Below are positions 1 through 64,000 of a stretch of DNA of 64,000 bases, piece after piece. A program made the translations under genes and the position numbers. The notes beneath the pieces were generated by a model. The model worked only from the letters and a program-made list of their open reading frames with translations, was not told the origin of the DNA and searched no databases. The stretch lies in NCBI GenBank assembly GCA_018402585.1, contig JAGYIO010000005.1, positions 1-64,000 on the forward strand, read 5' to 3'. The stretch is from Chthoniobacterales bacterium. GTDB taxonomy: Bacteria; Verrucomicrobiota; Verrucomicrobiia; Chthoniobacterales; JACTMZ01. The stretch's first letter is position 1, and the number at the start of each line of letters is the position of its first letter.

Positions 1-63
1 CCCGACACCGGGCGCTCCGCGCCCCCCCCCCATCCGTGCCATCGGTGTCATCGGTGGTTAAAC
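1..63. repeat. ACCACGGAT-family intergenic repeat (partial)
   Basis: The window begins in non-coding sequence ending in 'CCATCGGTGTCATCGGTGG', the reverse orientation of an 'ACCACGGATGACAC' repeat that recurs at 6045-6073 and 6169-6197. A run of ten C residues lies just before it. No gene is visible. Confidence 0.6.
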
Positions 64-88
64 CCTCCTACCTCCGACCGTATGCCCT

Positions 89-715
89 TCATCCCTTGAG
101 CCGATAATCACGGCGGTCCAAGCAGGAGTCGTAAAGCGCGCGATCGATTCTGATCCAGTCGGTGCCATTGATTCCGCGGCGGTTGGTCGAGGCCGCGCTG
201 ACCGGGAAGGCCGAGGCCATTTTGATCCAGCCGTTCTGCTTCTTGGCGATCTGCCGGATTTCCGTAGCGACTTCCGACAAATCTTGATCTTGGCTAAACA
301 CCAAAAGGACATCCGTTTCTCCTTGGTAGGCCGCGGCCACGATATCCAAAGCAAGACGCACATCGACACCCTTTTCTTGCCCGACAAGAACCGTCTGCTC
401 CGTGCCATCCCTCAGGCGGACAAGCTTGTTGCGGTAGCGCAGCGAGCGAGAGAACGTGTTCACACCTTGGCGACTCATCTGTAGCAGTTTGGATGTCCAA
501 AAGTGATTCCACGCGGCGTCATCCAAGGCGTCTGGAACGCCGGTGTAAAAGCGCGTGCCGACCAGGTCCCATCCGTGATCCGTGGCGACCGCAGCCGCCA
601 GAGCCGCCACATCGTAGTTCGGGTAAGTGTAGCCGAAAGCCTGCTTGGCCGCCCGGAACAGATTTTGCCCATCGACGAAAGCGATCACTCGCTTGGTTGC
701 AGGCTCCGACGGCAC
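89..715 (-). CDS. NYN/PIN-like nuclease domain protein
   Basis: 208 aa if started at the GTG at 713-715, just before the conserved 'KRVIAFVDGQN' motif. The reading frame stays open upstream, but that part is low-complexity sequence unlike a protein. The acidic residues of the NYN (LabA/DUF88-like) fold are visible: VDGQN near the N-terminus, a central 'KGVDVRLALDIV', and 'FSQDQDL'. Such proteins are metal-dependent nucleases of the PIN-like superfamily, usually acting on RNA. The gene stands alone at the edge of a toxin-antitoxin-rich zone with no obvious partner in view. The domain call is firm; the substrate is unknown. Confidence 0.75.
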   Translation of the reverse strand: MPSEPATKRVIAFVDGQNLFRAAKQAFGYTYPNYDVAALAAAVATDHGWDLVGTRFYTGVPDALDDAAWNHFWTSKLLQMSRQGVNTFSRSLRYRNKLVRLRDGTEQTVLVGQEKGVDVRLALDIVAAAYQGETDVLLVFSQDQDLSEVATEIRQIAKKQNGWIKMASAFPVSAASTNRRGINGTDWIRIDRALYDSCLDRRDYRLKG

Positions 716-1270
716 AGGTAAAAAATAACCCCGCCCGGGCCTTACGGCAAGTCGAGCGGGGGGTAAGTAATGGAACAATAGCCCGGCTTCTAAAGCACAG
801 TCAAGTCGCCTTTTCGTGGCAAATCCGCCTGCCTCCCACTCGCCACCGCGGAGAAAGGATGAAGTGGGAAGGATGAAGGATGAAAGAGACCGGAAAGCGG
901 AAAGCGAAGAGCGGAAAGGGGGCGCGCGGTGCGTGCCGTAACGAGTGGCGGGTCGCTGGTTACTGGTAACGGCGGAGGGCGAGATCAAACCGGAAAGGGG
1001 TGATGCTTAAAGCTTACAGACTTAAAAACTTAAAACCCCTCCACCAGGAGGCTGCCGGCGCCACTCCATGTAGCGTCGGGTGCTGGCTGCCAGCTCCCTG
1101 CTCCACGCTCCCTGCTCCTGGCTCTTAAAACTTACAAACTTAAAAACTTAAAACTCCTCCTCCGCACTCGCCACCTTTTACCCGCCACCAGCCACCGCGG
1201 CGCTTCGCGGCGCATGCCACCTTTTACCGCGGCGCACCGCGCCGCCTTGCGCCGCCTTGACTTTCCCCAG
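716..1270. other. Non-coding low-complexity stretch
   Basis: 555 bases without a credible gene. The stretch contains a GC-rich inverted repeat near 730-760 and phrase-like repeats such as 'CTTAAAACTTACAAACTTAAA' fragments and 'CCACCTTTTACCGCGGCGC' that recur at 2230-2370. The repeats look like decayed intergenic elements rather than coding remnants. Confidence 0.5.
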
Positions 1271-1588
1271 ATGAGTTCGGACTTTCAGACCATGCGACTG
1301 ACACCCGAACAGCAACAAATCATCCGTCGCCGAGTGACCGATTTCCTTGGAGACCAAGCTGGAATCTTCATTTACGGCTCGCGCCTGAACGACGAAGCGC
1401 ACGGTGGCGACGTCGATTTGCTGGTCCGGACCTCGGAACCGGTCGAGACCCTCGCGCAGGCCAAGCTCCACCTGCAGTTGGAGGAAGCGCTGCAACTGCC
1501 GGTGGATTTGCTTTTCGTGGCCGAGGGCGCGGAAACCACGCACTTCAAACGGCTGATCTGCGCCCAAGCTCAACCGCTCGCGGCATGA
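1271..1588 (+). CDS. MNT-type nucleotidyltransferase antitoxin
   Basis: 105 aa. The start ATG at 1271 was chosen because the upstream in-frame codons lie in the repeat region. The minimal nucleotidyltransferase signature 'YGSRLNDEAHGGDVDLLV' carries the GS loop and the DxD catalytic pair. In the MntA/HepT type VII system this protein inactivates its HEPN partner by AMPylating a tyrosine in that protein's active motif; that role is transferred from the family. The stop codon overlaps the start of the HEPN gene (ATGA, 1585-1588), so the two are translationally coupled. Confidence 0.8.
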   Translation: MSSDFQTMRLTPEQQQIIRRRVTDFLGDQAGIFIYGSRLNDEAHGGDVDLLVRTSEPVETLAQAKLHLQLEEALQLPVDLLFVAEGAETTHFKRLICAQAQPLAA

Positions 1589-2121
1589 CGCACTCGCTGC
1601 TCGAGGAATCGCGCGGCCATCTGGCCGATCTGCTCGAAGCCTGCCAGCGCTGCGCTTGGTATTTGCACGCCAGTGCCGCCCACTTGCGCTGGCCCCTGAC
1701 CGGGCGTGAACTGGCCGATCGCTCGAAGGATCTGGAGTTCTACGAACGCCTCGCGGCCATCAACGAAGGTTTCGGGAAGTTGCAGGATTTGCTCACCACC
1801 ACGATGCGTCACCTGTGCAATCTGAGCGGAGAAAACACCGAGTCCTTCCTGCGCGTGGCCTCCTTCTGCGGCAAGGTCGGCATCTTGCAGTCGCTCGACG
1901 ACTGGCAAGCCTGCCGCAGCCTCCGCAACCGCGCGGCTCACGCCTACGGCACCGACTACACGGAAACCGCCGGACACTTCAACGCCATGCACTCGCAGAT
2001 TCCTCTCCTCACCGACACCGTCGTGCGCCTCTCCGCATACGTCCGTCAAACACTGCAGATTCAGACCGAAGACGAATCCTTCCTCCGCGACTTGCCCACC
2101 GCTTCCACTTTTGACCCGTAG
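1585..2121 (+). CDS. HEPN-domain toxin (HepT-like)
   Basis: 178 aa. Contains 'RNRAAHAY', matching the RX4HXY ribonuclease motif of HEPN toxins, at about residues 113-120. The protein is longer than typical HepT (about 110-140 aa), with a helical N-terminal half. It follows the MNT gene with a 4-base overlap. In the family, the motif's tyrosine is the residue AMPylated by the MNT partner. Intact by length and motif; likely a functional pair. Confidence 0.75.
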   Translation: MTHSLLEESRGHLADLLEACQRCAWYLHASAAHLRWPLTGRELADRSKDLEFYERLAAINEGFGKLQDLLTTTMRHLCNLSGENTESFLRVASFCGKVGILQSLDDWQACRSLRNRAAHAYGTDYTETAGHFNAMHSQIPLLTDTVVRLSAYVRQTLQIQTEDESFLRDLPTASTFDP

Positions 2122-2379
2122 CATCGCCAGCGGAGACCGGAGAGGGGAGAGGAGAGACTGGAGAGGGGAACCGAGCGGAGCAAGATAGACTGGAGCGCAG
2201 CGACAGCCGCGGAGCGGGATCGCCGGAGGGCGAGATCAAACCGAAGAGCGAAGAGCGGAGAGCGGAAAGGGGGGATGCTTAAAACTTACAGACTTAAAAC
2301 TCCTCCTCCCACCCGCCACTTTTTACCAGCCACCTTTTACCGCGGCGCACCGCGGCGCATCCGTGCCGCCACGCGAGTC

Positions 2380-2589
2380 TCAGGCGTGCACCAATTCCGC
2401 CTCGAGAGGCTTTTCCCGGGAAAGTCTGCCCACTCCGAGGATGGAAAAACCGATCACCTGACCGTCTTTATTCACGCGCTCCATGACGGCATCGTTGTCC
2501 GTCTCGCGCATGGAGCCGGCTTCGTCGGAAAACGCAACCTCCATGAAGTCGCCTTCCGCGTCATACCAAACTTTTACTTTATGGGCCAT
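2380..2589 (-). CDS. DUF2283-like small protein, possible antitoxin
   Basis: 69 aa. The sequence beginning 'KVWYDAEGDFMEVAFSDE' is the usual opening of DUF2283 proteins (a short beta-rich fold). It starts within the end of the upstream gene (16-base overlap), so it is probably coupled to it. DUF2283 proteins often accompany DUF4258-like toxins, which suggests an antitoxin or immunity role here; that is inference. Confidence 0.7.
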   Translation of the reverse strand: MAHKVKVWYDAEGDFMEVAFSDEAGSMRETDNDAVMERVNKDGQVIGFSILGVGRLSREKPLEAELVHA

Positions 2590-2885
2590 CGTTGCTCTCC
2601 TTTTTTGATTTTGTCGGTCAGGTAAGCCGTCACGACAAAAGCATCATTCAAAATATACTTTACCACCACACAAAGCCATTTGTCGCCGACTTTCGTGTCG
2701 CGCTGGAAGGTGTAGAACAACTCCACTGCAGGGTCCGAGGCACTCAGGACGACACGCTCGGGGGCGGAAAGAGCAGGCCCGACACGCTCGAGCAAACCGA
2801 CCATCTCAGCGTGGTCAAGGATGTGATCCTCGCGCTCGGGCGTAAGCCTCACCTCGCGAGCGGCGTAGTCGGTGAATACTCTCAC
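2574..2885 (-). CDS. DUF4258/BECR-like putative toxin
   Basis: 103 aa with a GTG start overlapping the previous stop (GTGA). The C-terminal half, 'GDKWLCVVVKYILND' followed by 'FVVTAYLTDKIKKGE', resembles the beta-strand core of DUF4258 and related RelE/barnase-like toxin folds. It sits between a chimeric antitoxin and a DUF2283 gene, the latter a common partner. Family assignment is by pattern memory, so the toxin role is tentative. Confidence 0.55.
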   Translation of the reverse strand: MRVFTDYAAREVRLTPEREDHILDHAEMVGLLERVGPALSAPERVVLSASDPAVELFYTFQRDTKVGDKWLCVVVKYILNDAFVVTAYLTDKIKKGEQRWPIK

Positions 2886-3106
2886 TGCACCCGCAAGGCT
2901 GCCACGCGTGACCAGCCACCTTTGACCGCGGCATATTCCCGCTCGGCCCTCTCATTCATCGCGGCAAACTTGCCCGCGGTGGCGTCTGCCTTCATCTGGC
3001 GGTCCCCATCATCGTCCTCAAACGGATGCCGCACCGACATCAACTCACAATACTCCTGCGGCGCGAGCCGATCGATCGCTTCCTTGATTTTCGTGACTGT
3101 CGACAT
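2882..3106 (-). CDS. Chimeric antitoxin-like protein (duplicate of the 7928-8152 gene)
   Basis: 74 aa from the ATG at 3104-3106. The first ~60 residues are almost identical to the antitoxin at 7928-8152 ('MSTVTKIKEAIDRLAPQEY...'). The C-terminus differs: after 'EYAA' the protein reads 'VKGGWSRVAALRVQ' instead of 'GRTRPLSDIIEDRD'. The replacement codons come from a 'CCAGCCACCTTTGACCGCGGC' intergenic repeat, so a repeat appears to have recombined into the gene. It is now coupled (GTGA overlap) to an unrelated putative toxin. It may be a decayed copy or a re-partnered antitoxin. Confidence 0.6.
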   Translation of the reverse strand: MSTVTKIKEAIDRLAPQEYCELMSVRHPFEDDDGDRQMKADATAGKFAAMNERAEREYAAVKGGWSRVAALRVQ

Positions 3107-3209
3107 GATTGAACTCCTACTCGATCGGCCGCCGCCGGTCAATCGGGGCAAGCGGGGAGCGGGGCGCATGGAGCCGGGAGCCAGCCCGCGACGCCCCCAA
3201 ACTCGTCAC
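2931..3209. repeat. 279-bp duplicated segment, copy A
   Basis: Matches 7977-8255 over the same length with about seven substitutions by eye and no gaps. It covers the antitoxin N-terminus, its upstream region and a 'GAGCCGGGAGCCAGCCCGCG' phrase. The copies are in the same orientation about 5 kb apart. Confidence 0.9.
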
Positions 3210-3260
3210 TCGCCACTACGGCACTTGCCGCCGCCAGCCATCCGTGATAGCCAACACATC

Positions 3261-3548
3261 ATGAGCCGGACCTCCGCACTGGAAATCCTGCGGCGCATCA
3301 AGCCGCAGCTGCAATCTCGCTACCCGCTGTCGCGCCTGGCCCTCTTCGGCTCCACGGCCCGCGGCGAAGCCGGCGAGCGAAGCGATGTCGACGTGTTGGT
3401 GGACGTCGATCCGTCGATCGGCTTGCGCTTCGTCGATCTGGCGGCGGACATCGAAGAAGCCCTCGGCCAACCGGCCGACGTCGTCTCGCGACGCGCCATC
3501 GATCCCGCGCGCTGGGCGATCATCCAGCCGGAGTTGGCCTATGCCTAA
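3261..3548 (+). CDS. MNT-type nucleotidyltransferase antitoxin, second locus
   Basis: 95 aa. 'FGSTARGEAGERSDVDVLVD' is a textbook minimal nucleotidyltransferase motif: GS, then DxD. Paired with the HEPN gene at 3541 by an 8-base overlap. It is only distantly similar to the MNT at 1271 (for example FGSTARGE against YGSRLNDE), so this is a separate module rather than a recent duplicate. Confidence 0.85.
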   Translation: MSRTSALEILRRIKPQLQSRYPLSRLALFGSTARGEAGERSDVDVLVDVDPSIGLRFVDLAADIEEALGQPADVVSRRAIDPARWAIIQPELAYA

Positions 3549-3876
3549 GCGCGACGCGGCTTTGCTGGTCGGCGACATCAGAACCTGTCTGGCCCAAGTG
3601 GCTGAATACATCCGCGGCACGGACCTGCACGCGTTTCTGCAGGACCGCAAAACTATCGACGCGGTTACCCGCAACCTGGAAATCATCGGCGAAGCCGCGC
3701 GCCAACTCGACGACACCGACCGCGCGGCTTACCCTCACGTCCCTTGGGCGCAGATCGTCGGCTTGCGCCACCGCATCGTGCACGACTACTTCGGCATCGA
3801 TACCGAACTTATCTGGGAAATCGCTTCAAAAGACGCACCCGATTTGGCGTCATCCCTCGACCAACGCGCGCTGTAG
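3541..3876 (+). CDS. HepT-like HEPN toxin (DUF86 type)
   Basis: 111 aa, standard HepT length. The active motif 'RHRIVHDY' fits RX4HXY, preceded by 'IIGEAARQL' typical of DUF86/HepT proteins. Known family members are RNases neutralised by AMPylation of the motif tyrosine. The ATG lies inside the end of the MNT gene. Confidence 0.85.
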   Translation: MPKRDAALLVGDIRTCLAQVAEYIRGTDLHAFLQDRKTIDAVTRNLEIIGEAARQLDDTDRAAYPHVPWAQIVGLRHRIVHDYFGIDTELIWEIASKDAPDLASSLDQRAL

Positions 3877-4361
3877 CTGCAATCTCGCGCTTCTCCGCGG
3901 CGCCAACGCCAGTCCTTGTAGCATCGCCAGCCCGTCCGCCGCGCGCGGATCCCGGGCGAAGGTCGTCCATCGCCAACAACCGACGGCGAGGACGCCGCCG
4001 CTACAATCTATCCCTCCTACATTTCACTGAACAAACTGTCCCCGCAGCCGGAAGCCGGGGAGCATGGATCTGGGAGCGTCGAGCCGGGAGCGTCAGCCCG
4101 CGACGCCGCAAAACTCTTGCCGTATGCCGTGTGGCACGGAGTTTTAAGTCTGTAAGTTTGTAAGTCTTAAGAGCTGGGAGCGTCGAGCCGGAAGCAGGCT
4201 TTTCGTCTCTTGATCTCTTAGTCTTTTGGTCTCTTCGTCTTTCAGTCTATCAGCTCTTCGCCCCTTGGCCGCGGCGCCCCTGACCTTGCGTCAGGGGATC
4301 GCAACAGCCACCGAACGAGCAACTCCATTGACACCATCGTCCGAGCAGACAACAACGAATC
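3877..4361. other. Repeat-rich intergenic stretch
   Basis: 485 bases with no gene. Contains 'GACGGCGAGGACGCCGCCGC', a palindromic core, at about 3980, a degenerate 'GAGCCGGGAGCGTC' phrase repeat, and a CT-rich run ('CTCTTAGTCTTTTGGTCTC') at about 4207-4250 that recurs at 4875-4910. Confidence 0.5.
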
Positions 4362-4667
4362 ATGCCCGAGAAGCAATGGACGAAAAGCTTCGGTCATTTT
4401 GCCATCATTGTCCGCCGCAAAACCCGCGGCCCCGCAACGGTGTCTTTCGCTGTGGTTTTGGTCGCCTACGTCGCGGGAAAGTGGATCGACATCACCCGCT
4501 ACGACACCGAGCATGGTATTCCCCACCGCGACGTGCTCGGAGCCAAGCAGGGCTTGCGCTACAAGCGGTGGATGGACGATATTTCCGTTAACGAAGCTTT
4601 TGAATATGCCATCCGTGACTGCACAGAAAATGCCGCGAGTTACCTCCAAGACTACCTCGCGCATTGA
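4362..4667 (+). CDS. Small conserved protein (DUF7718-like)
   Basis: 101 aa. The central 'DITRYDTEHGIPHRDVLG' (charged strand followed by an H-x-x-PH motif) matches the pattern I recall for DUF7718, a family of unknown function found near toxin-antitoxin genes. No signal peptide or membrane segment. A second small frame overlaps its 3' end, suggesting a two-gene unit. Function not assigned. Confidence 0.55.
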   Translation: MPEKQWTKSFGHFAIIVRRKTRGPATVSFAVVLVAYVAGKWIDITRYDTEHGIPHRDVLGAKQGLRYKRWMDDISVNEAFEYAIRDCTENAASYLQDYLAH

Positions 4668-4821
4668 TCCCCGCATGGTGGACGTCAAGCCTCCCCGGGG
4701 CTCGCTCACGAATGCCGCCGCCGAGCGCATCATGCGGCGCTACGGTCTCCGCCCGATGACCGCCGCCGAAAAACGCCGCTTCGCCAGCTTCCTGCGCCCG
4801 CGCAGCAAGAACGGAAAGTAG
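4630..4821 (+). CDS. Small basic hypothetical protein, partner of the 4362 gene
   Basis: 63 aa if started at 4630; an ATG at 4675 would give 48 aa. The C-terminal half, 'AAAERIMRRYGLRPMTAAEK', is basic and helical. It overlaps the preceding gene, as is usual in small two-gene modules. Possibly DNA-binding; no family recognised. The start is uncertain. Confidence 0.4.
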   Translation: MPRVTSKTTSRIDPRMVDVKPPRGSLTNAAAERIMRRYGLRPMTAAEKRRFASFLRPRSKNGK

Positions 4822-5185
4822 CAGGGCGCGGGTGCGCATGGAGCGTGAAGCCGGGTGCCGGAGGCAGGCCTGTCGTCTCTTAGTCTTTTGGTCTCTTCGT
4901 CTTTTAGTCCGTTGGTCGCCTCGGCGACCCGTCTCCAGTCTTCGACTTCCGGCTGTCTCTCCGCCCCCTGTCTCCTGCCCCCTGTCTTTTTTGCCTTCCC
5001 CCTCACTCGTCACACGTCACAAGTCACAAGTCACAGCGGCGCGAAGCGCCGCCTCCCCCGTGAGAGTCCTCTGTTTTCCAGCTGAGCCGAGTCCGCGAGA
5101 CGGGCCTTAGCCAACACTGAACACTGCCAACTGCGGCGCCTGGCGCCGCTTGACCCCGCGATGAATGTCTGTCATTTTGTCTGAC
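4822..5185. other. Repeat-rich intergenic stretch
   Basis: No gene seen. Includes a second copy of the 'CTTAGTCTTTTGGTCTCTTC' run near 4877, the duplicated 80-bp segment at 5059-5138, and a short inverted repeat 'GCGGCGCCTGGCGCCGC' at about 5133-5149. Confidence 0.5.
5059..5138. repeat. 80-bp duplicated intergenic segment, copy A
   Basis: Matches 8391-8470 over equal length with a few substitutions. The shared core includes 'GAGCCGAGTCCGCGAGACGG'. Neither copy is coding. Each lies immediately upstream or downstream of a repeat-rich gap. Confidence 0.85.
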
Positions 5186-5428
5186 ATGCAAACGGTGACC
5201 ACACGGGAACTGCAGCGCGACACACGATCGGTGCGCGAGCGCTTGCTCGCGGGCCAAAAGCTCCAGTGGGTGCTCGGCAAAAAGGTCGTGGGCCATCTTT
5301 TGCCTGCCGCCGAGGCGACACCAGCGCAGCCTTGGCCCGATCTCATGGATCGCCTGCGCGGCACCTACCGTCGTCCGGTCGGCCGCAAGCAACCGGCCTC
5401 CAGGCTGATCTACGAAGATCGTGGCTGA
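5186..5428 (+). CDS. Phd/YefM-like antitoxin
   Basis: 80 aa from the ATG at 5186; an ATG at 5165 would add seven residues that do not fit the family. The opening 'MQTVTTRELQRDTRSVRERL' is typical of Phd-type DNA-binding antitoxins, with a C-terminal tail that would bind the toxin. It overlaps the VapC-like gene by 8 bases. The family normally represses its own promoter. Confidence 0.75.
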   Translation: MQTVTTRELQRDTRSVRERLLAGQKLQWVLGKKVVGHLLPAAEATPAQPWPDLMDRLRGTYRRPVGRKQPASRLIYEDRG

Positions 5429-5870
5429 GTTCGGCGTCTATTTCGACACCGGGGTGTTGGTGAAGCTCTATTACCTCGAACCCGGATCACAGAAGGTGGC
5501 CGCGCGCGCAGCCAAGGAGACATCCCTCCCCTTCCCGCGGCTGGCCGAAATCGAACTCCGCAACGCGTTGCGCGTGCTTCACGGCCGCAAGCTTCTCACT
5601 GCCGACGAACTGTCTGCGGCGCTGACCATGGTCGACGACGACCTGCGCGCGTCACGTCTCCAGCGCCTGCTGCCCGATCCGGTCTCGGTGCATGAATGCG
5701 CCGAGGATCTCTCCCGCCACCACGCCGCCCGCACCAAATGCCGCGCCCTCGACCTCCTCCACGTCAGCCACGCCGTGGTCTCCGACATCCCCCGCTTCTT
5801 CACCGGCGACCACCGTCAGGCTGACTTGGCCCAATGCGCCGGCCTGCAGGTCGAGTTTCTGAAAGCCTGA
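5421..5870 (+). CDS. PIN-domain toxin (VapC-like)
   Basis: 149 aa with a GTG start inside the antitoxin's end. PIN acidic residues are in place: the first Asp in 'YFDTGVLVKLY', a Glu in 'LAEIELRNAL', an Asp in 'CRALDLLHVSHA' and a final Asp in 'FFTGDHRQADLA'. VapC toxins are Mg-dependent RNases, often cutting tRNA or rRNA. The pairing of a PIN toxin with a Phd-type antitoxin is common. Confidence 0.85.
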   Translation: MAEFGVYFDTGVLVKLYYLEPGSQKVAARAAKETSLPFPRLAEIELRNALRVLHGRKLLTADELSAALTMVDDDLRASRLQRLLPDPVSVHECAEDLSRHHAARTKCRALDLLHVSHAVVSDIPRFFTGDHRQADLAQCAGLQVEFLKA

Positions 5871-6044
5871 TTCAGAAGGCGAAGTAGCGGCTCAAGGCCG
5901 GACTGAATTAAGCCACAGCCGAGTCTGCGAATCGCAACGCAGTGGAGATAGGTCGCCCAAGCGACCAACTGATACCGAGGCTTTGCGAGATAGGTCGCCG
6001 CGGCGACCAAACAGCCGAGGACCTAAGCCGTGTCCATTCAATTG

Positions 6045-6197
6045 AACCACGGATGACACGAATTTCACGGATGGGTTCAGAGAAATTTCAAGACAATCCC
6101 TGCCGGCGGATTACTCACCAAATGGTGAACTTTCTTTACGGTTTCCTGCCCCTCATCAAGGTGCTTGGCATCAGTGTCATCCGTGAAATCCGTGGTT
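6045..6197. repeat. Long inverted repeat of the ACCACGGAT family
   Basis: Left arm 6045-6073 begins 'AACCACGGATGACACGAATT'; right arm 6169-6197 is its near-perfect reverse complement. About 95 bases lie between the arms and show no coding sense. This is a widespread family of palindromic intergenic elements; the same motif opens the window. Confidence 0.85.
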
Positions 6198-6275
6198 AAA
6201 GGTTCTGCCTCGTTCCGGCTAAGCCGTATCCATGCAGTTGAAGACGCAATAAAAGCGCGGCTTGGCTCGGTCTGT

Positions 6276-6345
6276 CCAGGGGGCACGGCCGTCCCGGCCG
6301 TGTTGTCGGGTCGTGACGGGCGGGACGCCCGTGCCCCCTTGGCGA
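6276..6345. repeat. GGGCACGG palindromic repeat
   Basis: 'GGGGGCACGGCCGTCCCGGC' and its near complement near 6320-6345 form a strong hairpin separated by 'TTGTCGGGTCGTGACGGGCG'. Related copies lie at 10834-10885, 20636-20702 and 21586-21684. Confidence 0.85.
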
Positions 6346-6595
6346 CGTGCCAACTCGCTCACCAAATAGTTAGTCAACTCTCGCCCAGACGCGACTCTGT
6401 TGCCGTGCCAGAAGTGGCAGAATGTTTTGCATCGTTCCGGCTAAGTCCGCAGGCAAATAAAAAGCAGGATAGCGGCCCGGCTGCCTGTCATCAGCCGGGC
6501 CGAGTTCTTTCTCTGGCATTGGCTAACGGCAAACCGCGGTCCCGTTCGGGCCGCAAGCTGCTGGATCCGCACGCTTTGAAGGAACAGAATGCAGC

Positions 6596-7217
6596 TTGAC
6601 CAAGCTGCAGCAGAAAAGTTTCTTGGGCCATATTGTGAGCAAAAGACGCCCCACCATTTATCTGATCGCAGGACCCAATGGCGCGGGCAAAACGACTTTT
6701 GCCAGGGAGTTTCTTCCTGTGGCGGACGTTGTGGAGTTCCTCAACGCGGATCTTCTAGCCGCTGGCCTATCGCCCTTGGACCCCCGCCGCATGGCCCTCC
6801 GTTCAGGGCGCTTGCTCCTCGAGCGATAGAAGGAGCTCGTCGAGATGCGCCGCGACTTCGCTTTCGAAAGCACGCTGAGCGGCCGCACCTACTTGCACAT
6901 GCTGCAAAATGCCAAGCAGGAAGGCTATCGCGTCCATCTCTGCTACTTGTGGCTCCCCAACGTGTCACTCTGCCTCCGCCGCATCAAGCAACGCGTCCGC
7001 AAAGGTGGTCATGATGTGCCGCCCTCCGAGGTGCGACGCCGGTTCGGTTCCAGCCTGCGCAATGTCTTCGCTCACTACCTGCCTCTGGACGACCGCGTTG
7101 CGCTCTTTGACGCCTTCTTCTCCCCAGCGAACTAGTGCGCGCTGGTCGGAGAACGGTTTCGAGTGTATCGTTCCTGAAGTTTATGAAGAGGTCCTCCACC
7201 AAGCCCAAAACGCCTAA
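6596..7217 (+). pseudogene. Zeta-toxin-like P-loop kinase, broken twice
   Basis: The N-terminal part has a Walker A 'AGPNGAGKTTFAREFLP' at about residues 24-40, as in zeta toxins and related small-molecule kinases. A TAG at 6827-6829 interrupts the frame. The same frame resumes with 'MRRDFAFESTLSGRTYLHML', the expected substrate-binding region. A second lesion near 7130 shifts the family C-terminus ('FECIVPEVYEEVLHQA') into another frame ending at 7217. With both a nonsense codon and a frameshift this is a decayed gene, unless two separate fragments are used. Related enzymes phosphorylate UDP-N-acetylhexosamines. Confidence 0.85.
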
Positions 7218-7341
7218 GGGCAAAACCGCCGACGGTGCTGATTTCTTCCGCAAAGCCTCGGCCGCCATGCGCCGCGCCCAGAAAGCCGCCGAGCGCGAGA
7301 ACGCCCGCTACGGCATGAAACTTGTGCTGGCCGACAGTTAA
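7183..7341 (+). CDS. Small basic protein following the kinase relic
   Basis: 52 aa, rich in Lys, Arg and Ala ('FFRKASAAMRRAQKAAEREN'), probably one long helix. It starts within the end of the kinase relic, so it was probably its operon partner (antitoxin or accessory). Without an intact kinase it may be an orphan. Confidence 0.45.
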   Translation: MKRSSTKPKTPKGKTADGADFFRKASAAMRRAQKAAERENARYGMKLVLADS

Positions 7342-7394
7342 GTTCGCTGGCGCTCCCGACCCTCGCGCCGCAATCCGGTGTAGGAGGAACTGAA

Positions 7395-7667
7395 ATGAGC
7401 GACAAAATGTTTGCCCAGTTGGTCGAAAGCAGCAAACAAGCCGGGCAGACTCGCCGAGCGCGCAAGATGCCCGCGAGCTAAGGGCGCGCGCTGGATTGGT
7501 CGAAAGCGCAGAAGGTCGTTTTCCCCGATCTCAAGCCCAGCACCGAGACCATCTCCCTGCGTATGCCCGCGCCATTGCTTCACGCCATCAAGCGCGAAGC
7601 CAACCGCCGCGACGTGCCTTACCAAAGCTTGATCAAAGTCGTGCTCGCCGAACGCTTCGCGGCAGCG
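7395..7667 (+). pseudogene. CopG/BrnA-type antitoxin relic
   Basis: An ATG at 7395 preceded by GGAGG-like sequence ('TAGGAGGAACTGAA') opens a 28-codon frame, 'MSDKMFAQLVESSKQAG', stopped by TAA at 7479. The same frame then reads 'ALDWSKAQKVVFPDLKPS', 'TETISLRMPAPLLHAIKREA' and 'RRDVPYQSLIKVVLAERF', which is the typical CopG-like antitoxin core. The 3' end runs into the convergent RelE-type gene. An internal stop and a truncated end mark it as a relic; the N-terminal piece may come from another antitoxin. Confidence 0.7.
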
Positions 7668-7931
7668 CTAAACCTTCTTATCGTAATCGGCGTGTGTGCC
7701 GATCCACTCCCAAAGAAACATCCCGTCGTTAGTAAATTTGCCGAGCGCGCGGTAGTTGATGCCCGCGCGCACCGACCAGTTTTCATGGCCAACTTTCTTG
7801 AAATGCAGTGAGGGATGAAAAGCGTCTTGCTGCCACTTCCGGTAAGCTTTCCGTGCTGATTCACGAATCTCCGCGGGTAGTCCGCGGTAAAGCTCCCAAA
7901 ACGTCTGCGTCCCTCGACTCGAAACGGTCAA
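7668..7931 (-). CDS. RelE/HigB-type toxin
   Basis: 87 aa with a TTG start overlapping the antitoxin's stop (TTGA). The C-terminal 'NYRALGKFTNDGMFLWEWIG' followed by 'HADYDKKV' is the usual end of RelE-superfamily toxins of this type, which cut mRNA in the ribosome. The N-terminal 'FWELYRGLPAEIRESARKAY' is the helical part. Intact and paired, so likely functional. Confidence 0.8.
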   Translation of the reverse strand: MTVSSRGTQTFWELYRGLPAEIRESARKAYRKWQQDAFHPSLHFKKVGHENWSVRAGINYRALGKFTNDGMFLWEWIGTHADYDKKV

Positions 7932-8152
7932 TCCCGGTCCTCGATGATGTCGCTCAGCGGACGGGTTCGGCCGGCAGCATATTCCTGCTCGGCCCTCTCA
8001 TTCATCGCGGCAAACTTGCCCGCGGTGGCATCCGCCTTCATCTGGCGGTCCCAATCATCGTCCTCAAACGGATGCAGCACCGACATCAACTCGCAATACT
8101 CCTGCGGCGCGAGCCGATCGATCGCTTCCTTGATTTTCGTGACTGTCGACAT
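7928..8152 (-). CDS. Antitoxin paired with the RelE-type toxin
   Basis: 74 aa from the ATG at 8150-8152. Conserved 'MKADATAGKFAAMNERAEQE' and a C-terminal 'GRTRPLSDIIEDRD', which probably binds the toxin. It precedes and overlaps the toxin gene. It is the intact version of the chimeric copy at 2882-3106; the DNA duplicate covers its first ~60 codons and upstream region. Confidence 0.75.
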   Translation of the reverse strand: MSTVTKIKEAIDRLAPQEYCELMSVLHPFEDDDWDRQMKADATAGKFAAMNERAEQEYAAGRTRPLSDIIEDRD

Positions 8153-8255
8153 GATTGAACTCCTACTCCATCGGCCGCCGCCGGTCAATCGGGGCAAGCG
8201 GGGAGCGGGGCGCATGGAGCCGGGAGCCAGCCCGCGACGCCCCCAAACTCGTCAC
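7977..8255. repeat. 279-bp duplicated segment, copy B
   Basis: Same-strand partner of 2931-3209. Copy B belongs to the intact antitoxin-toxin pair and is therefore the likely source of the duplication. Confidence 0.9.
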
Positions 8256-8545
8256 AAGTTTACCTCAGGGGACACCTCCGCAGACTTCGGTCCAAGTTAT
8301 AGCGGCGCCTCCCGCCGCCTCCCCTCCACTCAGCTCTCAAACTCAGGCCTCATCCCTCCGGACCCGCTTCCCCCGCGCTCTCCGTGCTCCCGTGAGAGTC
8401 CTCTGTCTTCCACCTGAGCCGAGTCCGCGAGACGGGCCTTAGCCAACACCGAACACTGCACACTGCGGCGGAGCCCGCACCGACGCCATCACCGCGCAGC
8501 CTCGCACCTACCTCTGCTTCACCCGCGGCGCCGGGCGCGGGACGC
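8256..8545. other. Intergenic stretch with duplicated segment
   Basis: No gene. The 80-bp repeat copy B occupies 8391-8470, and the rest is GC-rich with no hairpin followed by a T-run. It marks the boundary between the accessory zone and metabolic genes. Confidence 0.5.
8391..8470. repeat. 80-bp duplicated intergenic segment, copy B
   Basis: Counterpart of 5059-5138 in the same orientation, 3.3 kb away. Non-coding in both places. Confidence 0.85.
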
Positions 8546-9928
8546 TTAGAGGAACTTCCCCGGGTTGAGCAAATCCTCCGGATCGAGGGCTCGCTTGATC
8601 CGGCGGTGCAATTCATCCGCGCCGGCCTCCACGGCCTGCGGCCACCAGCGCTGCTTGGCCAGGCCAACCCCGTGCTCGCCCGTGATACTCCCGCCCATGG
8701 CGAGGACGCCTTGAAAGAGCGCGTCGAGTGCCTGCTCCATTCGCTGCTTGGTCGCCGGTTCATCCGGATTCTCCACCATCAAGTTCACGTGGATATTGCC
8801 ATCCCCGGCATGTCCGAAGCAGGCCACCGGAACGTCATAGTCGCGCCCGAGTTGCGCCCCGAACTCGACCAGTTCGATCAACTTCCCCCGCGGCACGACA
8901 ATGTCTTCGTTCAGTTTTTTCAGTCCGGTCGCCCGGAGCGACCCGGAAAACCCGCGCCGCAGCGCCCAAAGCCGTTCGCATCCTTCGGCGGTCAGCGCGC
9001 TCTCAACCGAAACCGCGCGGGCCTCCCGCAAGAGCGCCGTGAGTTCCGCCGTCTCCGCCTGCACACTGGCCGCTTGTCCGTCGATCTCGACGAGCAAATG
9101 GGCTTCGCCCGGGGGAATCACCGTCTCGGCCCCCGCATGCTGGCGGGCCGCCTCGAGGGTGAAGCGGTCGGCGATTTCCACCGCGGAAGGCAAGTGCCCG
9201 TGGGCGAAAATCGATTGCACTGCGGCGGCCGCGGTCGGCATGTCCGGAAAGCTGGCCGAGAGCACGGCCCGGACCGGCGGCCAAGGGAGCAAACGCAGGG
9301 TCGCCTCGGTGACGATCCCAAGCAGGCCTTCCGAACCGGTGAAAAGTCCGGTCAACTCAAATCCCGTTTTGTTTTTGTGGGTGCGCCCGCCCACCCGCGC
9401 CACCGTGCCGTCGGCCAATACGACTTCGAGCCCGAGCACATAATTGCGGGTCACCCCGTATTTCAAGCAGCGCGGACCGCCCGCATTGGTCGCGATGTTT
9501 CCCCCGATGCTGCAGTCCGCCAAACTGGCCGGATCCGGCGGATAAAAAAGCCCCTTGTGCCGCGCGGCCTCCTGCAAATCTCCGGTGATCACGCCGGGTT
9601 CGACCACGGCCACGAAGTCCTCCGCGCTCACTTCCTTGATCCGGTCCATCCGCGCAGTGGAAAGCACGATCCCACCCTGCACCGGCACGCACCCGCCCAC
9701 GTAGCCGTGACCCGCCCCGCGGGTCGTGACCGGAATCTTTTCCCGCGCCGCGATCTTCATCACGCCGGCCACCGCTGCGGTCGAGCGGCCGAAGACCACG
9801 GCTTCGGGCAAGGCGCGGGCAAACCACTTGTCGCCCGCCGCCGCCTCCCGCGAGGCGTCATCGGTGCGCACTCCGTCGATACCGGCAAAGCGGCGCAACT
9901 CGTCGATGATTCGCGCGTCCATCTGCAT
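8546..9928 (-). CDS. glcD: FAD-linked oxidase, GlcD-like
   Basis: 460 aa, full length for the glycolate oxidase GlcD / D-lactate dehydrogenase family. FAD-binding PP-loop elements are visible: 'TTRGAGHGYVGGCVPVQGG', 'GGNIATNAGGPRCLKYG' and 'GSEGLLGIVTEATLRL'. The C-terminal substrate-domain motifs 'GHAGDGNIHVNL' and 'GEHGVGLAKQ' are also present. It oxidises a 2-hydroxy acid (glycolate or D-lactate) to the keto acid. GlcE and GlcF subunits are absent nearby, so it may act with a distant partner or alone. The ATG directly follows the fabI stop (no gap), so the two are cotranscribed. Confidence 0.85.
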   Translation of the reverse strand: MQMDARIIDELRRFAGIDGVRTDDASREAAAGDKWFARALPEAVVFGRSTAAVAGVMKIAAREKIPVTTRGAGHGYVGGCVPVQGGIVLSTARMDRIKEVSAEDFVAVVEPGVITGDLQEAARHKGLFYPPDPASLADCSIGGNIATNAGGPRCLKYGVTRNYVLGLEVVLADGTVARVGGRTHKNKTGFELTGLFTGSEGLLGIVTEATLRLLPWPPVRAVLSASFPDMPTAAAAVQSIFAHGHLPSAVEIADRFTLEAARQHAGAETVIPPGEAHLLVEIDGQAASVQAETAELTALLREARAVSVESALTAEGCERLWALRRGFSGSLRATGLKKLNEDIVVPRGKLIELVEFGAQLGRDYDVPVACFGHAGDGNIHVNLMVENPDEPATKQRMEQALDALFQGVLAMGGSITGEHGVGLAKQRWWPQAVEAGADELHRRIKRALDPEDLLNPGKFL

Positions 9929-10705
9929 CTACATCCCCATGATCTCGTAGCCGCCGTCCACGTAAAGAACCTGCCCCGTGATCGAGGCCGCGCCGTCGCT
10001 GGCCAGAAAGACACCGGTGGCGCCGAGTTCGGAGGTTTCGCAGCTGCGCTTGAGCGGCGCATGCTCCTCGTAGTGCTTCATCATGGCGGAAAATCCCGCG
10101 ATGCCACGGGCGGCCAAGGTTTGCACCGGGCCGGCGCTGATGCAATTGACCCGGATCTTCTGCCCCCCGAGGTCGTAGGCGAGGTAACGGGTGGAGGATT
10201 CCAGCGCCGCCTTGGCCACGCCCATCACATTGTAGTGCGGCACGACTTTCACGCTGCCGAGATAACTCATGGCCACGATGCTGCCCCCGCTGGTCATCAT
10301 CGGCGCGGCGGCCCGGGAAAGGGCGACGAGCGAGTAAGCGCTGATATCCAGCGCGGCGGAAAAGGCCCCTCGCGAGGTGGAGAGAAAATCCCCCTCCAGC
10401 GCTGCCTTCGGGGCGAAGGCCACCGAATGCAAGAGCAAGTCGAGTTGGTCCGTGTGGCCCTTCACCTGGTCGAAAAAGGCCGCGATTTCCTCGTCCTTCG
10501 AGACGTCGCAGGGGTAGACCGACACCTTGGTGCCGAATTCCGAAACCAACTCCTCCACATTCTCTTTCACCCGCTCGCCCTGGTAATTGAAGATAAGTTT
10601 CGCTCCGGCCTCTTTCCAGGCCTTGGCAATGGCCCAAGCGATACTCCGCTTGTTCGCCACCCCGAAAACCACTCCTGTTTTTCCCTCGAGAATTCCTGTG
10701 CCCAT
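9929..10705 (-). CDS. fabI: Enoyl-[acyl-carrier-protein] reductase FabI
   Basis: 258 aa. The start ATG at 10703-10705 ('MGTGILEGKTGVVFGVANKR') fits FabI; the longer upstream frame is in repeats. FabI features are 'FGVANKRSIAWAIA' (NADH-binding), 'LLHSVAFAPK' and the catalytic Y-x6-K in 'HYNVMGVAKAALE'. It carries out the last reduction of fatty-acid elongation in the cytoplasm. Immediately upstream of glcD, with which it probably shares a transcript. Confidence 0.93.
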   Translation of the reverse strand: MGTGILEGKTGVVFGVANKRSIAWAIAKAWKEAGAKLIFNYQGERVKENVEELVSEFGTKVSVYPCDVSKDEEIAAFFDQVKGHTDQLDLLLHSVAFAPKAALEGDFLSTSRGAFSAALDISAYSLVALSRAAAPMMTSGGSIVAMSYLGSVKVVPHYNVMGVAKAALESSTRYLAYDLGGQKIRVNCISAGPVQTLAARGIAGFSAMMKHYEEHAPLKRSCETSELGATGVFLASDGAASITGQVLYVDGGYEIMGM

Positions 10706-11013
10706 AAGCTCTGCAGCATCCCAGAACCCCCGCGCCAAGGTCAATGACGGCGTCACCCCTCTGCGTCCCCGGACGCGAGAAAAAGTAGCATCGGCATCCT
10801 GCCGATGACGACCCGACACCGCGGGCAAATGCCCGTGCCACTTTCTGCGGCAGGGGCCACGGGCGTCTCTCCCGTCACGACCAGAGATCAGGTGGATCGC
10901 GCTGTCCCCAGCGCGATTCCCCTCCGGTCCATCGCGCCGGGACGGCGCGATCCACCTTTGCAGCCACTTCACCGCATTGCATGCCCGCACCCCCGGCCTT
11001 AGAATTCCCCTTT
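10706..11013. repeat. Cluster of palindromic intergenic repeats
   Basis: The divergent gap between fabI and the P-type ATPase is almost filled with repeats: a 'GTAGCATCGGCATCCTGCCG' hairpin (about 10785), a GGGCACGG-type unit (10834-10885) and an inverted pair 'GGTGGATCGCGC...GCGCGATCCACC' at 10891-10956. Any promoter for the two divergent genes must lie among these. Confidence 0.75.
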
Positions 11014-13623
11014 ATGTCCGCCTGCTGCCCAAGCACAGCTCCCGACGGCGAGAGCGAGGAACTCGTTTTGAATCGCGAGGCCAAAACCTGGCTGCGCCTC
11101 GGCATGGCTGGGCTCCTCGCCGCGCAGGCCATGATCTTCAGCCTGGCAGTCAATATGTCACCGGTCGAAGGCAACGCCCGTTGGATGATCCACGGCGCCC
11201 TCGCGCTCTCCGCTCTCGGCGTATTCTTCCTCGCCGGTCTGCCCATTCTCCGCGAATCATGGACTGCGCTCCGGCGTGGCCGGGTTGTTTTCGAGCAATT
11301 TTTTCTCGTCGGCATCCTCGGTGCCTTCCTCGCCTCGGTGCACAGCTCGATCACCGGGGCCGGCGGCGTCTACTACGAAATTGTCGCCGTTCTCGTCGCC
11401 ATCTACACCTTCGGCACCATCCTCGCGCGCCAACGTCGCGATGCCCTCCGCCGCTCGATCGAAAAAATCGGCGCGGCCTTTGATTTCTGCGAGCGGGTCG
11501 ATTCCGCCGGCCACCAAGAACGGGTCACCATTGACCGCATCGTGCCGGGCGACCAAGTGCTGGTCGGTGCCGGGGAAGGTGTGCCGGTGGACGGCACCGT
11601 CTCCGACGGGGTCGCCCTGGTTTCCGAAGCGGCCTTGACCGGCGAGCCGTATCCGGTGGTCAAACGCCACGGCGACCGCATCCTCGCGGGGAGCCGCGTG
11701 GAGGACAGCACCCTGCGCATCGCCGCGGTCTCGCGCGGACGCTCCCGGCGGCTCGACGCCCTCCTCCGTTCCATCGAGGAAGCGCGGAAAAATCCCGGAC
11801 GCATCCAACGCGAGGCCGATCGTCTTGTCTCCTGGTTCCTTCCGCTCGTCCTGGTTATCGCGGCCCTGACCACCATCGCTTGGACCCTGCACAGCGGCTG
11901 GATCACCGGTGTCTTCAATGGCCTCGCCGTCCTCCTGGTCGCCTGCCCCTGCGCCATGGGATTGGCCACTCCGGTCGCGATCTGGGCCTCCCTCGCCGCG
12001 CTGGCCAAGCGCGGGCTCTTCGCCCGCGGCGGCGATGCGATCGAAAGCCTCGCGCTGATCGACACTGCGGTCTTCGACAAGACCGGCACCTTGAGCGAGA
12101 GCGATGCGCGTATCGTTGATTTTGTCACGGCTCCGGGCATCGACCGCACCCTCCTCCTCCGCGAAATTTCCGCCGTGCAAACCGGCAGCTCGCACCCCAT
12201 CGCCCGCGCTTTCCGCGCCCTGCCCGGGACCGGCGAACCTCTCCTCGCCCGCGACATCCGCGTGCTCGCCGGCACTGGCCTCGAAGGCCTTTTGCCTGAC
12301 GGCACCCCGCTGCGCATCGGCAACGAATCGCTGCTGACCAAGGATGACCGCGTCTCCACCCTGCGCGATTTGCTCGCCGCTCCCACGGACGGTGGCCACG
12401 AAATTTTCGTCCGCCGCAATGGCCAGCTCGCCGGACTGGCCGTGATCCGCGAATCCCTGCGCGACTCCGCGCGCGAAGCCCTCGCCCAAATGAAAGCCCT
12501 CGGCATCCGCACCATCGTCATGACCGGCGATCGCGAGGAAAATGCGGCGCGCTTCGGGTTCGACGAATGCCTCGCCGGGCTCACCCCCGAGGCAAAATTG
12601 CACGAAGTGGAAAAACTCCGGGCGGCGGGACGCATGGTCCTCTTCATCGGCGATGGCATCAACGACGCGCCGGCCATGGCCGCCGCCACGGCGAGCATCG
12701 CCATGTCGGGCGGCAGCGAGTTGCCGCGCGAAACCGCGGCGCTCGAACTCAACGGCCAGGATCTGCGCGTCATCCCGCAGTCCATCGGTCTTTGCCGCGC
12801 CACGGTGCGCGCCATCCGCCGCAACATCGCCTTCGCCGCCTGCTACAACATTTTCGGCATCGGCCTTGCCGCGGCTGGCATCCTCCACCCCATCGCCGCC
12901 GCCCTCATCATGCTCGTCTCCAGCCTCACCGTCACCTGGCGCGTGCTGCACGAAACGTCCGACACCGCCCTGCAAAAAGCCGCCGCGCCTCAAGCGCCCC
13001 TGCCCGTCCGCCGCGCTTGGGATTTTCCGCAGTTCGAACGTCTCGCCTTTGCCCTGGCCCTCGCCTTGCAGGGACCGGTTATCGCCTGGCTCGGTGGTTT
13101 TCGCGGGGCGGGGGCCGCCGGGTTTGTCATACTTTTCCTCGCGGCGGCCGGCGCCGTCTTGCTCTGGTCGCGCGACCGCATCTGGTCCCCCGCCGCCCGC
13201 ATGACCATGGCCATGTTCAGCGCAGGCGGGCTGGCCATGCTTGCCGGATGGTGGGCCGACGCCGGTTTTGCCGCCGTGGTCCGCGACGGTGTCTGCCTCT
13301 GCGGTTGCGCCGACTCGAACATGGGACTCGGCCTCCTCGCGACCTTCACCTGGATGGATGCGGGAATGCTGCTCGCCGCGTTGCCCGGGCTTTTCGTTGA
13401 TCGGGAAATTTTCCAGTCCGTCTCCTCGCGGGTCTGGTGCTGGTTGGCCGGGCTGGTCGGCATGTTCCTCGGAATGGAAGTCGGGGCCATCGCCCTGGCC
13501 GGATTGCCCATCACGGCCGCCTCGGCGCAGTTCTTTCTCACCTACGCCGCGATGGTTCTCGGGATGTGCCTGGGTATGCTCGCCGGGTGCGAAGGTGCCC
13601 GGTTGCTGCATCGACGCGCATGA
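11014..13623 (+). CDS. Copper-type P1B ATPase with extra C-terminal membrane domain
   Basis: 869 aa from the ATG at 11014 ('MSACCPSTAPDGE'). No HMA domain; only a Cys-Cys pair near the N-terminus. P-type landmarks are 'ALTGEPYPV' (TGE), the metal-site CPC motif at residues 311-313 in 'VACPCAMGLATP', phosphorylated Asp355 in 'FDKTGTLS', 'SSHPIA' and 'GDGINDAP' near 547. CPC suggests Cu(I)/Ag(I) export. The normal ATPase ends near residue 650. The last ~215 residues add about six hydrophobic segments, with a 'CLCGCAD' cluster and several Met-rich helices, which I do not recognise. The gene is coupled (ATGA) to an OprB-like porin. Confidence 0.85.
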   Translation: MSACCPSTAPDGESEELVLNREAKTWLRLGMAGLLAAQAMIFSLAVNMSPVEGNARWMIHGALALSALGVFFLAGLPILRESWTALRRGRVVFEQFFLVGILGAFLASVHSSITGAGGVYYEIVAVLVAIYTFGTILARQRRDALRRSIEKIGAAFDFCERVDSAGHQERVTIDRIVPGDQVLVGAGEGVPVDGTVSDGVALVSEAALTGEPYPVVKRHGDRILAGSRVEDSTLRIAAVSRGRSRRLDALLRSIEEARKNPGRIQREADRLVSWFLPLVLVIAALTTIAWTLHSGWITGVFNGLAVLLVACPCAMGLATPVAIWASLAALAKRGLFARGGDAIESLALIDTAVFDKTGTLSESDARIVDFVTAPGIDRTLLLREISAVQTGSSHPIARAFRALPGTGEPLLARDIRVLAGTGLEGLLPDGTPLRIGNESLLTKDDRVSTLRDLLAAPTDGGHEIFVRRNGQLAGLAVIRESLRDSAREALAQMKALGIRTIVMTGDREENAARFGFDECLAGLTPEAKLHEVEKLRAAGRMVLFIGDGINDAPAMAAATASIAMSGGSELPRETAALELNGQDLRVIPQSIGLCRATVRAIRRNIAFAACYNIFGIGLAAAGILHPIAAALIMLVSSLTVTWRVLHETSDTALQKAAAPQAPLPVRRAWDFPQFERLAFALALALQGPVIAWLGGFRGAGAAGFVILFLAAAGAVLLWSRDRIWSPAARMTMAMFSAGGLAMLAGWWADAGFAAVVRDGVCLCGCADSNMGLGLLATFTWMDAGMLLAALPGLFVDREIFQSVSSRVWCWLAGLVGMFLGMEVGAIALAGLPITAASAQFFLTYAAMVLGMCLGMLAGCEGARLLHRRA

Positions 13624-14870
13624 GCCAAAGCTGGGGATTCTGGGCGGTGTTGCTCCTCACCACGGCCGGTGCCTTGACCCAAGATCCCGCCGCGCAACCG
13701 GAGCCGTGGACGAAATGGGACCTGGCCACCGGAGACTGGAACCGGAACCGGCCGCTGGTCCAAGACCATGGCGCAGACTTTTTCAGCACCTACACCTCGC
13801 AAGTCTGGGGCAATGTGGCCGGCGGTGCGCGGCGCGGTGCGACCTATTCCGGCGTCCTGCAATTCGGCGCAGACCTCGATTTCGAGAAGATGTTCGGCTG
13901 GCAGGGTTCCTCCTTCACCACAACGTGGGTCTGGAACGCGGGAGGAAGTCCGACCGCTGATCTGACCGGCGCCCTTTTCCCGAGCAGTGGCAGCGAAGGA
14001 CCGGCCGGATTCCGCGCCCTCGACCTGTGGTTGCAGCAGAAGTTTTTCGACGACGTCCTGACCATCCGCGCCGGCCTGTTCAATGCCGACCGAGACTTCA
14101 CCCTTTCGGAAGGCTGCCAGCTTTTCCTCAATTCCGCCTTCGGTTGGCCCATTCTTTACAATGGCTCACTCGGTGGTCCTCCGGCCTACCCGTTCGCCGC
14201 GCCCGGCCTTTACGCCGCGGTCGAACCCGGCGGCGGTTGGAAATTCCAAGCCGCGATCATGCAGGGCGTCGTCTGGCCGCCCGCGGAAAACCCGACGAAC
14301 TTTTATTGGCGACTGACCCGCGACAACGGCCTGCTCATCCTCAGCGAGGCACAATACGGTTGGAGCAATGCGGCCTTGCCCGGCACGGCCAAATTCGGTG
14401 CGATGTTCGAGACTGGCACGCCGGACTACGTCGACCAAGACGGCAGCGCCTGGGGTGGAGCGTTTATCTACGGCATCGTCGACCAGATGCTCTGGCCCGA
14501 GCCCGACGCGGGCCACGATTCGCGGCAAGGCCTCGCGTGGTTCAACCGCACCGGCTTCGGCACCACCCCGGACCGCGACCCGCTCGGCCTGCTTTTCAAT
14601 TCCGGATTCACCTGGACCGGGGCACTGCCCGGCCGGGACGACGACGCCCTCGGGATCGGCGTCGTCTGGACGAAACTCACCCCGGGCCAAGCCGCGCAGC
14701 TCGACGGGGCCAACCGCGGCAACGAATTCGCCCTCGAAGCGACCTATCAGGCCCAACTCACCCCATGGTTCGAGATCCAGCCCGATCTCCAATTCATCGT
14801 CCAACCCGGCGGCAGCACGACTATCCCGAACGCCTTGGTCCTCGGCCTGAGCGCCACCATCGATTTCTGA
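13620..14870 (+). CDS. OprB-family outer-membrane porin
   Basis: 416 aa, start ATG overlapping the ATPase stop. N-terminal signal peptide 'MSQSWGFWAVLLLTTAGALT', then a beta-barrel protein with OprB hallmarks: 'TYTSQVWGNVAGGARRGATY', 'LRAGLFNADRDF'-like strands and a terminal Phe ('LGLSATIDF'). OprB porins carry sugars or other small solutes. Coupling to a copper-type ATPase suggests a possible role in metal efflux or envelope access; that is inference from position only. Confidence 0.8.
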   Translation: MSQSWGFWAVLLLTTAGALTQDPAAQPEPWTKWDLATGDWNRNRPLVQDHGADFFSTYTSQVWGNVAGGARRGATYSGVLQFGADLDFEKMFGWQGSSFTTTWVWNAGGSPTADLTGALFPSSGSEGPAGFRALDLWLQQKFFDDVLTIRAGLFNADRDFTLSEGCQLFLNSAFGWPILYNGSLGGPPAYPFAAPGLYAAVEPGGGWKFQAAIMQGVVWPPAENPTNFYWRLTRDNGLLILSEAQYGWSNAALPGTAKFGAMFETGTPDYVDQDGSAWGGAFIYGIVDQMLWPEPDAGHDSRQGLAWFNRTGFGTTPDRDPLGLLFNSGFTWTGALPGRDDDALGIGVVWTKLTPGQAAQLDGANRGNEFALEATYQAQLTPWFEIQPDLQFIVQPGGSTTIPNALVLGLSATIDF

Positions 14871-14918
14871 CCGCGCCGAGCGTCCGCAGCGCTCAGCCCA
14901 AAAACCCGTCCTCCCGCG

Positions 14919-14952
14919 AGGTAGGGCGCGGCGTCCCCGACGCGCCGGGAAC
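14919..14952. repeat. Short 'GTAGGGCGCGGCGTCCCCGA' repeat
   Basis: Nearly identical to 21503-21536 (one or two changes). It forms a compact inverted repeat (GGGCGCGGCGTCCCCGACGCGCC). It lies between the convergent OprB and binding-protein genes, where it could act as a bidirectional transcription barrier. Confidence 0.7.
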
Positions 14953-14954
14953 CT

Positions 14955-15971
14955 TCACTTGAACAACGTCCCATTCTCCCGCGCCGCCTCGAGATAGATC
15001 GGCGGCAAGACCACCCCGCGCGCAGCGAGCACCGCGGGCCGCACCGCCACCTCGAAATGATCCGAGACCACCGGTGCCGGTGCCCCCGGGGTGTCCCGCG
15101 CGTCGAGCCAATCCAAAGCCAACCCGATCGCCTTGGCCCCGCTCTCCTCCGGCGGCGGCGAAAAGCTCAACCCGCCACCGTCCTCGACAAAATTGACCTG
15201 CGTGCCGATCGGCAACGGACGCGCCTGCTCCTGCGTCCATCGATTGATCTCCGCCGCCGTGACGCGCACCCCGCCCTCACCCGGCAAATCATGCGTGCCG
15301 AGCACCAGCAAAACATCCGCCGCGGCGACCCCTTGCACGAAAGCCCGCCAATCTTCCGCTTTCGCCACCAGCACTGCCTCATCCACCGACAACGGCGACC
15401 AGTCAAAGGCCCGCACCTGCGCCATCTCAGCCGACCCCGTCTCGTTGTCCACCCCGATCACCGCGACCGTCGGCGCACGCCCCGGAAAAAGATCCATCAC
15501 CGCATCACGCACCGCGGCAAGCGGCAACTGCTCGGCAATGCCCGAGACATTGGCCGCGCCGACGTATCCGAGGTCGGATGGCGGACGATTGAGCGAGACA
15601 TAGAGGATGCGCGGGCTTTCCCGTCCGACATATTCCTGTGCGACCAGCGAATTGGCCTCGTCATCGACCGCAATGAGCACATCCGGCTGGAACCGCGCCA
15701 CGGCCCGCTGCGCCTCCGACCGCGCTTCCTCCACCCGCCGCGGCGCCGCCGGGGAATCCAAGCCGAGGTAGTTCCGCTCGACCGAAAGCGGACGCCGGTT
15801 GCGGGCCAGAGCCTCATCCATCCCGCGATCCACCTGGCGAGCCCACGAGGAGTCTGGGCCCGCCGAGTGCAGGACCAGAATGCGCGGCTTGGTCGCGTTG
15901 AAGAACCCCAGCAAAATGAGGAACGCGGCGAGAAAGCCGCCGATAAGCAGATTTTTCCAAAGATTTGTCAT
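14955..15971 (-). CDS. Membrane-anchored ABC-type substrate-binding protein
   Basis: 338 aa from the ATG at 15969-15971 ('MTNLWKNLLIGG'). One N-terminal membrane segment, then a periplasmic-binding fold of the ABC_sub_bind (PF04392-like) type. That call rests on 'RILVLHSAGPDSSWARQVDRG', split here as 'RILVLHSAGPDSSW' and 'ARQVDRGMDEAL', plus 'VLIAVDDEANSLVAQEYVGR' and 'PTVAVIGVDNETGSAEM'. No ABC permease or ATPase is adjacent. Instead it is coupled (ATGA) to a DASS-like transporter and may deliver substrate to it or act as a sensor. Confidence 0.65.
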   Translation of the reverse strand: MTNLWKNLLIGGFLAAFLILLGFFNATKPRILVLHSAGPDSSWARQVDRGMDEALARNRRPLSVERNYLGLDSPAAPRRVEEARSEAQRAVARFQPDVLIAVDDEANSLVAQEYVGRESPRILYVSLNRPPSDLGYVGAANVSGIAEQLPLAAVRDAVMDLFPGRAPTVAVIGVDNETGSAEMAQVRAFDWSPLSVDEAVLVAKAEDWRAFVQGVAAADVLLVLGTHDLPGEGGVRVTAAEINRWTQEQARPLPIGTQVNFVEDGGGLSFSPPPEESGAKAIGLALDWLDARDTPGAPAPVVSDHFEVAVRPAVLAARGVVLPPIYLEAARENGTLFK

Positions 15972-17485
15972 AGCAAGCCGAGCCACTGCCACCACGGGAT
16001 CGAAGCGAAGACGAAGACCACCCGGGCCAGATTCATCCACATGTTGTAGCGCAAGAACCCCCGCTCATCGCCCAGCTCAAACAATCCGGACGCCCGGATT
16101 TGCATGATGCCGTTCGTGCCCTGATGACGGAAAAACGAAATGTCACTGAAGACGGCCGCGCAAAACACGCAGATCCATGGATTGATCCCCTGCGCCGCCG
16201 CGACCGGCAGGAGGATGATGGCCGAAGTGAGCATGCCCGCGGTGACCGGCAAAACCAGACGCACCGCCAGAGTGGTGAGCAACGAGGCCGCAATGAAAAA
16301 TGCGATGCGTCCGTCGACAAATCCGTAAACTTCACCCGTGGCCCGCGCCAGAGCTTGGGCCAAGCCAAGGTGGTCCATGATCCGCATCATGCTGTCCATC
16401 CCGAGGAGGAAAAAAATCATCGGCCAATCAAGCTGCTTTTGGAAATCCTTGCGCAGCAGGGTTCCCGTCAGGAGCAACCCGAGCAGGACAAAGCCGGCCA
16501 GATAGGACGGCTTGACGTGATGCCAAGTCACCGTCGCGCAGCCGATCAGGAAGAAAACAAACCCCGCCGCTGCGATCCATTCCGATGCCTTGAGCGGACC
16601 CATTTCCGACAACTGCCGCTCCAGGTGGGCGCGGGGCAAAGGCGCTTCCGGTCCGGACGGAAACAGCCGGGGAATGACCAAAAGATGAGCCACCGTCATG
16701 CCGAGGGCCGCCACCCCCGCGGCGACCAGCCAGAAAAGTCCGGCAAATTCGGCCTGCACCTGCGGCGGCAGAAAATTCAGGGCGGCGATATTCGACGACT
16801 TGCTCGTCGCCATCATGGGCGAAAAGAGCAAGGCCCCGCCGAACATCGCGGCGAGCAGCGCGGTCAGCGCCGGGCCGCGTGCCGGCAACTTCAAACCGGT
16901 CGCCATATCCTTGAAGACCGGCATGAGCATCGACATCCGCGCGTTGGCCGAAGGCATGAGCGGCGAGAGCAAGTAGCCCGTGCCGAGCAAAGTCACCTGA
17001 TGCCAGACCGGTTTGTCCGGCAAACGGAGCAGCAAACGCAGCATCAGCCGGTAACTCAACCCGGAAGAGCTGATCACTGCGGACAAAGCATAGACCCCGA
17101 GCAGGAGCAACAGGGCCGGCGAAGCAAACCCGGCCAGCGCCACCTCCGCCGGCGCGAGTCCGACAAACAAGGCCGCCACCACCGCAACCAGCGCAGGGAC
17201 AAATTCCTCGACCAACCCGAAGACCCACAACAAGACCGCCGCCGCGAGCAGCGCCGTAAAGATGGCCGACTCGACACTCAACCCCGAAGCCAATCCCAAG
17301 ACATAAACCAAAGGCGGCAGCGCAAAGACACACCCCCAACCGAAAATCACGCCGCCCGGCACACCCGTCTCCGCCGCACGCCGTCCCCGCACGAACGCGA
17401 TGAGCCCCATAACCAGCCCCAATCCCGCCAGCAGTGCGAAGACCGGCCAATGTGCGGAGATAACCTCGAAGAAGCGGGAACCCAT
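15968..17485 (-). CDS. DASS/SLC13-type anion symporter
   Basis: 505 aa with about 12 hydrophobic segments. 'SPLMPSANARMSMLMPVF' and 'PVTAGMLTSAIILLPVAAAQ' resemble the paired substrate loops of divalent-anion:Na+ symporters (sulfate, dicarboxylates). The substrate is not deducible. It is the first gene of a two-gene operon; the binding-protein gene begins within its stop codon. Confidence 0.7.
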   Translation of the reverse strand: MGSRFFEVISAHWPVFALLAGLGLVMGLIAFVRGRRAAETGVPGGVIFGWGCVFALPPLVYVLGLASGLSVESAIFTALLAAAVLLWVFGLVEEFVPALVAVVAALFVGLAPAEVALAGFASPALLLLLGVYALSAVISSSGLSYRLMLRLLLRLPDKPVWHQVTLLGTGYLLSPLMPSANARMSMLMPVFKDMATGLKLPARGPALTALLAAMFGGALLFSPMMATSKSSNIAALNFLPPQVQAEFAGLFWLVAAGVAALGMTVAHLLVIPRLFPSGPEAPLPRAHLERQLSEMGPLKASEWIAAAGFVFFLIGCATVTWHHVKPSYLAGFVLLGLLLTGTLLRKDFQKQLDWPMIFFLLGMDSMMRIMDHLGLAQALARATGEVYGFVDGRIAFFIAASLLTTLAVRLVLPVTAGMLTSAIILLPVAAAQGINPWICVFCAAVFSDISFFRHQGTNGIMQIRASGLFELGDERGFLRYNMWMNLARVVFVFASIPWWQWLGLL

Positions 17486-17723
17486 AAAGAACGAACGCGA
17501 GTTCTATCCCGAAATCGCCGTCGACAAAGCAACAAAATCCCCGCCTCCGCTTGTCACGCCAGCTCATAACGGCCCGCCCGGCCTCCCCCGCTACAACCAA
17601 ACCCTCTCCGTCCTCCGCCCCCTCTGCGGTCCTCCTCAATCAATCCCCAAACAAAGCCCCTTCCCCGCACCCCAAGACATCATGGCATCCCCTCACTCCG
17701 CGTGCTATTTTCTGCTCCTCCGC

Positions 17724-17795
17724 GTCCCCGTAGTTCAACGGATAGAACGAGGGTTTCCTAAACCTTAAATCTGGGTTCGATTCCCGGCGGGGACA
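17724..17795 (+). tRNA. tRNA-Arg (CCT)
   Basis: Full cloverleaf. The acceptor GTCCCCG pairs with CGGGGAC and the D-stem is GTTC/GAAC. The anticodon stem AGGGT/ACCTT (one G-T pair) carries loop TTCCTAA, giving anticodon CCT for AGG codons. The T-arm is CTGGG-TTCGATT-CCCGG. CCA is not encoded; the discriminator is A. Confidence 0.95.
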
Positions 17796-17845
17796 GGATC
17801 CTTTGCTCTTGCCCCATCCCACCCGACGGACGGACATTTCCTTCA

Positions 17846-18775
17846 ATGAATCCCGCCGGCACGCGCAAACCATGGATGGTAGTCGGCCTGCTGGCCGTGG
17901 CGTTCATCACGGCCTACGTTTCGATGCTGTTCAGTTTCAGCGCCGAGTCGACCTTGGAATTGCGGTTCGCCGACGAAACCCCGCCGGCGCCCGACTATAT
18001 CATCGTGCAGCTTGATATCTTGGAGATCGACCCGGTCCTGCGGAATGTCTGGGTCCGCCTCATCCCCGAGCCGGCGGGCGGACTGCGGGAGGACGGCCGG
18101 CCCGTGCCCACGCGGGCTTTGACTCTTTGGCTCGGCGGCGCGCAGGCCTCATTCGGCAACGCCCCCATTGAAGGCCGGAGGGCAACCGTTTACGCGGCCG
18201 GACAAACCATGACGCCCGCGGACATCGTCGACACCCTGACCAACGGTTCGGTGGGGAACTTTCCCTTCGACCACTACCGTTTCAATTTCCGTCTGAGTGC
18301 CACCACCCCCGATCCCGCCGCACCGCAAGGATACCGCCATCTTCCGGTGATCATTCAAGCCACTCCCGATGCAGGGCTCGCCGGATTCACCTTTACCGGC
18401 GAAGTGTCACGGGTGGACACGGAGGATGCCATGACATCGGACGCCGTTGAGCTCGACATCACGGTGCGACGCTCGCCCACGACTTTCCGGTATACGATTT
18501 TGCTCATGACCATTGCCGGAGCACTGGCCCTCGGTTGCACCGCGGTGGCTCTGGTCGTCGCTTTCGACCCTCGCTATTTCCAACCCGCTTTCCTCCCGTG
18601 GATGTCGGCCACGCTCTTTGCCATCGTCGGCCTGCGGCGCATCCTGCCCGGCAACCCGCCCTTCGGCTCACTCCCCGACTTCCTGGTCTTCATGTGGGCG
18701 GAGACCCTCGTGGGTCTGGCTCTCATCAGCCTAGTCATCAACTACCTCCGCCGGAAGCCACCGCCCGTGCCGTAA
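17846..18775 (+). CDS. DUF4436-like membrane protein
   Basis: 309 aa. One N-terminal membrane helix (about residues 10-30), a ~190-residue extracytoplasmic domain including 'GNFPFDHYRFNFRLSA', then three C-terminal membrane helices ('ILLMTIAGALALGCTAVALV', 'WMSATLFAIVGLRRILPG' and 'WAETLVGLALISLVINYL'). The layout and the 'PFD.Y' motif fit DUF4436, a family without a known function. It stands alone after tRNA-Arg. Confidence 0.65.
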   Translation: MNPAGTRKPWMVVGLLAVAFITAYVSMLFSFSAESTLELRFADETPPAPDYIIVQLDILEIDPVLRNVWVRLIPEPAGGLREDGRPVPTRALTLWLGGAQASFGNAPIEGRRATVYAAGQTMTPADIVDTLTNGSVGNFPFDHYRFNFRLSATTPDPAAPQGYRHLPVIIQATPDAGLAGFTFTGEVSRVDTEDAMTSDAVELDITVRRSPTTFRYTILLMTIAGALALGCTAVALVVAFDPRYFQPAFLPWMSATLFAIVGLRRILPGNPPFGSLPDFLVFMWAETLVGLALISLVINYLRRKPPPVP

Positions 18776-19264
18776 CGAAGCAGAGGCCGCGGTATTTTCC
18801 AGTTCAGAGGAATGAGTGCGGAAACCTGGGTGGTTTCGCTGCGGCCAGAGGCCGAAAGCCTTCCACGCGAGCCTCAAACTCGGCCTTCAGCCTTAAAAAA
18901 ATCCGGCCTCCCCCCGCCGATGTCCTACCCCCCGTGTTCTCCTCGCGGGCGTGAACACCTTCATCGACCTCCTCTTCCTCACCCTCGTCCTTACCGCCAC
19001 CATCTCCACCCTGCTCCTCCTCGTGGAGTTGTGGGAGACCTCCCGACGCTGAACCACCGCAGATCGCCAGCAACCGGTGAGGTCCGCTGGCCTTGGCCAA
19101 CTGCCGCCTTTTTCTTTGCGGCATGGCTCGACCGTCCAACCGCATTCCTATCCCCAATCCAAATCTCTCCCTAAAGCTTCGACCTCGGGAAGGCAGGCGG
19201 TTTCTGCGGAGACCACCCTTGCCTTTTTCAATAATGGTTAGCCAATCTAAGCTCGGTTATAGCC
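18776..19264. other. 489-base gap, possible microprotein inside
   Basis: No standard gene. A 33-codon membrane-segment frame sits at 18951-19052 (listed separately). Near 19190-19225 is a hairpin 'GGCAGGCGG...CCACCCTTGCC' followed by T-rich sequence, possibly a terminator. Confidence 0.4.
18951..19052 (+). CDS. Possible single-helix membrane microprotein
   Basis: 33 aa from GTG: a hydrophobic stretch 'FIDLLFLTLVLTATISTLLL' ending in 'ELWETSRR', as in small single-pass proteins with a charged C-terminus. No clear ribosome-binding site, and the start is GTG. Composition alone supports it, so it may be chance. Confidence 0.25.
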   Translation: MNTFIDLLFLTLVLTATISTLLLLVELWETSRR

Positions 19265-19837
19265 ATGTCTAAAAGCGCTTCCGCAACCATTCACTCTGTC
19301 ATCCGCACGATCCGCGGCCGCAAGGTCATCCTCGATACCGACCTGGCCGCAATCTACTCCGTCACGACCAAGCGCCTCAACGAGCAGGTCAAACGCAACA
19401 AAAGCCGCTTCCCGGAAGACTTCATGTTCCGGCTCACACCCGCGGAGAAGCGGGAGGTGGTCGCAAAATGCGACCACCTCGCCACCCTCAAATTCTCCAA
19501 AAGCCTCCCCTACGCTTTCACCGAACACGGCGCCATCATGGTGGCCACCATCTTGAGTACCCCGCAGGCTGTGAAGATGAGCGTCTTTGTCGTGCGCGCT
19601 TTCGTGCGCATGCGCGAGCAACTGACCGCGAATGCCGCCATCCTCCGCCGGTTGGCCGAGATCGATCGCACGCTTCTCCTCCACGATAAGGATTTGTCCG
19701 CGCTGTGGGATCGCCTCCAGCTTTTGCTCGAGCCGCCCGATGACGGAGCGGCCGATGAGTCGAAAACCGAAATCGGCTTCCACGTTCGCGAGAAGGCTGC
19801 GCGCTACAGAGTAAAACGCACCCGACAACAACGCTGA
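19265..19837 (+). CDS. ORF6N-domain protein
   Basis: 190 aa. The N-terminal ~100 residues are the ORF6N DNA-binding domain. The evidence is 'IRTIRGRKVILDTDLAAIYS', 'TKRLNEQVKRNKSRFPEDFM' and 'LPYAFTEHGAIMVATIL'. The C-terminal part is a helical region with 'LAEIDRTLLLHDKDLSALWD'. ORF6N proteins occur in phages and in chromosomal islands. This one lies next to tRNA-Ser, a usual integration site, which hints at an old mobile-element origin; no integrase is seen. Confidence 0.85.
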   Translation: MSKSASATIHSVIRTIRGRKVILDTDLAAIYSVTTKRLNEQVKRNKSRFPEDFMFRLTPAEKREVVAKCDHLATLKFSKSLPYAFTEHGAIMVATILSTPQAVKMSVFVVRAFVRMREQLTANAAILRRLAEIDRTLLLHDKDLSALWDRLQLLLEPPDDGAADESKTEIGFHVREKAARYRVKRTRQQR

Positions 19838-19940
19838 CCACCTTCCATCACGGCCATCAGAGCCTGAAGAGCAAACCTCGCAAACGCTTGCTGCCGCCTT
19901 GCAGCCCGCCCGACCGTGGTGTTTAATTCTCCCTGCTCCA

Positions 19941-20057
19941 GGATGGGTGGCAGAGTGGTCGAATGCGCACGCTGAGAAAGCGTGTGAACCGAGTCCCGTC
20001 CGCGGGCGAGATGGGCTGAGCGCAAGCGAAGCCAACAGCAATGCACCGAGGGTTCGA
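19941..20057 (+). pseudogene. tRNA-Ser relic split by an insertion
   Basis: 19941-19986 matches the first 46 bases of the tRNA-Ser at 20172 except for two changes in the anticodon loop (TGAGAAA instead of TTGGAAA, losing U33). A 49-base GC-rich insert follows. Then 20036-20057 matches the variable arm and start of the T-arm ('CAGCAATGCACCGAGGGTTC') before diverging. It cannot fold as a tRNA. Confidence 0.85.
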
Positions 20058-20171
20058 GCCGAGTCCCGCGCCGGCGGGACGAGACAGGTCGCCCTGGCGA
20101 CCAATCCCAAGAATGAACCCCCGTGGCTTGCGGCACGCCCTCGAACCGTGTTTAGTGAAGTCTTGGCGCTA

Positions 20172-20256
20172 GGATGGGTGGCAGAGTGGTCGAATGCGCA
20201 CGCTTGGAAAGCGTGTGTGCAGCAATGCACCGAGGGTTCGAATCCCTCCCCATCCG
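20172..20256 (+). tRNA. tRNA-Ser (GGA)
   Basis: Class II tRNA. Acceptor GGATGGG/CCCATCC; anticodon stem CACGC/GCGTG with loop TTGGAAA (anticodon GGA); long variable arm; T-arm GAGGG-TTCGAAT-CCCTC; discriminator G. No encoded CCA. Its 3' end is repeated about 110 bases downstream. Confidence 0.95.
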
Positions 20257-20821
20257 CTTCTTCGCCGCAGGCGAACTTGAAGCTTCTCGGAGGGATGAGA
20301 ACGCAGTTCGAGCCGAGCGCAGCGAGACGGCCGGAGCGCAGCGCAGGCAATCCCTCCCCATCCGCCATCTGCCGAAGGCAGCTTGAAACTCGGACAGGGA
20401 TGAGAGCGCCGCTCCGCGGCACAGACCGACCGAAGGTCGGCCCCGCAGGGGTAAAGGCCGAAGGCCGAAATCAACATTCGCAGTTTGACCGGAGCAAGGC
20501 GCGACTGCCGAAACGTAGTGCAGGCAAACCCCAACAGCGAGGGGTGGAGCCTAAGCCGCGGCGGTTTCCTGCTTTGGCCAAAAGAAACGTATTTTCAGGG
20601 CGACCCACATTTTAGTGAATAGTTTCGCGCGTGACCAGGGGGCACGGGCGTCTCGCCCGTCACGACCCGACCACACGGGCGAGACGCCCGTGCCCCCTTG
20701 GTCAATCCGAGCCCAGCCGCGTCCGGAGCGCGTCTTCAACGGCATCGTTCCGACTCAGGCCGAAATCAAGATTGGCCATCCAGACCACGGCGTAGCATAA
20801 AAAAACCATCCGCCTCTCAAG
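20257..20821. other. Repeat-filled gap downstream of tRNA-Ser
   Basis: 565 bases without a gene. 20348-20366 repeats the tRNA 3' end ('CAATCCCTCCCCATCCGC'). Both copies are followed by a small hairpin and a 'GCTTGAA..CTCGGA..GGGATGAGA' block, so the unit is a tandem repeat. A perfect GGGCACGG palindrome lies at 20636-20702. Confidence 0.6.
20636..20702. repeat. GGGCACGG palindrome, near-perfect copy
   Basis: 'GGGGGCACGGGCGTCTCGCC' and its exact reverse complement flank 'GTCACGACCCGACCACA'. The arms are ~22 bases each. This is the cleanest copy of the family in the window. Confidence 0.9.
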
Positions 20822-21439
20822 ATGAAAAACCTTCTTCCTCTCTGGCTCACCGCCTTTGTGTTGGTCGCCGGTTGCGCCCCCTCGGCTCCGGATACCCCCG
20901 ACATGAGCATCGTCTTGGGCCAGCGCGTCGGACCGATGGATGCGTCCACCACGCGCGAGAAACTTGTGGCGCTCTTTGGTGCGGACAACCTTGCCGACAC
21001 CGACTACCCGATGGGCGAAGGCGAGACGGTGCCGGGCACGATCATTTTTCCCGGCACCTCACGCGAGGCCACTGTCTTGTGGATGCAGGGACAAGCCGGA
21101 GAGAAAATCGACCGCGTGGTGATCAGCGGCAAGGAGTGGTTACTCCCGGATGGCATCCGTCATGGCGACGAACTGGAGGCCGTGGAGGAAATCAACGGCG
21201 GTCCTTTCATGCTCTACGGCTTCGGCTGGGATTATGGCGGGGTCGGTTATTTCAAAGGCGGCGCCTTGGACCGCAAGGTGCAGATCTGGTTTCGTCCTTC
21301 ACTCGAAGAAGGCCCTGCCTACCAAGCCGTGCTGGGCGACTCGCTCTTCAACTCGACCGATCCCGCCATGCGCGCCGTCGATCCACGCGTGGCGGAAGTG
21401 GCTATTGTTCTTCACGTGCCGCAAGGCGACTTGGAGTGA
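20822..21439 (+). CDS. Predicted lipoprotein of unknown function
   Basis: 205 aa with signal 'MKNLLPLWLTAFVLVAGC' ending in the lipobox VAGC, so the mature protein is a lipid-anchored envelope protein. The rest is acidic and beta-rich with Gly/Tyr patches ('LYGFGWDYGGVGYF'). No family recognised. Flanked by palindromic repeats, so probably monocistronic. Confidence 0.7.
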   Translation: MKNLLPLWLTAFVLVAGCAPSAPDTPDMSIVLGQRVGPMDASTTREKLVALFGADNLADTDYPMGEGETVPGTIIFPGTSREATVLWMQGQAGEKIDRVVISGKEWLLPDGIRHGDELEAVEEINGGPFMLYGFGWDYGGVGYFKGGALDRKVQIWFRPSLEEGPAYQAVLGDSLFNSTDPAMRAVDPRVAEVAIVLHVPQGDLE

Positions 21440-21502
21440 CCCTCGCGCTTGGTCGCGCACCCTGCGGCGGGTCCGGAGGCCCCCGCCCTACCCACAACCG
21501 CC

Positions 21503-21536
21503 AGGTAGGGCGCGACGTCCCCGACGCGCCGGGAAC
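21503..21536. repeat. Second copy of the short 'GTAGGGCGCG' repeat
   Basis: Matches 14919-14952. It lies between the convergent lipoprotein and kinase-like genes, the same sort of location as the first copy. Confidence 0.7.
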
Positions 21537-21585
21537 ATTCCTTTCGCGTGCACGGCGGGTCCGGACACGGTTGGGATCGGTTTGT

Positions 21586-21684
21586 CCAGGGGGCACGGGC
21601 GTCTCGCCCGCGTTGTCGGGTTGTGACGGGCGGGCCTCCTGCTCGTAGAGCCTACGGCTCGGAGAGACGCCCGTGCCCCTTGGT
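21586..21684. repeat. GGGCACGG palindrome interrupted by an inner hairpin
   Basis: The outer arms are those of the family. The inner part carries an extra 'CGTAGAGCCTACGGCTC'-type hairpin, as if one element had inserted into another. Confidence 0.8.
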
Positions 21685-21700
21685 TCTTCATCGTTCCAGC

Positions 21701-22510
21701 TCAGACCGCCGCTTGGCGGCGGATGCGGCGCTCGAAGCGACCGGGCGAGGGAAACAACTCGGCCATGCGTTCCATGGCCATATCCGCGAGCGGGCCGGGT
21801 TGACGTCCGAGCGCGCACTGCAAGTAGACCGATTCTTTGAGCAGTTCGGTGAAGTCATTTCGCACCTGCTTATCCCACTCCTCGGGGGTGAGATCCTCCT
21901 TGCGTTTGGCCAGTTCGAAATCGATGAGCACGGCCTCGGCCGGCGAGGGCGCCACGGCGATGTTGTGCAATTCCATATCGCCGTGGACCAGACCCGCTTC
22001 GTGCAGGCAGACCAATTCGTCGAAGGCCTGAGCGCAGAGCCACCACAAGCCGATGGCGGTGGCGAGATTGATCTCTTCCGCGATCTGCACATTGTTCTCC
22101 ACCGGTTCGATCCCGAAGGGCGTGAGGCGCGAGTAGGGTTTGCCCGGCACGAAGCAGGAACGAAACGTATCCGTGGTGAATCCGATGGGCGGCGGGGCAT
22201 CGAGAATTTCCGAGGCGCGCTGCTGGTTGGCAAACTCGGCGGAGGGATCGCCGCGCAGGCGGCCGGGAAAATACGTTTTGCGGAAATGCATCGGGTATTT
22301 TTCCGCGAGGGGGAATTCCTTCCTCGTATCCTTGCCCGCGATGACCATTTCGGCGGACATAAGTTGCAGGCCATTGGCCTCGCGCCGCGTGATGGTGCGC
22401 ATGACGAAGTCATGCTCCGGTGCGTAGCGGATGAGCTGCGCGTATTCCGGCGCCAGCAAGACCTCGTGCCGCGGGGACACGGGGACCATCATTTGTTCCG
22501 GAGTCTGCAT
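21701..22510 (-). CDS. Protein-kinase-fold protein (LPS kinase/RIO-like)
   Basis: 269 aa from the ATG at 22508-22510; a TTG at 22549 would add 13 residues. Kinase-fold catalytic motifs are visible: 'HGDMELHN' (residues 176-183, the H-x-D loop with the Asn metal ligand) and 'LIDFELAK' (about 195-202), a DFE in place of DFG. The N-lobe glycine loop is not obvious. Such small kinases phosphorylate sugars or lipids in the envelope. It follows rmlC, which fits a surface-polysaccharide role; the substrate is unknown. Confidence 0.65.
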   Translation of the reverse strand: MQTPEQMMVPVSPRHEVLLAPEYAQLIRYAPEHDFVMRTITRREANGLQLMSAEMVIAGKDTRKEFPLAEKYPMHFRKTYFPGRLRGDPSAEFANQQRASEILDAPPPIGFTTDTFRSCFVPGKPYSRLTPFGIEPVENNVQIAEEINLATAIGLWWLCAQAFDELVCLHEAGLVHGDMELHNIAVAPSPAEAVLIDFELAKRKEDLTPEEWDKQVRNDFTELLKESVYLQCALGRQPGPLADMAMERMAELFPSPGRFERRIRRQAAV

Positions 22511-22559
22511 CAGCCCGGACAGTTTTTCCCAGCCGGCGTCCGTTGCCAACCCCGAAGGC

Positions 22560-23111
22560 TCAGTCCAGAAGTTGCCGCACCTGCGCCCAGCTCTGTCCCA
22601 TCTGGTCGCGATCGGAAAGCAGCGGCACCTGCCCGGCCTGGAGAGGCCACGGAAGACCGACCGCAGGATCATCCCAAGCCAGGACCTGGGCGTATGGTGG
22701 ATCCCATGGTGCGGTGACTTTATACGAGTAGATCACCTGCTCGCTGAGCGAGAGAAAGCCGTGGGCGAAGCCGGGAGGGAGCCAGAGGCTCGTGTGGTCA
22801 CTGGCGCGCAGGACGAGGCCCTCGGCCCGGCCGAAAGTGGGCGAGTCCGGCCGCAGGTCGACCGCGGCATCGTAGACCTCCCCCTCGAGCACAGTGAGCA
22901 GCTTGCCCTGCGGATGCCGCGTCTGGAAATGGAGACCGCGCAAGGTGCCGCGCCGGGTTTTGATCAGGTTGTCCTGCAGGAAATCCCCGGTGATCCCGGC
23001 GCCGGCCAGTTCATCCCGATTCCAGAGCACTTCGTAAGTGCCCCGCGCATCAGTCTGCACCGGGTGCGCCAAGAGGACCATGCCGTGCAGTGAGGTCGGG
23101 CGGACTTCCAT
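22560..23111 (-). CDS. rfbC: dTDP-4-dehydrorhamnose 3,5-epimerase
   Basis: 183 aa, family length. Core motifs are 'NLIKTRRGTLRGLHFQ', 'HPQGKLLTVLEGEVYDAAVD' and 'LWLPPGFAHGFLSLSE' with the active-site His and the Tyr of 'IYSYKV'. It catalyses the third step of dTDP-L-rhamnose synthesis. RmlA, B and D are not adjacent. It lies downstream of rpsD, separated by a palindromic repeat, so it is probably not part of the ribosomal operon. Confidence 0.88.
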   Translation of the reverse strand: MEVRPTSLHGMVLLAHPVQTDARGTYEVLWNRDELAGAGITGDFLQDNLIKTRRGTLRGLHFQTRHPQGKLLTVLEGEVYDAAVDLRPDSPTFGRAEGLVLRASDHTSLWLPPGFAHGFLSLSEQVIYSYKVTAPWDPPYAQVLAWDDPAVGLPWPLQAGQVPLLSDRDQMGQSWAQVRQLLD

Positions 23112-23246
23112 GACGACCGACTTGATAGCAGGCCGACCCCACCGGAGTCACGGGTGGCTTTCGGCAGCAGCACCAGATCGCAGGGCGGCAGGCTGGTCAT
23201 GCACTCGAGCCGGGGACGGTTCGAGAGCCACCGCCAAAAAAGCAAA

Positions 23247-23272
23247 TCGCGCCGGGACGGCGCGATCCACCT
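23247..23272. repeat. GGTGGATCGCGC half-repeat
   Basis: 'ATCGCGCCGGGACGGCGCGA' plus TCCACC, the same as the right half of the 10891-10956 pair. It forms a hairpin 25 bases downstream of the rpsD stop and may end the ribosomal transcript. Confidence 0.7.
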
Positions 23273-23296
23273 TGTGGAAATTTGCGGGTGCCGCTT

Positions 23297-23908
23297 TTAC
23301 CGCGAGTAAAGTTCGACTACGAGCTGCTCGTTGACCACCGGGGCGATTTCTTCGCGGGTCGGGATACGGTTGACCGTGCCGGAGAAATTTTCCCGGTCCA
23401 CCACGAGCCAATCGGGCACAGTGCGGATCTGGGTGGCTTCCATCTGGCGGGCGGCCAAGGCACGGGGTTTGGGCGAATCTTTGATCGAAACCACGGCGCC
23501 GGGCTTCAGGTTGGCCGAAGCGATGTCGTTCTTGCGTCCGTTCACCTTGACGTGGCCGTGCGCCACCATTTGCCGGGCGGCGGTACGGGTGCGGGCGAAG
23601 CCGAGACGGTACACGACATTGTCCAAACGGGTCTCGAGGAGCTGGAGGAGGGTCAGACCGGTGACACCGCGGCGGGAAAGCGCCGTCTCGAAGTAGCGGC
23701 GGAACTGACGCTCAAGGACGCCGTATTGCGCTTTGAGCTTCTGCTTCTCGAGCAGGGCCAAGCCGTATTCCGAGGTCTTGCGGCGCATGCCTTTTTGTCC
23801 GTGCATACCCGGCGGATAGCTCCGACGCTCGAAATGTTTGGGTGAGCCGACGAGGAAAATGCCGAAGCGGCGGCTCAGTTTGGTTTTGGGTCCGGTGTAA
23901 CGTGCCAT
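23297..23908 (-). CDS. rpsD: 30S ribosomal protein S4
   Basis: 203 aa, normal length. 'MARYTGPKTKLSRRFG' start and an S4 RNA-binding domain at about 90-150 ('TRLDNVVYRLGFARTRTAAR'). No zinc-binding cysteines, so it is the zinc-free type. Primary 16S binder that organises the 30S body. Usually followed by rpoA and rplQ; here neither follows. Confidence 0.97.
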   Translation of the reverse strand: MARYTGPKTKLSRRFGIFLVGSPKHFERRSYPPGMHGQKGMRRKTSEYGLALLEKQKLKAQYGVLERQFRRYFETALSRRGVTGLTLLQLLETRLDNVVYRLGFARTRTAARQMVAHGHVKVNGRKNDIASANLKPGAVVSIKDSPKPRALAARQMEATQIRTVPDWLVVDRENFSGTVNRIPTREEIAPVVNEQLVVELYSR

Positions 23909-23950
23909 GAGTGGAGAGTGTTAAGTTTCTAAGTTTTAAGTTTTAAGACA

Positions 23951-24604
23951 CTACACGCGGCGGGCTTTGGGGGGGCGGCAGCCGTTGTGGGGTACCGGGG
24001 TGACGTCTTTAATCAGCGTAATTTCCAAACCGATGGCTTGGAGCGCGCGGATGGCGGACTCGCGTCCGGCCCCCGGGCCTTTGACCCGGACTTCGACTTC
24101 TTTGAGCCCGTGGCCCATGGCCTGACGGGCGGCATCCTGGGCCACGAGCTGTGCGGCGTAGGCCGTGCTTTTGCGCGAGCCTTTGAAGCCGACTTTGCCC
24201 GCGCTGGAGGCGCCGAGGACAGCACCGCGCTGGTCGGTGATGCTCACGATGGTGTTGTTGAAAGTGGCGAGCACGTGGGCGATGCCTTGGATGACGTTCT
24301 TGCTGCCCTTGGCCTTGACCACTTTGGCCGGGACGATGGGGGCGTCGAGCGAGAGCAGGTCGTCGGCCGGCGCGGCGGCTTCGGCCACTTTGGCTTCGCC
24401 CTCTTTTTTCTTGGCCGTCTTGCCCTTGGCCGCTTTGGGTTTGGCCGCTTTTTTCTCCGCGGCCGGTTTGGCTTCGTCAGCGGCCGGAGCAGCTTCCGCC
24501 TTCACTTCGGCCGGGGCCTCGGTCACGGGATGGTGTTCCGCGTTTTCGTCCTTACGGCGGGCATCCTGTGATTCGCCGAGAGTTTCCTTCTTTTCGTCGC
24601 TCAT
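23951..24604 (-). CDS. rpsK: 30S ribosomal protein S11 with long N-terminal extension
   Basis: 217 aa; ordinary S11 is about 129. The S11 core begins near residue 98 ('[19 protein letters not shown]') and is well conserved to '[12 protein letters not shown]'. The first ~90 residues are Ala/Lys/Glu-rich ('[20 protein letters not shown]') and likely disordered. The ATG at 24602-24604 lies 12 bases after the rpsM stop. A GTG-type internal start near the core cannot be excluded, but the extension is open and of typical codon use. Confidence 0.93.
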
Positions 24605-24616
24605 ACTTTGTGGGGA

Positions 24617-25012
24617 TTAGGTTTTGCCGGCTTTGGCGTCGGGGTTTTTCTGCACGCCGACCGTCTTGCGCGGTCCTTTGCGGGTGCGGGCGTTGGTCTG
24701 GGTGCGTTGTCCGCGCACGGGCAACCCGCGGCGGTGGCGGATGCCGCGGTGACAATTGATGGCCTGCAGGCGCTTGAGGTTGCCCTGCAATTCGCGACGC
24801 AGGTCGCCCTCGATGAGGACACCGTTGTTGCCGATGATCTGGACAATCTGCGAGATCTGCTCGGGCGAAAGATCTTTGGCGCGGGTGTTGGGATCGATCG
24901 AGGCTTCGGCCAGGACGCGCTTGGCGACGGTCGGTCCGATGCCGTATATATAGGGCAGGGAGGCTTCGATGCGTTTGTTGGGCGGGATTTCGACCCCGAG
25001 GAGGCGTGGCAT
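24617..25012 (-). CDS. rpsM: 30S ribosomal protein S13
   Basis: 131 aa, start at the '[14 protein letters not shown]' ATG (25010-25012). Helix-two-turn-helix '[18 protein letters not shown]' and the basic tail '[18 protein letters not shown]' typical of S13, which contacts tRNA and the 50S (bridges B1a/b). It sits 7 bases after rpmJ. Confidence 0.97.
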
Positions 25013-25019
25013 ATGCGTG

Positions 25020-25133
25020 TTATCCTTGTCTTTGTTTGTGGCGCGGGTTTTTGCAAACCACACGCACAACGTTGTTCCGCCGGATGATCCGGCAGCCTTC
25101 GCAAAGGCGTTTGACTGAAGCTCTGACTTTCAT
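25020..25133 (-). CDS. rpmJ: 50S ribosomal protein L36
   Basis: 37 aa: '[20 protein letters not shown]' and then '[17 protein letters not shown]'. The zinc-ribbon residues Cys11, Cys14, Cys27 and His32 are present, so this is the zinc-binding form. The ATG is 12 bases after the ancestral infA stop. Confidence 0.96.
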
Positions 25134-25145
25134 GGTGTGATCCTT

Positions 25146-25362
25146 TTATTTCTTTCGGTCGGTGATGCGGCCTCAACTCAAGTCACCGGGACGACTCGAT
25201 CATGATCTGGTCACCAGGCGAGGTGCGAATGAAGCGCGTGCGCCTCTTGCCCGAATTGTGCGCGAGAGTGTGTTGACCGCTGGGCATACCCCCCCGGCAC
25301 AACTTGCTCGGCAGCAAATCGTCAATCTTGACCCCTACTTGCATAACTTCTTTTTTCGCCAT
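25146..25362 (-). pseudogene. infA: Translation initiation factor IF-1 relic
   Basis: In the canonical map-infA-rpmJ position and close to the ancestral length (217 bases). The open part is 59 codons: 'MAKKEVMQVGVKIDDLLPSK', 'LCRGGMPSGQHTLAHNSGKR' and 'RTRFIRTSPGDQIMIESSR', stopping at 25183. It aligns to IF-1 (LAHISGKMRKNFIRILPGD). The missing C-terminus is still readable one frame over: 'DLS*GRITDRKK*' (25184-25146), matching IF-1 'DLTRGRI' with TGA in place of CGA. One frameshift and one nonsense codon are present. The normally conserved 'FRVELENGHVV' is also changed. The start overlaps the end of map by 28 bases. Confidence 0.8.
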
Positions 25363-26099
25363 GTCAAAACTTCCGGTTCATTTTTTGTCACCAGCACGGT
25401 GTGCTCAAAATGGGCCGAGGGTAGCCCGTCGGCCGTGACCACGGTCCACTTGTCGTCCAAAACCCGCACCGCGCTGACTCCCAAATTGATCATCGGCTCG
25501 ATGGCCAAGGTCATTCCAGCCTTGAGCTTCGGTCCACGCCCGGCTTTACCGTAATTGGGTATCTGCGGATCTTCGTGCAATTTGCGCCCGACCCCGTGGC
25601 CGACGAATTCGCGGACCACCGAATAACCGCGGGCCAAGGCGGCCTGCTCGATGAAAGAGGAAATGTCCCCCACCCGGCGTCCGTGGGTCAGGTGCGGGAT
25701 GACGTCGCGCAAGATGCGCGCGGTGTCTTCGACCAGGCGGTCGACTTTGGGCGGGACCACGCCGATGCGGATGGTGGTGGCATTGTCGCCGATCCAACCG
25801 TCTTTGCTCACCCCGACGTCGAGTTTGAGGATGTCACCGTAGGCCAGACGGCGGTCACCGCCGATGCCGTGCACCACTTCTTCGTTCACCGAGATGCAGA
25901 GGTGCCCGGGAAATTTGCGGTAGCCGAGGAACGCGCTCTTCGCCCCGGCTTCCTCGATAAATTGGGCGCAAGCCTCGTCGATGTCGCGCGTGGTCATGCC
26001 GGGAGTGACCAGATTCTGCAACTTGTCGAGCACCCCGGAGGCCACGCGGCAAGCGGTGCGCATCGCCTCGATCTCGCGCTCGTTCTTGATCGGGATCAT
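25335..26099 (-). CDS. map: Methionine aminopeptidase
   Basis: 254 aa; start ATG 26097-26099 ('MIPIKNEREIEAMRTACRV'). Type I MetAP metal ligands appear in 'LKLDVGVSKDGWIGDNATTI' (two Asp), 'VGHGVGRKLHEDP' (His), 'AIEPMI' (Glu) and the final Glu in 'HFEHTVLVT'. It removes the initiator Met from nascent proteins. In the spc operon after secY, the usual place (adk absent). Confidence 0.95.
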   Translation of the reverse strand: MIPIKNEREIEAMRTACRVASGVLDKLQNLVTPGMTTRDIDEACAQFIEEAGAKSAFLGYRKFPGHLCISVNEEVVHGIGGDRRLAYGDILKLDVGVSKDGWIGDNATTIRIGVVPPKVDRLVEDTARILRDVIPHLTHGRRVGDISSFIEQAALARGYSVVREFVGHGVGRKLHEDPQIPNYGKAGRGPKLKAGMTLAIEPMINLGVSAVRVLDDKWTVVTADGLPSAHFEHTVLVTKNEPEVLTWRKKKLCK

Positions 26100-26145
26100 C
26101 GAGGATAAAAAGGGAAAGCGGGCAAACACGGGCGATTGACGCTGG

Positions 26146-27648
26146 CTAATTGCCGCTGGCCAGATAAGCCGCGGTGCCGGCGATGACGATGATGGCGATG
26201 ACGGCCCAGATCCAGACCAGCGCATTGGAGGAAATGACCCGGCCACTCCCCCCGGCGGTGCGCTCGAACCGTCCGCGGATCTTCCCGCGGCGGAGGAAGC
26301 CGTCATAGTGACGCTGCAAGAGGTGCGTTTCGACCTGCCGCATGGTGTCGAGGGTGACCCCCACGATGATGAGCAGTCCGGTGCCGCCAAAAAATTGTGC
26401 TGTCATGTAAGGCACGTTCATGCCCTCGGTGAGCATCTGCGGCAGGATGGCGATGAGGGTGAGGAAGACGGCGCCGGCAAAGGTCAGGCGCGTCATGGTG
26501 TAATCGAGGAAGTCAGCCGTGGGTTTGCCCGGGCGCACCCCCGGGATGAAGCCGCCGTATTTCTTGAGGTCATCGGCGATTTGCGCGGGTTGGAATTGCG
26601 TCGCCACCCAGAAATAACTGAAAAAGAAAATCATCGCGCCGAAGAGCGTGTAATAGAGCCAGCCGCTGGCCAGCATGGCGGAGAGTTCGTTCGCCCAACG
26701 CTGCGTGGGGAAGGCCATACTCAGAATGGTCGAAGGGAAAAGGAGGATGGCCTGGGCGAAGATGATCGGCATGACGCCCGCGTAGTTGACCTTGAGCGGC
26801 ATGTATTGGGTCTGCCCGCCGTAGACTTTGCGGCCGACCACGCGCTTGGCGTATTGCACGCTGATCCGGCGGGTGGCTTGGGTCACGGCAATGACCGCGG
26901 CAATGACGATAATCAGAAAGGCAATGAGCAAGACCAGGACCACCGGGCTGACCGGGGCCGCTTCGCCGCCCTGCGGCACGAAGGTGCGCCAAGCTTGGAT
27001 CAAGCCGGCCGGCAACTGGGCAAGGATGCCGACTGTGATGATGATGGAAATCCCGTTGCCGATGCCGCGTTCCGTGATCTGGTCGCCCAACCAGACGAGG
27101 AACATCGTGCCGGCGGTCAGGGTGATCACGGTGAGCAGCCGGAAGGGCAGCCCGGGATCGGAGACCAGCGGCATGCCGAGCCGGTTGATCGTGTCCATGA
27201 TGCCCGGCAGGAAGGGATTCGACTCCGGACTCTCGAAGGAGAGCGCGAGGAGATAGCCCTGGAGCAAACAGAGGATAATCGTGACGTAGCGCGTGTACTG
27301 GGAAATTTTCTGGCGCCCGCCATCCTCCCGCGAAAGACGGCTCAGCCTGGGGATCACCGCGGTCATGAGCTGCATCATGATCGACGCGCTGATAAAGGGC
27401 ATGATGCCGAGGGCGAAGATGGCGCAGTTGCCCAGGGCGCCGCCGCTGAAAAGGTTGAAGAGCGCGGCCACCCCGCCGCCGGTCTGGGCGTCGGCCACGT
27501 TGAGGAACCACTGACGCAGGACTTCCGCATTGATCCCCGGGGTCGAGATGACCGAGCCCGCGCGGACGATGACAATCATGGCCAAGACGAAGAGCACGCG
27601 CTGCCGCAACTCGGGGATTTTGAAGATGTTGGTGAAGGCGGAGATCAT
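26146..27648 (-). CDS. secY: Protein translocase subunit SecY with an extra C-terminal helix
   Basis: 500 aa (E. coli 443). Ten canonical membrane segments, with the plug and pore region near 'ALGIMPFISASIMMQL' and cytoplasmic loops such as 'QYAKRVVGRKVYGGQTQYMP'. The usual end 'QRHYDGFLRRGKIRGR' is followed by ~40 more residues containing an eleventh hydrophobic segment ('ALVWIWAVIAIIVIAGTAAY'). It forms the SecYEG channel. Located after rplO with two palindromes in between. Confidence 0.95.
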   Translation of the reverse strand: MISAFTNIFKIPELRQRVLFVLAMIVIVRAGSVISTPGINAEVLRQWFLNVADAQTGGGVAALFNLFSGGALGNCAIFALGIMPFISASIMMQLMTAVIPRLSRLSREDGGRQKISQYTRYVTIILCLLQGYLLALSFESPESNPFLPGIMDTINRLGMPLVSDPGLPFRLLTVITLTAGTMFLVWLGDQITERGIGNGISIIITVGILAQLPAGLIQAWRTFVPQGGEAAPVSPVVLVLLIAFLIIVIAAVIAVTQATRRISVQYAKRVVGRKVYGGQTQYMPLKVNYAGVMPIIFAQAILLFPSTILSMAFPTQRWANELSAMLASGWLYYTLFGAMIFFFSYFWVATQFQPAQIADDLKKYGGFIPGVRPGKPTADFLDYTMTRLTFAGAVFLTLIAILPQMLTEGMNVPYMTAQFFGGTGLLIIVGVTLDTMRQVETHLLQRHYDGFLRRGKIRGRFERTAGGSGRVISSNALVWIWAVIAIIVIAGTAAYLASGN

Positions 27649-27702
27649 CGGGTGTTGATCAAAGTCGAGTCGTCGCCAAAGGCGGCGGCGCTACAAAGGT
27701 AG

Positions 27703-27758
27703 GGACACGCGGCTCGCGTGTCCGCATCGGAACGGGCGGACGAGCGGGCCGCTCGTCC
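27703..27758. repeat. Two adjacent palindromes inside the spc operon
   Basis: 'GGACACGCGGCTCGCGTGTCC' (27703-27723) and 'GGACGAGCGGGCCGCTCGTC' plus C (27738-27758). Both are perfect or near-perfect hairpins in the 167-base gap between rplO and secY. No T-run follows either on the minus strand, so they are not simple terminators. Confidence 0.85.
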
Positions 27759-27815
27759 CGACCGAAGGCGGGATGCAGCGCCAGTCGTTCCGCCTGTGCC
27801 ACCGCGCTCATCGCG

Positions 27816-28253
27816 TCAGGAAATCGTGCCGCCGGCGGCTTCGATCTTGCGCTTGGCCACCTCGCTGAATTTGGCCCCGGTAATATTGACCTTCTTGGTC
27901 AGCTCGCCGCGGGCCAGAATTTTCACGCCGTCAATCCTGCCGCGGACCAGACCCGCCTTGCGCAGGACGGCTTGATCGACGCTGGCGCCGTCGGCGAACT
28001 CGTTGAGGTCGTCGAGGTTGACGATGGCGATGCGCAGTTTGAAGGCGGCATTGTTGAATCCGCGCTTGGGCAAGCGACGGATGAGCGGCATTTGGCCGCC
28101 CTCAAAACCGAGACGGATGCTGCCGCCGGAGCGGGCCTTCTGTCCCTTGTGTCCTTTGCCGCTCGTTTTGCCCGTGCCCGAGCTTTCGCCCGAGCCGAGA
28201 CGTTTGCGGCGTTTTTTCGCGCCGGGTCGGGGTGCAAGTGTGTGCAGTCGCAT
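27816..28253 (-). CDS. rplO: 50S ribosomal protein L15
   Basis: 145 aa. 'RPGAKKRRKRLGSGESSGTG' and 'KGHKGQKARSGG' are the L15 N-terminal glycine/lysine region; C-terminal 'FSEVAKRKIEAAGG'. Starts 5 bases after rpsE. rpmD (L30), usually between them, is absent. Confidence 0.96.
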   Translation of the reverse strand: MRLHTLAPRPGAKKRRKRLGSGESSGTGKTSGKGHKGQKARSGGSIRLGFEGGQMPLIRRLPKRGFNNAAFKLRIAIVNLDDLNEFADGASVDQAVLRKAGLVRGRIDGVKILARGELTKKVNITGAKFSEVAKRKIEAAGGTIS

Positions 28254-28258
28254 AGTGG

Positions 28259-28828
28259 TCAGGCGGGGGCGAGTTCGGTCGCGGCTTCCGCTTTGGTGGT
28301 TTTCAGCTTGATCCCGCGCACGCGGAAGATTTCTTCGCGCGGCCGGAGTTTGGAGAGGGCTTCGATCGTCGCTTTGACCACGTTGGCGTGGTTGTTCGAA
28401 CCAAGCGACTTGGCGAGCACATCGCGGATCCCGACGGCTTCGCAGACCGCGCGGACGCCGCCGCCCGCGATGATCCCGGTGCCGGGCGAGGCCGGACGAA
28501 GCAGGACGCGGCCGCCGCCGAATTCACCGGTCACCTCGTGCGGGATGGTATTTTGGGCGAGGGAAAAAGGCTTCATTGCCTTGCGCGCGGAGTCCGAGGC
28601 TTTGCGGATCGCTTCGCTCACTTCCTTCGCCTTGCCGAAACCGCAGCCGACGCGGCCCTTGTGGTCGCCGGTGACAATGAGGGCGCTGAAGCTGAAACGG
28701 CGCCCGCCTTTGACCACCTTGGCGCAGCGGTTGATGAAAACGACTTTCTCGACCGTATCGGACGGTTCTTTGGGTTCCCGGGGGCCGCGGTTGTCGCGGC
28801 GCCCGGTGTTGCGTGCATTAGGAGGCAT
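28259..28828 (-). CDS. rpsE: 30S ribosomal protein S5
   Basis: 189 aa from the ATG at 28826-28828 ('[15 protein letters not shown]'). dsRBD-like S5 domain '[19 protein letters not shown]', then the C-terminal '[19 protein letters not shown]'. Contributes to mRNA entry and decoding fidelity. Seven-base gap from rplR. Confidence 0.96.
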
Positions 28829-28835
28829 GATGTTT

Positions 28836-29180
28836 TTAGAATTCGAGGCCGGCTTCGCGCGCGGCGTCGGCCAGGGCTTTGACCTTGCCCATGTATTGGA
28901 AGCCGCCACGGTCGAAGACGACTTTGGAAATGGATTTCTCTTTGGCCCGGTCGGCCACCAGTTTGCCCACGCTGGTCGCGTTGGCCACGTTGGCGCCGGC
29001 TTTGGCCGCCTTTTCCTGCGTGCTGGCCGCGGCCAGGGTCAGTCCCTTGGTGTCGTCGATGACCTGCGCGCGGATGTGGCGGCCGGAGAAGCTGACCGCG
29101 AGGCGCGGGCGCTCCGTGGTGCCGGAGACCTTTTTGCGGAGGCGCTTGTGGCGGAGTTTGATGCTGTCGTGGCGTGTCAT
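28836..29180 (-). CDS. rplR: 50S ribosomal protein L18
   Basis: 114 aa, normal. '[20 protein letters not shown]' and '[20 protein letters not shown]' are L18 signatures. Binds 5S rRNA with L5. Confidence 0.96.
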
Positions 29181-29185
29181 GGCGA

Positions 29186-29725
29186 TTACTGGACGGTTTT
29201 GCCTTCTTTGCGGCGGACTTTCTCGTCGGAGTAGCGCACACCTTTGCCCTTGTAGGGTTCCGGCGGGTAATAGGCGCGGATGTTGGCCGCGACCTGACCG
29301 ACCAACTGGCGGTCGATCCCCTCGACGAGGAGCTTGGTGTTGTCGGTCACCGTGACTTTGATCTCGTTCGGAATATGAAAGACCACGGGGTGCGAGAAAC
29401 CGAGGGAAAGATTGAGTTTTTGGCCCTGCACGGCGGCTTTGAAACCGACGCCTTGGATCTCGAGATTGCGGGTGAAGCCGGTGTTCACTCCGGTCACCAT
29501 GTTGTTGAGCAGGGCGCGGGAGAGGCCGTGGAGGGCGCGCAGCTGGCGGGTCTCCGACTTGCGCTCGAGGGTGAGGGTCTCGCCCTCGACTTTGCCTTCG
29601 ATGCCTTCGGGCAGGCGCCAGGAAAGTTTGCCTTTGGGTCCTTCGACCTGCACCGAGCGGTCGGGTGAAAGATTCACCTTCACCTTGGCGGGAAGAGTTA
29701 CGGGTTTGTTGCCGATGCGTGACAT
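29186..29725 (-). CDS. rplF: 50S ribosomal protein L6
   Basis: 179 aa: '[20 protein letters not shown]' and C-terminal '[20 protein letters not shown]' are diagnostic. Two tandem L6 folds near the factor-binding site. The gene is 13 bases after rpsH. Confidence 0.97.
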
Positions 29726-29738
29726 GGTGGGTTCCTTT

Positions 29739-30131
29739 TTACCAAACGTAGGCCAGTAGCTCGCCGCCGACCTTCTGGCGGCGCGCTTCGCGGCCGCTGA
29801 GCACGCCGCGCGGCGTGGAAATGATGGAAATGCCCATGCCGCCGAGCACCCGCGGGATGTCTTCGGCTCCGACGTAGCGGCGCAGGCCCGGGCGGCTGAC
29901 CCGTTTGAGGCCGGTGATGGCCGGGGTTTTGCCGGCGAACTTGTTGACGATGCGCAGCTGCGGCTTGCCTTCGGATTTCACTTCGAAATCGGTGATGTAG
30001 CCTTCCTTTTTCAGGATGGCGGAGATGTCGGCCTTCATCCGGGAGTAAGGCACGAGCAATTCGGCTTTGCGGACGCGGGTGGAGTTGCGCAGACGGGTGA
30101 GCAGGTCGGCGATGGGATCGTTGGAGGTCAT
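29739..30131 (-). CDS. rpsH: 30S ribosomal protein S8
   Basis: 130 aa. 'DPIADLLTRLRNSTRVRKAE' start, C-terminal 'ISTPRGVLSGREARRQKVGG'. Starts with a one-base overlap with the rplE stop (TGATG), leaving no room for rpsN. S8 is the usual autoregulator of spc operons. Confidence 0.96.
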   Translation of the reverse strand: MTSNDPIADLLTRLRNSTRVRKAELLVPYSRMKADISAILKKEGYITDFEVKSEGKPQLRIVNKFAGKTPAITGLKRVSRPGLRRYVGAEDIPRVLGGMGISIISTPRGVLSGREARRQKVGGELLAYVW

Positions 30132-30703
30132 CAGGATGCTTGGGCGGCGGGTTTTTTCGGGCGGTCGGTGAACGGCATGCCGAGTTCCCCGAGGAGCGAC
30201 TTGGCTTCCTCGTCGGTACGGGCCGTCGTGACAATGGTCACGTCGAAACCGACATTGCGCTTGATTTTGTCGAGCTCGATCTCGGGAAAAATGCTCTGGT
30301 CGGCCACCCCGAGGGTGAAATTCCCGTGGCCGTCGAAGGATTTGGGGGAGATGCCCCGGAAGTCGCGGATTTTCGGTAGCGACATCTTGATCAGGCGCTC
30401 GAGGAATTCATACATGTTGCGTCCGCGCAGAGTGACCTTCGCCCCGATCGGCTGGTCCTTGCGCAGCTTGAAGTTCGAAATGGCCTTCTTCGAGACGGTG
30501 CGCACGGGGGTCTGGCCGGTGATGGTCTGGAGTTCGGACACCGCGATTTCGAGTGCTTCCTTGGTGTCCGGCGAGGAGCCGATCGACGTGTTGATCACGA
30601 CCTTCTGCACGCGGGGCACCTGGTGCGGGTTGGTGTAGCCGTGCTTGGTCTTGAGCGCGGGCACGACCTTGCCGGTGTATTCTTTGTAAAGTTCGACTTC
30701 CAT
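30131..30703 (-). CDS. rplE: 50S ribosomal protein L5
   Basis: 190 aa. 'NPHQVPRVQKVVINTSIG' and 'FRGISPKSFDGHGNFTLGVA' are L5 signatures. Central-protuberance protein binding 5S rRNA. Coupled to rpsH. Confidence 0.97.
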   Translation of the reverse strand: MEVELYKEYTGKVVPALKTKHGYTNPHQVPRVQKVVINTSIGSSPDTKEALEIAVSELQTITGQTPVRTVSKKAISNFKLRKDQPIGAKVTLRGRNMYEFLERLIKMSLPKIRDFRGISPKSFDGHGNFTLGVADQSIFPEIELDKIKRNVGFDVTIVTTARTDEEAKSLLGELGMPFTDRPKKPAAQAS

Positions 30704-30706
30704 GGC

Positions 30707-30988
30707 TTACTTCGACTTGGCCTTGCCGGCCGGCTTGGCTTCTTCTTTGCTTGCGGCTTGGATCCGCTTGAGGTTGGAAATGTGGACCGGGCCCTCGCGT
30801 TCGACGATGGCGCCGCTCGGGTGCTCCTGCGATTTGCGGGTGTGCTTTTTGATCAGGCGCACGCCCTCGATGAGGACCTGGTTTTTGCCCCGGATGACCT
30901 GCAACACCTTGCCCTCGGCGCCGCGGTGGTTGCCGCTCACGACGCGGACGATGTCGTTCTTGTTCACGTGGGTTTTCGCGCGGCTCAT
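30707..30988 (-). CDS. rplX: 50S ribosomal protein L24
   Basis: 93 aa. KOW motif '[18 protein letters not shown]' followed by '[19 protein letters not shown]'. Short Lys/Ala tail ('[14 protein letters not shown]'). Overlaps the rplN stop by 4 bases. Confidence 0.96.
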
Positions 30989-31350
30989 AGGACCTCCGGG
31001 GCGAGGGAAACAATCTTCATGAAGTTCTTTTCGCGCAATTCGCGGGCCACCGGGCCGAAAATGCGGGTGCCGCGCGGGTTGAGATCTTTGTCGATGATCA
31101 CAATCGCGTTGGTGTCGAAACGCAGCGCGGAGCCGTCCGGCCGCTTGAGCGGCTGGCGGGTCCGCACGATGACCGCGCGGACCACTTCTCCCTTTTTCAC
31201 CGTGCCGCCGGGGGAGGCTTCTTTCACGTTTGCCGTGATGACATCGCCGACCCGGGCGAAGGCGGATTTTTTGCCGATGACACCGATCATGGTGGCCATG
31301 CGGGCGCCGGTGTTGTCGGCGACGTCGAGACGGGAGCGGAGCTGGATCAT
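30985..31350 (-). CDS. rplN: 50S ribosomal protein L14
   Basis: 121 aa: '[20 protein letters not shown]' and '[20 protein letters not shown]' are typical. 7 bases after rpsQ. Confidence 0.97.
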
Positions 31351-31357
31351 GGCGTGA

Positions 31358-31639
31358 TTAGTGTTTGAGGACTTCGATCAGGCGCCAGCGTTTGGTTTTG
31401 CTCAGCGGGCGGGTTTCCGTGATGCGGACTTTGTCCCCGGTTTTGGCTTCGTTTTTCTCGTCGTGGGCGTGAAATTTGGCGCTTTGTTTGATGATCTTGC
31501 CGAACCGCGGGTGCGGAACGCGGTTGACCGTGCGGACGACGACGGTTTTGTCCATCTTGTCCGAGACGACCTCCCCGACGAGGGACTTGCGGATCCCGCG
31601 CGCGGCGGCGGGGGCGGTGGTGGTGACGGTGTCGCTCAT
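31358..31639 (-). CDS. rpsQ: 30S ribosomal protein S17
   Basis: 93 aa. OB-fold core '[20 protein letters not shown]' and '[20 protein letters not shown]'. A short Thr/Ala extension precedes the core. Overlaps rpmC by 4 bases. Confidence 0.96.
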
Positions 31640-31842
31640 GATTTGACTGCTCCTACTTTGATTTTCTGCGAGAGGAAGGTTTCGACCCGCGCGGCCTCGC
31701 GGCGCAGAATACGGATGAGGGACGGCTTCTCGAGCTGCCCGCTCTGTTGCTGCAGACGGAGGTTGAAGATTTCGTGGCGCAATTCGCGTTTGCGGCCGCG
31801 GAGTTCATCCACGCTGAGTTCGGCGATTTCCTTGGTCTTCAT
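31636..31842 (-). CDS. rpmC: 50S ribosomal protein L29
   Basis: 68 aa from the ATG at 31840-31842 ('[20 protein letters not shown]'). Two-helix L29 near the tunnel exit. 4 bases from rplP. Confidence 0.95.
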
Positions 31843-31846
31843 GGGT

Positions 31847-32266
31847 TCAGGCGGCGTGGTGGCGGGTGATGAATTTGGTGCGGACCGGCAGCTTGTCGGC
31901 CGCGAGGCGCAGGGACTCGCGGGCCACGCTCTCGGAAACGCCGTCCAATTCGAACAGGATGTTCCCCGGGCGCACCACCGCAACCCAATACTCGGGGGAG
32001 CCTTTGCCTTTGCCCATCCGGGTTTCCGGCGGGCGGGCGGTGACCGATTTGTCCGGGAAAATACGGATCCACAATTTGCCTTTGCGCTTCATGTTGCGGG
32101 TCAGGGCGACGCGGGCGGCTTCGATTTGTATGTTCGTGATCCAGGCACGCTCGAGGGTTTGCAAGCCGAACTCGCCGAAATCGATGTTGATATTGCGCGA
32201 GGCGGTTCCCTTGCGGCTTCCCCGCTGGGCTTTCCGGAACTTTACGCGTTTGGGCATCAAGGGCAT
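31847..32266 (-). CDS. rplP: 50S ribosomal protein L16
   Basis: 139 aa. '[17 protein letters not shown]' and '[20 protein letters not shown]' are diagnostic. An ATG three codons in may be the true start. L16 helps form the A-site tRNA pocket. Confidence 0.97.
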
Positions 32267-32286
32267 GGCAAAATCTCCTTAGTAAA

Positions 32287-33000
32287 TCATTCACCCACCG
32301 CGGCCGCGATCACTTCGGGCGACGGGACGGGCGTGGTGGCGGGTTTGTCTTCGCGCACCGACACTTTCGGGGCCACTTCCTCCCCTTTGCAAATCCAGCA
32401 TTTGATCCCGACAACGCCGGCCGTGGTGCGGGCTTCGGCAAAGCCGTAGTCGATCGGCGCGCGCATGGTGTGGAGCGGCACTTTGCCTTCACGGTATTGT
32501 TCGGTCCGGGCGATTTCCGAACCTCCGAGGCGGCCGGAACAACGGATCTTGATCCCGAGCGCACTTTGCTCCATGGCGATTTGCACCGCTTTCTTCATGG
32601 CGCGGCGGAAACCAATGCGGCGCTCGAGCTGGCCAGCCACGCTCTCGGCCACCAGTTGCGCGTCGGTCTCGGGCGAGCGGATTTCCTGGATGTCAATCTT
32701 GACCTGTTTGTCCCCGCTGATCGCGGAGACTTCCCTGGTCATGTTCTCGATCTCGGACCCTTTGCGGCCGATGACCAGGCCCGGGCGGGCCGTGAAAATG
32801 GTGACGCGCAGGCTGTTCCAGGCCCGCTCGATGACGATTTTGGAGACGGCGGCTTGGCGGAGCTTTCCTTTGAGGAACTCGCGGATCCGGAGGTCGGAGT
32901 GGAGGTAGTCGGCGAACTCGCGGCGCGGGGCATACCACTTTGAGCCCCAGTCACGGGTGAGGGGGAGGCGGAAGCCGATCGGATGAACTTTTTGTCCCAT
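32287..33000 (-). CDS. rpsC: 30S ribosomal protein S3
   Basis: 237 aa. N-terminal 'MGQKVHPIGFRLPLTRDWGS', KH domain with GxxG 'VIGRKGSEIENMT', and C-terminal S3 domain 'REGKVPLHTMRAPIDYGFAE'. mRNA helicase-ring protein. Two C-terminal cysteines in 'IKCWICKGEEV'. Confidence 0.97.
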   Translation of the reverse strand: MGQKVHPIGFRLPLTRDWGSKWYAPRREFADYLHSDLRIREFLKGKLRQAAVSKIVIERAWNSLRVTIFTARPGLVIGRKGSEIENMTREVSAISGDKQVKIDIQEIRSPETDAQLVAESVAGQLERRIGFRRAMKKAVQIAMEQSALGIKIRCSGRLGGSEIARTEQYREGKVPLHTMRAPIDYGFAEARTTAGVVGIKCWICKGEEVAPKVSVREDKPATTPVPSPEVIAAAVGE

Positions 33001-33004
33001 GGTG

Positions 33005-33481
33005 TTATTCGGCTTGCTCCGCGGCCGGCGCGGCGGCCTCGTCGGCCGGTTTGGTCTCCTTCTGCACCGCGGATTTTTTCTTCGCGGCGGGTTTTTTCGA
33101 ATTGGTTTTTTTCTTGGCCGCTCTCCTTGTCTCGCGATTTTCGATCACGATTTCGTCGGTCAGGATGATGCGGATGTGGCTGGTGCGTTTGCGGATCGGG
33201 CCGGCGCTGCCGCGGGCTTTCGGGATGGAACGCTGGAAGGTCGGGCCTTCACCGACCACGGCTTCGCGGATGACCAGGGCTTCGACCCGGGCTTGGTGGT
33301 TGTTTTCCGCGTTGGCCATGGCGCTTTTCAGCGTCTTGGCCACCAGGCCGGCGGCCTTCTTGGGCGTGAAGGCCAAGAGATCAAGGGCCTTCTGCACGGG
33401 CAGACCCTGGATCTCGCGGGTCACCTCGCGCGCCTTGAAGGGCGAAATGCGGGCGAATCGATAAATCGACTTGGTTTCCAT
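33005..33481 (-). CDS. rplV: 50S ribosomal protein L22 with Lys/Ala-rich tail
   Basis: 158 aa from the ATG at 33479-33481; ordinary L22 is about 110. Core 'RISPFKAREVTREIQGLPVQ' to 'TSHIRIILTDEIV'. Residues ~115-158 are a Lys/Ala/Glu tail ('AAKKKTNSKKPAAKKKSAVQ'). L22 lines the exit tunnel; its C-terminus faces the outside of the ribosome. Preceded by the coiled-coil gene rather than directly by rpsS. Confidence 0.95.
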   Translation of the reverse strand: METKSIYRFARISPFKAREVTREIQGLPVQKALDLLAFTPKKAAGLVAKTLKSAMANAENNHQARVEALVIREAVVGEGPTFQRSIPKARGSAGPIRKRTSHIRIILTDEIVIENRETRRAAKKKTNSKKPAAKKKSAVQKETKPADEAAAPAAEQAE

Positions 33482-33512
33482 ATGGTTAAAATTGTTTCTA
33501 AAAAGTTGTTTC

Positions 33513-34385
33513 CTAACGGCGGGCGTCCACCCGGAGGCGGTCGCCCGTTTTGATCGAGTCCTCTTCGGACACGAGATTCTGAATGACGGCACCACTGATG
33601 CGGTCGCGCACATCGATGACGCGGACGTCGCCGACCCGGCGGTTGTCCCGCCAGACTTGGAAAGGCATGCCGACCTTGACCCCTGCGTGGCGTCCAATGT
33701 TGGCCACCACGAGAGCGAACTCGGCTTTGACCTCCACGACGGACGCATCGGTCAGGGTTGGACCCGCGGCTTCCGCCTCTGAGCCGCCGACTCCCAAAAG
33801 ACGGTCGGCGGCGCGGAGTTCCAACTCGAGCGAAGCGCGGGCCTCGGCCTGCGCGCTACGGGAACGGGTCAGGGCATCGAGCAGAGCTTTTGCTTCGGCC
33901 TGCGCGGCGGAGTTGGAGGCATCGGCCGCTTTTGTTTGCATTTCTTTGGCAAAAGCAGCGCGCTCCTCGTTTTCCGTGGATTCCACGGTGCGGAGGAAAA
34001 TTTGCACTCCCTCGGCAAGCCCGAGCAGGCGCTCGATGAGCAGGGCATTTTCTTTTTGCTGGCGGGTCAGCTCGTTCACGGTGGAAAGGAGGCGTTCTTC
34101 GATTTCCCCGCCGCTGTCACCACCGGGCCCGAGCGTGTCGAATTTGGACTGCAAATCCTCGGCTTGGCGTTTGAAGACCTCGCCCTCGCTGTTGGCCAGA
34201 GCCAGGCTTTCGGTCAGACTGCGGATAGACTCGCGCGCGAGCAGCAGTTGCTCGTGGAGGCGCGCCACTTTTGCGGCGTCCCCAGAATCTCGGTCTGTCA
34301 AAGAGCTGCGGCTTTCTGCGGGGCTGTTCCCGGCGAGGGTGCTGAAAAGGCACCCGGCCAGGACCAACCTGCCGAACAAAGCCAC
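33513..34385 (-). CDS. Exported coiled-coil protein inserted in the ribosomal operon
   Basis: 290 aa. N-terminal hydrophobic signal 'MALFGRLVLAGCLFSTLAG', which also contains LAGC and could be a lipobox, though the stretch before it is short. Residues ~35-210 are charged and helical with Glu/Gln/Leu spacing of a coiled coil ('KVARLHEQLLLARESIRSLT'). The last ~75 residues form a beta-rich domain ('ALVVANIGRHAGVKVGMPFQ', 'VWRDNRRVGDVRVIDVRDRI') like C-terminal domains of envelope or flagellar assembly proteins. Two bases separate it from rpsS and 31 from rplV, so it is cotranscribed. Nothing in it looks ribosomal. Confidence 0.85.
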   Translation of the reverse strand: MALFGRLVLAGCLFSTLAGNSPAESRSSLTDRDSGDAAKVARLHEQLLLARESIRSLTESLALANSEGEVFKRQAEDLQSKFDTLGPGGDSGGEIEERLLSTVNELTRQQKENALLIERLLGLAEGVQIFLRTVESTENEERAAFAKEMQTKAADASNSAAQAEAKALLDALTRSRSAQAEARASLELELRAADRLLGVGGSEAEAAGPTLTDASVVEVKAEFALVVANIGRHAGVKVGMPFQVWRDNRRVGDVRVIDVRDRISGAVIQNLVSEEDSIKTGDRLRVDARR

Positions 34386-34387
34386 GT

Positions 34388-34666
34388 TTATTTCGTCACT
34401 TTCGCCGTATGCGATCCGTGTTTCTTGAAGATACGCGTGGGCGAGAACTCGCCGAGCTTGTGCCCGACCATATTCTCCGTGACGAAAACTGAATTGAAAA
34501 TTTTCCCGTTGTGCACCAGGAAGGTGTGCCCGACAAAATCCGGGGTGACCATGGAACGGCGCGACCAGGTTTTGATCGGTTTTTTCGGTCCGCCCTCGTT
34601 GATGCGGTCGATTTTTTCGAGCAGGTGGGCCTCGACGAACGGGCCTTTTTTCAGCGATCTACTCAT
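34388..34666 (-). CDS. rpsS: 30S ribosomal protein S19
   Basis: 92 aa. '[20 protein letters not shown]' and 'VYNGK'-like '[19 protein letters not shown]' then '[11 protein letters not shown]'. Full length. Normally followed directly by rplV; here another gene intervenes. Confidence 0.97.
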
Positions 34667-34669
34667 GGC

Positions 34670-35518
34670 TTAATTCTTTTTCTTGCTCTTGCGGCGCTCG
34701 ATAATGAAGCGGTCAGAGGGTTTGTGTTTCTTGCGGGTTTTGAACCCTTTGCTCAGCTGACCCCACGGGCTGACCGGATGCTGGCGTCCGCCGCCGCCTT
34801 TCGATTTGCCGTTGCCGCCGCCCATCGGGTGGTCGATCGGGTTCATGGCCATGCCCCGCACGGTCGGGCGGATCCCGAGCCAGCGGGAACGACCGGCTTT
34901 GCCGCTTGAGACATTCATGTGCTCGGAATTGCCGACTTGACCCATCGTGGCGTGGCACTTGCCGTTCAATTTGCGGATTTCGCCGGAGGGCATTTTCACC
35001 AGGGCGTAGCCGGCTTCGAAATTGTTCAGCACGGCTTGCTGGCCGGCACTGCGCGCCACCTGGCCGCCACGGCCGGGCATCAGCTCGATATTGTGGATCG
35101 CCGAGCCGGGCGGGATCCGCTCGAGAGGCAGCGAGTTGCCCACTTCGGGGGCGGCTGCGGGGCCGGAGGAGATTTTCATTCCGACCTTCAGTCCGTCGGG
35201 AGCGAGAATGTAGGTCTTCTCGCCGTCGGCATATTGCAGGAGGGCGAGACGCGCCGTGCGGTTCGGATCGTATTCGATGGCAATGACCTCGGCAATCACC
35301 CCGTGTTTACGGCGTTTGAAATCGACGAGGCGCAGTTTGCGCTTGTGACCACCGCCGATGTGACGGCAGGTCAGACGGCCCTGGTTGTTCCGGCCGCCGG
35401 TGCGTTTGCGGGTGGTGACGAGGCTCTTCTCCGGCTTCTTCTTGGTGATCTCCTCGAAGGATGGGAGGGCCTTGAAGCGCGCGGAAGGCGTGAGCGGGCG
35501 GAAAGTTTTGAGTGCCAT
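34670..35518 (-). CDS. rplB: 50S ribosomal protein L2
   Basis: 282 aa from the ATG at 35516-35518 ('[16 protein letters not shown]'). Conserved '[20 protein letters not shown]', and the peptidyl-transferase-proximal His in '[18 protein letters not shown]'. Primary 23S binder. Confidence 0.97.
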
Positions 35519-35532
35519 GGCGTGGGTTGCGG

Positions 35533-35817
35533 TTAGACCAGGTCGAGTTTTTCGCCCGCTTTGAGCGTGACGATCGCTTTTTTCCAATGGGGACGGCGTC
35601 CGAAGTCCGCACGCCGTTCCCGCTTCTTCTTGCCGGCGTAGTTCGCGGTATTGACCGAAACAACTTTTTTTTGGAACAGACTTTCGATCGCCGCCTTGAT
35701 CTCCAGCTTGTTCGCCGCCGGGTTGACCTCGAAGACGTATTTATTTGCCTTGTCCGTGAGGACGGTCGACTTCTCGGTCAGCCGGACCCGGCGGATGATG
35801 TCAAAGGGCTCTTTCAT
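35533..35817 (-). CDS. rplW: 50S ribosomal protein L23
   Basis: 94 aa. '[20 protein letters not shown]' and '[20 protein letters not shown]'. Docking site for trigger factor and SRP at the tunnel exit. Starts within the rplD stop. Confidence 0.96.
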
Positions 35818-36428
35818 GCTGCCGTCCTCTCGGAAATTTTGGCCAGGGCCTCGCCGGTCAGGAGAATTTTGTCGTAGCGCAGGAGATGCTCGGTATTGAC
35901 GTCCGAAGCGCTGATCAGGAGGACATTGCCCACGTTGCGCGCGGCGCGGAAAGTCGTTTCCTCGAAAGCGGGCGAGACGAGGAGCACATTGCGGGCGTCC
36001 TGCGCATTGCTTTTCACGTAAGCAAGGAACTTGGCCGTCTTGCCGTCAGGAATGACCGGGGCGTCAACCAAAAGGACATCACCGGCCAGAATACGGGCGC
36101 TGAGCGCTTTGCGCAGGGCCAGTTTGCGCACCGACTTCGGGGTTTTCTTCGAATAGTCGCGGGGCTTGGGTCCGAAGACCACGCCGCCCCCCCGCCAGAT
36201 CGGCGAGGATTTGTAACCGGCGCGGGCGCGCCCCGTGCCTTTTTGGCGCCAGGGCTTGGCCCCGGAAAGATTCACTTCGGCTTTGGTTTTGGTGTTGGCC
36301 GAGCCGGTCCGGCGGTTGGCGCGCAGGGCGGTGACCACATCGTGGACGGCCTGCGTGCCTTTGCCATTCTCAATGAGGACAATGTTCGCCTTTTTGGCGT
36401 CGTCGGCGGTCAGTACTTTGGCGCTCAT
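35814..36428 (-). CDS. rplD: 50S ribosomal protein L4
   Basis: 204 aa. The extended-loop signature is clear: 'TKAEVNLSGAKPWRQKGTGR' and 'ARAGYKSSPIWRGGGVVFGP'. In other bacteria L4 represses the S10 operon. Overlaps rplW by 4 bases. Confidence 0.97.
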   Translation of the reverse strand: MSAKVLTADDAKKANIVLIENGKGTQAVHDVVTALRANRRTGSANTKTKAEVNLSGAKPWRQKGTGRARAGYKSSPIWRGGGVVFGPKPRDYSKKTPKSVRKLALRKALSARILAGDVLLVDAPVIPDGKTAKFLAYVKSNAQDARNVLLVSPAFEETTFRAARNVGNVLLISASDVNTEHLLRYDKILLTGEALAKISERTAA

Positions 36429-36431
36429 AAT

Positions 36432-37067
36432 TTACTTCTTTTGGGCGGTTTTCTTGATCGACGGGCGGACCACCACGTAAGTGCCTTTGGCGCCCGGAAC
36501 GGCACCGCTGACCAAGATCACGCCGTCCTCCTCGCGGATTTGAACCACCTGCAAATTTTGCACCGTGACCCGCTCGTCGCCCATGTGGCCCGGCATGCCC
36601 ATGTTTTTCCAGACCCGGCCCGGAGTGGAACGGTTGCCGATCGCGCCGGTGCGGCGGTGCATCATGGAACCGTGGCTCATCGGCTGGCCGTGGTAATTGT
36701 GCCTTTTCATCGCACCTTGGAAACCTTTGCCTTTCGACTGGCCGATGACGTCGACGTATTGGCCCACGACGAAAGTGCCGACCGGGAGATCGGCGCCGGC
36801 TTCGGCTACGCCAGCGCGGAATTCGCGGATAAAGCGTTTCGGGGTGGCCGCGACTTTGGCAAAGTGACCGGTCTGCGCCTGGTCCACCCTCGAGGGTTTC
36901 TGGTCGTCAAAGCCGACTTGCACCGCGGCATAGCCGTCGGAGTCCGCGGTTTTGACCTGCAGGACCTTGTTCCCCGCCGCGGCAATCACCGTGACAGGCG
37001 TGGAGACACCTTTGTCGTCGTAGACGCGGGTCATGCCGAGTTTTTTACCGAGTAATCCGAGGCTCAT
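36432..37067 (-). CDS. rplC: 50S ribosomal protein L3
   Basis: 211 aa. 'LGLLGKKLGMTRVYDDKGVS' and the loop 'KGFQGAMKRHNYHGQPMSHG' with the Gln usually methylated by PrmB. Normal length. Confidence 0.97.
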   Translation of the reverse strand: MSLGLLGKKLGMTRVYDDKGVSTPVTVIAAAGNKVLQVKTADSDGYAAVQVGFDDQKPSRVDQAQTGHFAKVAATPKRFIREFRAGVAEAGADLPVGTFVVGQYVDVIGQSKGKGFQGAMKRHNYHGQPMSHGSMMHRRTGAIGNRSTPGRVWKNMGMPGHMGDERVTVQNLQVVQIREEDGVILVSGAVPGAKGTYVVVRPSIKKTAQKK

Positions 37068-37075
37068 GGTGGCAG

Positions 37076-37384
37076 CTAGATTTGAATGTTGATGTCGACC
37101 CCGGCCGGCAGGTTGAGGCGGCGGAGCTCGTCCACCGTCTTGGCCGTGGGGTCGAGGATGTCGAGGAGACGCTTGTGGGTGCGGCGCTCGAATTGATCCA
37201 TCGACTTCTTGTCCACGTGGGGTGAGCGGTTGACCGTCCAGCGCTCGATTTTCGTGGGGAGCGGCACGGGGCCGGCCACGGCGGAGCCGCTGCGCTTGGC
37301 CGTCTCGACAATTTCGAGGACGGAACGATCAAGCAGCATGTGGTCGAATGCTTTGAGACGGATGCGGATACGCGGGGCGGCCAT
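37076..37384 (-). CDS. rpsJ: 30S ribosomal protein S10
   Basis: 102 aa. '[20 protein letters not shown]' and '[20 protein letters not shown]'. Also the NusE elongation partner. Starts 5 bases after the fusA stop; no tuf between. Confidence 0.97.
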
Positions 37385-37389
37385 GGTGG

Positions 37390-39561
37390 TTATTTCTTTT
37401 GGCTGTCAATCACGGCGGCCAGGACCTGCGCCGGAACTTGTTCGAAGTGGGACGGCTCCATCGAATAGGAGGAACGGCCTTTGGAGAGGGAGCGGATGGC
37501 CGTGGCGTAACCGAACATTTCGGCCAGCGGCACATCGGCATTGACACTGCTCAGATGGCCCTTGGTCTCGATGCCCTGGATCTTGGCCCGGCGGCGGTTG
37601 AGGTCGCCCATGATGTCGCCCTGGAATTCGTCCGGGGTGATGTTTTCCACTTTCATGATCGGCTCGAGGAGGATCGGCTTGGCTTTTTTCATCGCATCCT
37701 TGAGCGAAAAAATGGCGGCAAGCTTGAAGGCCATTTCATTGGAGTCCACGTCGTGGAACGAGCCGTCCACAATATCGACATGAATGTCGATCACCGGGTA
37801 GCCGCCGACAATGCCGTTGAGCACGCCTTCTTCGATGCCTTTGATGCAGGCCGGGATGTATTCTTTGGGGATCGTGCCGCCCACCGTCTTGTTCTCCACG
37901 GTGATGCCTTTGCCCCGTTCGTTCGGGGCGATTTTCACGATAACGTGGCCGTATTGACCGCGCCCGCCCGACTGCTTGATCAGCTTCCCCTCGCCATCGG
38001 CGGGGGCCAAAATTGTTTCCTTGTAGGCGATCTGCGGTTTGCCCGCATTTGCTTCGACTTTGAACTCGCGCATCATGCGGTCACGGATGATTTCCAAGTG
38101 AAGCTCGCCCATGCCGGCGATGATAGTCTGACCCGTTTCCTCGTGGGTGAAGACGCGGAAGGTCGGGTCTTCTTCGGCGAGGCGCTGGAGGGCGATGCCC
38201 ATTTTTTCCTGGTCGACCTTGGTCTTCGGCTCGATGGCCATGGAAATGACCGGTTCGGGGAAGGAAGGCGGCTCGAGCAGAATCGGGTGGTCTTCGTCGC
38301 AGAGGGTGTCTCCCGTCGTGATGTTGCGGATCCCGACGATCGCGGCGATGTCGCCCGAATAACAGGTTTCGATGTCTTCGCGCTTGTCGGCTTGGATTTG
38401 GATCAGGCGGCTGATCCGCTCGCGCTTCCGGGTGCGCGGATTGTAAACCGTATCCCCCTTGGACAGTTTGCCGGAATAAACGCGGAAGAAAACCAGCTTG
38501 CCCACAAAAGGATCGCTCCAAAGCTTGAAGGCGAGGGAGGAGAAATTGGCGGTGTCGTTCGCCACCGCGTCGATCGGCGTGGCGTCATCAGGGTCTTGAC
38601 CCTTGGCCGGCGGAATGTCGAGTGGGCCGGGCAGGTAATCGATCACCGCATCGACAAGGTATTGCACGCCTTTGTTCTTGAAGGCAGAGCCTCCGGCCAC
38701 CGGAACAAAGCGGTTCGCGATGGTCTGGCGGCGGATGGCAGCTTTGAGGTCTTCTTTGCTGATCGGCTTTTCCTCGAGGAACATCATGCCGATTTCCTCA
38801 TCAAGGTCGGTCATCTGCGTGATGAGATCGGCGTAAGCTTTTTCGGCCAGTGCTTTGTGGTCATCCGGAATGTCGGCCACCTCGTAGGTCGAACCCATCA
38901 CATCGTTGTCGGAATAAAGGACGGCCTTTTGGTTGAGCACATCAATTTGCCCGCGGAGGTAATCTTCCCGGCCGAGCGGGATGAGGATGGGCCAGACGTT
39001 GGCCCCGAGTTTGACCCGCATGCTCTCGACCGCCGCGTTGAAGTCCGCACCGGTGCGGTCCATCTTGTTCACGAAGGCAATGCGCGGGACGTTGTATTTG
39101 GTCGCCTGGCGCCAGACGGTTTCGGACTGCGGTTGCACCCCGGCCACCCCGCAGAACACGGCGATGGCGCCGTCGAGCACCCGAAGCGAGCGCTCCACCT
39201 CGGCGGTGAAGTCCACGTGGCCCGGCGTGTCGATGATGTTGACCCGCATGTTGATGCCGTCGTAAAGCTTGAAAATATCCGGTTCCACTTTTTGCAACCA
39301 GGCGCAGGTCGTGGCGGCCGAAGTGATGGTGATGCCCCGCTCGCGCTCCTGCTCCATCCAATCAGTCACCGTGGTGCCTTCGTGCACCTCGCCGATTTTA
39401 TGGATCATACCGGTGTAAAACAGGATCCGTTCGGTCAGTGTCGTCTTGCCCGCGTCGATGTGCGCACAAATACCGATGTTTCGCGTCCGCTCGAGCGGGA
39501 AGGCGCGATCGGGCGAATTGGGATTCGCGGTCGTAGCGGGTGCGGTGACGGTGGCGGACAT
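37390..39561 (-). CDS. fusA: Elongation factor G
   Basis: 723 aa. GTPase motifs: G1 '[14 protein letters not shown]', G2/switch I '[20 protein letters not shown]', G3 'DTPGHVDF' and G4 'NKMD'. C-terminal domains include '[14 protein letters not shown]' and '[16 protein letters not shown]'. Catalyses translocation. Within the str part of the superoperon. Confidence 0.97.
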
Positions 39562-39585
39562 GAAAAAGAAAACGGTTGAGGCGGT

Positions 39586-40059
39586 TTACCAGCGGAAATG
39601 GGCGAAGGCGCGGTTGGCTTGGGCCATTTTGTGCATTTCGTCGCGTTTTTTGATCGCGTTGCCTTGGCCGGCGGCCGCGTCTTTCAATTCGATGGCCAGC
39701 GCTTCTTTCATCGGGACGGCCTTGCGCTTGGAAGCGAAGGTGACCAACCAGCGCATGGCCAGGGCATACTGACGCTCGGCCGGAACTTCCATCGGTACCT
39801 GGTAAGTGGCTCCGCCCACCCGGCGGGACTTGACTTCAAGGCGCGGGCGCACGTTGTCCAGCGCTTTGGTCAGCACATCGAGCGGATCGACCGCGTCGCT
39901 GCCCTCGTGGCACTTTTCGATCGCGGTGTAAACAATGCCTTCGGCGGTCGACTTTTTGCCGTCGCGCATCACCGTATTGATCAGGCGGGTGACCATCAGG
40001 CTGCCGTAGCGGCTGTCACCGAGGTTCGTGCGTTTGGTTGCTCTGCGTCTGCGTGCCAT
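39586..40059 (-). CDS. rpsG: 30S ribosomal protein S7
   Basis: 157 aa. 'MARRRRATKRTNLGDSRYGS' and 'VGGATYQVPMEVPAERQYAL'. Initiates assembly of the 30S head; usual translational repressor of str operons. Confidence 0.97.
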   Translation of the reverse strand: MARRRRATKRTNLGDSRYGSLMVTRLINTVMRDGKKSTAEGIVYTAIEKCHEGSDAVDPLDVLTKALDNVRPRLEVKSRRVGGATYQVPMEVPAERQYALAMRWLVTFASKRKAVPMKEALAIELKDAAAGQGNAIKKRDEMHKMAQANRAFAHFRW

Positions 40060-40082
40060 GGTCGGAAAAAATCAGCTGGGTT

Positions 40083-40481
40083 TTACTTTTTTTTGGCCGC
40101 TTCGGCGCCGGCCTTCGGACGCTTCGCGCCGTATTTTGAGCGGCTGCGGCGGCGACCATCGACGCCCAGGGTGTCGAGGGAACCGCGCACAATATGGTAA
40201 CGCACGCCCGGGAGATCCTTCACCCGGCCGCCGCGCACGAGCACAATCGAATGTTCCTGCAGATTATGGCCTTCGCCCGGAATGTAGGCGATCACTTCCT
40301 GGCCGTTGGTCAGGCGGACCTTGGCGACTTTGCGCAGTGCCGAGTTGGGCTTCTTCGGCGTGCGGGTCATGACCTGCACGCAGACCCCGCGGCGCTGCGG
40401 GCAATTCACGAGCGCAGGCGACTTTGACTTCAAAGTAACTTTGCTCCGTCCTTTGCGGACCAGTTGGTTGATTGTAGGCAT
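40083..40481 (-). CDS. rpsL: 30S ribosomal protein S12
   Basis: 132 aa. Decoding-site loop '[20 protein letters not shown]' (Lys at the streptomycin-sensitive position) and '[20 protein letters not shown]'. A Lys/Ala tail 'GAEAAKKK'. First gene of the superoperon; a hairpin lies 36-59 bases upstream. Confidence 0.97.
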
Positions 40482-40516
40482 TGCTTGGTAAAAGTTCCGG
40501 GTCGTTTTTAGGCGAC

Positions 40517-40540
40517 AAAAAAACCACGCGAACGTGGTTT
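40517..40540 (-). terminator. Rho-independent hairpin upstream of rpsL
   Basis: On the minus strand: stem AAACCACG, loop TTCG, stem CGTGGTTT, then a T-run (TTTT). The stem is perfect. It fits a terminator for the upstream degT-like gene. If the rpsL promoter lies further upstream it would also act as an attenuator. Confidence 0.85.
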
Positions 40541-40648
40541 CTTCGCGAACCCCCGACAGTGTGCGGGAGGGCGTAGGCTATAGAAAACCAGACGCAGGGC
40601 AAGAGATTTTCCGAAAAAATTTCTCTGTCCGCTTCTGCGAACCTCCGA

Positions 40649-41863
40649 TCAGGCCAAAATCCGGGCCAGGGCCGCGGTTACTTCGCGGATCTGCTCCGGG
40701 GTCAGCTCGGGATAAATGGGCAAAGCGAGCGATTCGCGGGCCGCTCGCTCCGACTCGGGAAAATCGCCTTCGGCATGCCCGAGCGAAGCAAAACATTCCT
40801 GCAAATGGAGTGGCACCGGGTAGTAAACCGCGCAGCCGATGCCGGCGGCGGCCAGTTTTTCCCGCACTCGGTCGCGCTCCGGCACGCGCACCACATACTG
40901 ATGGTAAACATGGTGGTTCGCCAGGCCCGCGGCGGCGTAGGGCTCGACCGGCAAGGTGACACGGTCAAGCAGGCCGAGCTTTTCGAACTCCACCCGGTAA
41001 AGGGCCGCGTTGCCGCGGCGTGCGGCGTGCCAGGCGTCGAGGTGCGGCAGTTTGGCCGAGAGCACGACGGCCTGCAGCGCATCGAGGCGGAAGTTGCCGC
41101 CCACTTTTTCGTGATGGTATTGCGCGCCCATCCCGTGATTGCGCAGGAGTGTGACCTGCGCGGCGAAGTCCGCCTCACGGCAGGTAACCATGCCCGCATC
41201 TCCGAAAGCACCGAGATTTTTCGAGGGGAAAAAACTGAAGTAGCTGGCCTCGCCGATCGCCCCGGCCCGGAGGGTCTGGCCGGTCCGCGAGGGATAATCC
41301 GCCCCGATGGCCTGCGCGGCATCCTCGATGACCGGCAGATCAAATTCTTTGGCCAGTGCACCGATGCGGTCCATCTCGCAGACGCAGCCGAACAAATGCA
41401 CGGGCATGATGGCCCGCACCCGGTTGCCGGCCGCGGTGACCGGACGTCCGTCCGGGCCGCTCCGGCATTTTTTGCGCAGGCATTCCTCCAGCTTGGCCGG
41501 ATCCAGGTTGTAGGTGGCGGCGTCGATATCGACGAAGACCGGTTCCGCGCCGACCCGATGAATGCAGCCGGCAGTGGCAAAAAATGTGTAAGGCGTGGTG
41601 ACCACCGCGTCGCCGCGTCCGATGCCCATGGCCATGAGGATGGCGAGCAAGGCGTCCGTGCCGGAGGAGGCCCCGATGGCGTGACCGCAACCCGTGTAGT
41701 CACGAACGGCGGTTTCGAGCTCCACGACCGGTACCCCGAGGATGAACTGCTGGCTCTCGCAGAGCACGCCGAGCCGGCGCTGCATCTCCTCCTTCACCTG
41801 CGCGTATTGCAGGCGCAAATCGAGCAGAGGAACCGCCACGGGGAAAAGAGGATTAGCGGACAA
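40649..41863 (-). CDS. DegT/DnrJ/EryC1/StrS-family aminotransferase
   Basis: 404 aa. PLP-fold features are 'GASSGTDALLAILMAMGIG', 'PVIEDAAQAIGA' and the internal-aldimine Lys in 'FSFFPSKNLGAFGDAGMV'. These enzymes aminate keto-sugars for surface glycans. It overlaps the end of pal by 11 bases, so it is the third gene of tolB-pal-degT, an unusual partner. Substrate not deducible. Confidence 0.85.
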   Translation of the reverse strand: MSANPLFPVAVPLLDLRLQYAQVKEEMQRRLGVLCESQQFILGVPVVELETAVRDYTGCGHAIGASSGTDALLAILMAMGIGRGDAVVTTPYTFFATAGCIHRVGAEPVFVDIDAATYNLDPAKLEECLRKKCRSGPDGRPVTAAGNRVRAIMPVHLFGCVCEMDRIGALAKEFDLPVIEDAAQAIGADYPSRTGQTLRAGAIGEASYFSFFPSKNLGAFGDAGMVTCREADFAAQVTLLRNHGMGAQYHHEKVGGNFRLDALQAVVLSAKLPHLDAWHAARRGNAALYRVEFEKLGLLDRVTLPVEPYAAAGLANHHVYHQYVVRVPERDRVREKLAAAGIGCAVYYPVPLHLQECFASLGHAEGDFPESERAARESLALPIYPELTPEQIREVTAALARILA

Positions 41864-42350
41864 CGCCGGTTTCGGCGCGGCGATTGGCGGCCCACGCGGC
41901 TTCGCCGCTGCCCGGGGCGGCCGGCATTTCTTCGCCGAAGCTCACCGTTTGGATGCGCCCCCCGCTCAGGCCGAGGCCGACAAGTTTTTCCCGCACGGAC
42001 AAGGCACGCCGTTCGCCCAGCCCGCGGTTGTATTCCTCGGTGCCACGCTCGTCGGTGAAACCGGCGATGATCACGTCGCTTTGCGAGGAGCGCATGAAGT
42101 CAGCCACGGCTTGCACCTTGCCCATTTCCGAGCCGCCGACCTCGACGCTGTCGAATCCGAACTGGACCGGGGAGAATTGTCCCTTGCTGACGCCGCCACC
42201 GAGGAAAGCTGCACCGTCCGTGCGCTCGGGCAGCGGCATGCCGTCGGCAAAATCACCATCCAGCCCGGCGAATTGGTCCTTCGTCTGGCAGGAAGCAAGA
42301 AGGAGCGAGGATGCGGCGAGCGCGCAAGGAAGGACTGAGGACAATTTCAT
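41853..42350 (-). CDS. pal: Peptidoglycan-associated lipoprotein Pal
   Basis: 165 aa from the ATG at 42348-42350. Signal and lipobox 'MKLSSVLPCALAASSLLLAS' + C. The C-terminal OmpA domain binds peptidoglycan: 'SDVIIAGFTDERGTEEYNRG' and 'LGERRALSVREKLVGLGL'. Works with TolB, encoded just upstream. Confidence 0.9.
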   Translation of the reverse strand: MKLSSVLPCALAASSLLLASCQTKDQFAGLDGDFADGMPLPERTDGAAFLGGGVSKGQFSPVQFGFDSVEVGGSEMGKVQAVADFMRSSQSDVIIAGFTDERGTEEYNRGLGERRALSVREKLVGLGLSGGRIQTVSFGEEMPAAPGSGEAAWAANRRAETGVVR

Positions 42351-42372
42351 AGGCTTTTGGCGTGAGGGTGGC

Positions 42373-43521
42373 TTAAAGCGACCAGGTCGGCTCGCTGACT
42401 TTACCCAGCCCACTGACAATAGTTGTGGTCCGTCCGTTTTGCAGGTCAAGGAGATTGAGGTTCGAGCCGGAGCTGTAAATTAGGTGTCGTGAGTTGCGCC
42501 CCCAGACCGGGTTTTGGCCCGAGGCAACCACCCGCGCGGCGCCACCGCCGAGTTCCAGCACCGCGACGGAGAACCCGCCGCCCGAGCGCACGGTGAAGGC
42601 CACCTTTTTGCCGTCCGGCGACCAGCTCGGGTCGGTGCAATAAGCAAAGCCGGTCGCAAGCATCCTTGCGCCTCCCCCGCCCGCGCCGATGCGGTAAAGC
42701 TGCGGACTGCCGCCTTGGTCGGAAGAGTAAATTAACTCGCTGCCGTCCGGCGACCAGGTGGGCGAGGACTCCACACCGCGGGTGCGGGTCAGGCGTCGGG
42801 CCATGCCGCCGCGCAAACCGGTGAGGTAAATCTCGGGATTTCCGTCCTTGCTCATGGTCAGCGCCATTTTCCCGCCCTCCGGCGAGATGGCGGCGCCGGA
42901 GTTGGTGCCCGGTGCCTTGACCACGCGCTGCCGGGCACCCGAAGCGACCTCAATAACATACACATCCGGATAACCCTCGTGGTATCCCGTGTAAGCGAGT
43001 TGGCGGGCCCCGGGTCCGAGCGAGGGCGCCACGCTGATGCTGCGATCGCTGGTCAGGCGCCGCGCACTGGCACCGTCATAGTCCGCGAAATAAATTTCCT
43101 TCGGCCCGCTCGCCGTGCCGACAAAGGCGATTTTCGTCGTGGCGATCCCCGGGTTGCCCGTGATGGTTTCCACGATATCGTCGGCGAACTGGTGGGCCAC
43201 TTCGCGGTCGTTGCCGCGGTAAGTCTTGGCCAAAATGGTCGCCCCGCTGCTGTCGGTCACCCGCCCCTGCAAACTGCCGCCCGCCGCGGTGCCACCGACC
43301 AGGTAGGATCCGCGGGCATCCGGCACGAGTTGGAACCATCCGGAAAGATCGAGATCGTTCTGCAGGACTTTGGTCACGGCCGGACCCGCAGGCCCGCCCA
43401 GCGGCGTGACCGCCAAGGAGACTCGGTCGCCCTTGCGCACCGTGATGGTCGCCGCATCCTGGGCCCGGGCCGCCAGGCCCAGGCTGAAGATCAAAAGGAA
43501 ACAAAGGGTGCGAGTCATCAT
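42373..43521 (-). CDS. tolB: Tol-Pal system protein TolB
   Basis: 382 aa. Signal peptide 'MMTRTLCFLLIFSLGLAARA', an N-terminal D1 domain, then a beta-propeller with repeated '.SP.WSPDG...Y.S' units (for example 'SSPTWSPDGSELIYSSDQGG' and 'CTDPSWSPDGKKVAFTVRSG'). Periplasmic partner of Pal. TolQRA are not adjacent. Confidence 0.9.
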   Translation of the reverse strand: MMTRTLCFLLIFSLGLAARAQDAATITVRKGDRVSLAVTPLGGPAGPAVTKVLQNDLDLSGWFQLVPDARGSYLVGGTAAGGSLQGRVTDSSGATILAKTYRGNDREVAHQFADDIVETITGNPGIATTKIAFVGTASGPKEIYFADYDGASARRLTSDRSISVAPSLGPGARQLAYTGYHEGYPDVYVIEVASGARQRVVKAPGTNSGAAISPEGGKMALTMSKDGNPEIYLTGLRGGMARRLTRTRGVESSPTWSPDGSELIYSSDQGGSPQLYRIGAGGGGARMLATGFAYCTDPSWSPDGKKVAFTVRSGGGFSVAVLELGGGAARVVASGQNPVWGRNSRHLIYSSGSNLNLLDLQNGRTTTIVSGLGKVSEPTWSL

Positions 43522-43558
43522 GCGCAGGGTATAAAGCCCCTGCTCTCCCGCGTCGAGA

Positions 43559-43789
43559 TCAGTGGCAGGCACAGCCCCCGCCGCAGCCGCCCCCGCCCGG
43601 CGCTGGCGGGGTGGAACCGCCCTTCGAGGAGGTCATGATCCCGAGCCCGCCGGTGATCACGCGGCGGATCGCTTCCTTGGTTTCCGGATGCTCGCTCAGG
43701 GCCGCGTCCCGCATACTCTGGCGGATCTCGTAGGTGCGGACCGGCTCGCCTTCAATCGACGGAACCGTTTGGTAAAGGTAAGTGGCCAT
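43559..43789 (-). CDS. FmdB-like small protein with C-terminal Cys cluster
   Basis: 76 aa from the ATG at 43787-43789. It starts 'MATYLYQTVP', like FmdB regulators, but lacks the usual CxxC zinc knuckle after it. The end is 'GGGGCGGGCACH', four potential metal ligands after a Gly/Pro-rich linker. Function unknown; metal binding is inferred. Confidence 0.6.
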   Translation of the reverse strand: MATYLYQTVPSIEGEPVRTYEIRQSMRDAALSEHPETKEAIRRVITGGLGIMTSSKGGSTPPAPGGGGCGGGCACH

Positions 43790-43840
43790 GCCGGAAAATC
43801 TCTGCGCACCCGCTCCAGGGCAAGCGATTTTGCTCCTCAC

Positions 43841-44767
43841 TCAGGCTGGTTCCTCGATGACCGGAGGCCGCGCGGACAAAGCAAGGAAGGCGCCGAGCAG
43901 GATAAAAGCGCCGGCCACCAACTGTTCCGCGCGGAAATTTTCCCCGAAAAACCCGGCCGAAAGTAGCATGGTACCGAGCGGACAAAGCAGGAGTGCCGAC
44001 TGGGCCGGCGCAGCCCCGACCTCGCGGATGCCGATGTAGTAGAGCCAGTGGCCCAAGCCAATGGAGAGAACCCCGGAGCCGAAAAGGACAAAGTTGGTCC
44101 AGGCATCGGCGCGCAGCAGAGCCGACGCATCGCCGAAAAGCAGCATCCCGGGCCAAAGCAGCGCGAGGGTGAAAAGACTGACCGCCCCGAAGCCGGTGGT
44201 CGGACCAGCGCACGCCGTGAACTTTTTCACCAGGATGCCGTAAAGCGCCCAGCCCGTGGCGGCGAGCAGGGCAAACCCCAAGCCGGCCCACCGCACGTCC
44301 CCCCGAAATTGCCCCCCTGCGGCGAAAACCAGCCAGGTCACCCCGACCAGCGCCAAACCCGTGCCGAGGAGAAATTTGCCGCTGCGCGCAATCCAACGCT
44401 CGTCCGCAAAGAAAATCACGGCCAACCCGGCGGTGATGACCACGGAGAGGCGTCCGAAGAGGGCGTAAACACCAGGCAGAAGAAGGACGACCGCCGCAGT
44501 CTGGGCAACCTGGTGCACCACATTCGGCAGCGCGGCCACCGCACACCCGGCCCAATCGGAGAGCGGCATGCGGCGGGGAGCACTCCAAAGTTTCCACCCG
44601 AAGAAAGGCACGATGACGAGGAAGCCGGCCAGATAGCGGTAGAAATTTTGGGTCCACGGATCAAAGGGGCCGGCCAGCCAATACTGGAAAACGGGGGGAC
44701 TCGACCAAATGACCACCGTGGCGAGCAGCGCGAGTCTCCCGCGCCAGAGGGACCGGGAGGCGGCCAT
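43841..44767 (-). CDS. EamA/DMT-family transporter
   Basis: 308 aa with about ten hydrophobic segments in two EamA repeats ('VVIWSSPPVFQYWLAGPFDP' early; 'EVGAAPAQSALLLCPLGTML' late). Drug/metabolite exporter of unknown substrate. Six bases from the DUF5069 gene, so probably cotranscribed. Confidence 0.8.
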   Translation of the reverse strand: MAASRSLWRGRLALLATVVIWSSPPVFQYWLAGPFDPWTQNFYRYLAGFLVIVPFFGWKLWSAPRRMPLSDWAGCAVAALPNVVHQVAQTAAVVLLLPGVYALFGRLSVVITAGLAVIFFADERWIARSGKFLLGTGLALVGVTWLVFAAGGQFRGDVRWAGLGFALLAATGWALYGILVKKFTACAGPTTGFGAVSLFTLALLWPGMLLFGDASALLRADAWTNFVLFGSGVLSIGLGHWLYYIGIREVGAAPAQSALLLCPLGTMLLSAGFFGENFRAEQLVAGAFILLGAFLALSARPPVIEEPA

Positions 44768-44773
44768 GCGGCG

Positions 44774-45217
44774 TCAGCAGGCGACCGCCGGGCCGCCGGG
44801 AGCCCGACCCTCGTCGACCTCGATCAGGTCGAACAAGGTCTGGATATCGGCGCGCCCCGTCATCCCGAGGCCTTCCAAACGGGTCTGCAGGCGCACGGAG
44901 AGGTGGTCATTCCAGCCGCATTTGCGCAGGAATTCATTCCACATGAAAATTTCGCTCTCCTGCGGACGCCGTCCGGTCGCGAAACACCATTCGAGCAAAG
45001 CTTCGTCCGAACCACCCTCCCGCACCTTCGCGGCCAGCGTGTCATAGTCGACCTGAAGAAACTCGCAGCACCGCAGGTCGAAGCCGGCGCCCAGATTCGC
45101 ATGGTAATCGGCCGGCAGCTCCCCGGCCTGATGCATTCTGATCTTTCCGACCAGGCGCGGGAAATAAACCAGACCGCCTTCGCGGTCGTAAGGGCTGCGC
45201 GGGAACTTGGTTGCCAT
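44774..45217 (-). CDS. DUF5069 protein
   Basis: 147 aa from the ATG at 45215-45217. 'PRSPYDREGGLVYFPRLVGK' is the diagnostic DUF5069 opening; C-terminal 'DIQTLFDLIEVDEGR'. Cytoplasmic, no known function. First of a pair with the EamA gene. Confidence 0.8.
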   Translation of the reverse strand: MATKFPRSPYDREGGLVYFPRLVGKIRMHQAGELPADYHANLGAGFDLRCCEFLQVDYDTLAAKVREGGSDEALLEWCFATGRRPQESEIFMWNEFLRKCGWNDHLSVRLQTRLEGLGMTGRADIQTLFDLIEVDEGRAPGGPAVAC

Positions 45218-45279
45218 GAGGTAATTTTGGCCCCGGGGCGGCGCAAAGTCCATCGCCATGGCGGCCGGCAGCGACCAGT

Positions 45280-46353
45280 ATGCCGACCGTGAAGGTCGGC
45301 CTGGAACTTGAATTGGAGATTATCCGCATCATCTACGGAGGGGCCGGACTGGCCCGCCACGAGGGCTGCGCGATCTTCGTGCCCTTCACGATCCCCGGCG
45401 AGAAGGTGCGGGCCCGGATCACCCGCCTCCGGCCCGGCTGGGCGCAGGCCAAACTCCTCGCGGTGACCAGGCCTTCAGCGGACCGCGTGGAACCGCCCTG
45501 CCCTTGGTTTACCCGGTGCGGGGGTTGCGCCTACCAGCACATCGCCTACCCGCGGCAACTCACGATCAAAAGCGCGCAGGTTGAAGAAGCTTTGCGCCGC
45601 ATCGGCAAGTTTGCCGCGCCACCAGTCGAACCGGCGCTGCCCTCGCCACTCGACTACGGATACCGCAACCGCATCACGGTGCATATCGAACCGCCCGACA
45701 TCGGATTCCGCGGCACCGACCCGCGCCAAGTCGTCGACCTCAACCGTTGTTTGCTCGCAGGCCATGCGGTCAACGCCGCCCTGACCCGCTTGCGGGCGAA
45801 AAGAGCTTGGCGTCCGGGCCCCGCGACCCTCCGCGCCAATCCCGAAGCGCGGGGTTTCCGTCAAGTCAATGACGGGGCGGCCGAAATCCTCGCCGCGGTG
45901 GTGGTCGGGATGGCCGGATCCGGCCAGGTGCTGGTCGATGCCTATTGTGGGTCCGGTTTCTTCGCCAAAAAGTTGCGCAGCTCGTTCACGCGCGTCATCG
46001 GCCTCGATTGGGACGATCAGTCCATCCAGGCGGCGGGGCAAGACGCCGAGGCCCACGAAGACTACCGCCGGGGCGACACCGCCGAGTTGTTGCCCGCGGC
46101 ACTCGGTCCCGCCGCGACGACCGTGGTCCTGCTCGACCCGCCCGCCCAGGGGCTGGACCCGGGTGTCATTGACACCCTGCTCCGCGCCCGCCCGGCCCGC
46201 CTGGTTTACGTGTCGTGCGATCCGGCGACCTTGGCCCGTGATTTGTCGCGCTTGGCCAGCGGCTACCAACTCCTCCGGGCCGCGCCGGTCGATATGTTCC
46301 CGCAGACCGCTTCCATCGAGACCGCCTGCTTGCTGGCAGCTTCTCCTAATTAG
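45280..46353 (+). CDS. RNA (uracil-5-)-methyltransferase-type enzyme (RlmCD/TrmA family)
   Basis: 357 aa, shorter than the usual ~430-460. N-terminal TRAM domain ('VPFTIPGEKVRARITRLRPG'), Fe-S cysteines in 'CPWFTRCGGCAYQ', SAM motif 'VLVDAYCGSGFFAKKL' and the catalytic Cys in 'LVYVSCDPATLARDL'. Methylates U in rRNA or tRNA. The insert between the cluster and the SAM domain is short. Convergent with the TPR gene; the ends overlap by 8 bases. Confidence 0.85.
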   Translation: MPTVKVGLELELEIIRIIYGGAGLARHEGCAIFVPFTIPGEKVRARITRLRPGWAQAKLLAVTRPSADRVEPPCPWFTRCGGCAYQHIAYPRQLTIKSAQVEEALRRIGKFAAPPVEPALPSPLDYGYRNRITVHIEPPDIGFRGTDPRQVVDLNRCLLAGHAVNAALTRLRAKRAWRPGPATLRANPEARGFRQVNDGAAEILAAVVVGMAGSGQVLVDAYCGSGFFAKKLRSSFTRVIGLDWDDQSIQAAGQDAEAHEDYRRGDTAELLPAALGPAATTVVLLDPPAQGLDPGVIDTLLRARPARLVYVSCDPATLARDLSRLASGYQLLRAAPVDMFPQTASIETACLLAASPN

Positions 46354-47014
46354 GGCCCGGGGCGGGCGGAGGTACTCCAGCCGGAACCCCCAAGAGAGAA
46401 AGTTCGCCTGCCGCGACCATGGCCGCGGGGGTCTGCGGGTAGGCCGTGCCGATCGACTCGAGCACCGCTTTGGCCTCTCCGCGGCTTCCGCCGGCGATAA
46501 GCATTCGGGCCTCGGCCAGCAGAGCCATGGGAGCGGCATAGGAAGCGGCGTATCGGCCCGAGGCTGTGCGGTAGGCCTCCAGGGCGGCGGTCTCATTTTT
46601 TTGCATTTGCCGGATTTCCCCGAGAGAAAGCCAACCGACCGGGGCCAGCGGATGATCGGGCTGCGCCGCGAGAAAAGTTTGCAAGGTGGCGGCAGCCTCG
46701 TCCGTCTGGCCCTCGTTGCGCAAGGCCTCGGCCCAGCGCAGTTGCGCATTGCCCGCGGCAACCGTGCCGGGAAATTTTTCCACCACTTCGCGCCATCCTT
46801 CGGGTCCGGCCGAGACGCTGTAAAGCGTTTCGGCCGCGCTGCGCTCTTGCGACTGCCAAAAAGTCCAAGCTCCGACCCCTAGAATGAGCAGGACCAGCGC
46901 GATGAGTCCCCCTGCGAATTTTTTCCAATGTTCCTGCCAAAAAAGATCGCTATCGCTCATTTCGAGCGCCGGATCAACGGAGGGCAGGAGTACGGATGGG
47001 CGGGGCGATTCCAT
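46346..47014 (-). CDS. TPR-type inner-membrane protein (YfgM-like)
   Basis: 222 aa from the ATG at 47012-47014. A cytoplasmic N-terminus, one membrane helix ('KFAGGLIALVLLILGVGAWT'), then periplasmic tetratricopeptide-like helices ('AQLRWAEALRNEGQTDEAAA'). Resembles YfgM ancillary SecYEG chaperones. Four bases after cysK. Confidence 0.7.
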   Translation of the reverse strand: MESPRPSVLLPSVDPALEMSDSDLFWQEHWKKFAGGLIALVLLILGVGAWTFWQSQERSAAETLYSVSAGPEGWREVVEKFPGTVAAGNAQLRWAEALRNEGQTDEAAATLQTFLAAQPDHPLAPVGWLSLGEIRQMQKNETAALEAYRTASGRYAASYAAPMALLAEARMLIAGGSRGEAKAVLESIGTAYPQTPAAMVAAGELSLLGVPAGVPPPAPGPN

Positions 47015-47018
47015 GGGG

Positions 47019-47984
47019 TCAGGCGGAGGCGGTGGCCCGTGCTTCATCGGCCAAGGGCGTGCTGAGGTAACGCTCGCCGGTCGAGCAGGCGATGGTGACG
47101 ATGAGTTTGCCTTTGTTTTCCGGACGTTTGGCCAACTCGAGCGCGGCATGGACATTGGCACCGGAACTGATCCCGCCGAGGATCCCTTCCTCCTTGGCCA
47201 GGCGGCGGGCCATGGCAAAAGCATCGTGGTTTGAGACCGTGAGCACTTCGTCCACCACGTCAAGGTGCAGGTTGTCCGGCACGAACCCGGCGCCTGTTCC
47301 CTGGATTTTGTGCGGGCCGGGTTTCACTGCCTCGCCCGCGCGGGTTTGGGTGATGACCGGCGAATCTTGGGGTTCGACCGCGACAATATGCACCCCGGGC
47401 CGGCGCTTTTTCAGCACCTCGCCCACCCCCGTGCAGGTGCCGCCGGTGCCGACGGCCGAGACAAAAATATCGACCTTGCCGTCCGTGTCGTCCCAGACCT
47501 CCTCTGCCGTGGTCTTGGCGTGGATTTCCGGGTTGGCCGGATTTTTGAACTGCTGCGGCATCCAGCCATTCGGGGTGCTCCGCAAAATTTCTTCAGCCTT
47601 GCCAATGGCTCCCTTCATACCCTCGGGGCCGGGGGTGAGCACCAGGTCCGCCCCGAGCATGGCGAGCAAGGTGCGACGCTCGAGACTCATCGTTTCGGGC
47701 ATGGTCAGGATCAATTTGTATCCCTTGGCCGCCGCGACGAAGGCGAGGGCAATACCCGTGTTGCCGCTGGTCGGTTCGACAATGACCATGCCCTTTTGCA
47801 GCAGGCCCTTGGCCTCGGCGTCCTCGATCATCGCCTTGCCGATGCGGTCCTTGACGCTGCCCAGCGGGTTGAAAAATTCGCATTTCACCGCCACGGTTGC
47901 GCCTGCGCCCTCACTGATGCGGTTCAGCTTGACCAGCGGGGTACGACCGACCGTTTCGACAATGTTGTTATAGAGATAGCCCAT
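47019..47984 (-). CDS. cysK: Cysteine synthase A
   Basis: 321 aa from the ATG at 47982-47984. PLP lysine in '[20 protein letters not shown]', 'PTSGNTG' and the phosphate loop '[12 protein letters not shown]'. Makes cysteine from O-acetylserine and sulfide. Confidence 0.93.
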
Positions 47985-48053
47985 AGGTTGCCGGGTTTGC
48001 GTCCAGAAGTGCTTAGAGTCAAAAGGGGCCCAAGGCAACGCCGGAGTTGGTCC

Positions 48054-50006
48054 TCACCGCACCACCCGGAAGAGGTGGGCCACCCGCACGGAGGGATCCA
48101 GCGCCACATAATTGCGCGCCCCGTGCCAAGTCCAGCGTTCGCCGGTCAGCAGGTCCTCAACCAGGTAGTCCGCATCCCAAGCCAGGCCGTATTCCCAGAG
48201 CGGCCACTCCACGGCCGCGGCTTGGGTTTTGTCAGGGTCGAGATTGACCACCATGAGGAGCAGGTTGTCTCCCGTTGCCTTGACGTAAAAAAGGACATTG
48301 TCGTTTTCCGCGGTGTGGAAGCGCAGGTTGGCCAGATGCCGGAGCGCGGGATTGCCTTTGCGGGCGAGATTCAACCGCGTGAGCAATTCCTTGATATGGC
48401 CCGGGGCATGCCAATCGCGCTGCTTGAATTGGTATTTCTCGCTCTCGAAGTATTCCTCCCGCCCGGGCACGGCTGCATTTTCGCACAATTCAAAACCGCT
48501 GTAGATGCCGTAGAGCGGCGAGAGCGTCGCGGCAAGCACGGCCCGGATCATGAAAGGAGCACGGCCCGGTTGCTGGAGGAAGAAGGGCAGGATGTCCGGG
48601 GTGTTCGTGAAAAGGTTCGGACGAAAATAGTCCGCCGACCAGGCCGCGCTCAGCTCGGTGAAGTAGTCGGTCAATTCCGGCTTGGTGTTGCGCCAGGTGA
48701 AGTAAGTGTAGCTCTGGGAGAACCCGGCCTTGGCCAGCACGCGCATCATTTTCGGCTTGGTGAAGGCCTCGCTGAGAAAAATCAGGTCAGGAAACTTGGC
48801 CCGTGTTTCCGCAATGAGCCACTCCCAGAAAGCCACCGGCTTGGTGTGCGGATTATCAACCCGGAACGTCCGCACCCCGCGCTCCGCCCACCACAGGATC
48901 ACGCTCTGCAACTCGTGCCATAACGCCTTCCAGTCAGCGCAATGGTAATCGAGCGGATAGACGTCCTCGTATTTCTTCGGCGGGTTCTCCGCGTATTTGA
49001 TCGTCCCGTCCGGACGGTGGAAGAACCACTCCGGATGCTCCGCGACATAAGGATGGTCCGGCGAGCAGTTCAGGGCGAAATCCAGCGCGATCTCCAACCC
49101 GCGCTGCTTCGCCTCGCCGACCAACCACTCAAAATCCTCCAGCGTTCCGAGTTCCGGGGCCACGTCGCGGTGCCCGCCACCGTGCGGACATCCCTCATGC
49201 CGGTTGCCGATCGCATAGGGCACGCCGGGTTCACCCGGTTGGCACTCCAGCGCATTGTTGCGCCCCTTGCGTTTGCTCGTTCCGATCGGATGGATGGGCG
49301 GAAAATAAACCACCTCGAAGCCCATGGCCTTCGCGTCGTCCAAGCGCGGCAGACAATCGCGGAAGGTCGAACCTTGATCGCCTCGCCCCTCTGCGGATCG
49401 TGGAAAAAATTGATACCACGCGGCGCAGAGTGCCGCCGGACGCTCGACCATGATCCGGCCAGACGGGCGAAATTCGCTGCCGATCGCCCGGTCCGGCAGA
49501 CGGGAGATCAAAGCGGACAAATCCTGCTGCGCGGCGACCGCCGCCGCCGCGTCGCGGGAAGCGGCGGCCAGGGTCTTGGCCGCTTGCCGCAAGGTCGAGG
49601 CCGCGGTTTTGCCCACGGTGCGCTCCGCGCCCCGGACCAAAAGCTGCGCCCCCTCCCGCGCTTCGGAGGTCAAATCCTCCTGCCCCGCCTCATACTTGCG
49701 CCGGAACTCCTCCCGCCAGGTCTCGTACACCTCCAGCCAGGCCTCAATCGTGTATTCGCAATCCCCGATCTTGCCGACCGTGAAAGCCCCCGACCAGACG
49801 TCATTGCCCTCGTGCTGCATCGGCACTTCCTGCCAACCCTTGGCTCCGCGCCGGCGCGATTTGAGCACCGCGGCAATGACCTCGTGGCCGTCCTTGTAAA
49901 TGTCCGCCGTGATCCGCACCGGATCGCCGACCAGCCGCTTGATCGCGTAGCGTCCGCAATCAAGCAGAGGCTGCACATTTTCGATGACCACCGCGGTCTT
50001 CTTCAT
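48054..50006 (-). CDS. glgE: Maltose-1-phosphate maltosyltransferase GlgE
   Basis: 650 aa, family length. N-terminal beta domain ('VIENVQPLLDCGRYAIKRLV'), GH13_3 barrel with 'VYFPPIHPIGTSKRKGRNNA', the nucleophile Asp in 'TFRVDNPHTKPVAFWEW' and acid Glu in 'IFLSEAFTKPKMM'. Elongates alpha-1,4-glucan from maltose-1-phosphate. Coupled (ATGA) to the upstream sugar kinase; TreS and GlgB are not here. Confidence 0.93.
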   Translation of the reverse strand: MKKTAVVIENVQPLLDCGRYAIKRLVGDPVRITADIYKDGHEVIAAVLKSRRRGAKGWQEVPMQHEGNDVWSGAFTVGKIGDCEYTIEAWLEVYETWREEFRRKYEAGQEDLTSEAREGAQLLVRGAERTVGKTAASTLRQAAKTLAAASRDAAAAVAAQQDLSALISRLPDRAIGSEFRPSGRIMVERPAALCAAWYQFFPRSAEGRGDQGSTFRDCLPRLDDAKAMGFEVVYFPPIHPIGTSKRKGRNNALECQPGEPGVPYAIGNRHEGCPHGGGHRDVAPELGTLEDFEWLVGEAKQRGLEIALDFALNCSPDHPYVAEHPEWFFHRPDGTIKYAENPPKKYEDVYPLDYHCADWKALWHELQSVILWWAERGVRTFRVDNPHTKPVAFWEWLIAETRAKFPDLIFLSEAFTKPKMMRVLAKAGFSQSYTYFTWRNTKPELTDYFTELSAAWSADYFRPNLFTNTPDILPFFLQQPGRAPFMIRAVLAATLSPLYGIYSGFELCENAAVPGREEYFESEKYQFKQRDWHAPGHIKELLTRLNLARKGNPALRHLANLRFHTAENDNVLFYVKATGDNLLLMVVNLDPDKTQAAAVEWPLWEYGLAWDADYLVEDLLTGERWTWHGARNYVALDPSVRVAHLFRVVR

Positions 50007-50962
50007 AGGGAAAAGCTCCGGGCGGCTTCACGCACCGCCGGCGCCAGCGGACGCCACTCTTCGTTCTCTTCGCACAACGAGGCAAGGCGCTGGGAGGCCG
50101 CCGGAATGTGTTGGAGAAAGGCCGGTTTGCCCTGCGCGACACCGAGAAACCCGTAAGCGCCCAAGGCTTGCATCAGCCGCTGCCGGGCACAGGCCTCAAG
50201 TTCCACCTGCCAGGCAAGGCGATCCTCGCGGCCGGCCAAAGCGGCGTAAAGCTCGGACAACTCCCCACGTTCCTCCACGTCCAGGGCGACATAAGGATCA
50301 TAAAGGAGCGAGGCCACATCGTATCCGGCCAGTCCGGCACGCATCCCTTGGAAATCGATCAAAGTCACTCGGCCGTCCCGCACCATGACATTCTGCGATT
50401 GGAAATCACGATGGACGAGAACACGGGGGCGGGCCGCCAATTCCCTCGCCTGCTCAACCATCGGCACCGCGGCACGCATGACCTCCGACTTTTCCGCGCC
50501 GAGATAATTCGCGAAAAAGTAATCCTGCTCCCAGCGGTAGAGTTCTTCGTCGAACGGTTCGCGCAGCACATGTTCCGCGCCCGCTTCCCGCAAATCAAGC
50601 GCATGCAGGCGCGCCAGCTGGGTGAGGGTTTGGCCGTAAAGTTCGCGCCGCACCGCCCACTTCTCAGCGCGGTGCGACCAGAGATCCTCCGTGCCGGCGT
50701 CCTCCATGAGAATGCGCCGCCAAGGGACATCGTGCGCCAACACCACGGGCACCCGCAGCCCGTGACGATGCAGAAATTCCGCACAATGCGCGTAGCGGGC
50801 ATTTTCGGCTTTCTCTTCGCCGTAATGCACCGCAACCAGACCCGCGGCGCAACCGGAGCCACGCCAGAAGCGGCGGTCGGATCCACCGTGGTTGACCGGG
50901 GTCCATTCGCCGCCCGCGGCGGCGGGACGTACGGACGCAACCCAGGCGAAAATCTCTCTCAT
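50003..50962 (-). CDS. Aminoglycoside-phosphotransferase-fold sugar kinase (AmgK-like)
   Basis: 319 aa from the ATG at 50960-50962. Catalytic 'VLVHRDFQSQNVMVRDG' and 'LIDFQGMRAGLAGYDV'. Closest by pattern and context to AmgK, the anomeric N-acetylmuramate/N-acetylglucosamine kinase, with a MurU-like gene next to it. Position in a GlgE operon leaves room for another sugar-1-kinase role, including maltose. Overlaps both neighbours by 4 bases. Confidence 0.75.
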   Translation of the reverse strand: MREIFAWVASVRPAAAGGEWTPVNHGGSDRRFWRGSGCAAGLVAVHYGEEKAENARYAHCAEFLHRHGLRVPVVLAHDVPWRRILMEDAGTEDLWSHRAEKWAVRRELYGQTLTQLARLHALDLREAGAEHVLREPFDEELYRWEQDYFFANYLGAEKSEVMRAAVPMVEQARELAARPRVLVHRDFQSQNVMVRDGRVTLIDFQGMRAGLAGYDVASLLYDPYVALDVEERGELSELYAALAGREDRLAWQVELEACARQRLMQALGAYGFLGVAQGKPAFLQHIPAASQRLASLCEENEEWRPLAPAVREAARSFSL

Positions 50963-51936
50963 ACCGCCCCTCCTTCGATCCGTCCTTCGGCCAGCATACC
51001 CTCGCGCACCACGGCGTTGGCCACCACCGCATGCGCCAGGACCTTGGAACCGGCCCACAAGACCGATTCACTGACCCGCGCCCCCGCCCCCACCTGACAA
51101 TCCGGCCCCAGCCAATTCCAGCCGGACAACTCCGCATCAGGTGCCACCCGCGCCCCGGGCAGACGCCACAAAGGCCAGCCGGTTGGCGCGGTCGGCGGCG
51201 GCAGAATTTCGACTGCACCCGAAGCCAGATCGGCATGGATGCGCAGGTATTCGCCGAGGTTGCCGATGTCACGCCACACCCCCTGGTCAAGCACGATACC
51301 GGCGATGACTTGCCCCGCACGGAGGGCCTCAAGCCAGACGGAAACCAAAGACAAAGGTTGCCCGCGGGGAATACGCGAGAGCAGCCCCGGCCCGACAACA
51401 CAGACTCCGGTGTAGAGAAAACGTGGCCCGCCGGCACGGATCTCACCTCGGATATCGCTCACCCGTCCACTCGCCACATCGAAGCCGACCTGCAGGGGTC
51501 CACCGCCGGTTCGCAGGGCCAAAGTGCAAAGTGCGCCGCTTTTCGTGTGCGCCGAAATGAGAGCCGCCAGGTCCAACTCGGCCAGAATATCGCCGTTGTG
51601 CAGCAGCACCGGACCGGGTAACAAAAGATCCTCGACATTTTTCAATCCGCCGGCGGTGTCCAAGAGGTCCGGTTCGTGGCGGAAAAAAACAGGCACCCCG
51701 GCATAGCGCGAGCTCTGGGGGTATTCCGGAAAAAGACGGATGAATTGGTCGGCCAAACGGTGCGTGTTGATCACGATGCGCTCGAGGCCCGAGGCCGCGA
51801 GGCGGGCCAAGGCGAACTCGCAGAGCGGCAGGCCACAAATCGGAACAAGCGGTTTGGGCACCTGCTCGGTCAAGGGCTCGAGGCGCTGGCCCCGGCCGGC
51901 GCAAAGCAGAAACGCTGTCCGGGGCCCCGCGCTCAC
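50959..51936 (-). CDS. Sugar-1-phosphate nucleotidyltransferase (MurU/GlmU-like)
   Basis: 325 aa. Nucleotide-binding signature 'LLCAGRGQRLEPLTEQVPKP' and 'LLHNGDIL' with metal-binding Asp. The last ~90 residues add a hexapeptide-like left-handed helix ('GPDCQVGAGARVSESVLWAG'), absent in classic MurU (about 220 aa). Makes an NDP-sugar from a sugar-1-phosphate, presumably the kinase's product. Confidence 0.75.
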   Translation of the reverse strand: MSAGPRTAFLLCAGRGQRLEPLTEQVPKPLVPICGLPLCEFALARLAASGLERIVINTHRLADQFIRLFPEYPQSSRYAGVPVFFRHEPDLLDTAGGLKNVEDLLLPGPVLLHNGDILAELDLAALISAHTKSGALCTLALRTGGGPLQVGFDVASGRVSDIRGEIRAGGPRFLYTGVCVVGPGLLSRIPRGQPLSLVSVWLEALRAGQVIAGIVLDQGVWRDIGNLGEYLRIHADLASGAVEILPPPTAPTGWPLWRLPGARVAPDAELSGWNWLGPDCQVGAGARVSESVLWAGSKVLAHAVVANAVVREGMLAEGRIEGGAV

Positions 51937-52409
51937 GAGACGGCCGGCTCCTCCCCGCCGATGAGCAGGCGCATCGTGACCATCTCGGATTTCCGGAAGC
52001 CGTGCTTGCCATAAAAACCCAGCAGCCGCCCCTCCCCATCGGGCGTGAGCAGGGTGATGCGGACAAACTGCTTCTCCCGCGCGAAGTCGATCGCATGATG
52101 CAGCAACCGGCTTCCGTGCCCTTGGCCGCGGTGGTCGGCATGCACCACGAGATCCTCGAGTATAATAACAAATCCGCCCTCTGCGGTGCTGATCGTGAAG
52201 AGCAGGTTGATCATGCCGATGATCCGGAGATTGTTGCGCAGCACGAAAATGCGGCCGCGGTTCGGTTGCTCCAAAATCAAGCGCAGCCCGCGGATTTGCT
52301 TGGCTTGGTCGGGATGAAAATCCGGCTCCAGAGCAAAAAGATCCGCCAGCAACTCCGCCAAAAGAGGCATGTCCTCAAGGGTGGCCGGTTCGATGCGGAG
52401 GTCGGACAT
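51933..52409 (-). CDS. GNAT-family N-acetyltransferase
   Basis: 158 aa. Acetyl-CoA loop 'DLVVHADHRGQGHGSRLLHH' (R/Q-x-x-G-x-G/A), then 'FYGKHGFRKSEMVTMRL'. First gene of the coupled four-gene operon. Substrate unknown; it may acetylate an amino sugar handled by the next genes. Confidence 0.8.
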   Translation of the reverse strand: MSDLRIEPATLEDMPLLAELLADLFALEPDFHPDQAKQIRGLRLILEQPNRGRIFVLRNNLRIIGMINLLFTISTAEGGFVIILEDLVVHADHRGQGHGSRLLHHAIDFAREKQFVRITLLTPDGEGRLLGFYGKHGFRKSEMVTMRLLIGGEEPAVS

Positions 52410-52458
52410 CCTTTCTCTTTAGCGGGGAAGCATGCTGCGGGGCAAGGCACACTGCCGC

Positions 52459-54213
52459 TCAGTCGCGGCCGAATTTCCGGTCCAGCTCGCGCCAGGAAAA
52501 TTGCAGCATGACCGGACGTCCGTCCGGATCACAATATGGTAGTTCGCAAGCGAGCAATTGGGTAACCAAGGCGCGCTGCTCGCGCTCGTCTTTCGCCCCG
52601 CCTTCGTCCACCGCGAGACGCGCCACCGCCCGACGCACCGCTTCCCCCGCAGCCGGCCCGCGCAACCGCGCCGCACCCCCCAACACACACGCCGCGGCAA
52701 AATCTTCCAGCACGCGCTGCGGATCGCGTCCGGCCAGAAAATCGGGCAACGCCTCGACCTTCAACGCACGCCCACCGAAGACCTCCACGCCGAAACCGGC
52801 CGCGGCAAGGACGGCCAGATTTTCCGCCACCGCCTCGTGCTCCCGCCCCGGCAACTCGAAAACGGCGGGGGCGAGCAACCGCTGGGCCGCAACTCCTCCG
52901 CCCGCCACCCCGCGCTGCAGGCGCTCGAAAAGAATCCGCTGGTGCGCCGCCCGCTGGTCCAAGAGAACGAGGCCTTCGCCCCCCTCCAACAGCAGGTAGC
53001 GACGGGACAAGGCGCCAACCAAGCGGAATTCCTCCGGTCTCACGCGGGGAGTTGCCGCCTCCGCGATCGGTGCCCCGGGAGCAAGCGGGGACTCGGGCCG
53101 GACCGGCCGTGGCAGCTCCGGTTGGTGCGCGAGGCGAAGCGGTTTGGCCTCGGGGAGATGCCCGGCAGGAAGCTCGGCGCGGGCCGCCAGGTGGGCCCGC
53201 ACCGGCTGCAGCCAATCGGCCCTCGCCTGACGCAGTGCGGCCTCGACCGCGGAACGCAACGCATCGCGCACCTCGCCGCCCTGACGGAACCGCACTTCGC
53301 GTTTGGCCGGATGCACGTTGCAGTCCACGGCCTGAGGGTCCATCGCGATGTGGACAAAGAGCGAGGGATAACGCCCCGGTTCGAGCATCTGGCGGTAGGC
53401 CTCGCGCAGGCCGGTGGAGAGAAACACATTCTCTACCGCGCGACCATTGACGAAAAAAAATTGGCGCCCGCGGTCGGCGCGCGTGGCCCCCGGGCGGGAG
53501 ACCAGGCCGCTCACGCGGATCCCTCTGTTTTCTCCTTCCGGCATCTCGAGCAAAGCAACCCGCTCGTCTGCTCCATAGAGGTCGGTCACCCGCGCGACGA
53601 GGGAAGTCGCCGCGGGCAACCGGTGGACGGTGCGGCCGTCACGGCGGTAATGCACAGCCACCCCGGGAAAAGCCAGCGCCACGGTTTCCACCGCGCGATC
53701 CAGATGCGCTGCCTCCGTGGCCGCACTGCGCAGGAACTTGCGCCGGGCCGGGAGATTGAAAAAGAGCGACTTCACCTCCACGGTGGTCCCCGGGGCGCAT
53801 CCGGCCTCCCGCACCGCGACAATTTTGCCTCCCTTGACCACCACTTCCGTGCCGGCAGGGGCGGAGGCCCGTCGCGTGCGCAGGACGAACTCCGCAACAC
53901 TGGCGATGCTCGGCAAGGCCTCCCCGCGGAAGCCCATGCTCCGCACCGTGGTCAGGTCCGCCGCCGAGGCGATCTTGCTCGTGGCATGGCGCTCGAGGGA
54001 AAGGAGAGCATCCTCGCGGTCCATCCCCGCCCCATCATCGGTCACCCGCAAGAGCAGAGAACCGGCGCCCCGGACTTCGATCTCGAGCGACTTGGCCCCG
54101 GCATCCAGGCTGTTCTCCATCAGTTCCTTGATCACCGAGGCCGGACGCTCCACCACCTCGCCGGCCGCCACTTGACTGGCCACCAGGTCGGAGAGGACGC
54201 GTATTTTACCCAC
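52459..54213 (-). CDS. mutL: DNA mismatch repair protein MutL
   Basis: 584 aa. GHKL ATPase motifs are intact: 'ELMENSLDAGAKSLEIEV', 'DDGAGM', 'RHATSKI' and 'GFRGEALPSIASVAEF'. The C-terminal domain carries 'DQRAAHQRILFERL', where endonuclease MutL has DQHA..E. The expected CPHGRP zinc motif reads 'CDPDGRP' and the ACK motif is lost. The nicking site therefore looks altered. MutS is not nearby. Confidence 0.93.
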   Translation of the reverse strand: MGKIRVLSDLVASQVAAGEVVERPASVIKELMENSLDAGAKSLEIEVRGAGSLLLRVTDDGAGMDREDALLSLERHATSKIASAADLTTVRSMGFRGEALPSIASVAEFVLRTRRASAPAGTEVVVKGGKIVAVREAGCAPGTTVEVKSLFFNLPARRKFLRSAATEAAHLDRAVETVALAFPGVAVHYRRDGRTVHRLPAATSLVARVTDLYGADERVALLEMPEGENRGIRVSGLVSRPGATRADRGRQFFFVNGRAVENVFLSTGLREAYRQMLEPGRYPSLFVHIAMDPQAVDCNVHPAKREVRFRQGGEVRDALRSAVEAALRQARADWLQPVRAHLAARAELPAGHLPEAKPLRLAHQPELPRPVRPESPLAPGAPIAEAATPRVRPEEFRLVGALSRRYLLLEGGEGLVLLDQRAAHQRILFERLQRGVAGGGVAAQRLLAPAVFELPGREHEAVAENLAVLAAAGFGVEVFGGRALKVEALPDFLAGRDPQRVLEDFAAACVLGGAARLRGPAAGEAVRRAVARLAVDEGGAKDEREQRALVTQLLACELPYCDPDGRPVMLQFSWRELDRKFGRD

Positions 54214-54326
54214 AGATCACTCCCCTCGTTTGACTTGGCTGCGGCCCGTGGTTTAGAGACATTGCCCTCTGCATACATGGCCCGAACGAACGACTCAACG
54301 CCGCGCTCCCTGCTGCTCTCCGTACC

Positions 54327-55757
54327 ATGATCAAACAAAGGGTCAACCGGCACCGCGGCGGAAACCAGGACAACCTCTTCGGTTGGACAGTTTTTCTCCT
54401 CTTGCTTGCCCTGGTCGCCGGCGTCTCGTGGGTGGGCAGCTTCTACATTTTCGGACATCCCGAAAAAGCCTTCAGCTACGGCCTCCTCCGCACGCTCGGC
54501 AAAATCGATGCACCGAAACGCTTTGAATTGACCAAAGCGCCACGCGGGCAATTCCTCGACGCCAACAAACTTGTCGAGCGCTACGGCAAAATGCCCCCGC
54601 GCGAACTCGAGGCCGAGAACGCCTCCCTCTTGCGCAACTACCTCCGCAATTACCTGCGCAGCAAGGAACTGGTTCCTTATGTCATTGGCAACTTCAAGGT
54701 CATGGGCACCTTTCGCCTCGGGCCGAACAACTTTTTTCCCGAGGGCGTGGTCGCCCTCGCCCAGTCGACTGAAAATCCCTCCGTCCTGCTCGAACTCGTT
54801 TTTCCCTCCGCCGAGGCCGACGTCGGCCAACTCGAGCGCATGCTGCGCATGGGACTCGATCTGCAATTGGCCCGCACCCTCGATCTCTCCGCCCTGATCA
54901 ATGCCCGCATCATGCCCGACGGCCGCCTCAACCTCACCGCCGTTCCCCTCCTCTACGGCAGTTACACCTCAACCGATGCCACCGGCATCCTCAACCTCGA
55001 ACCACCCGCCGACCTCAATATTTCGGCCGGACTGCCAATCCTGAACCAAGCAGCGGTGGACGAGGCCGACAAACGCTTCACTGCCCAACCGGAACGCGAT
55101 GGAACCTCCCTTCACTCGCCAGCCCTCATGCGCGTGCAACGGACCGAGGCGGTGGACGAAACCACTATTCCCGTGGCCCGCGCCAAGCCGGTCACCCGCG
55201 CGGCCGTCCCCGCGCAAATGGACGGCCGCCCCGTGGCCCGTGCCATTCCCGTCAATACGGACGAGAGCGCCATTCCCGTCGCCCGGGCCGAACCCGTTAA
55301 CCCCGCCGAAAGCGCCATTCCGGTCGCCCGCGCCGAGCCCGTGGATCCCGGTGCCGTGCCGGCCGCAGCCCTCCAACCCTTTGCCACTCCCACATCCGCG
55401 GCCGTCACCACTCCGCCCGCTGCCCCATGGACCGTGTACGAACCGGGACGCATGCCGCGCGGCCGCCTCCTCGATATCGACACGGCACGCGATCTGCCTG
55501 CGGAGAGCACCGGCGAGGTGCAATATCTGGCCGGCGACTTCCAAGTCAGCGCCTCGGGCCAAAACCGCGCGGTCCTGCGCGAAAGTGGCGGCCCACAAAA
55601 CGTCCGCGTTATCGTCGACTTTCCCGGCAACGCCGCCCCTCCAGCCGAAGGCGAGACCGTGCAGCGCGACGCGCAGCGGCCGTTCCAGATCACCAACGTC
55701 GAGCGCGGCCCCGACGGACAGGTCAACGTCTATGTCCGGGAAATCACCCGGCCCTGA
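54327..55757 (+). CDS. Membrane-anchored protein with VARAxPV repeats
   Basis: 476 aa. One N-terminal membrane helix ('FGWTVFLLLLALVAGVSWVG'), then two related ~100-residue domains. The first starts near 'PRGQFLDANKLVERYGKMPP', the second at 'MPRGRLLDIDTARDLPAEST', and both contain a '.GDF.V...G.N' core. Between them is a Pro/Ala linker with about five 'PVARAEPV'-type repeats. No family recognised. The end overlaps the methyltransferase gene by 26 bases. Confidence 0.7.
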   Translation: MIKQRVNRHRGGNQDNLFGWTVFLLLLALVAGVSWVGSFYIFGHPEKAFSYGLLRTLGKIDAPKRFELTKAPRGQFLDANKLVERYGKMPPRELEAENASLLRNYLRNYLRSKELVPYVIGNFKVMGTFRLGPNNFFPEGVVALAQSTENPSVLLELVFPSAEADVGQLERMLRMGLDLQLARTLDLSALINARIMPDGRLNLTAVPLLYGSYTSTDATGILNLEPPADLNISAGLPILNQAAVDEADKRFTAQPERDGTSLHSPALMRVQRTEAVDETTIPVARAKPVTRAAVPAQMDGRPVARAIPVNTDESAIPVARAEPVNPAESAIPVARAEPVDPGAVPAAALQPFATPTSAAVTTPPAAPWTVYEPGRMPRGRLLDIDTARDLPAESTGEVQYLAGDFQVSASGQNRAVLRESGGPQNVRVIVDFPGNAAPPAEGETVQRDAQRPFQITNVERGPDGQVNVYVREITRP

Positions 55758-56853
55758 CGGACCCGCGGAGGAACTCCGCCGCCGCATCGCGCAAGAAGGA
55801 CCGGTCGGCTTCGACCAATTCATGGCCGTCGCACTTTACCATCCGCACGGCGGTTACTATGCGTGCGGGACGAACCGCACCGGACGCCGCGGCGACTTTT
55901 TCACCAACGTGAGCGTCGGCCCCGTCTTCGGAAAACTTCTCGCCACCCAGTTTTCCGAAATGCGGCAACTCCTCGGAAACCCGGAGGACTTCACTCTCGT
56001 CGAGCAAGGCGCCAACGACGGCCGGCTCATGGCCGACATCCTCGCCGCCTGGCCGGGCCCCATCCCGCGGATCGTCATGGTCGAACCGCTGGCCAAGCTT
56101 CGCGCCGTCCAGCAACAGACCCTCGCTCCCTGGGCGGACCATCTCAGCCACGTGGCGCACGAGAACGACCTGTCCCCCTTTACCGGCGTTTTCTTCGCCA
56201 ACGAGTTGCTCGACGCTTTCCCGGTCAAACTTCTCGCCCGCAACGTAGGCGCATGGCACGAGCGCTGCGTCGATTATGACGGCGGACGCTTTGTCTTTGT
56301 CGAAAGGCCGTTCGCCGGGCAACCGCCGCCCGTGCCGGACGGAATCCCGCACTTCAGCACGGAAATCTGTCCGTCCCTCGGGCCCTGGACCCAAACCATC
56401 GCCCGTAAACTGACCCGCGGTTGGCTCTTCCTTGTCGACTACGGACATCCCGCCGCCGCGCGCCATCACCCGGCCCGCGCCGCCGGCACTCTGGCCGCCT
56501 ACCGGGGGCACCAACGTGCAGACGATCCGCTGGCCGAACCGGGGACGCAAGACCTCACCGCGCACGTCGACTTCACGGCCGTGGTCCGCGCCGCCTCGGA
56601 GGCCGGACTCACCCTCGCCGGTTTCACCGACCAGCACCACGCCCTCACCGCACTCGCGGCCCGCACCTTTCCCGCCATGCCGGAAACGGAACTTTCGCCC
56701 GAGGCGGCCCGCGAAATGCGCGCCCTGCGCCAACTGCTCCACCCCGAAAGCATGGGTAACACTTTTCAATTCCTCGCCCTGGCCAAAAGCACCACCGACC
56801 CGCTGACCGCTTTCCAATTTGCCCGCGACCCGCAGCGCGAACTCTTCTCATGA
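55732..56853 (+). CDS. MidA/NDUFAF7-type SAM-dependent methyltransferase
   Basis: 373 aa from the ATG at 55732. COG1565 motifs: 'YHPHGGYYACGTNRTGRRGD', 'FFTNVSVGPVFGKLLATQF', SAM site 'LVEQGANDGRLMADI' and 'FFANELLDAFPVKLL'. In mitochondria the family methylates an arginine of complex I; bacterial targets are poorly known. Coupled to the DUF2071 gene (ATGA). Confidence 0.85.
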   Translation: MSGKSPGPDGPAEELRRRIAQEGPVGFDQFMAVALYHPHGGYYACGTNRTGRRGDFFTNVSVGPVFGKLLATQFSEMRQLLGNPEDFTLVEQGANDGRLMADILAAWPGPIPRIVMVEPLAKLRAVQQQTLAPWADHLSHVAHENDLSPFTGVFFANELLDAFPVKLLARNVGAWHERCVDYDGGRFVFVERPFAGQPPPVPDGIPHFSTEICPSLGPWTQTIARKLTRGWLFLVDYGHPAAARHHPARAAGTLAAYRGHQRADDPLAEPGTQDLTAHVDFTAVVRAASEAGLTLAGFTDQHHALTALAARTFPAMPETELSPEAAREMRALRQLLHPESMGNTFQFLALAKSTTDPLTAFQFARDPQRELFS

Positions 56854-57590
56854 CCAGCCCGACCGGCGAACAGCGCGAAGCGGCCCGCCACCCCGACCCG
56901 CGCCAACGCACCGTGATGCACCAGCGCTGGGAGAATCTGCTTTTTCTCCATTGGCCGGTCCAACCCGACCTCGTCCAACGCACCCTTCCACCCGGACTCC
57001 ATGCCGATACTTTTGCCGGCGATGCTTGGCTCGGAATCGTCCCCTTCGCCATGCGCGCCGTGCGGCCCGCCGGGCTGCCCGCCGTCGGACCCATCTCGAA
57101 TTTTCTCGAACTCAATGTCCGCACTTACGTGCACGACGACCGCGGCGTCCCCGGCGTCTGGTTCTACTCGCTCGACTGCAACCAATCGCTCGCCGTCCTC
57201 ATCGCCCGCATTTTTTTCGGCCTGCCCTACCAACAGGCCAAGATGCGGGCCGACTTTGGTCCTACCATCGACTACCGCTCGACCCGGCGCGGCACATCGG
57301 AGGAATCCCGTTTTCTCTGGCGGCCGGAAGGCGCGACCCGGATCGCCGCTCCCGGCAGTCTCGAGTTTTTCCTCCTCGAACGCTACCACCTCTATTCCAG
57401 CCGTGGCGGACAACTCTTCCGCGGCACCGTGACTCATCCCCCTTACGAATTCCGTCCCGCGAAGGTCGAGGAATTCTCCGTCTTCCCCGCCACCCTTGCC
57501 GGATTCGGGAACCTCGCGCCCGAACCCCGTCACATCTGCTGCGCGGACGGTGTTGCGGTGCGTATCCTCGGGTTGGAACGTTTTTCATGA
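56850..57590 (+). CDS. DUF2071 (YqjF-like) protein
   Basis: 246 aa. 'MHQRWENLLFLHWPVQPDLV' and 'WLGIVPFAMRAVRPAGLP' are diagnostic of DUF2071, an acetoacetate-decarboxylase-like fold with no settled function. Overlaps both neighbours by 4 bases, so one operon. Confidence 0.85.
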   Translation: MTSPTGEQREAARHPDPRQRTVMHQRWENLLFLHWPVQPDLVQRTLPPGLHADTFAGDAWLGIVPFAMRAVRPAGLPAVGPISNFLELNVRTYVHDDRGVPGVWFYSLDCNQSLAVLIARIFFGLPYQQAKMRADFGPTIDYRSTRRGTSEESRFLWRPEGATRIAAPGSLEFFLLERYHLYSSRGGQLFRGTVTHPPYEFRPAKVEEFSVFPATLAGFGNLAPEPRHICCADGVAVRILGLERFS

Positions 57591-58513
57591 AACTCCACGG
57601 CCTCCATCACGTCACCGCGATCACCGCGCGCGCCCGCGACAATCATGATTTCTACACCCGCAACCTCGGCCTGCGCTTGGTCAAAAAAACGGTCAACCAA
57701 GATGACCTCTCGGCCTATCACCTGTTCTACGCCGACGGTGCCGGCACGCCGGGAACAGATTTGACTTTTTTCGATTGGCCCACGGCACCCGAACGCCGCG
57801 GCACACGCAGCGTGACGCGAACCGGTCTGCGCGTCGGCAGCACCGCCTCGCTCGAGTGGTGGCGGGATCGACTGGGCTCGGAAGATTCCGTCACCGAACG
57901 CAACGGAAAGCCGGTGCTGGATTTTGAGGATCCCGAAGGCCAACGCTTGAGCCTCGTCGTCGACGACGAACCGGCTGCCGCGGTCTGGGAACAAAGCCCC
58001 GTTCCCGCCGGACACCAGATCCGCGGCCTGGGTCCTTTGCTCCTCAATGTGCCAACCTTCGCACCGACCGACCGTGTCTTCCGTGAACTGCTGCACCTGC
58101 CAAACATCGGCACTTACCCGCTGGACGGACGCGATGTGCACGTCTACCAAATCGGCTCGAAACCCGGGGCTGCACGTGAACTTCATCTGCGGGTCGATCC
58201 GGACATGCCCGCCGCACGTCAGGGTGCCGGCGGCGTCCATCATCTCGCCTTCCGCACCACGCAGGCCGACTACCACGCGTGGGCGCAGCATTTGGCCGAG
58301 TCCGGCCTGCCCCACAGCGGGCCGGTCGACCGCCATTGGTTCCGCAGCCTCTACTTCCGCGAACCCCACGGCATCCTCATCGAAATTGCCACCGACGAGC
58401 CCGGTTTCACCACCGACGAGCCGCTCGACCGGCTCGGCGAAACACTTTCCCTGCCCCCCTTCCTCGAGTCGAAGCGCCGCGAGATTGAGGCCGGATTGAA
58501 ACCTCTGGCGTGA
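57587..58513 (+). CDS. VOC ring-cleaving dioxygenase (MhqO-like)
   Basis: 308 aa, two VOC modules. The Fe(II) triad is visible: His in 'GLHHVTAITARARDNHDFY', His in 'GAGGVHHLAFRTT' and Glu in 'PHGILIEIATDEPGF'. Related enzymes open hydroquinone-type rings; YqjF and MhqO families are linked to quinone stress in Bacillus, which fits the neighbour. Confidence 0.85.
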   Translation: MKLHGLHHVTAITARARDNHDFYTRNLGLRLVKKTVNQDDLSAYHLFYADGAGTPGTDLTFFDWPTAPERRGTRSVTRTGLRVGSTASLEWWRDRLGSEDSVTERNGKPVLDFEDPEGQRLSLVVDDEPAAAVWEQSPVPAGHQIRGLGPLLLNVPTFAPTDRVFRELLHLPNIGTYPLDGRDVHVYQIGSKPGAARELHLRVDPDMPAARQGAGGVHHLAFRTTQADYHAWAQHLAESGLPHSGPVDRHWFRSLYFREPHGILIEIATDEPGFTTDEPLDRLGETLSLPPFLESKRREIEAGLKPLA

Positions 58514-58547
58514 CGCGCCGCGTCCACCCCGCTACGCTCCGCCCTTC

Positions 58548-59906
58548 ATGGCCAAAGCAGCTCAAGAACGGATGGAAAAGATCGTCAGTCTCTGCAAGAG
58601 GCGCGGTTTCATTTTCCAGTCCTCCGAAATTTACGGCGGCCTCAACGGTTTCTGGGACTACGGTCCGATGGGCGTCGAACTGAAGCGCAACCTCAAAGAC
58701 TTTTGGTGGCGCCGCAATGTCCACCAGCGCGAGGACGTGGTCGGCATGGACGGCTCCATCATCATGAATCGTGCCGTGTGGAGAGCCAGCGGCCACGAGG
58801 AGACCTTCAACGATCCCATGGTCGACTGCAAAAACTGCCAGGCACGACTCCGCGCCGACCAGTTGCCAGAGAAGGACCAGATTCCCTACTGCCCAACCTG
58901 CGGCAGCCGCGACCTGACCGACGCACGCGACTTCAACCTGATGTTTAAAAGCCACACCGGTCCGCTCGAGAACGACGATAACCTCGTCTACCTCCGCCCC
59001 GAAACCGCGCAGGCCATGTTCGTGCAATTCAAGAACATCCTCGAAACCTCGCGCAAAAAACTGCCCTTCGGCATCGCGCAAATCGGCAAAGCATTCCGCA
59101 ACGAGATTAACCCCCGTAACTACATCTTCCGTTCGCGCGAATTCGAGCAGATGGAAATCGAATACTTCTGCCGCCCCGAGGACGGACTGGCCCTCACTGA
59201 CTACTGGCTCGAGGAACGTCTCAAGTTCTACGAAGACATCGGCATTCCGCGGGCGAAAATAAAAATCCACGACATTCCCGACGGCGAACGCGCCTTTTAC
59301 TCGAAGAAAACTTACGATCTCGAATACGAGTTCCCCTTCGGCCTGAGCGAACTCGAGGGCGTGGCCTATCGCACGGATTATGACCTTTCTGCGCACATGA
59401 AGCAGAGCGGCAAGCCACTCGAGTATTTCGACGACGAGAAAAAGGAAAAATTCGTCCCGCACGTCGTGGAGCCGAGTGCCGGGGTGGACCGCACCGCCCT
59501 GGCCCTCCTCTGCGAAGCCTTCGACGAGGAAGAAGTCACCGATGACAAAGGCGGCAAGGAAGTCCGCACCATCCTCCGCTTCCACCCGCGCATCGCCCCG
59601 GTCAAGTGCGGTATTTTCCCGCTGCTCAAAAACAAACCCGCCCTGGTCGAAAAGGCTAAAGCCGTGGCCGCCGCTCTCCGTCCGCACATGATGGTCTTTT
59701 ATGACGAAGCCGGCGCCATCGGCCGCCGTTACCGCCGGCAGGACGAGATCGGCACGCCGTTCTGCGTTACCATCGACTTCGACACCATCGGGGAAAACGG
59801 ACCCGAAAAAGTCGACACCGTCACCCTGCGCCACCGCGACTCGATGCAGCAGGAGCGCATCCCGATCGCCGAACTCCGCGCACGGCTCGAAGCCGCCATC
59901 TTTTGA
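58548..59906 (+). CDS. glyS: Glycyl-tRNA synthetase (dimeric type)
   Basis: 452 aa, the single-chain alpha2 enzyme. 'FWDYGPMGVELKRNLKDFWW', zinc-like 'CKNCQ...CPTCG', motif 2 'GKAFRNEINPRNYIFRSREF' and motif 3 'VDRTALALL', with the anticodon domain at the end. Charges tRNA-Gly. Confidence 0.95.
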   Translation: MAKAAQERMEKIVSLCKRRGFIFQSSEIYGGLNGFWDYGPMGVELKRNLKDFWWRRNVHQREDVVGMDGSIIMNRAVWRASGHEETFNDPMVDCKNCQARLRADQLPEKDQIPYCPTCGSRDLTDARDFNLMFKSHTGPLENDDNLVYLRPETAQAMFVQFKNILETSRKKLPFGIAQIGKAFRNEINPRNYIFRSREFEQMEIEYFCRPEDGLALTDYWLEERLKFYEDIGIPRAKIKIHDIPDGERAFYSKKTYDLEYEFPFGLSELEGVAYRTDYDLSAHMKQSGKPLEYFDDEKKEKFVPHVVEPSAGVDRTALALLCEAFDEEEVTDDKGGKEVRTILRFHPRIAPVKCGIFPLLKNKPALVEKAKAVAAALRPHMMVFYDEAGAIGRRYRRQDEIGTPFCVTIDFDTIGENGPEKVDTVTLRHRDSMQQERIPIAELRARLEAAIF

Positions 59907-59910
59907 TTCC

Positions 59911-60585
59911 ATGGCGGACGACGTCCATTTGCAGGCCCGCGGACTCCGCAAGTCATTCCGTCTCGGCAGTTCCACCCTCGAAATCCTGCGCGGACTCGAC
60001 CTCACCGTGCTCCGCGGCGAGACCGTCTTCCTCTGCGGCGCCTCCGGGGCGGGCAAAAGCACCCTGCTCTACACCTTGGCCGGGCTCGAGCGTCCCACCA
60101 CGGGCGAAGTCCGTTTCGAAAATGAGGACCTCTACAGCGTCTCCGCCGCCCGCCAAGCCGAACTGCGCAACACCCGCATGGGCTTTGTCTTCCAGAGCTA
60201 CATGCTTCTGCCCGAATTGACCGCCTTGGAGAATGTGGCGCTGCCCGGACTGATCGGCGGCCGCCCCGACTTGGCCCGCGCCGCCGGATTGCTCGAGCAA
60301 GTCGGCCTTGCCGATCGCTCCGGACACCTTCCCTCGGAACTCTCCGGCGGCGAACAGCAACGCGTGGCCATCGCCCGCTCGCTGGTCAACCGTCCCGGCA
60401 TGCTCTTCGCCGACGAACCCACCGGCAACCTCGACTCCCGCACCGGCGGGGAAATCGTCGACCTCCTCCTCGGCTTGGCCCGGGAGCACGGCACCACTCT
60501 CCTCGCCGTGACCCACGACACCAACCTCGCCGCCCGCGGTGACCGCGTCCTCCAGATCCGCGACGGTGCCTTGGAGGAGGCTTGA
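59911..60585 (+). CDS. LolD-like ABC transporter ATPase
   Basis: 224 aa. Walker A 'GASGAGKSTLLYTLAGLE', 'QSYMLLPELTALENV' (Q-loop), signature 'LSGGEQQRVAIARSL' and Walker B 'LFADEPTGNLDS'. Typical of LolD/MacB-type ATPases. The permease LolCE is not adjacent. Five bases after glyS. Confidence 0.8.
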   Translation: MADDVHLQARGLRKSFRLGSSTLEILRGLDLTVLRGETVFLCGASGAGKSTLLYTLAGLERPTTGEVRFENEDLYSVSAARQAELRNTRMGFVFQSYMLLPELTALENVALPGLIGGRPDLARAAGLLEQVGLADRSGHLPSELSGGEQQRVAIARSLVNRPGMLFADEPTGNLDSRTGGEIVDLLLGLAREHGTTLLAVTHDTNLAARGDRVLQIRDGALEEA

Positions 60586-60613
60586 GACCCTTCTCCCCGA
60601 CACCAACTTCCCT

Positions 60614-61849
60614 ATGAAAAACAACCTCACCCTCGTTGTTGCTCTGCTCGCCGGCGGACTCTTGACCGACCCCGCGCGCGCCGCGGAGGCACCCCACGAA
60701 ACGCCGGTTCCGGTCGCCGCGGCAGATTATGTTTCCACCGAAACGATCGACAGCGCCGGCTTGGTGCTTGATCCCCTGGCGGAACCGGATGGCGCCAGTT
60801 TGCGCTTTTCCGGCACGGGTCCGCGGGGACGCTTTGCCCTTTCCGGCCGGGAAAACCTCGCCGCCTACGCCGCCATGCTCCGCGCCATCGCCGAACTCGA
60901 AAAAATGGATCGCGAAAAGTTGTTCGGCCGCGCCGCGGGTAATGCCGCCAAGGCGCCGGTCGAAGCGGCCGCCAAGCTGGTGACCGATCCGGCCAAGACA
61001 CTCTCCGCCCTGCCCAAGGGGGCGATGAACTTCCTCAAACGCACCGGACGTCAGATCAAAGAAAACAGCCGCCAGATCGCCGAAGGCAGCGCGAACTCCA
61101 CAGCCGCCGCGGACCTCATCGGTCTCGGCAGCATCAAGCGTCAGTTGGCCGTCTCCCTCGGAGTTGACCCCTACCTGCCGGACGAAACCTTCCAAAATGC
61201 GCTGAACGAAACCGCCTCCGCGGCTTATTTCGGCGGCATCGGAGTCAAAGCTCTCACCATGCTGGTCGCCCCCGTGGCCGTCTCGCAAGTGGTCACCGGC
61301 CTGAATATCAGCGGCAATCTCGCGAAGAAAATCGTCTCGTCCTCCGCGGCCGACTTGCGCGCCTCGGATCGTGAAGACTTAGGTTCGCTCGGCGTTCCGC
61401 CGGAGACCATCGCCGCGCTTTTCGCCAACCGCTGGTTCACCCCCGCGTCGACCACCGTACTAGTCGATGCCCTCAAGCGCTTGGGGACGAAGAAGGGCAT
61501 CCCACGTTTCGTTGCCGCCTGTGCCGGGGTGGAGGATAGCGCGGATGCGACCTACTACCGGGAAGTTGCTGCTCTGCTCGCACGCCGCGTGGCCGCGCAG
61601 GGACCGCTGGCCCGCCTTGAAATATTCCACGCGCTGCCGGTGGCCGTTTCGGAGCAAAACAAGTTGGTTGTCCCGCTGCCGGCCGACCTCCTTTGGTGGA
61701 CCCCCACCGCGGATGAAATTTCCCAAGCCTTGCTCCAGGGCGAGGGAGCTCCCCCCGCAGGGGCCGAATTGTGGACCGACGGACAACTCACTCCCATGGC
61801 GGCCGCCGCCTTGCCAGAGCGCGGCTACACCATCTCGACGGTCGATTAA
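60614..61849 (+). CDS. Secreted protein of unknown function
   Basis: 411 aa from the ATG at 60614. Signal peptide 'MKNNLTLVVALLAGGLLTDP' then 'ARAAEA'. The central part is Ala-rich and amphipathic ('GNAAKAPVEAAAKLVTDPAK'), with a hydrophobic stretch 'GIGVKALTMLVAPVAVSQVV'. No known domain recognised. Probably periplasmic, downstream of the LolD-like gene. Confidence 0.65.
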   Translation: MKNNLTLVVALLAGGLLTDPARAAEAPHETPVPVAAADYVSTETIDSAGLVLDPLAEPDGASLRFSGTGPRGRFALSGRENLAAYAAMLRAIAELEKMDREKLFGRAAGNAAKAPVEAAAKLVTDPAKTLSALPKGAMNFLKRTGRQIKENSRQIAEGSANSTAAADLIGLGSIKRQLAVSLGVDPYLPDETFQNALNETASAAYFGGIGVKALTMLVAPVAVSQVVTGLNISGNLAKKIVSSSAADLRASDREDLGSLGVPPETIAALFANRWFTPASTTVLVDALKRLGTKKGIPRFVAACAGVEDSADATYYREVAALLARRVAAQGPLARLEIFHALPVAVSEQNKLVVPLPADLLWWTPTADEISQALLQGEGAPPAGAELWTDGQLTPMAAAALPERGYTISTVD

Positions 61850-61912
61850 TCCGGTCCCGCTTGCTCCTCCTGCCGCCGGCCGGTAAGCTATAGTTTCAAT
61901 AATTCAAATAAT

Positions 61913-62539
61913 ATGGCCTACGAACTTCCACCTCTCACTTACGCAACCAACGCCCTCGAACCAAATATCGACGCGCGCACCATGGAAATCCATCACGACA
62001 AGCATCACCAAGCTTACATCACCAACGCGAACAACGCGCTGAAGGACCATCCCGAGCTCGCAGCCAAACCGGTCAACGAACTGATCGCCGGCCTCGCCTC
62101 TGTGCCCGAGGCCGTCCGCACCGCCCTGCGCAACAACGCCGGCGGCCACGCCAACCACTCCTTCTTCTGGACCATCATGGGTCCGAACGCCGGAGGTGAA
62201 CCCAAGGGCAAACTGGCCGAGGCGATCAACACCAAATTCGGCAGCTTCGACGCTTTCAAGGAAGCCTTCGAAAAAGCCGGGACCACCCGCTTCGGTAGCG
62301 GTTGGGCCTGGCTCGTCGTGAACAAAGGCGAACTCGAAGTGGTCTCCACCGCCAACCAAGACAGCCCCCTCATGGGCAAAGCCGTGGCCGGCGTCGAAGG
62401 CACCCCGGTCATCGGCTGCGACGTCTGGGAGCACGCCTATTACCTCCATTACCAAAACCGCCGCCCCGACTACCTCAAAGCCTGGTGGCACACGGTCAAC
62501 TGGGACCAAGCCGAGAAGAACTACCTCGCCGCGCTCTAA
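61913..62539 (+). CDS. sodA: Superoxide dismutase (Fe/Mn)
   Basis: 208 aa. Metal ligands: His in '[15 protein letters not shown]', His in '[14 protein letters not shown]', Asp and His in '[16 protein letters not shown]'. The Gly-rich '[10 protein letters not shown]' favours Mn use, but metal choice is not certain. No signal peptide. Followed by a strong terminator. Confidence 0.93.
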
Positions 62540-62560
62540 TCCGCAAAGACCAGCTGACCA

Positions 62561-62597
62561 AAAAACCCGAGGCCCCACCGCTTCGGGTTTTTCTTTT
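62561..62597 (+). terminator. Rho-independent terminator after the SOD gene
   Basis: Stem AAACCCGAGG/CTTCGGGTTT (one mismatch), loop CCCCACCG, then TTCTTTT. Confidence 0.9.
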
Positions 62598-62649
62598 GCT
62601 CGTCACCGTCCTCTTGAGCCGCTGGCCAAAGCCGGGATAATCTTCGGCC

Positions 62650-63498
62650 ATGATTCCTCCGCAAAAACAAATGACCGGCATGCTCGGTCACCCGGTGGCC
62701 GAGAACCCGATCGACCGGATGTTCGACGCGGTCTATGCGCACTACGAGCTCAGCTGGCAGTTTTGGAAGAACAACATCGCTTTCGAAAAAGATCTGGCTC
62801 TCGTCTTGCCCGCTTTGGCGCCGCTCGGCTACCGCGGGATGTGCGTCACCGTGCCCTACAAAGTGGCGGTTATTCCGCTGCTCGACGAAGTCGACGATGA
62901 CGTGCGCGCCATCGGCGCCACCAATTACATGACGATCGAAAAGGGTCGTCTGGTCGGCCACAACAACGACGGCAAGGGCGTGGTCAAAGCGATCGAAAAA
63001 GTGGTGCCTCTGCGTGGTCAGCACGTGGTCATGCTTGGCGCCGGCGGAGCCGGACGCGCCATGGCCGTGGAAATCGCCTGGGCCGGAGCCGCCAAGATGA
63101 CCCTCGTGACGCGCCGCGAAGAGCAGGGGCGCGAAGTGGCCGCCCTGGTCGAGAAAGCCAGCGGCGTGCCCTGCCAATGGCAGGCATGGCAACGCGAAGT
63201 GGAAGTGCCGGCCGGCACCACGTTGCTCATGAACGCCACCCATCTGGGCTGCGCGCCCGAACTGGAACCGGTGCCGGTGCGTTGGGATACAGTGAGCACG
63301 GACTGTACGGTGGTCGATGTGATCACCAATCCACGAATCACCCCTTTCCTCGCCACCGCCCGCGACCGCGGTTGCCGCACCGTCGACGGGGTGGAAATGC
63401 TCGTGCAACTGGCCATGCAAATTTTCCAGCGCTGGACCGGCCTCACCCCCGAGGAATCCGTCTTCCAGCGCGCGGTGGCCGACGCCCTCGGTGAATAG
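62650..63498 (+). CDS. Shikimate dehydrogenase-family protein (AroE-like)
   Basis: 282 aa. Catalytic Lys in 'MCVTVPYKVAVIPLLDEV', Asp in 'GHNNDGKGVVKAIE', and the NADP Rossmann 'MLGAGGAGRAMAVEI'. The substrate-binding Ser-x-Ser at the N-terminus (usually G.P..HS.SP) is missing; the site reads 'GHPVAENPIDRMF'. Likely a related quinate/shikimate-type enzyme rather than classical AroE. Confidence 0.8.
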   Translation: MIPPQKQMTGMLGHPVAENPIDRMFDAVYAHYELSWQFWKNNIAFEKDLALVLPALAPLGYRGMCVTVPYKVAVIPLLDEVDDDVRAIGATNYMTIEKGRLVGHNNDGKGVVKAIEKVVPLRGQHVVMLGAGGAGRAMAVEIAWAGAAKMTLVTRREEQGREVAALVEKASGVPCQWQAWQREVEVPAGTTLLMNATHLGCAPELEPVPVRWDTVSTDCTVVDVITNPRITPFLATARDRGCRTVDGVEMLVQLAMQIFQRWTGLTPEESVFQRAVADALGE

Positions 63499-63529
63499 AC
63501 GACTCACTCGGTCATCCTCGTTTATTCGC

Positions 63530-63549
63530 CTGCGGCCTTGCGGCCGCAG
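63530..63549. repeat. Perfect hairpin in intergenic DNA
   Basis: 'CTGCGGCCTTGCGGCCGCAG': 8-base arms around TTGC. No T-run on either side, so it is probably a repeat or processing hairpin rather than a terminator. Confidence 0.6.
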
Positions 63550-63671
63550 CGACCAACCTCCAATCCGTTACCATTCGCAGAATCAGCTGCGTCTAGCGGT
63601 GGCTAAGTTTTCCTTCCTCCCCAGTTTCGTCTTCCTCCAGCGGATGACGTTCCTAAGATGCCCGGCAATGC

Positions 63672-63950
63672 ATGATTGTTTCCTTCGGCGATGACAACAC
63701 AGAGGAACTCTTCCGGGAGGAGGCCAACCGCCGCTTTTCCCAGATTGCCCGAGTCGCCCTGCGCAAGCTGATCGCGGTGGATGCGGCTGAACAGGTGCAG
63801 GACCTTGCCGTTCCACCGGGAAACAGACTTGAACCACTCAGGGGCCGGGCAGCCGGCTGGCACTCGATCCGGATCAACGACCAGTGGCGCATTGTCTTCC
63901 GCTGGACCGCACAAGGCCCCGCCGATGTCTCGATCACGGACTACCATTGA
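63672..63950 (+). CDS. higB: HigB-type toxin
   Basis: 92 aa. Typical HigB core: 'SFGDDNTEELFREEANRRFS', then 'PPGNRLEPLRG', 'GWHSIRINDQWRIVFRW' and 'DVSITDYH'. Ribosome-dependent mRNA endonuclease. Followed after 30 bases by the start of its antitoxin. Confidence 0.85.
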   Translation: MIVSFGDDNTEELFREEANRRFSQIARVALRKLIAVDAAEQVQDLAVPPGNRLEPLRGRAAGWHSIRINDQWRIVFRWTAQGPADVSITDYH

Positions 63951-63957
63951 CAGCCCC

Positions 63958-63971
63958 CTATAACGCTATAG
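63958..63971. promoter_or_regulatory. Palindrome between higB and higA
   Basis: CTATA-ACGC-TATAG, a symmetric site in the gap. It could be a HigA operator or hold a start-proximal promoter; binding is not shown. Confidence 0.45.
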
Positions 63972-63980
63972 GATATAGGA

Positions 63981-64000
63981 ATGAAAACGCCGCTCACTCC
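63981..64000 (+). CDS. higA: HigA-type antitoxin, truncated by the window end
   Basis: Begins 'MKTPLT', the usual opening of XRE-type HigA antitoxins; AGGA lies just before the ATG. The rest lies beyond the window. Family assignment rests on six residues and the position after higB. Confidence 0.6.

Follow-up and report, generated by a model that had tools for sequence, protein, structure and literature searches.

The window analyzed here, a stretch of 64,000 nucleotides from a bacterium of the order Chthoniobacterales (Verrucomicrobiota), carries between map and rpmJ what is almost certainly a pseudogene of the canonical ribosomal-operon infA (hereafter infA1), the gene for initiation factor IF-1, most likely replaced by a paralogue, infA2, elsewhere in the same genome. 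The likely cause is ordinary, namely that the duplicate made the canonical infA1 dispensable. IF-1 is a highly conserved protein whose location in the ribosomal operon is usually assumed without question. Across the order, we consider it fairly probable that the canonical infA has a second job, with codons 48-56 acting as a promoter of rpmJ-rpsM that would outlive the repeated death of the coding function, and that the branch including the window lost this element earlier.

The window is contig C31 of a 2.46 Mb genome (35 contigs, 89.6% complete). According to the list of open reading frames and Pfam names, the gene order on its minus strand is secY, map, infA1 remnant, rpmJ, rpsM, rpsK, rpsD, and the features of the locus are as follows.

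24617..25012, minus strand: rpsM, intact, the next gene downstream of rpmJ (PF00416, 114.8 bits)
25020..25133, minus strand: rpmJ (bL36), intact, with a Shine-Dalgarno-like AAAAGGA upstream (PF00444, 69.7 bits)
25146-25362, minus strand: map-rpmJ slot with the IF-1 gene infA1, broken (frames and genus alignment)
25146..25172, minus strand: out-of-frame trace of the IF-1 C-terminus, GRITDRKK, with TAA at 25146-25148 (genus alignment)
25173..25175, minus strand: TGA at IF-1 codon 64, in the other frame, aligned with a TAA in each of three sister species and with Lys codons in the six relatives whose copy is intact
25183..25362, minus strand: infA1 remnant, a 59-codon open IF-1 frame, ATG at 25362, TGA at 25183-25185
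25184..25185, minus strand: position at which 2 bp present in nine genus relatives are missing (alignment; placement uncertain by a few bases)
25194..25221, minus strand: counterpart of the promoter-like element found within infA1 of related families, reading TCGCCT-N16-TCGAGT, element absent (79 of 300 shuffles as good)
25335..26099, minus strand: map (methionine aminopeptidase), intact (list of open reading frames; PF00557, 155.8 bits)

The 59-residue frame matches the IF-1 family (InfA, PF01176) with E = 2.4e-5 and 24.3 bits, short of the curated 30.2-bit cut-off; to judge from this match, its homology to IF-1 is beyond chance. Like canonical bacterial IF-1, it occupies the map-rpmJ position, has the same 72-codon extent as the intact copies of the genus, and is 44% identical to the Chthoniobacter flavus protein; unlike canonical IF-1, it is broken, falls below the family cut-off and evolves without purifying selection. 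A set of 14 reference IF-1s has 27 invariant columns; in the window frame, 14 of these are kept, 6 are changed and 7 are lost past the stop, and the remnant lacks the frame of about 72 codons with a C-terminal GRI(T/V)xR, as well as the purifying selection, by which a functional IF-1 can be recognized. A preliminary description of this DNA had read the slot as a decayed IF-1 gene, and the frames, the genus alignment and dN/dS bear this out. The open 59-codon frame overlapping map by 28 bases was confirmed, the overlap between the start of the remnant and the last bases of map being common to all ten aligned genus loci, and the C-terminus that it had read one frame away from this frame, ...DLS*GRITDRKK, is indeed seen on the minus strand. 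The frameshift placed at about 25185 is present and can be specified as a 2-bp deletion at 25184/25185 relative to nine genus relatives. The statement that the TGA replaces a conserved Arg codon was in error, as six intact genus copies have Lys there.

Comparison with relatives, proposed in the same description, was carried out on the ten genus members with a readable map-rpmJ gap; in the same synteny, six carry an intact 72-codon infA1 (G003, G004, G005, G007, G008 and G009), and four carry inactivating mutations (G000, the window genome, with G001, G002 and G006). In the slot of an eleventh member, G010 (65% complete), no copy was seen. All four broken copies have a stop at codon 64 (TGA in the window, TAA in the other three), a position held by Lys (AAA or AAG) in 6/6 intact genus copies and by Lys or Arg in other bacteria. 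They also share, among others, the changes N19S, I36N, I47T, V53I, L55I and L57S. Two indels are private, the 2-bp deletion of G000 and a 1-bp deletion in G001 that shifts the frame near codon 42, and the remnants of G002 and G006 retain 63 clean codons each. On the tree of map DNA, the four species form one clade (support 0.992), and by parsimony the codon-64 stop would have arisen in their common ancestor. The defect had been treated as one of a single genome; the stop is older and common to four species.

The same comparison bears on the idea, also raised in the preliminary description, of a mis-assembled copy. The assembly is a draft of 35 contigs, and small indels are typical errors; however, the codon-64 stop occurs in four assemblies, one of them represented by the public record CAMBSX010000016.1, which contains the 4,201-base G001 stretch unchanged, the changes of conserved residues are common to all four, the adjoining map and rpmJ are intact, and dN/dS between the broken copies approaches or exceeds 1. 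With the stop present in three other assemblies as well, mis-assembly is ruled out as its source, the 2-bp deletion being seen in the G000 assembly alone, and an intact infA that merely looks broken through errors of sequencing or assembly is an extremely improbable account of the locus.

A further possibility is that stop read-through or a programmed shift yields full IF-1, and the codons past the stop are still recognizable as the IF-1 C-terminus in 4/4 broken copies. Against this, three species have TAA and the fourth TGA as the stop, the indels of two species differ from each other, and selection is relaxed upstream of the stop as well. The differing stops and indels led us to reject this candidate, to which we assign next to no probability.

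Selection on infA1 differs sharply between the two groups of copies. Over the first 57 codons, dN/dS among the four broken copies is 0.75-1.70 (6 pairs), as against 0.02-0.13 in 14/15 pairs of intact copies, the 15th pair having no nonsynonymous change; map, which has 246 codons without a stop in all ten loci, shows 0.02-0.10 (21 pairs). The shared stop, the single clade and this contrast in dN/dS together indicate that infA1 most likely ceased to be a protein gene in the common ancestor of the four broken species. These values also weigh on a shortened IF-1 of 59-63 residues that is made and functional, for example as a partial or regulatory IF-1. The frame is open, the start overlap with map is kept, and two species have 63 clean codons; the dN/dS range, the frameshift near codon 42 in G001 and the change or loss of 13/27 invariant positions in the window nevertheless make a working short protein very unlikely. 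The 59-codon frame could be made, as the preliminary description noted, and nothing in its substitution pattern suggests that the protein matters. Within the four-species clade, the remnant has accumulated 0.27 substitutions per site, compared to 0.50 at fourfold sites of map (Fisher p = 2.6e-5). In the six other species, the fourfold sites of intact infA1 are likewise halved relative to map (0.80 vs 1.60), so the slowness of the remnant can reflect a local silent rate; a weak constraint at the DNA level is possible.

The second full-length infA that the preliminary description expected was found by the genome search at G000:C12:310279-310497; it is intact, encodes 72 amino acids and scores 80.4 bits against PF01176. 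In a profile search of the 89.6% complete genome, it is the sole PF01176 match (C12:310303-310488), and a 14-row IF-1 profile at E <= 1 added the remnant (44 bits) and one 13-bit match and no third infA; a further infA may lie in the missing part of the genome. infA2 was found in 11/11 genus members, the G001 copy being cut by a contig end after the first 47 codons. The relatives with the stop in infA1 (G001, G002 and G006) all have infA2, so that the case named in advance as speaking against decay, a relative with the stop and no other infA, does not occur. In 8/11 members, infA2 is flanked by nuoD and a LuxC-family gene, both named from the Pfam matches of G000; in G001 the LuxC side alone is visible, and neither neighbor was found in the stretch examined for G008 and G010. 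infA2 is above the PF01176 cut-off, of full length and under purifying selection, with dN/dS of 0.05-0.19 (18 pairs; G001 and G010 left out), as expected of an IF-1; the apparent redundancy of the two genes is consistent with infA1 being a pseudogene. On an IF-1 tree, with the low supports expected from 72 residues, infA2 falls into an order-wide class with the motif IRIVPGD (VRIVPGD in the genus of the window) that occurs in f1, f3-f7, f9, f10 and f13, the family and genus labels used here (f1, g1 and the like) being assigned by the genome search tool. A third class (IRLxxGDRVK and similar) is found in several families, and the canonical copies form a group of their own.

The genus carries two IF-1 genes, infA1 in the arrangement map-infA1-rpmJ and infA2. 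By parsimony, the codon-64 stop and the changes of conserved residues would have occurred in the common ancestor of the four species, followed by further indels, with infA2 intact under purifying selection. All IF-1 of the four species would now come from infA2, which we infer to be its sole source. The remnant would persist because it is short and overlaps map, and because map and rpmJ must stay joined in the operon, all of which would slow its clean deletion. It is probably still transcribed, and the 59-residue product may be translated and then degraded.

The loss extends well beyond this genus. We sampled 157 genomes of the order, each at least 80% complete. All 157 have an IF-1 match at E <= 1e-3 (156 above the cut-off), and rpmJ was found in 147. 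By eye, 51/147 had no IF-1 match beside rpmJ among the matches listed, and the slots of these 51 were read, along with those of two intact controls and of two loci already known to be divergent. Among the 51 gaps, 21 are broken or empty infA1 slots (G011, G012, G015, G022, G038, G068, G072, G083, G088, G097, G104, G106, which is empty, G120, G124, G133, G138, G142, G145, G147, G149 and G154), 13 hold open, strongly diverged copies in one genus of f13, and 9 hold open, diverged copies in genus g30 of f6. G020 has an open, very diverged copy, G081 an intact-like one, and the remaining 6 gaps lack map beside rpmJ or are cut by a contig end. With G034, which has two TGA codons inside the infA1 frame, and with G000, G001, G002 and G006, infA1 is broken or gone in at least 26/147 genomes with rpmJ.

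At least eight families contain broken or empty slots (f1, f2, f3, f4, f6, f7, f8 and f9), and f13 has one empty slot. Intact infA1 is also present in f1, f4, f6, f7, f8 and f9; as six families thus mix intact and lost copies, at least six separate losses follow if the families are natural groups, f6 and f4 not being single groups on the map tree, which is a single-gene tree. An intact copy elsewhere in the genome was read as sequence in G000, G002, G006, G012, G015, G034 and G038; in the other broken genomes, a substitute is suggested by the counts of IF-1 matches (at least one each) and by matches on other contigs.

Several observations on divergent slots stand apart from these counts. Operon infA genes that are open, IF-1-like and fast-evolving were seen in f13 (L132, L135-L139, L143, L146-L149, L151 and L152) and in g30 of f6 (L165, L168-L171, L173-L175 and L177); in two g30 genomes, G108 and G127, the sole genome-wide PF01176 match at E <= 1e-3 is weak (8e-6 and 4e-9, respectively). 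Nine named loci, mostly titled as Kiritimatiellae, Lentisphaerae or Verrucomicrobia, have an empty slot with map and rpmJ 47-101 bases apart and no IF-1 match (L064, L066, L068-L070, L072, L074, L104 and L122).

In five related families (f4, f5, f6, f9 and f12), the intact infA1 genes contain a nearly frozen stretch of codons, I47 L48 P49 G50 D51 K52 V53 M54 L55 E56, written ATC TTG CCA GGN GAY AAA GTT ATG CTA GAG. In 57 genes, TTG is used 56 times (one gene is offset by a codon in the codon table), CCA 50 times, GTT 54 times, and CTA 43 times with GTA a further 12; in the rest of the same genes, CCA and CTA each account for 3% of the codons of their amino acid (Pro and Leu, respectively). Codons 2-9 form another frozen stretch, which the overlap with map explains. 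Read as DNA, the first stretch is TTGCCA-N16-TAGAGA, a pair of -35 and -10 hexamers at a fixed spacing as in a sigma-70-type promoter, present in these families and absent from the window; in most copies the -10 lacks T at its last position and is not the full consensus. The pattern TTGCCN-N16-TANA in codons 48-56 is found in 57/57 intact infA1 of the five families, and Chthoniobacter flavus Ellin428 infA carries it too, starting at NZ_ABVL01000001.1:575067. It is found in none of 51 paralogues (0/31 in the same five families, 0/18 in f1, f7, f8 and f10, and 0/2 in f3 and f13) and in 0/15 intact infA1 of f1, f7, f8 and f10, a split between families, as labeled by the search tool, that was noticed first and counted afterwards. 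TTGCCN-N16-TAGA also stands at the same place in intact infA of 6/52 named loci with IF-1 (L083, L107, L111, L112, L121 and L123, titled as other phyla; C. flavus is a seventh carrier). These six are chance products of the codons, and the case therefore rests on the frozen synonymous codons, the paralogue controls and the broken copies rather than on the motif alone. A scan of 400 kb of G018 upstream of genes gave no clear enrichment of any sigma-70-like pattern and so speaks neither for nor against the element.

The broken copies of f3, f4, f6 and f9 show what survives the frame. With the spacing set at 16 nt alone (other scans left it free at 15-18 and 10-22), 13/17 keep the hexamer pair, with at most 3 of 300 dinucleotide shuffles as good (G012, G015, G038, G068, G083, G088, G104, G120, G138, G142, G147, G149 and G154); the 17 include G138, which is one apparent indel from intact and could be an assembly error, and leave out G140, where the contig breaks off 46 bases upstream of rpmJ. 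In these 13, the 16 spacer bases have drifted to between 6 and 15 identities with the consensus of intact copies, and the gaps are 163 to 365 long. The other four comprise G124 and G133, with nothing, G072, with a weak pair (25 of 300), and G145, with one half (41 of 300). When the spacing is left free from 10 to 22, TTGC...TANA pairs appear in 12/17 broken copies, all 12 at a spacing of 16; these include G072 and exclude G120 and G149, which have TAGTAA and TAGGAA at the -10 place. The nine diverged open copies of g30 keep the element as well (0 to 18 of 300 shuffles). These observations come from the map-rpmJ gaps of other families at L128-L182.

In element carriers, infA and rpmJ are separated by 39-206 nt (12 nt in G048). 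As scored by script, 26/57 intact carriers have a hairpin and then a T-run in this stretch, including 18/34 in f9, mostly CGCGGAG...CTCCGCG or a variant, and the hairpin is kept in 3/4 broken f9 copies. In many leaders of f5 and f6, a T-run with TTTGTCC at its end was seen by eye. The stretch between infA and rpmJ in the 15 intact copies of f1, f7, f8 and f10 is 15-35 nt, and no hairpin was found in it; Rfam yielded no match at the gathering threshold for seven loci of the order. Examples of leaders upstream of rpmJ are L182, L145 and L166.

The fixed spacing with a free spacer, the dependence on genomic place rather than on the protein, and the survival past loss of the frame are the reasons why we infer that the element is a promoter of rpmJ-rpsM inside infA1. 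Old paralogues would make the infA1 protein dispensable, such that its coding function dies repeatedly, and selection would keep the promoter at the exact 16-nt spacing in the ruined gene, often with a leader before rpmJ. The branch that includes the family of the window would have lost the hidden promoter earlier, leaving a dead gene to decay with nothing to preserve.

It could be argued that in the window, too, the slot is kept as such a promoter. The element is universal in the intact copies of the five related families, G002 and G006 retain a correctly placed TTGCCA half (2 and 1 of 300 shuffles, respectively), and bases 150-169 of the remnant vary at 1/20 sites among the four broken copies, about ten such bins having been looked at. 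However, the window itself reads TCGCCT and TCGAGT, no better than 79 of 300 shuffles, the TA at the -10 position is absent in all four broken and six intact genus copies, and the latter have 15-18 nt to rpmJ, with no hairpin found. A promoter-like motif was looked for in the window with the 16-nt-spacing scan and not found. On the map tree, f1 groups with f2, f7, f8, f10 and f13 (support 0.993), and no copy examined in this group has the pattern at the homologous place. A retained promoter is thus unlikely in the window; as its family lacks the element, the remnant most likely represents ordinary decay rather than a preserved promoter, probably held in place by just its size and the map overlap.

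Second copies of infA are known in other bacteria, such as betaproteobacteria, where the operon copy is kept; Chthoniobacterales resemble them in having two infA genes per genome. Among the papers listed, covering titles, openings of abstracts and few subscription papers, no report was seen of a bacterium losing infA from its ribosomal operon, nor of infA containing a promoter. In the portion of PMC4918201 on which we draw, infA is called essential in E. coli, and plastid genomes are described as having lost infA many times in parallel, the gene being transferred to the nucleus (Millen et al. 2001, cited in PMC4918201). Compared with the plastid case as presented in that portion, the pattern here is alike in the repeated parallel loss from the original genome with another copy supplying IF-1, and unlike in that the stand-in is an old paralogue within the same bacterial genome rather than a nuclear transfer, and in that a promoter-like element outlives the gene in related families.

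What is unusual here is that the gene is essential, that it was lost separately so many times in one order and that a promoter-like element outlives it elsewhere. Close relatives are caught before, during and after an apparent replacement of IF-1, which allows direct tests of how the paralogues differ, and the related families offer a natural experiment on overlapping information, in which conservation after loss of the protein shows what else the gene encoded. In the annotation of Chthoniobacterales genomes, the absence or disruption of infA in the map-rpmJ slot should not be taken as an error.

Some minor observations on the window remain. A near-invariant 20-base stretch with one variable site and the palindrome GATCATGATC is present in the four broken copies (window 25193-25212 and homologous positions in L033, L034 and L036). 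rpsD is followed by a dTDP-4-dehydrorhamnose 3,5-epimerase gene, not by rpoA (22560-23908), and the best match to the rpoA C-terminal domain lies on another contig (G000:C32:148866). ORF6N-domain proteins are frequent in phages and mobile elements, and one is encoded at 19265-19837 of the window (PF10543, E 6e-30).
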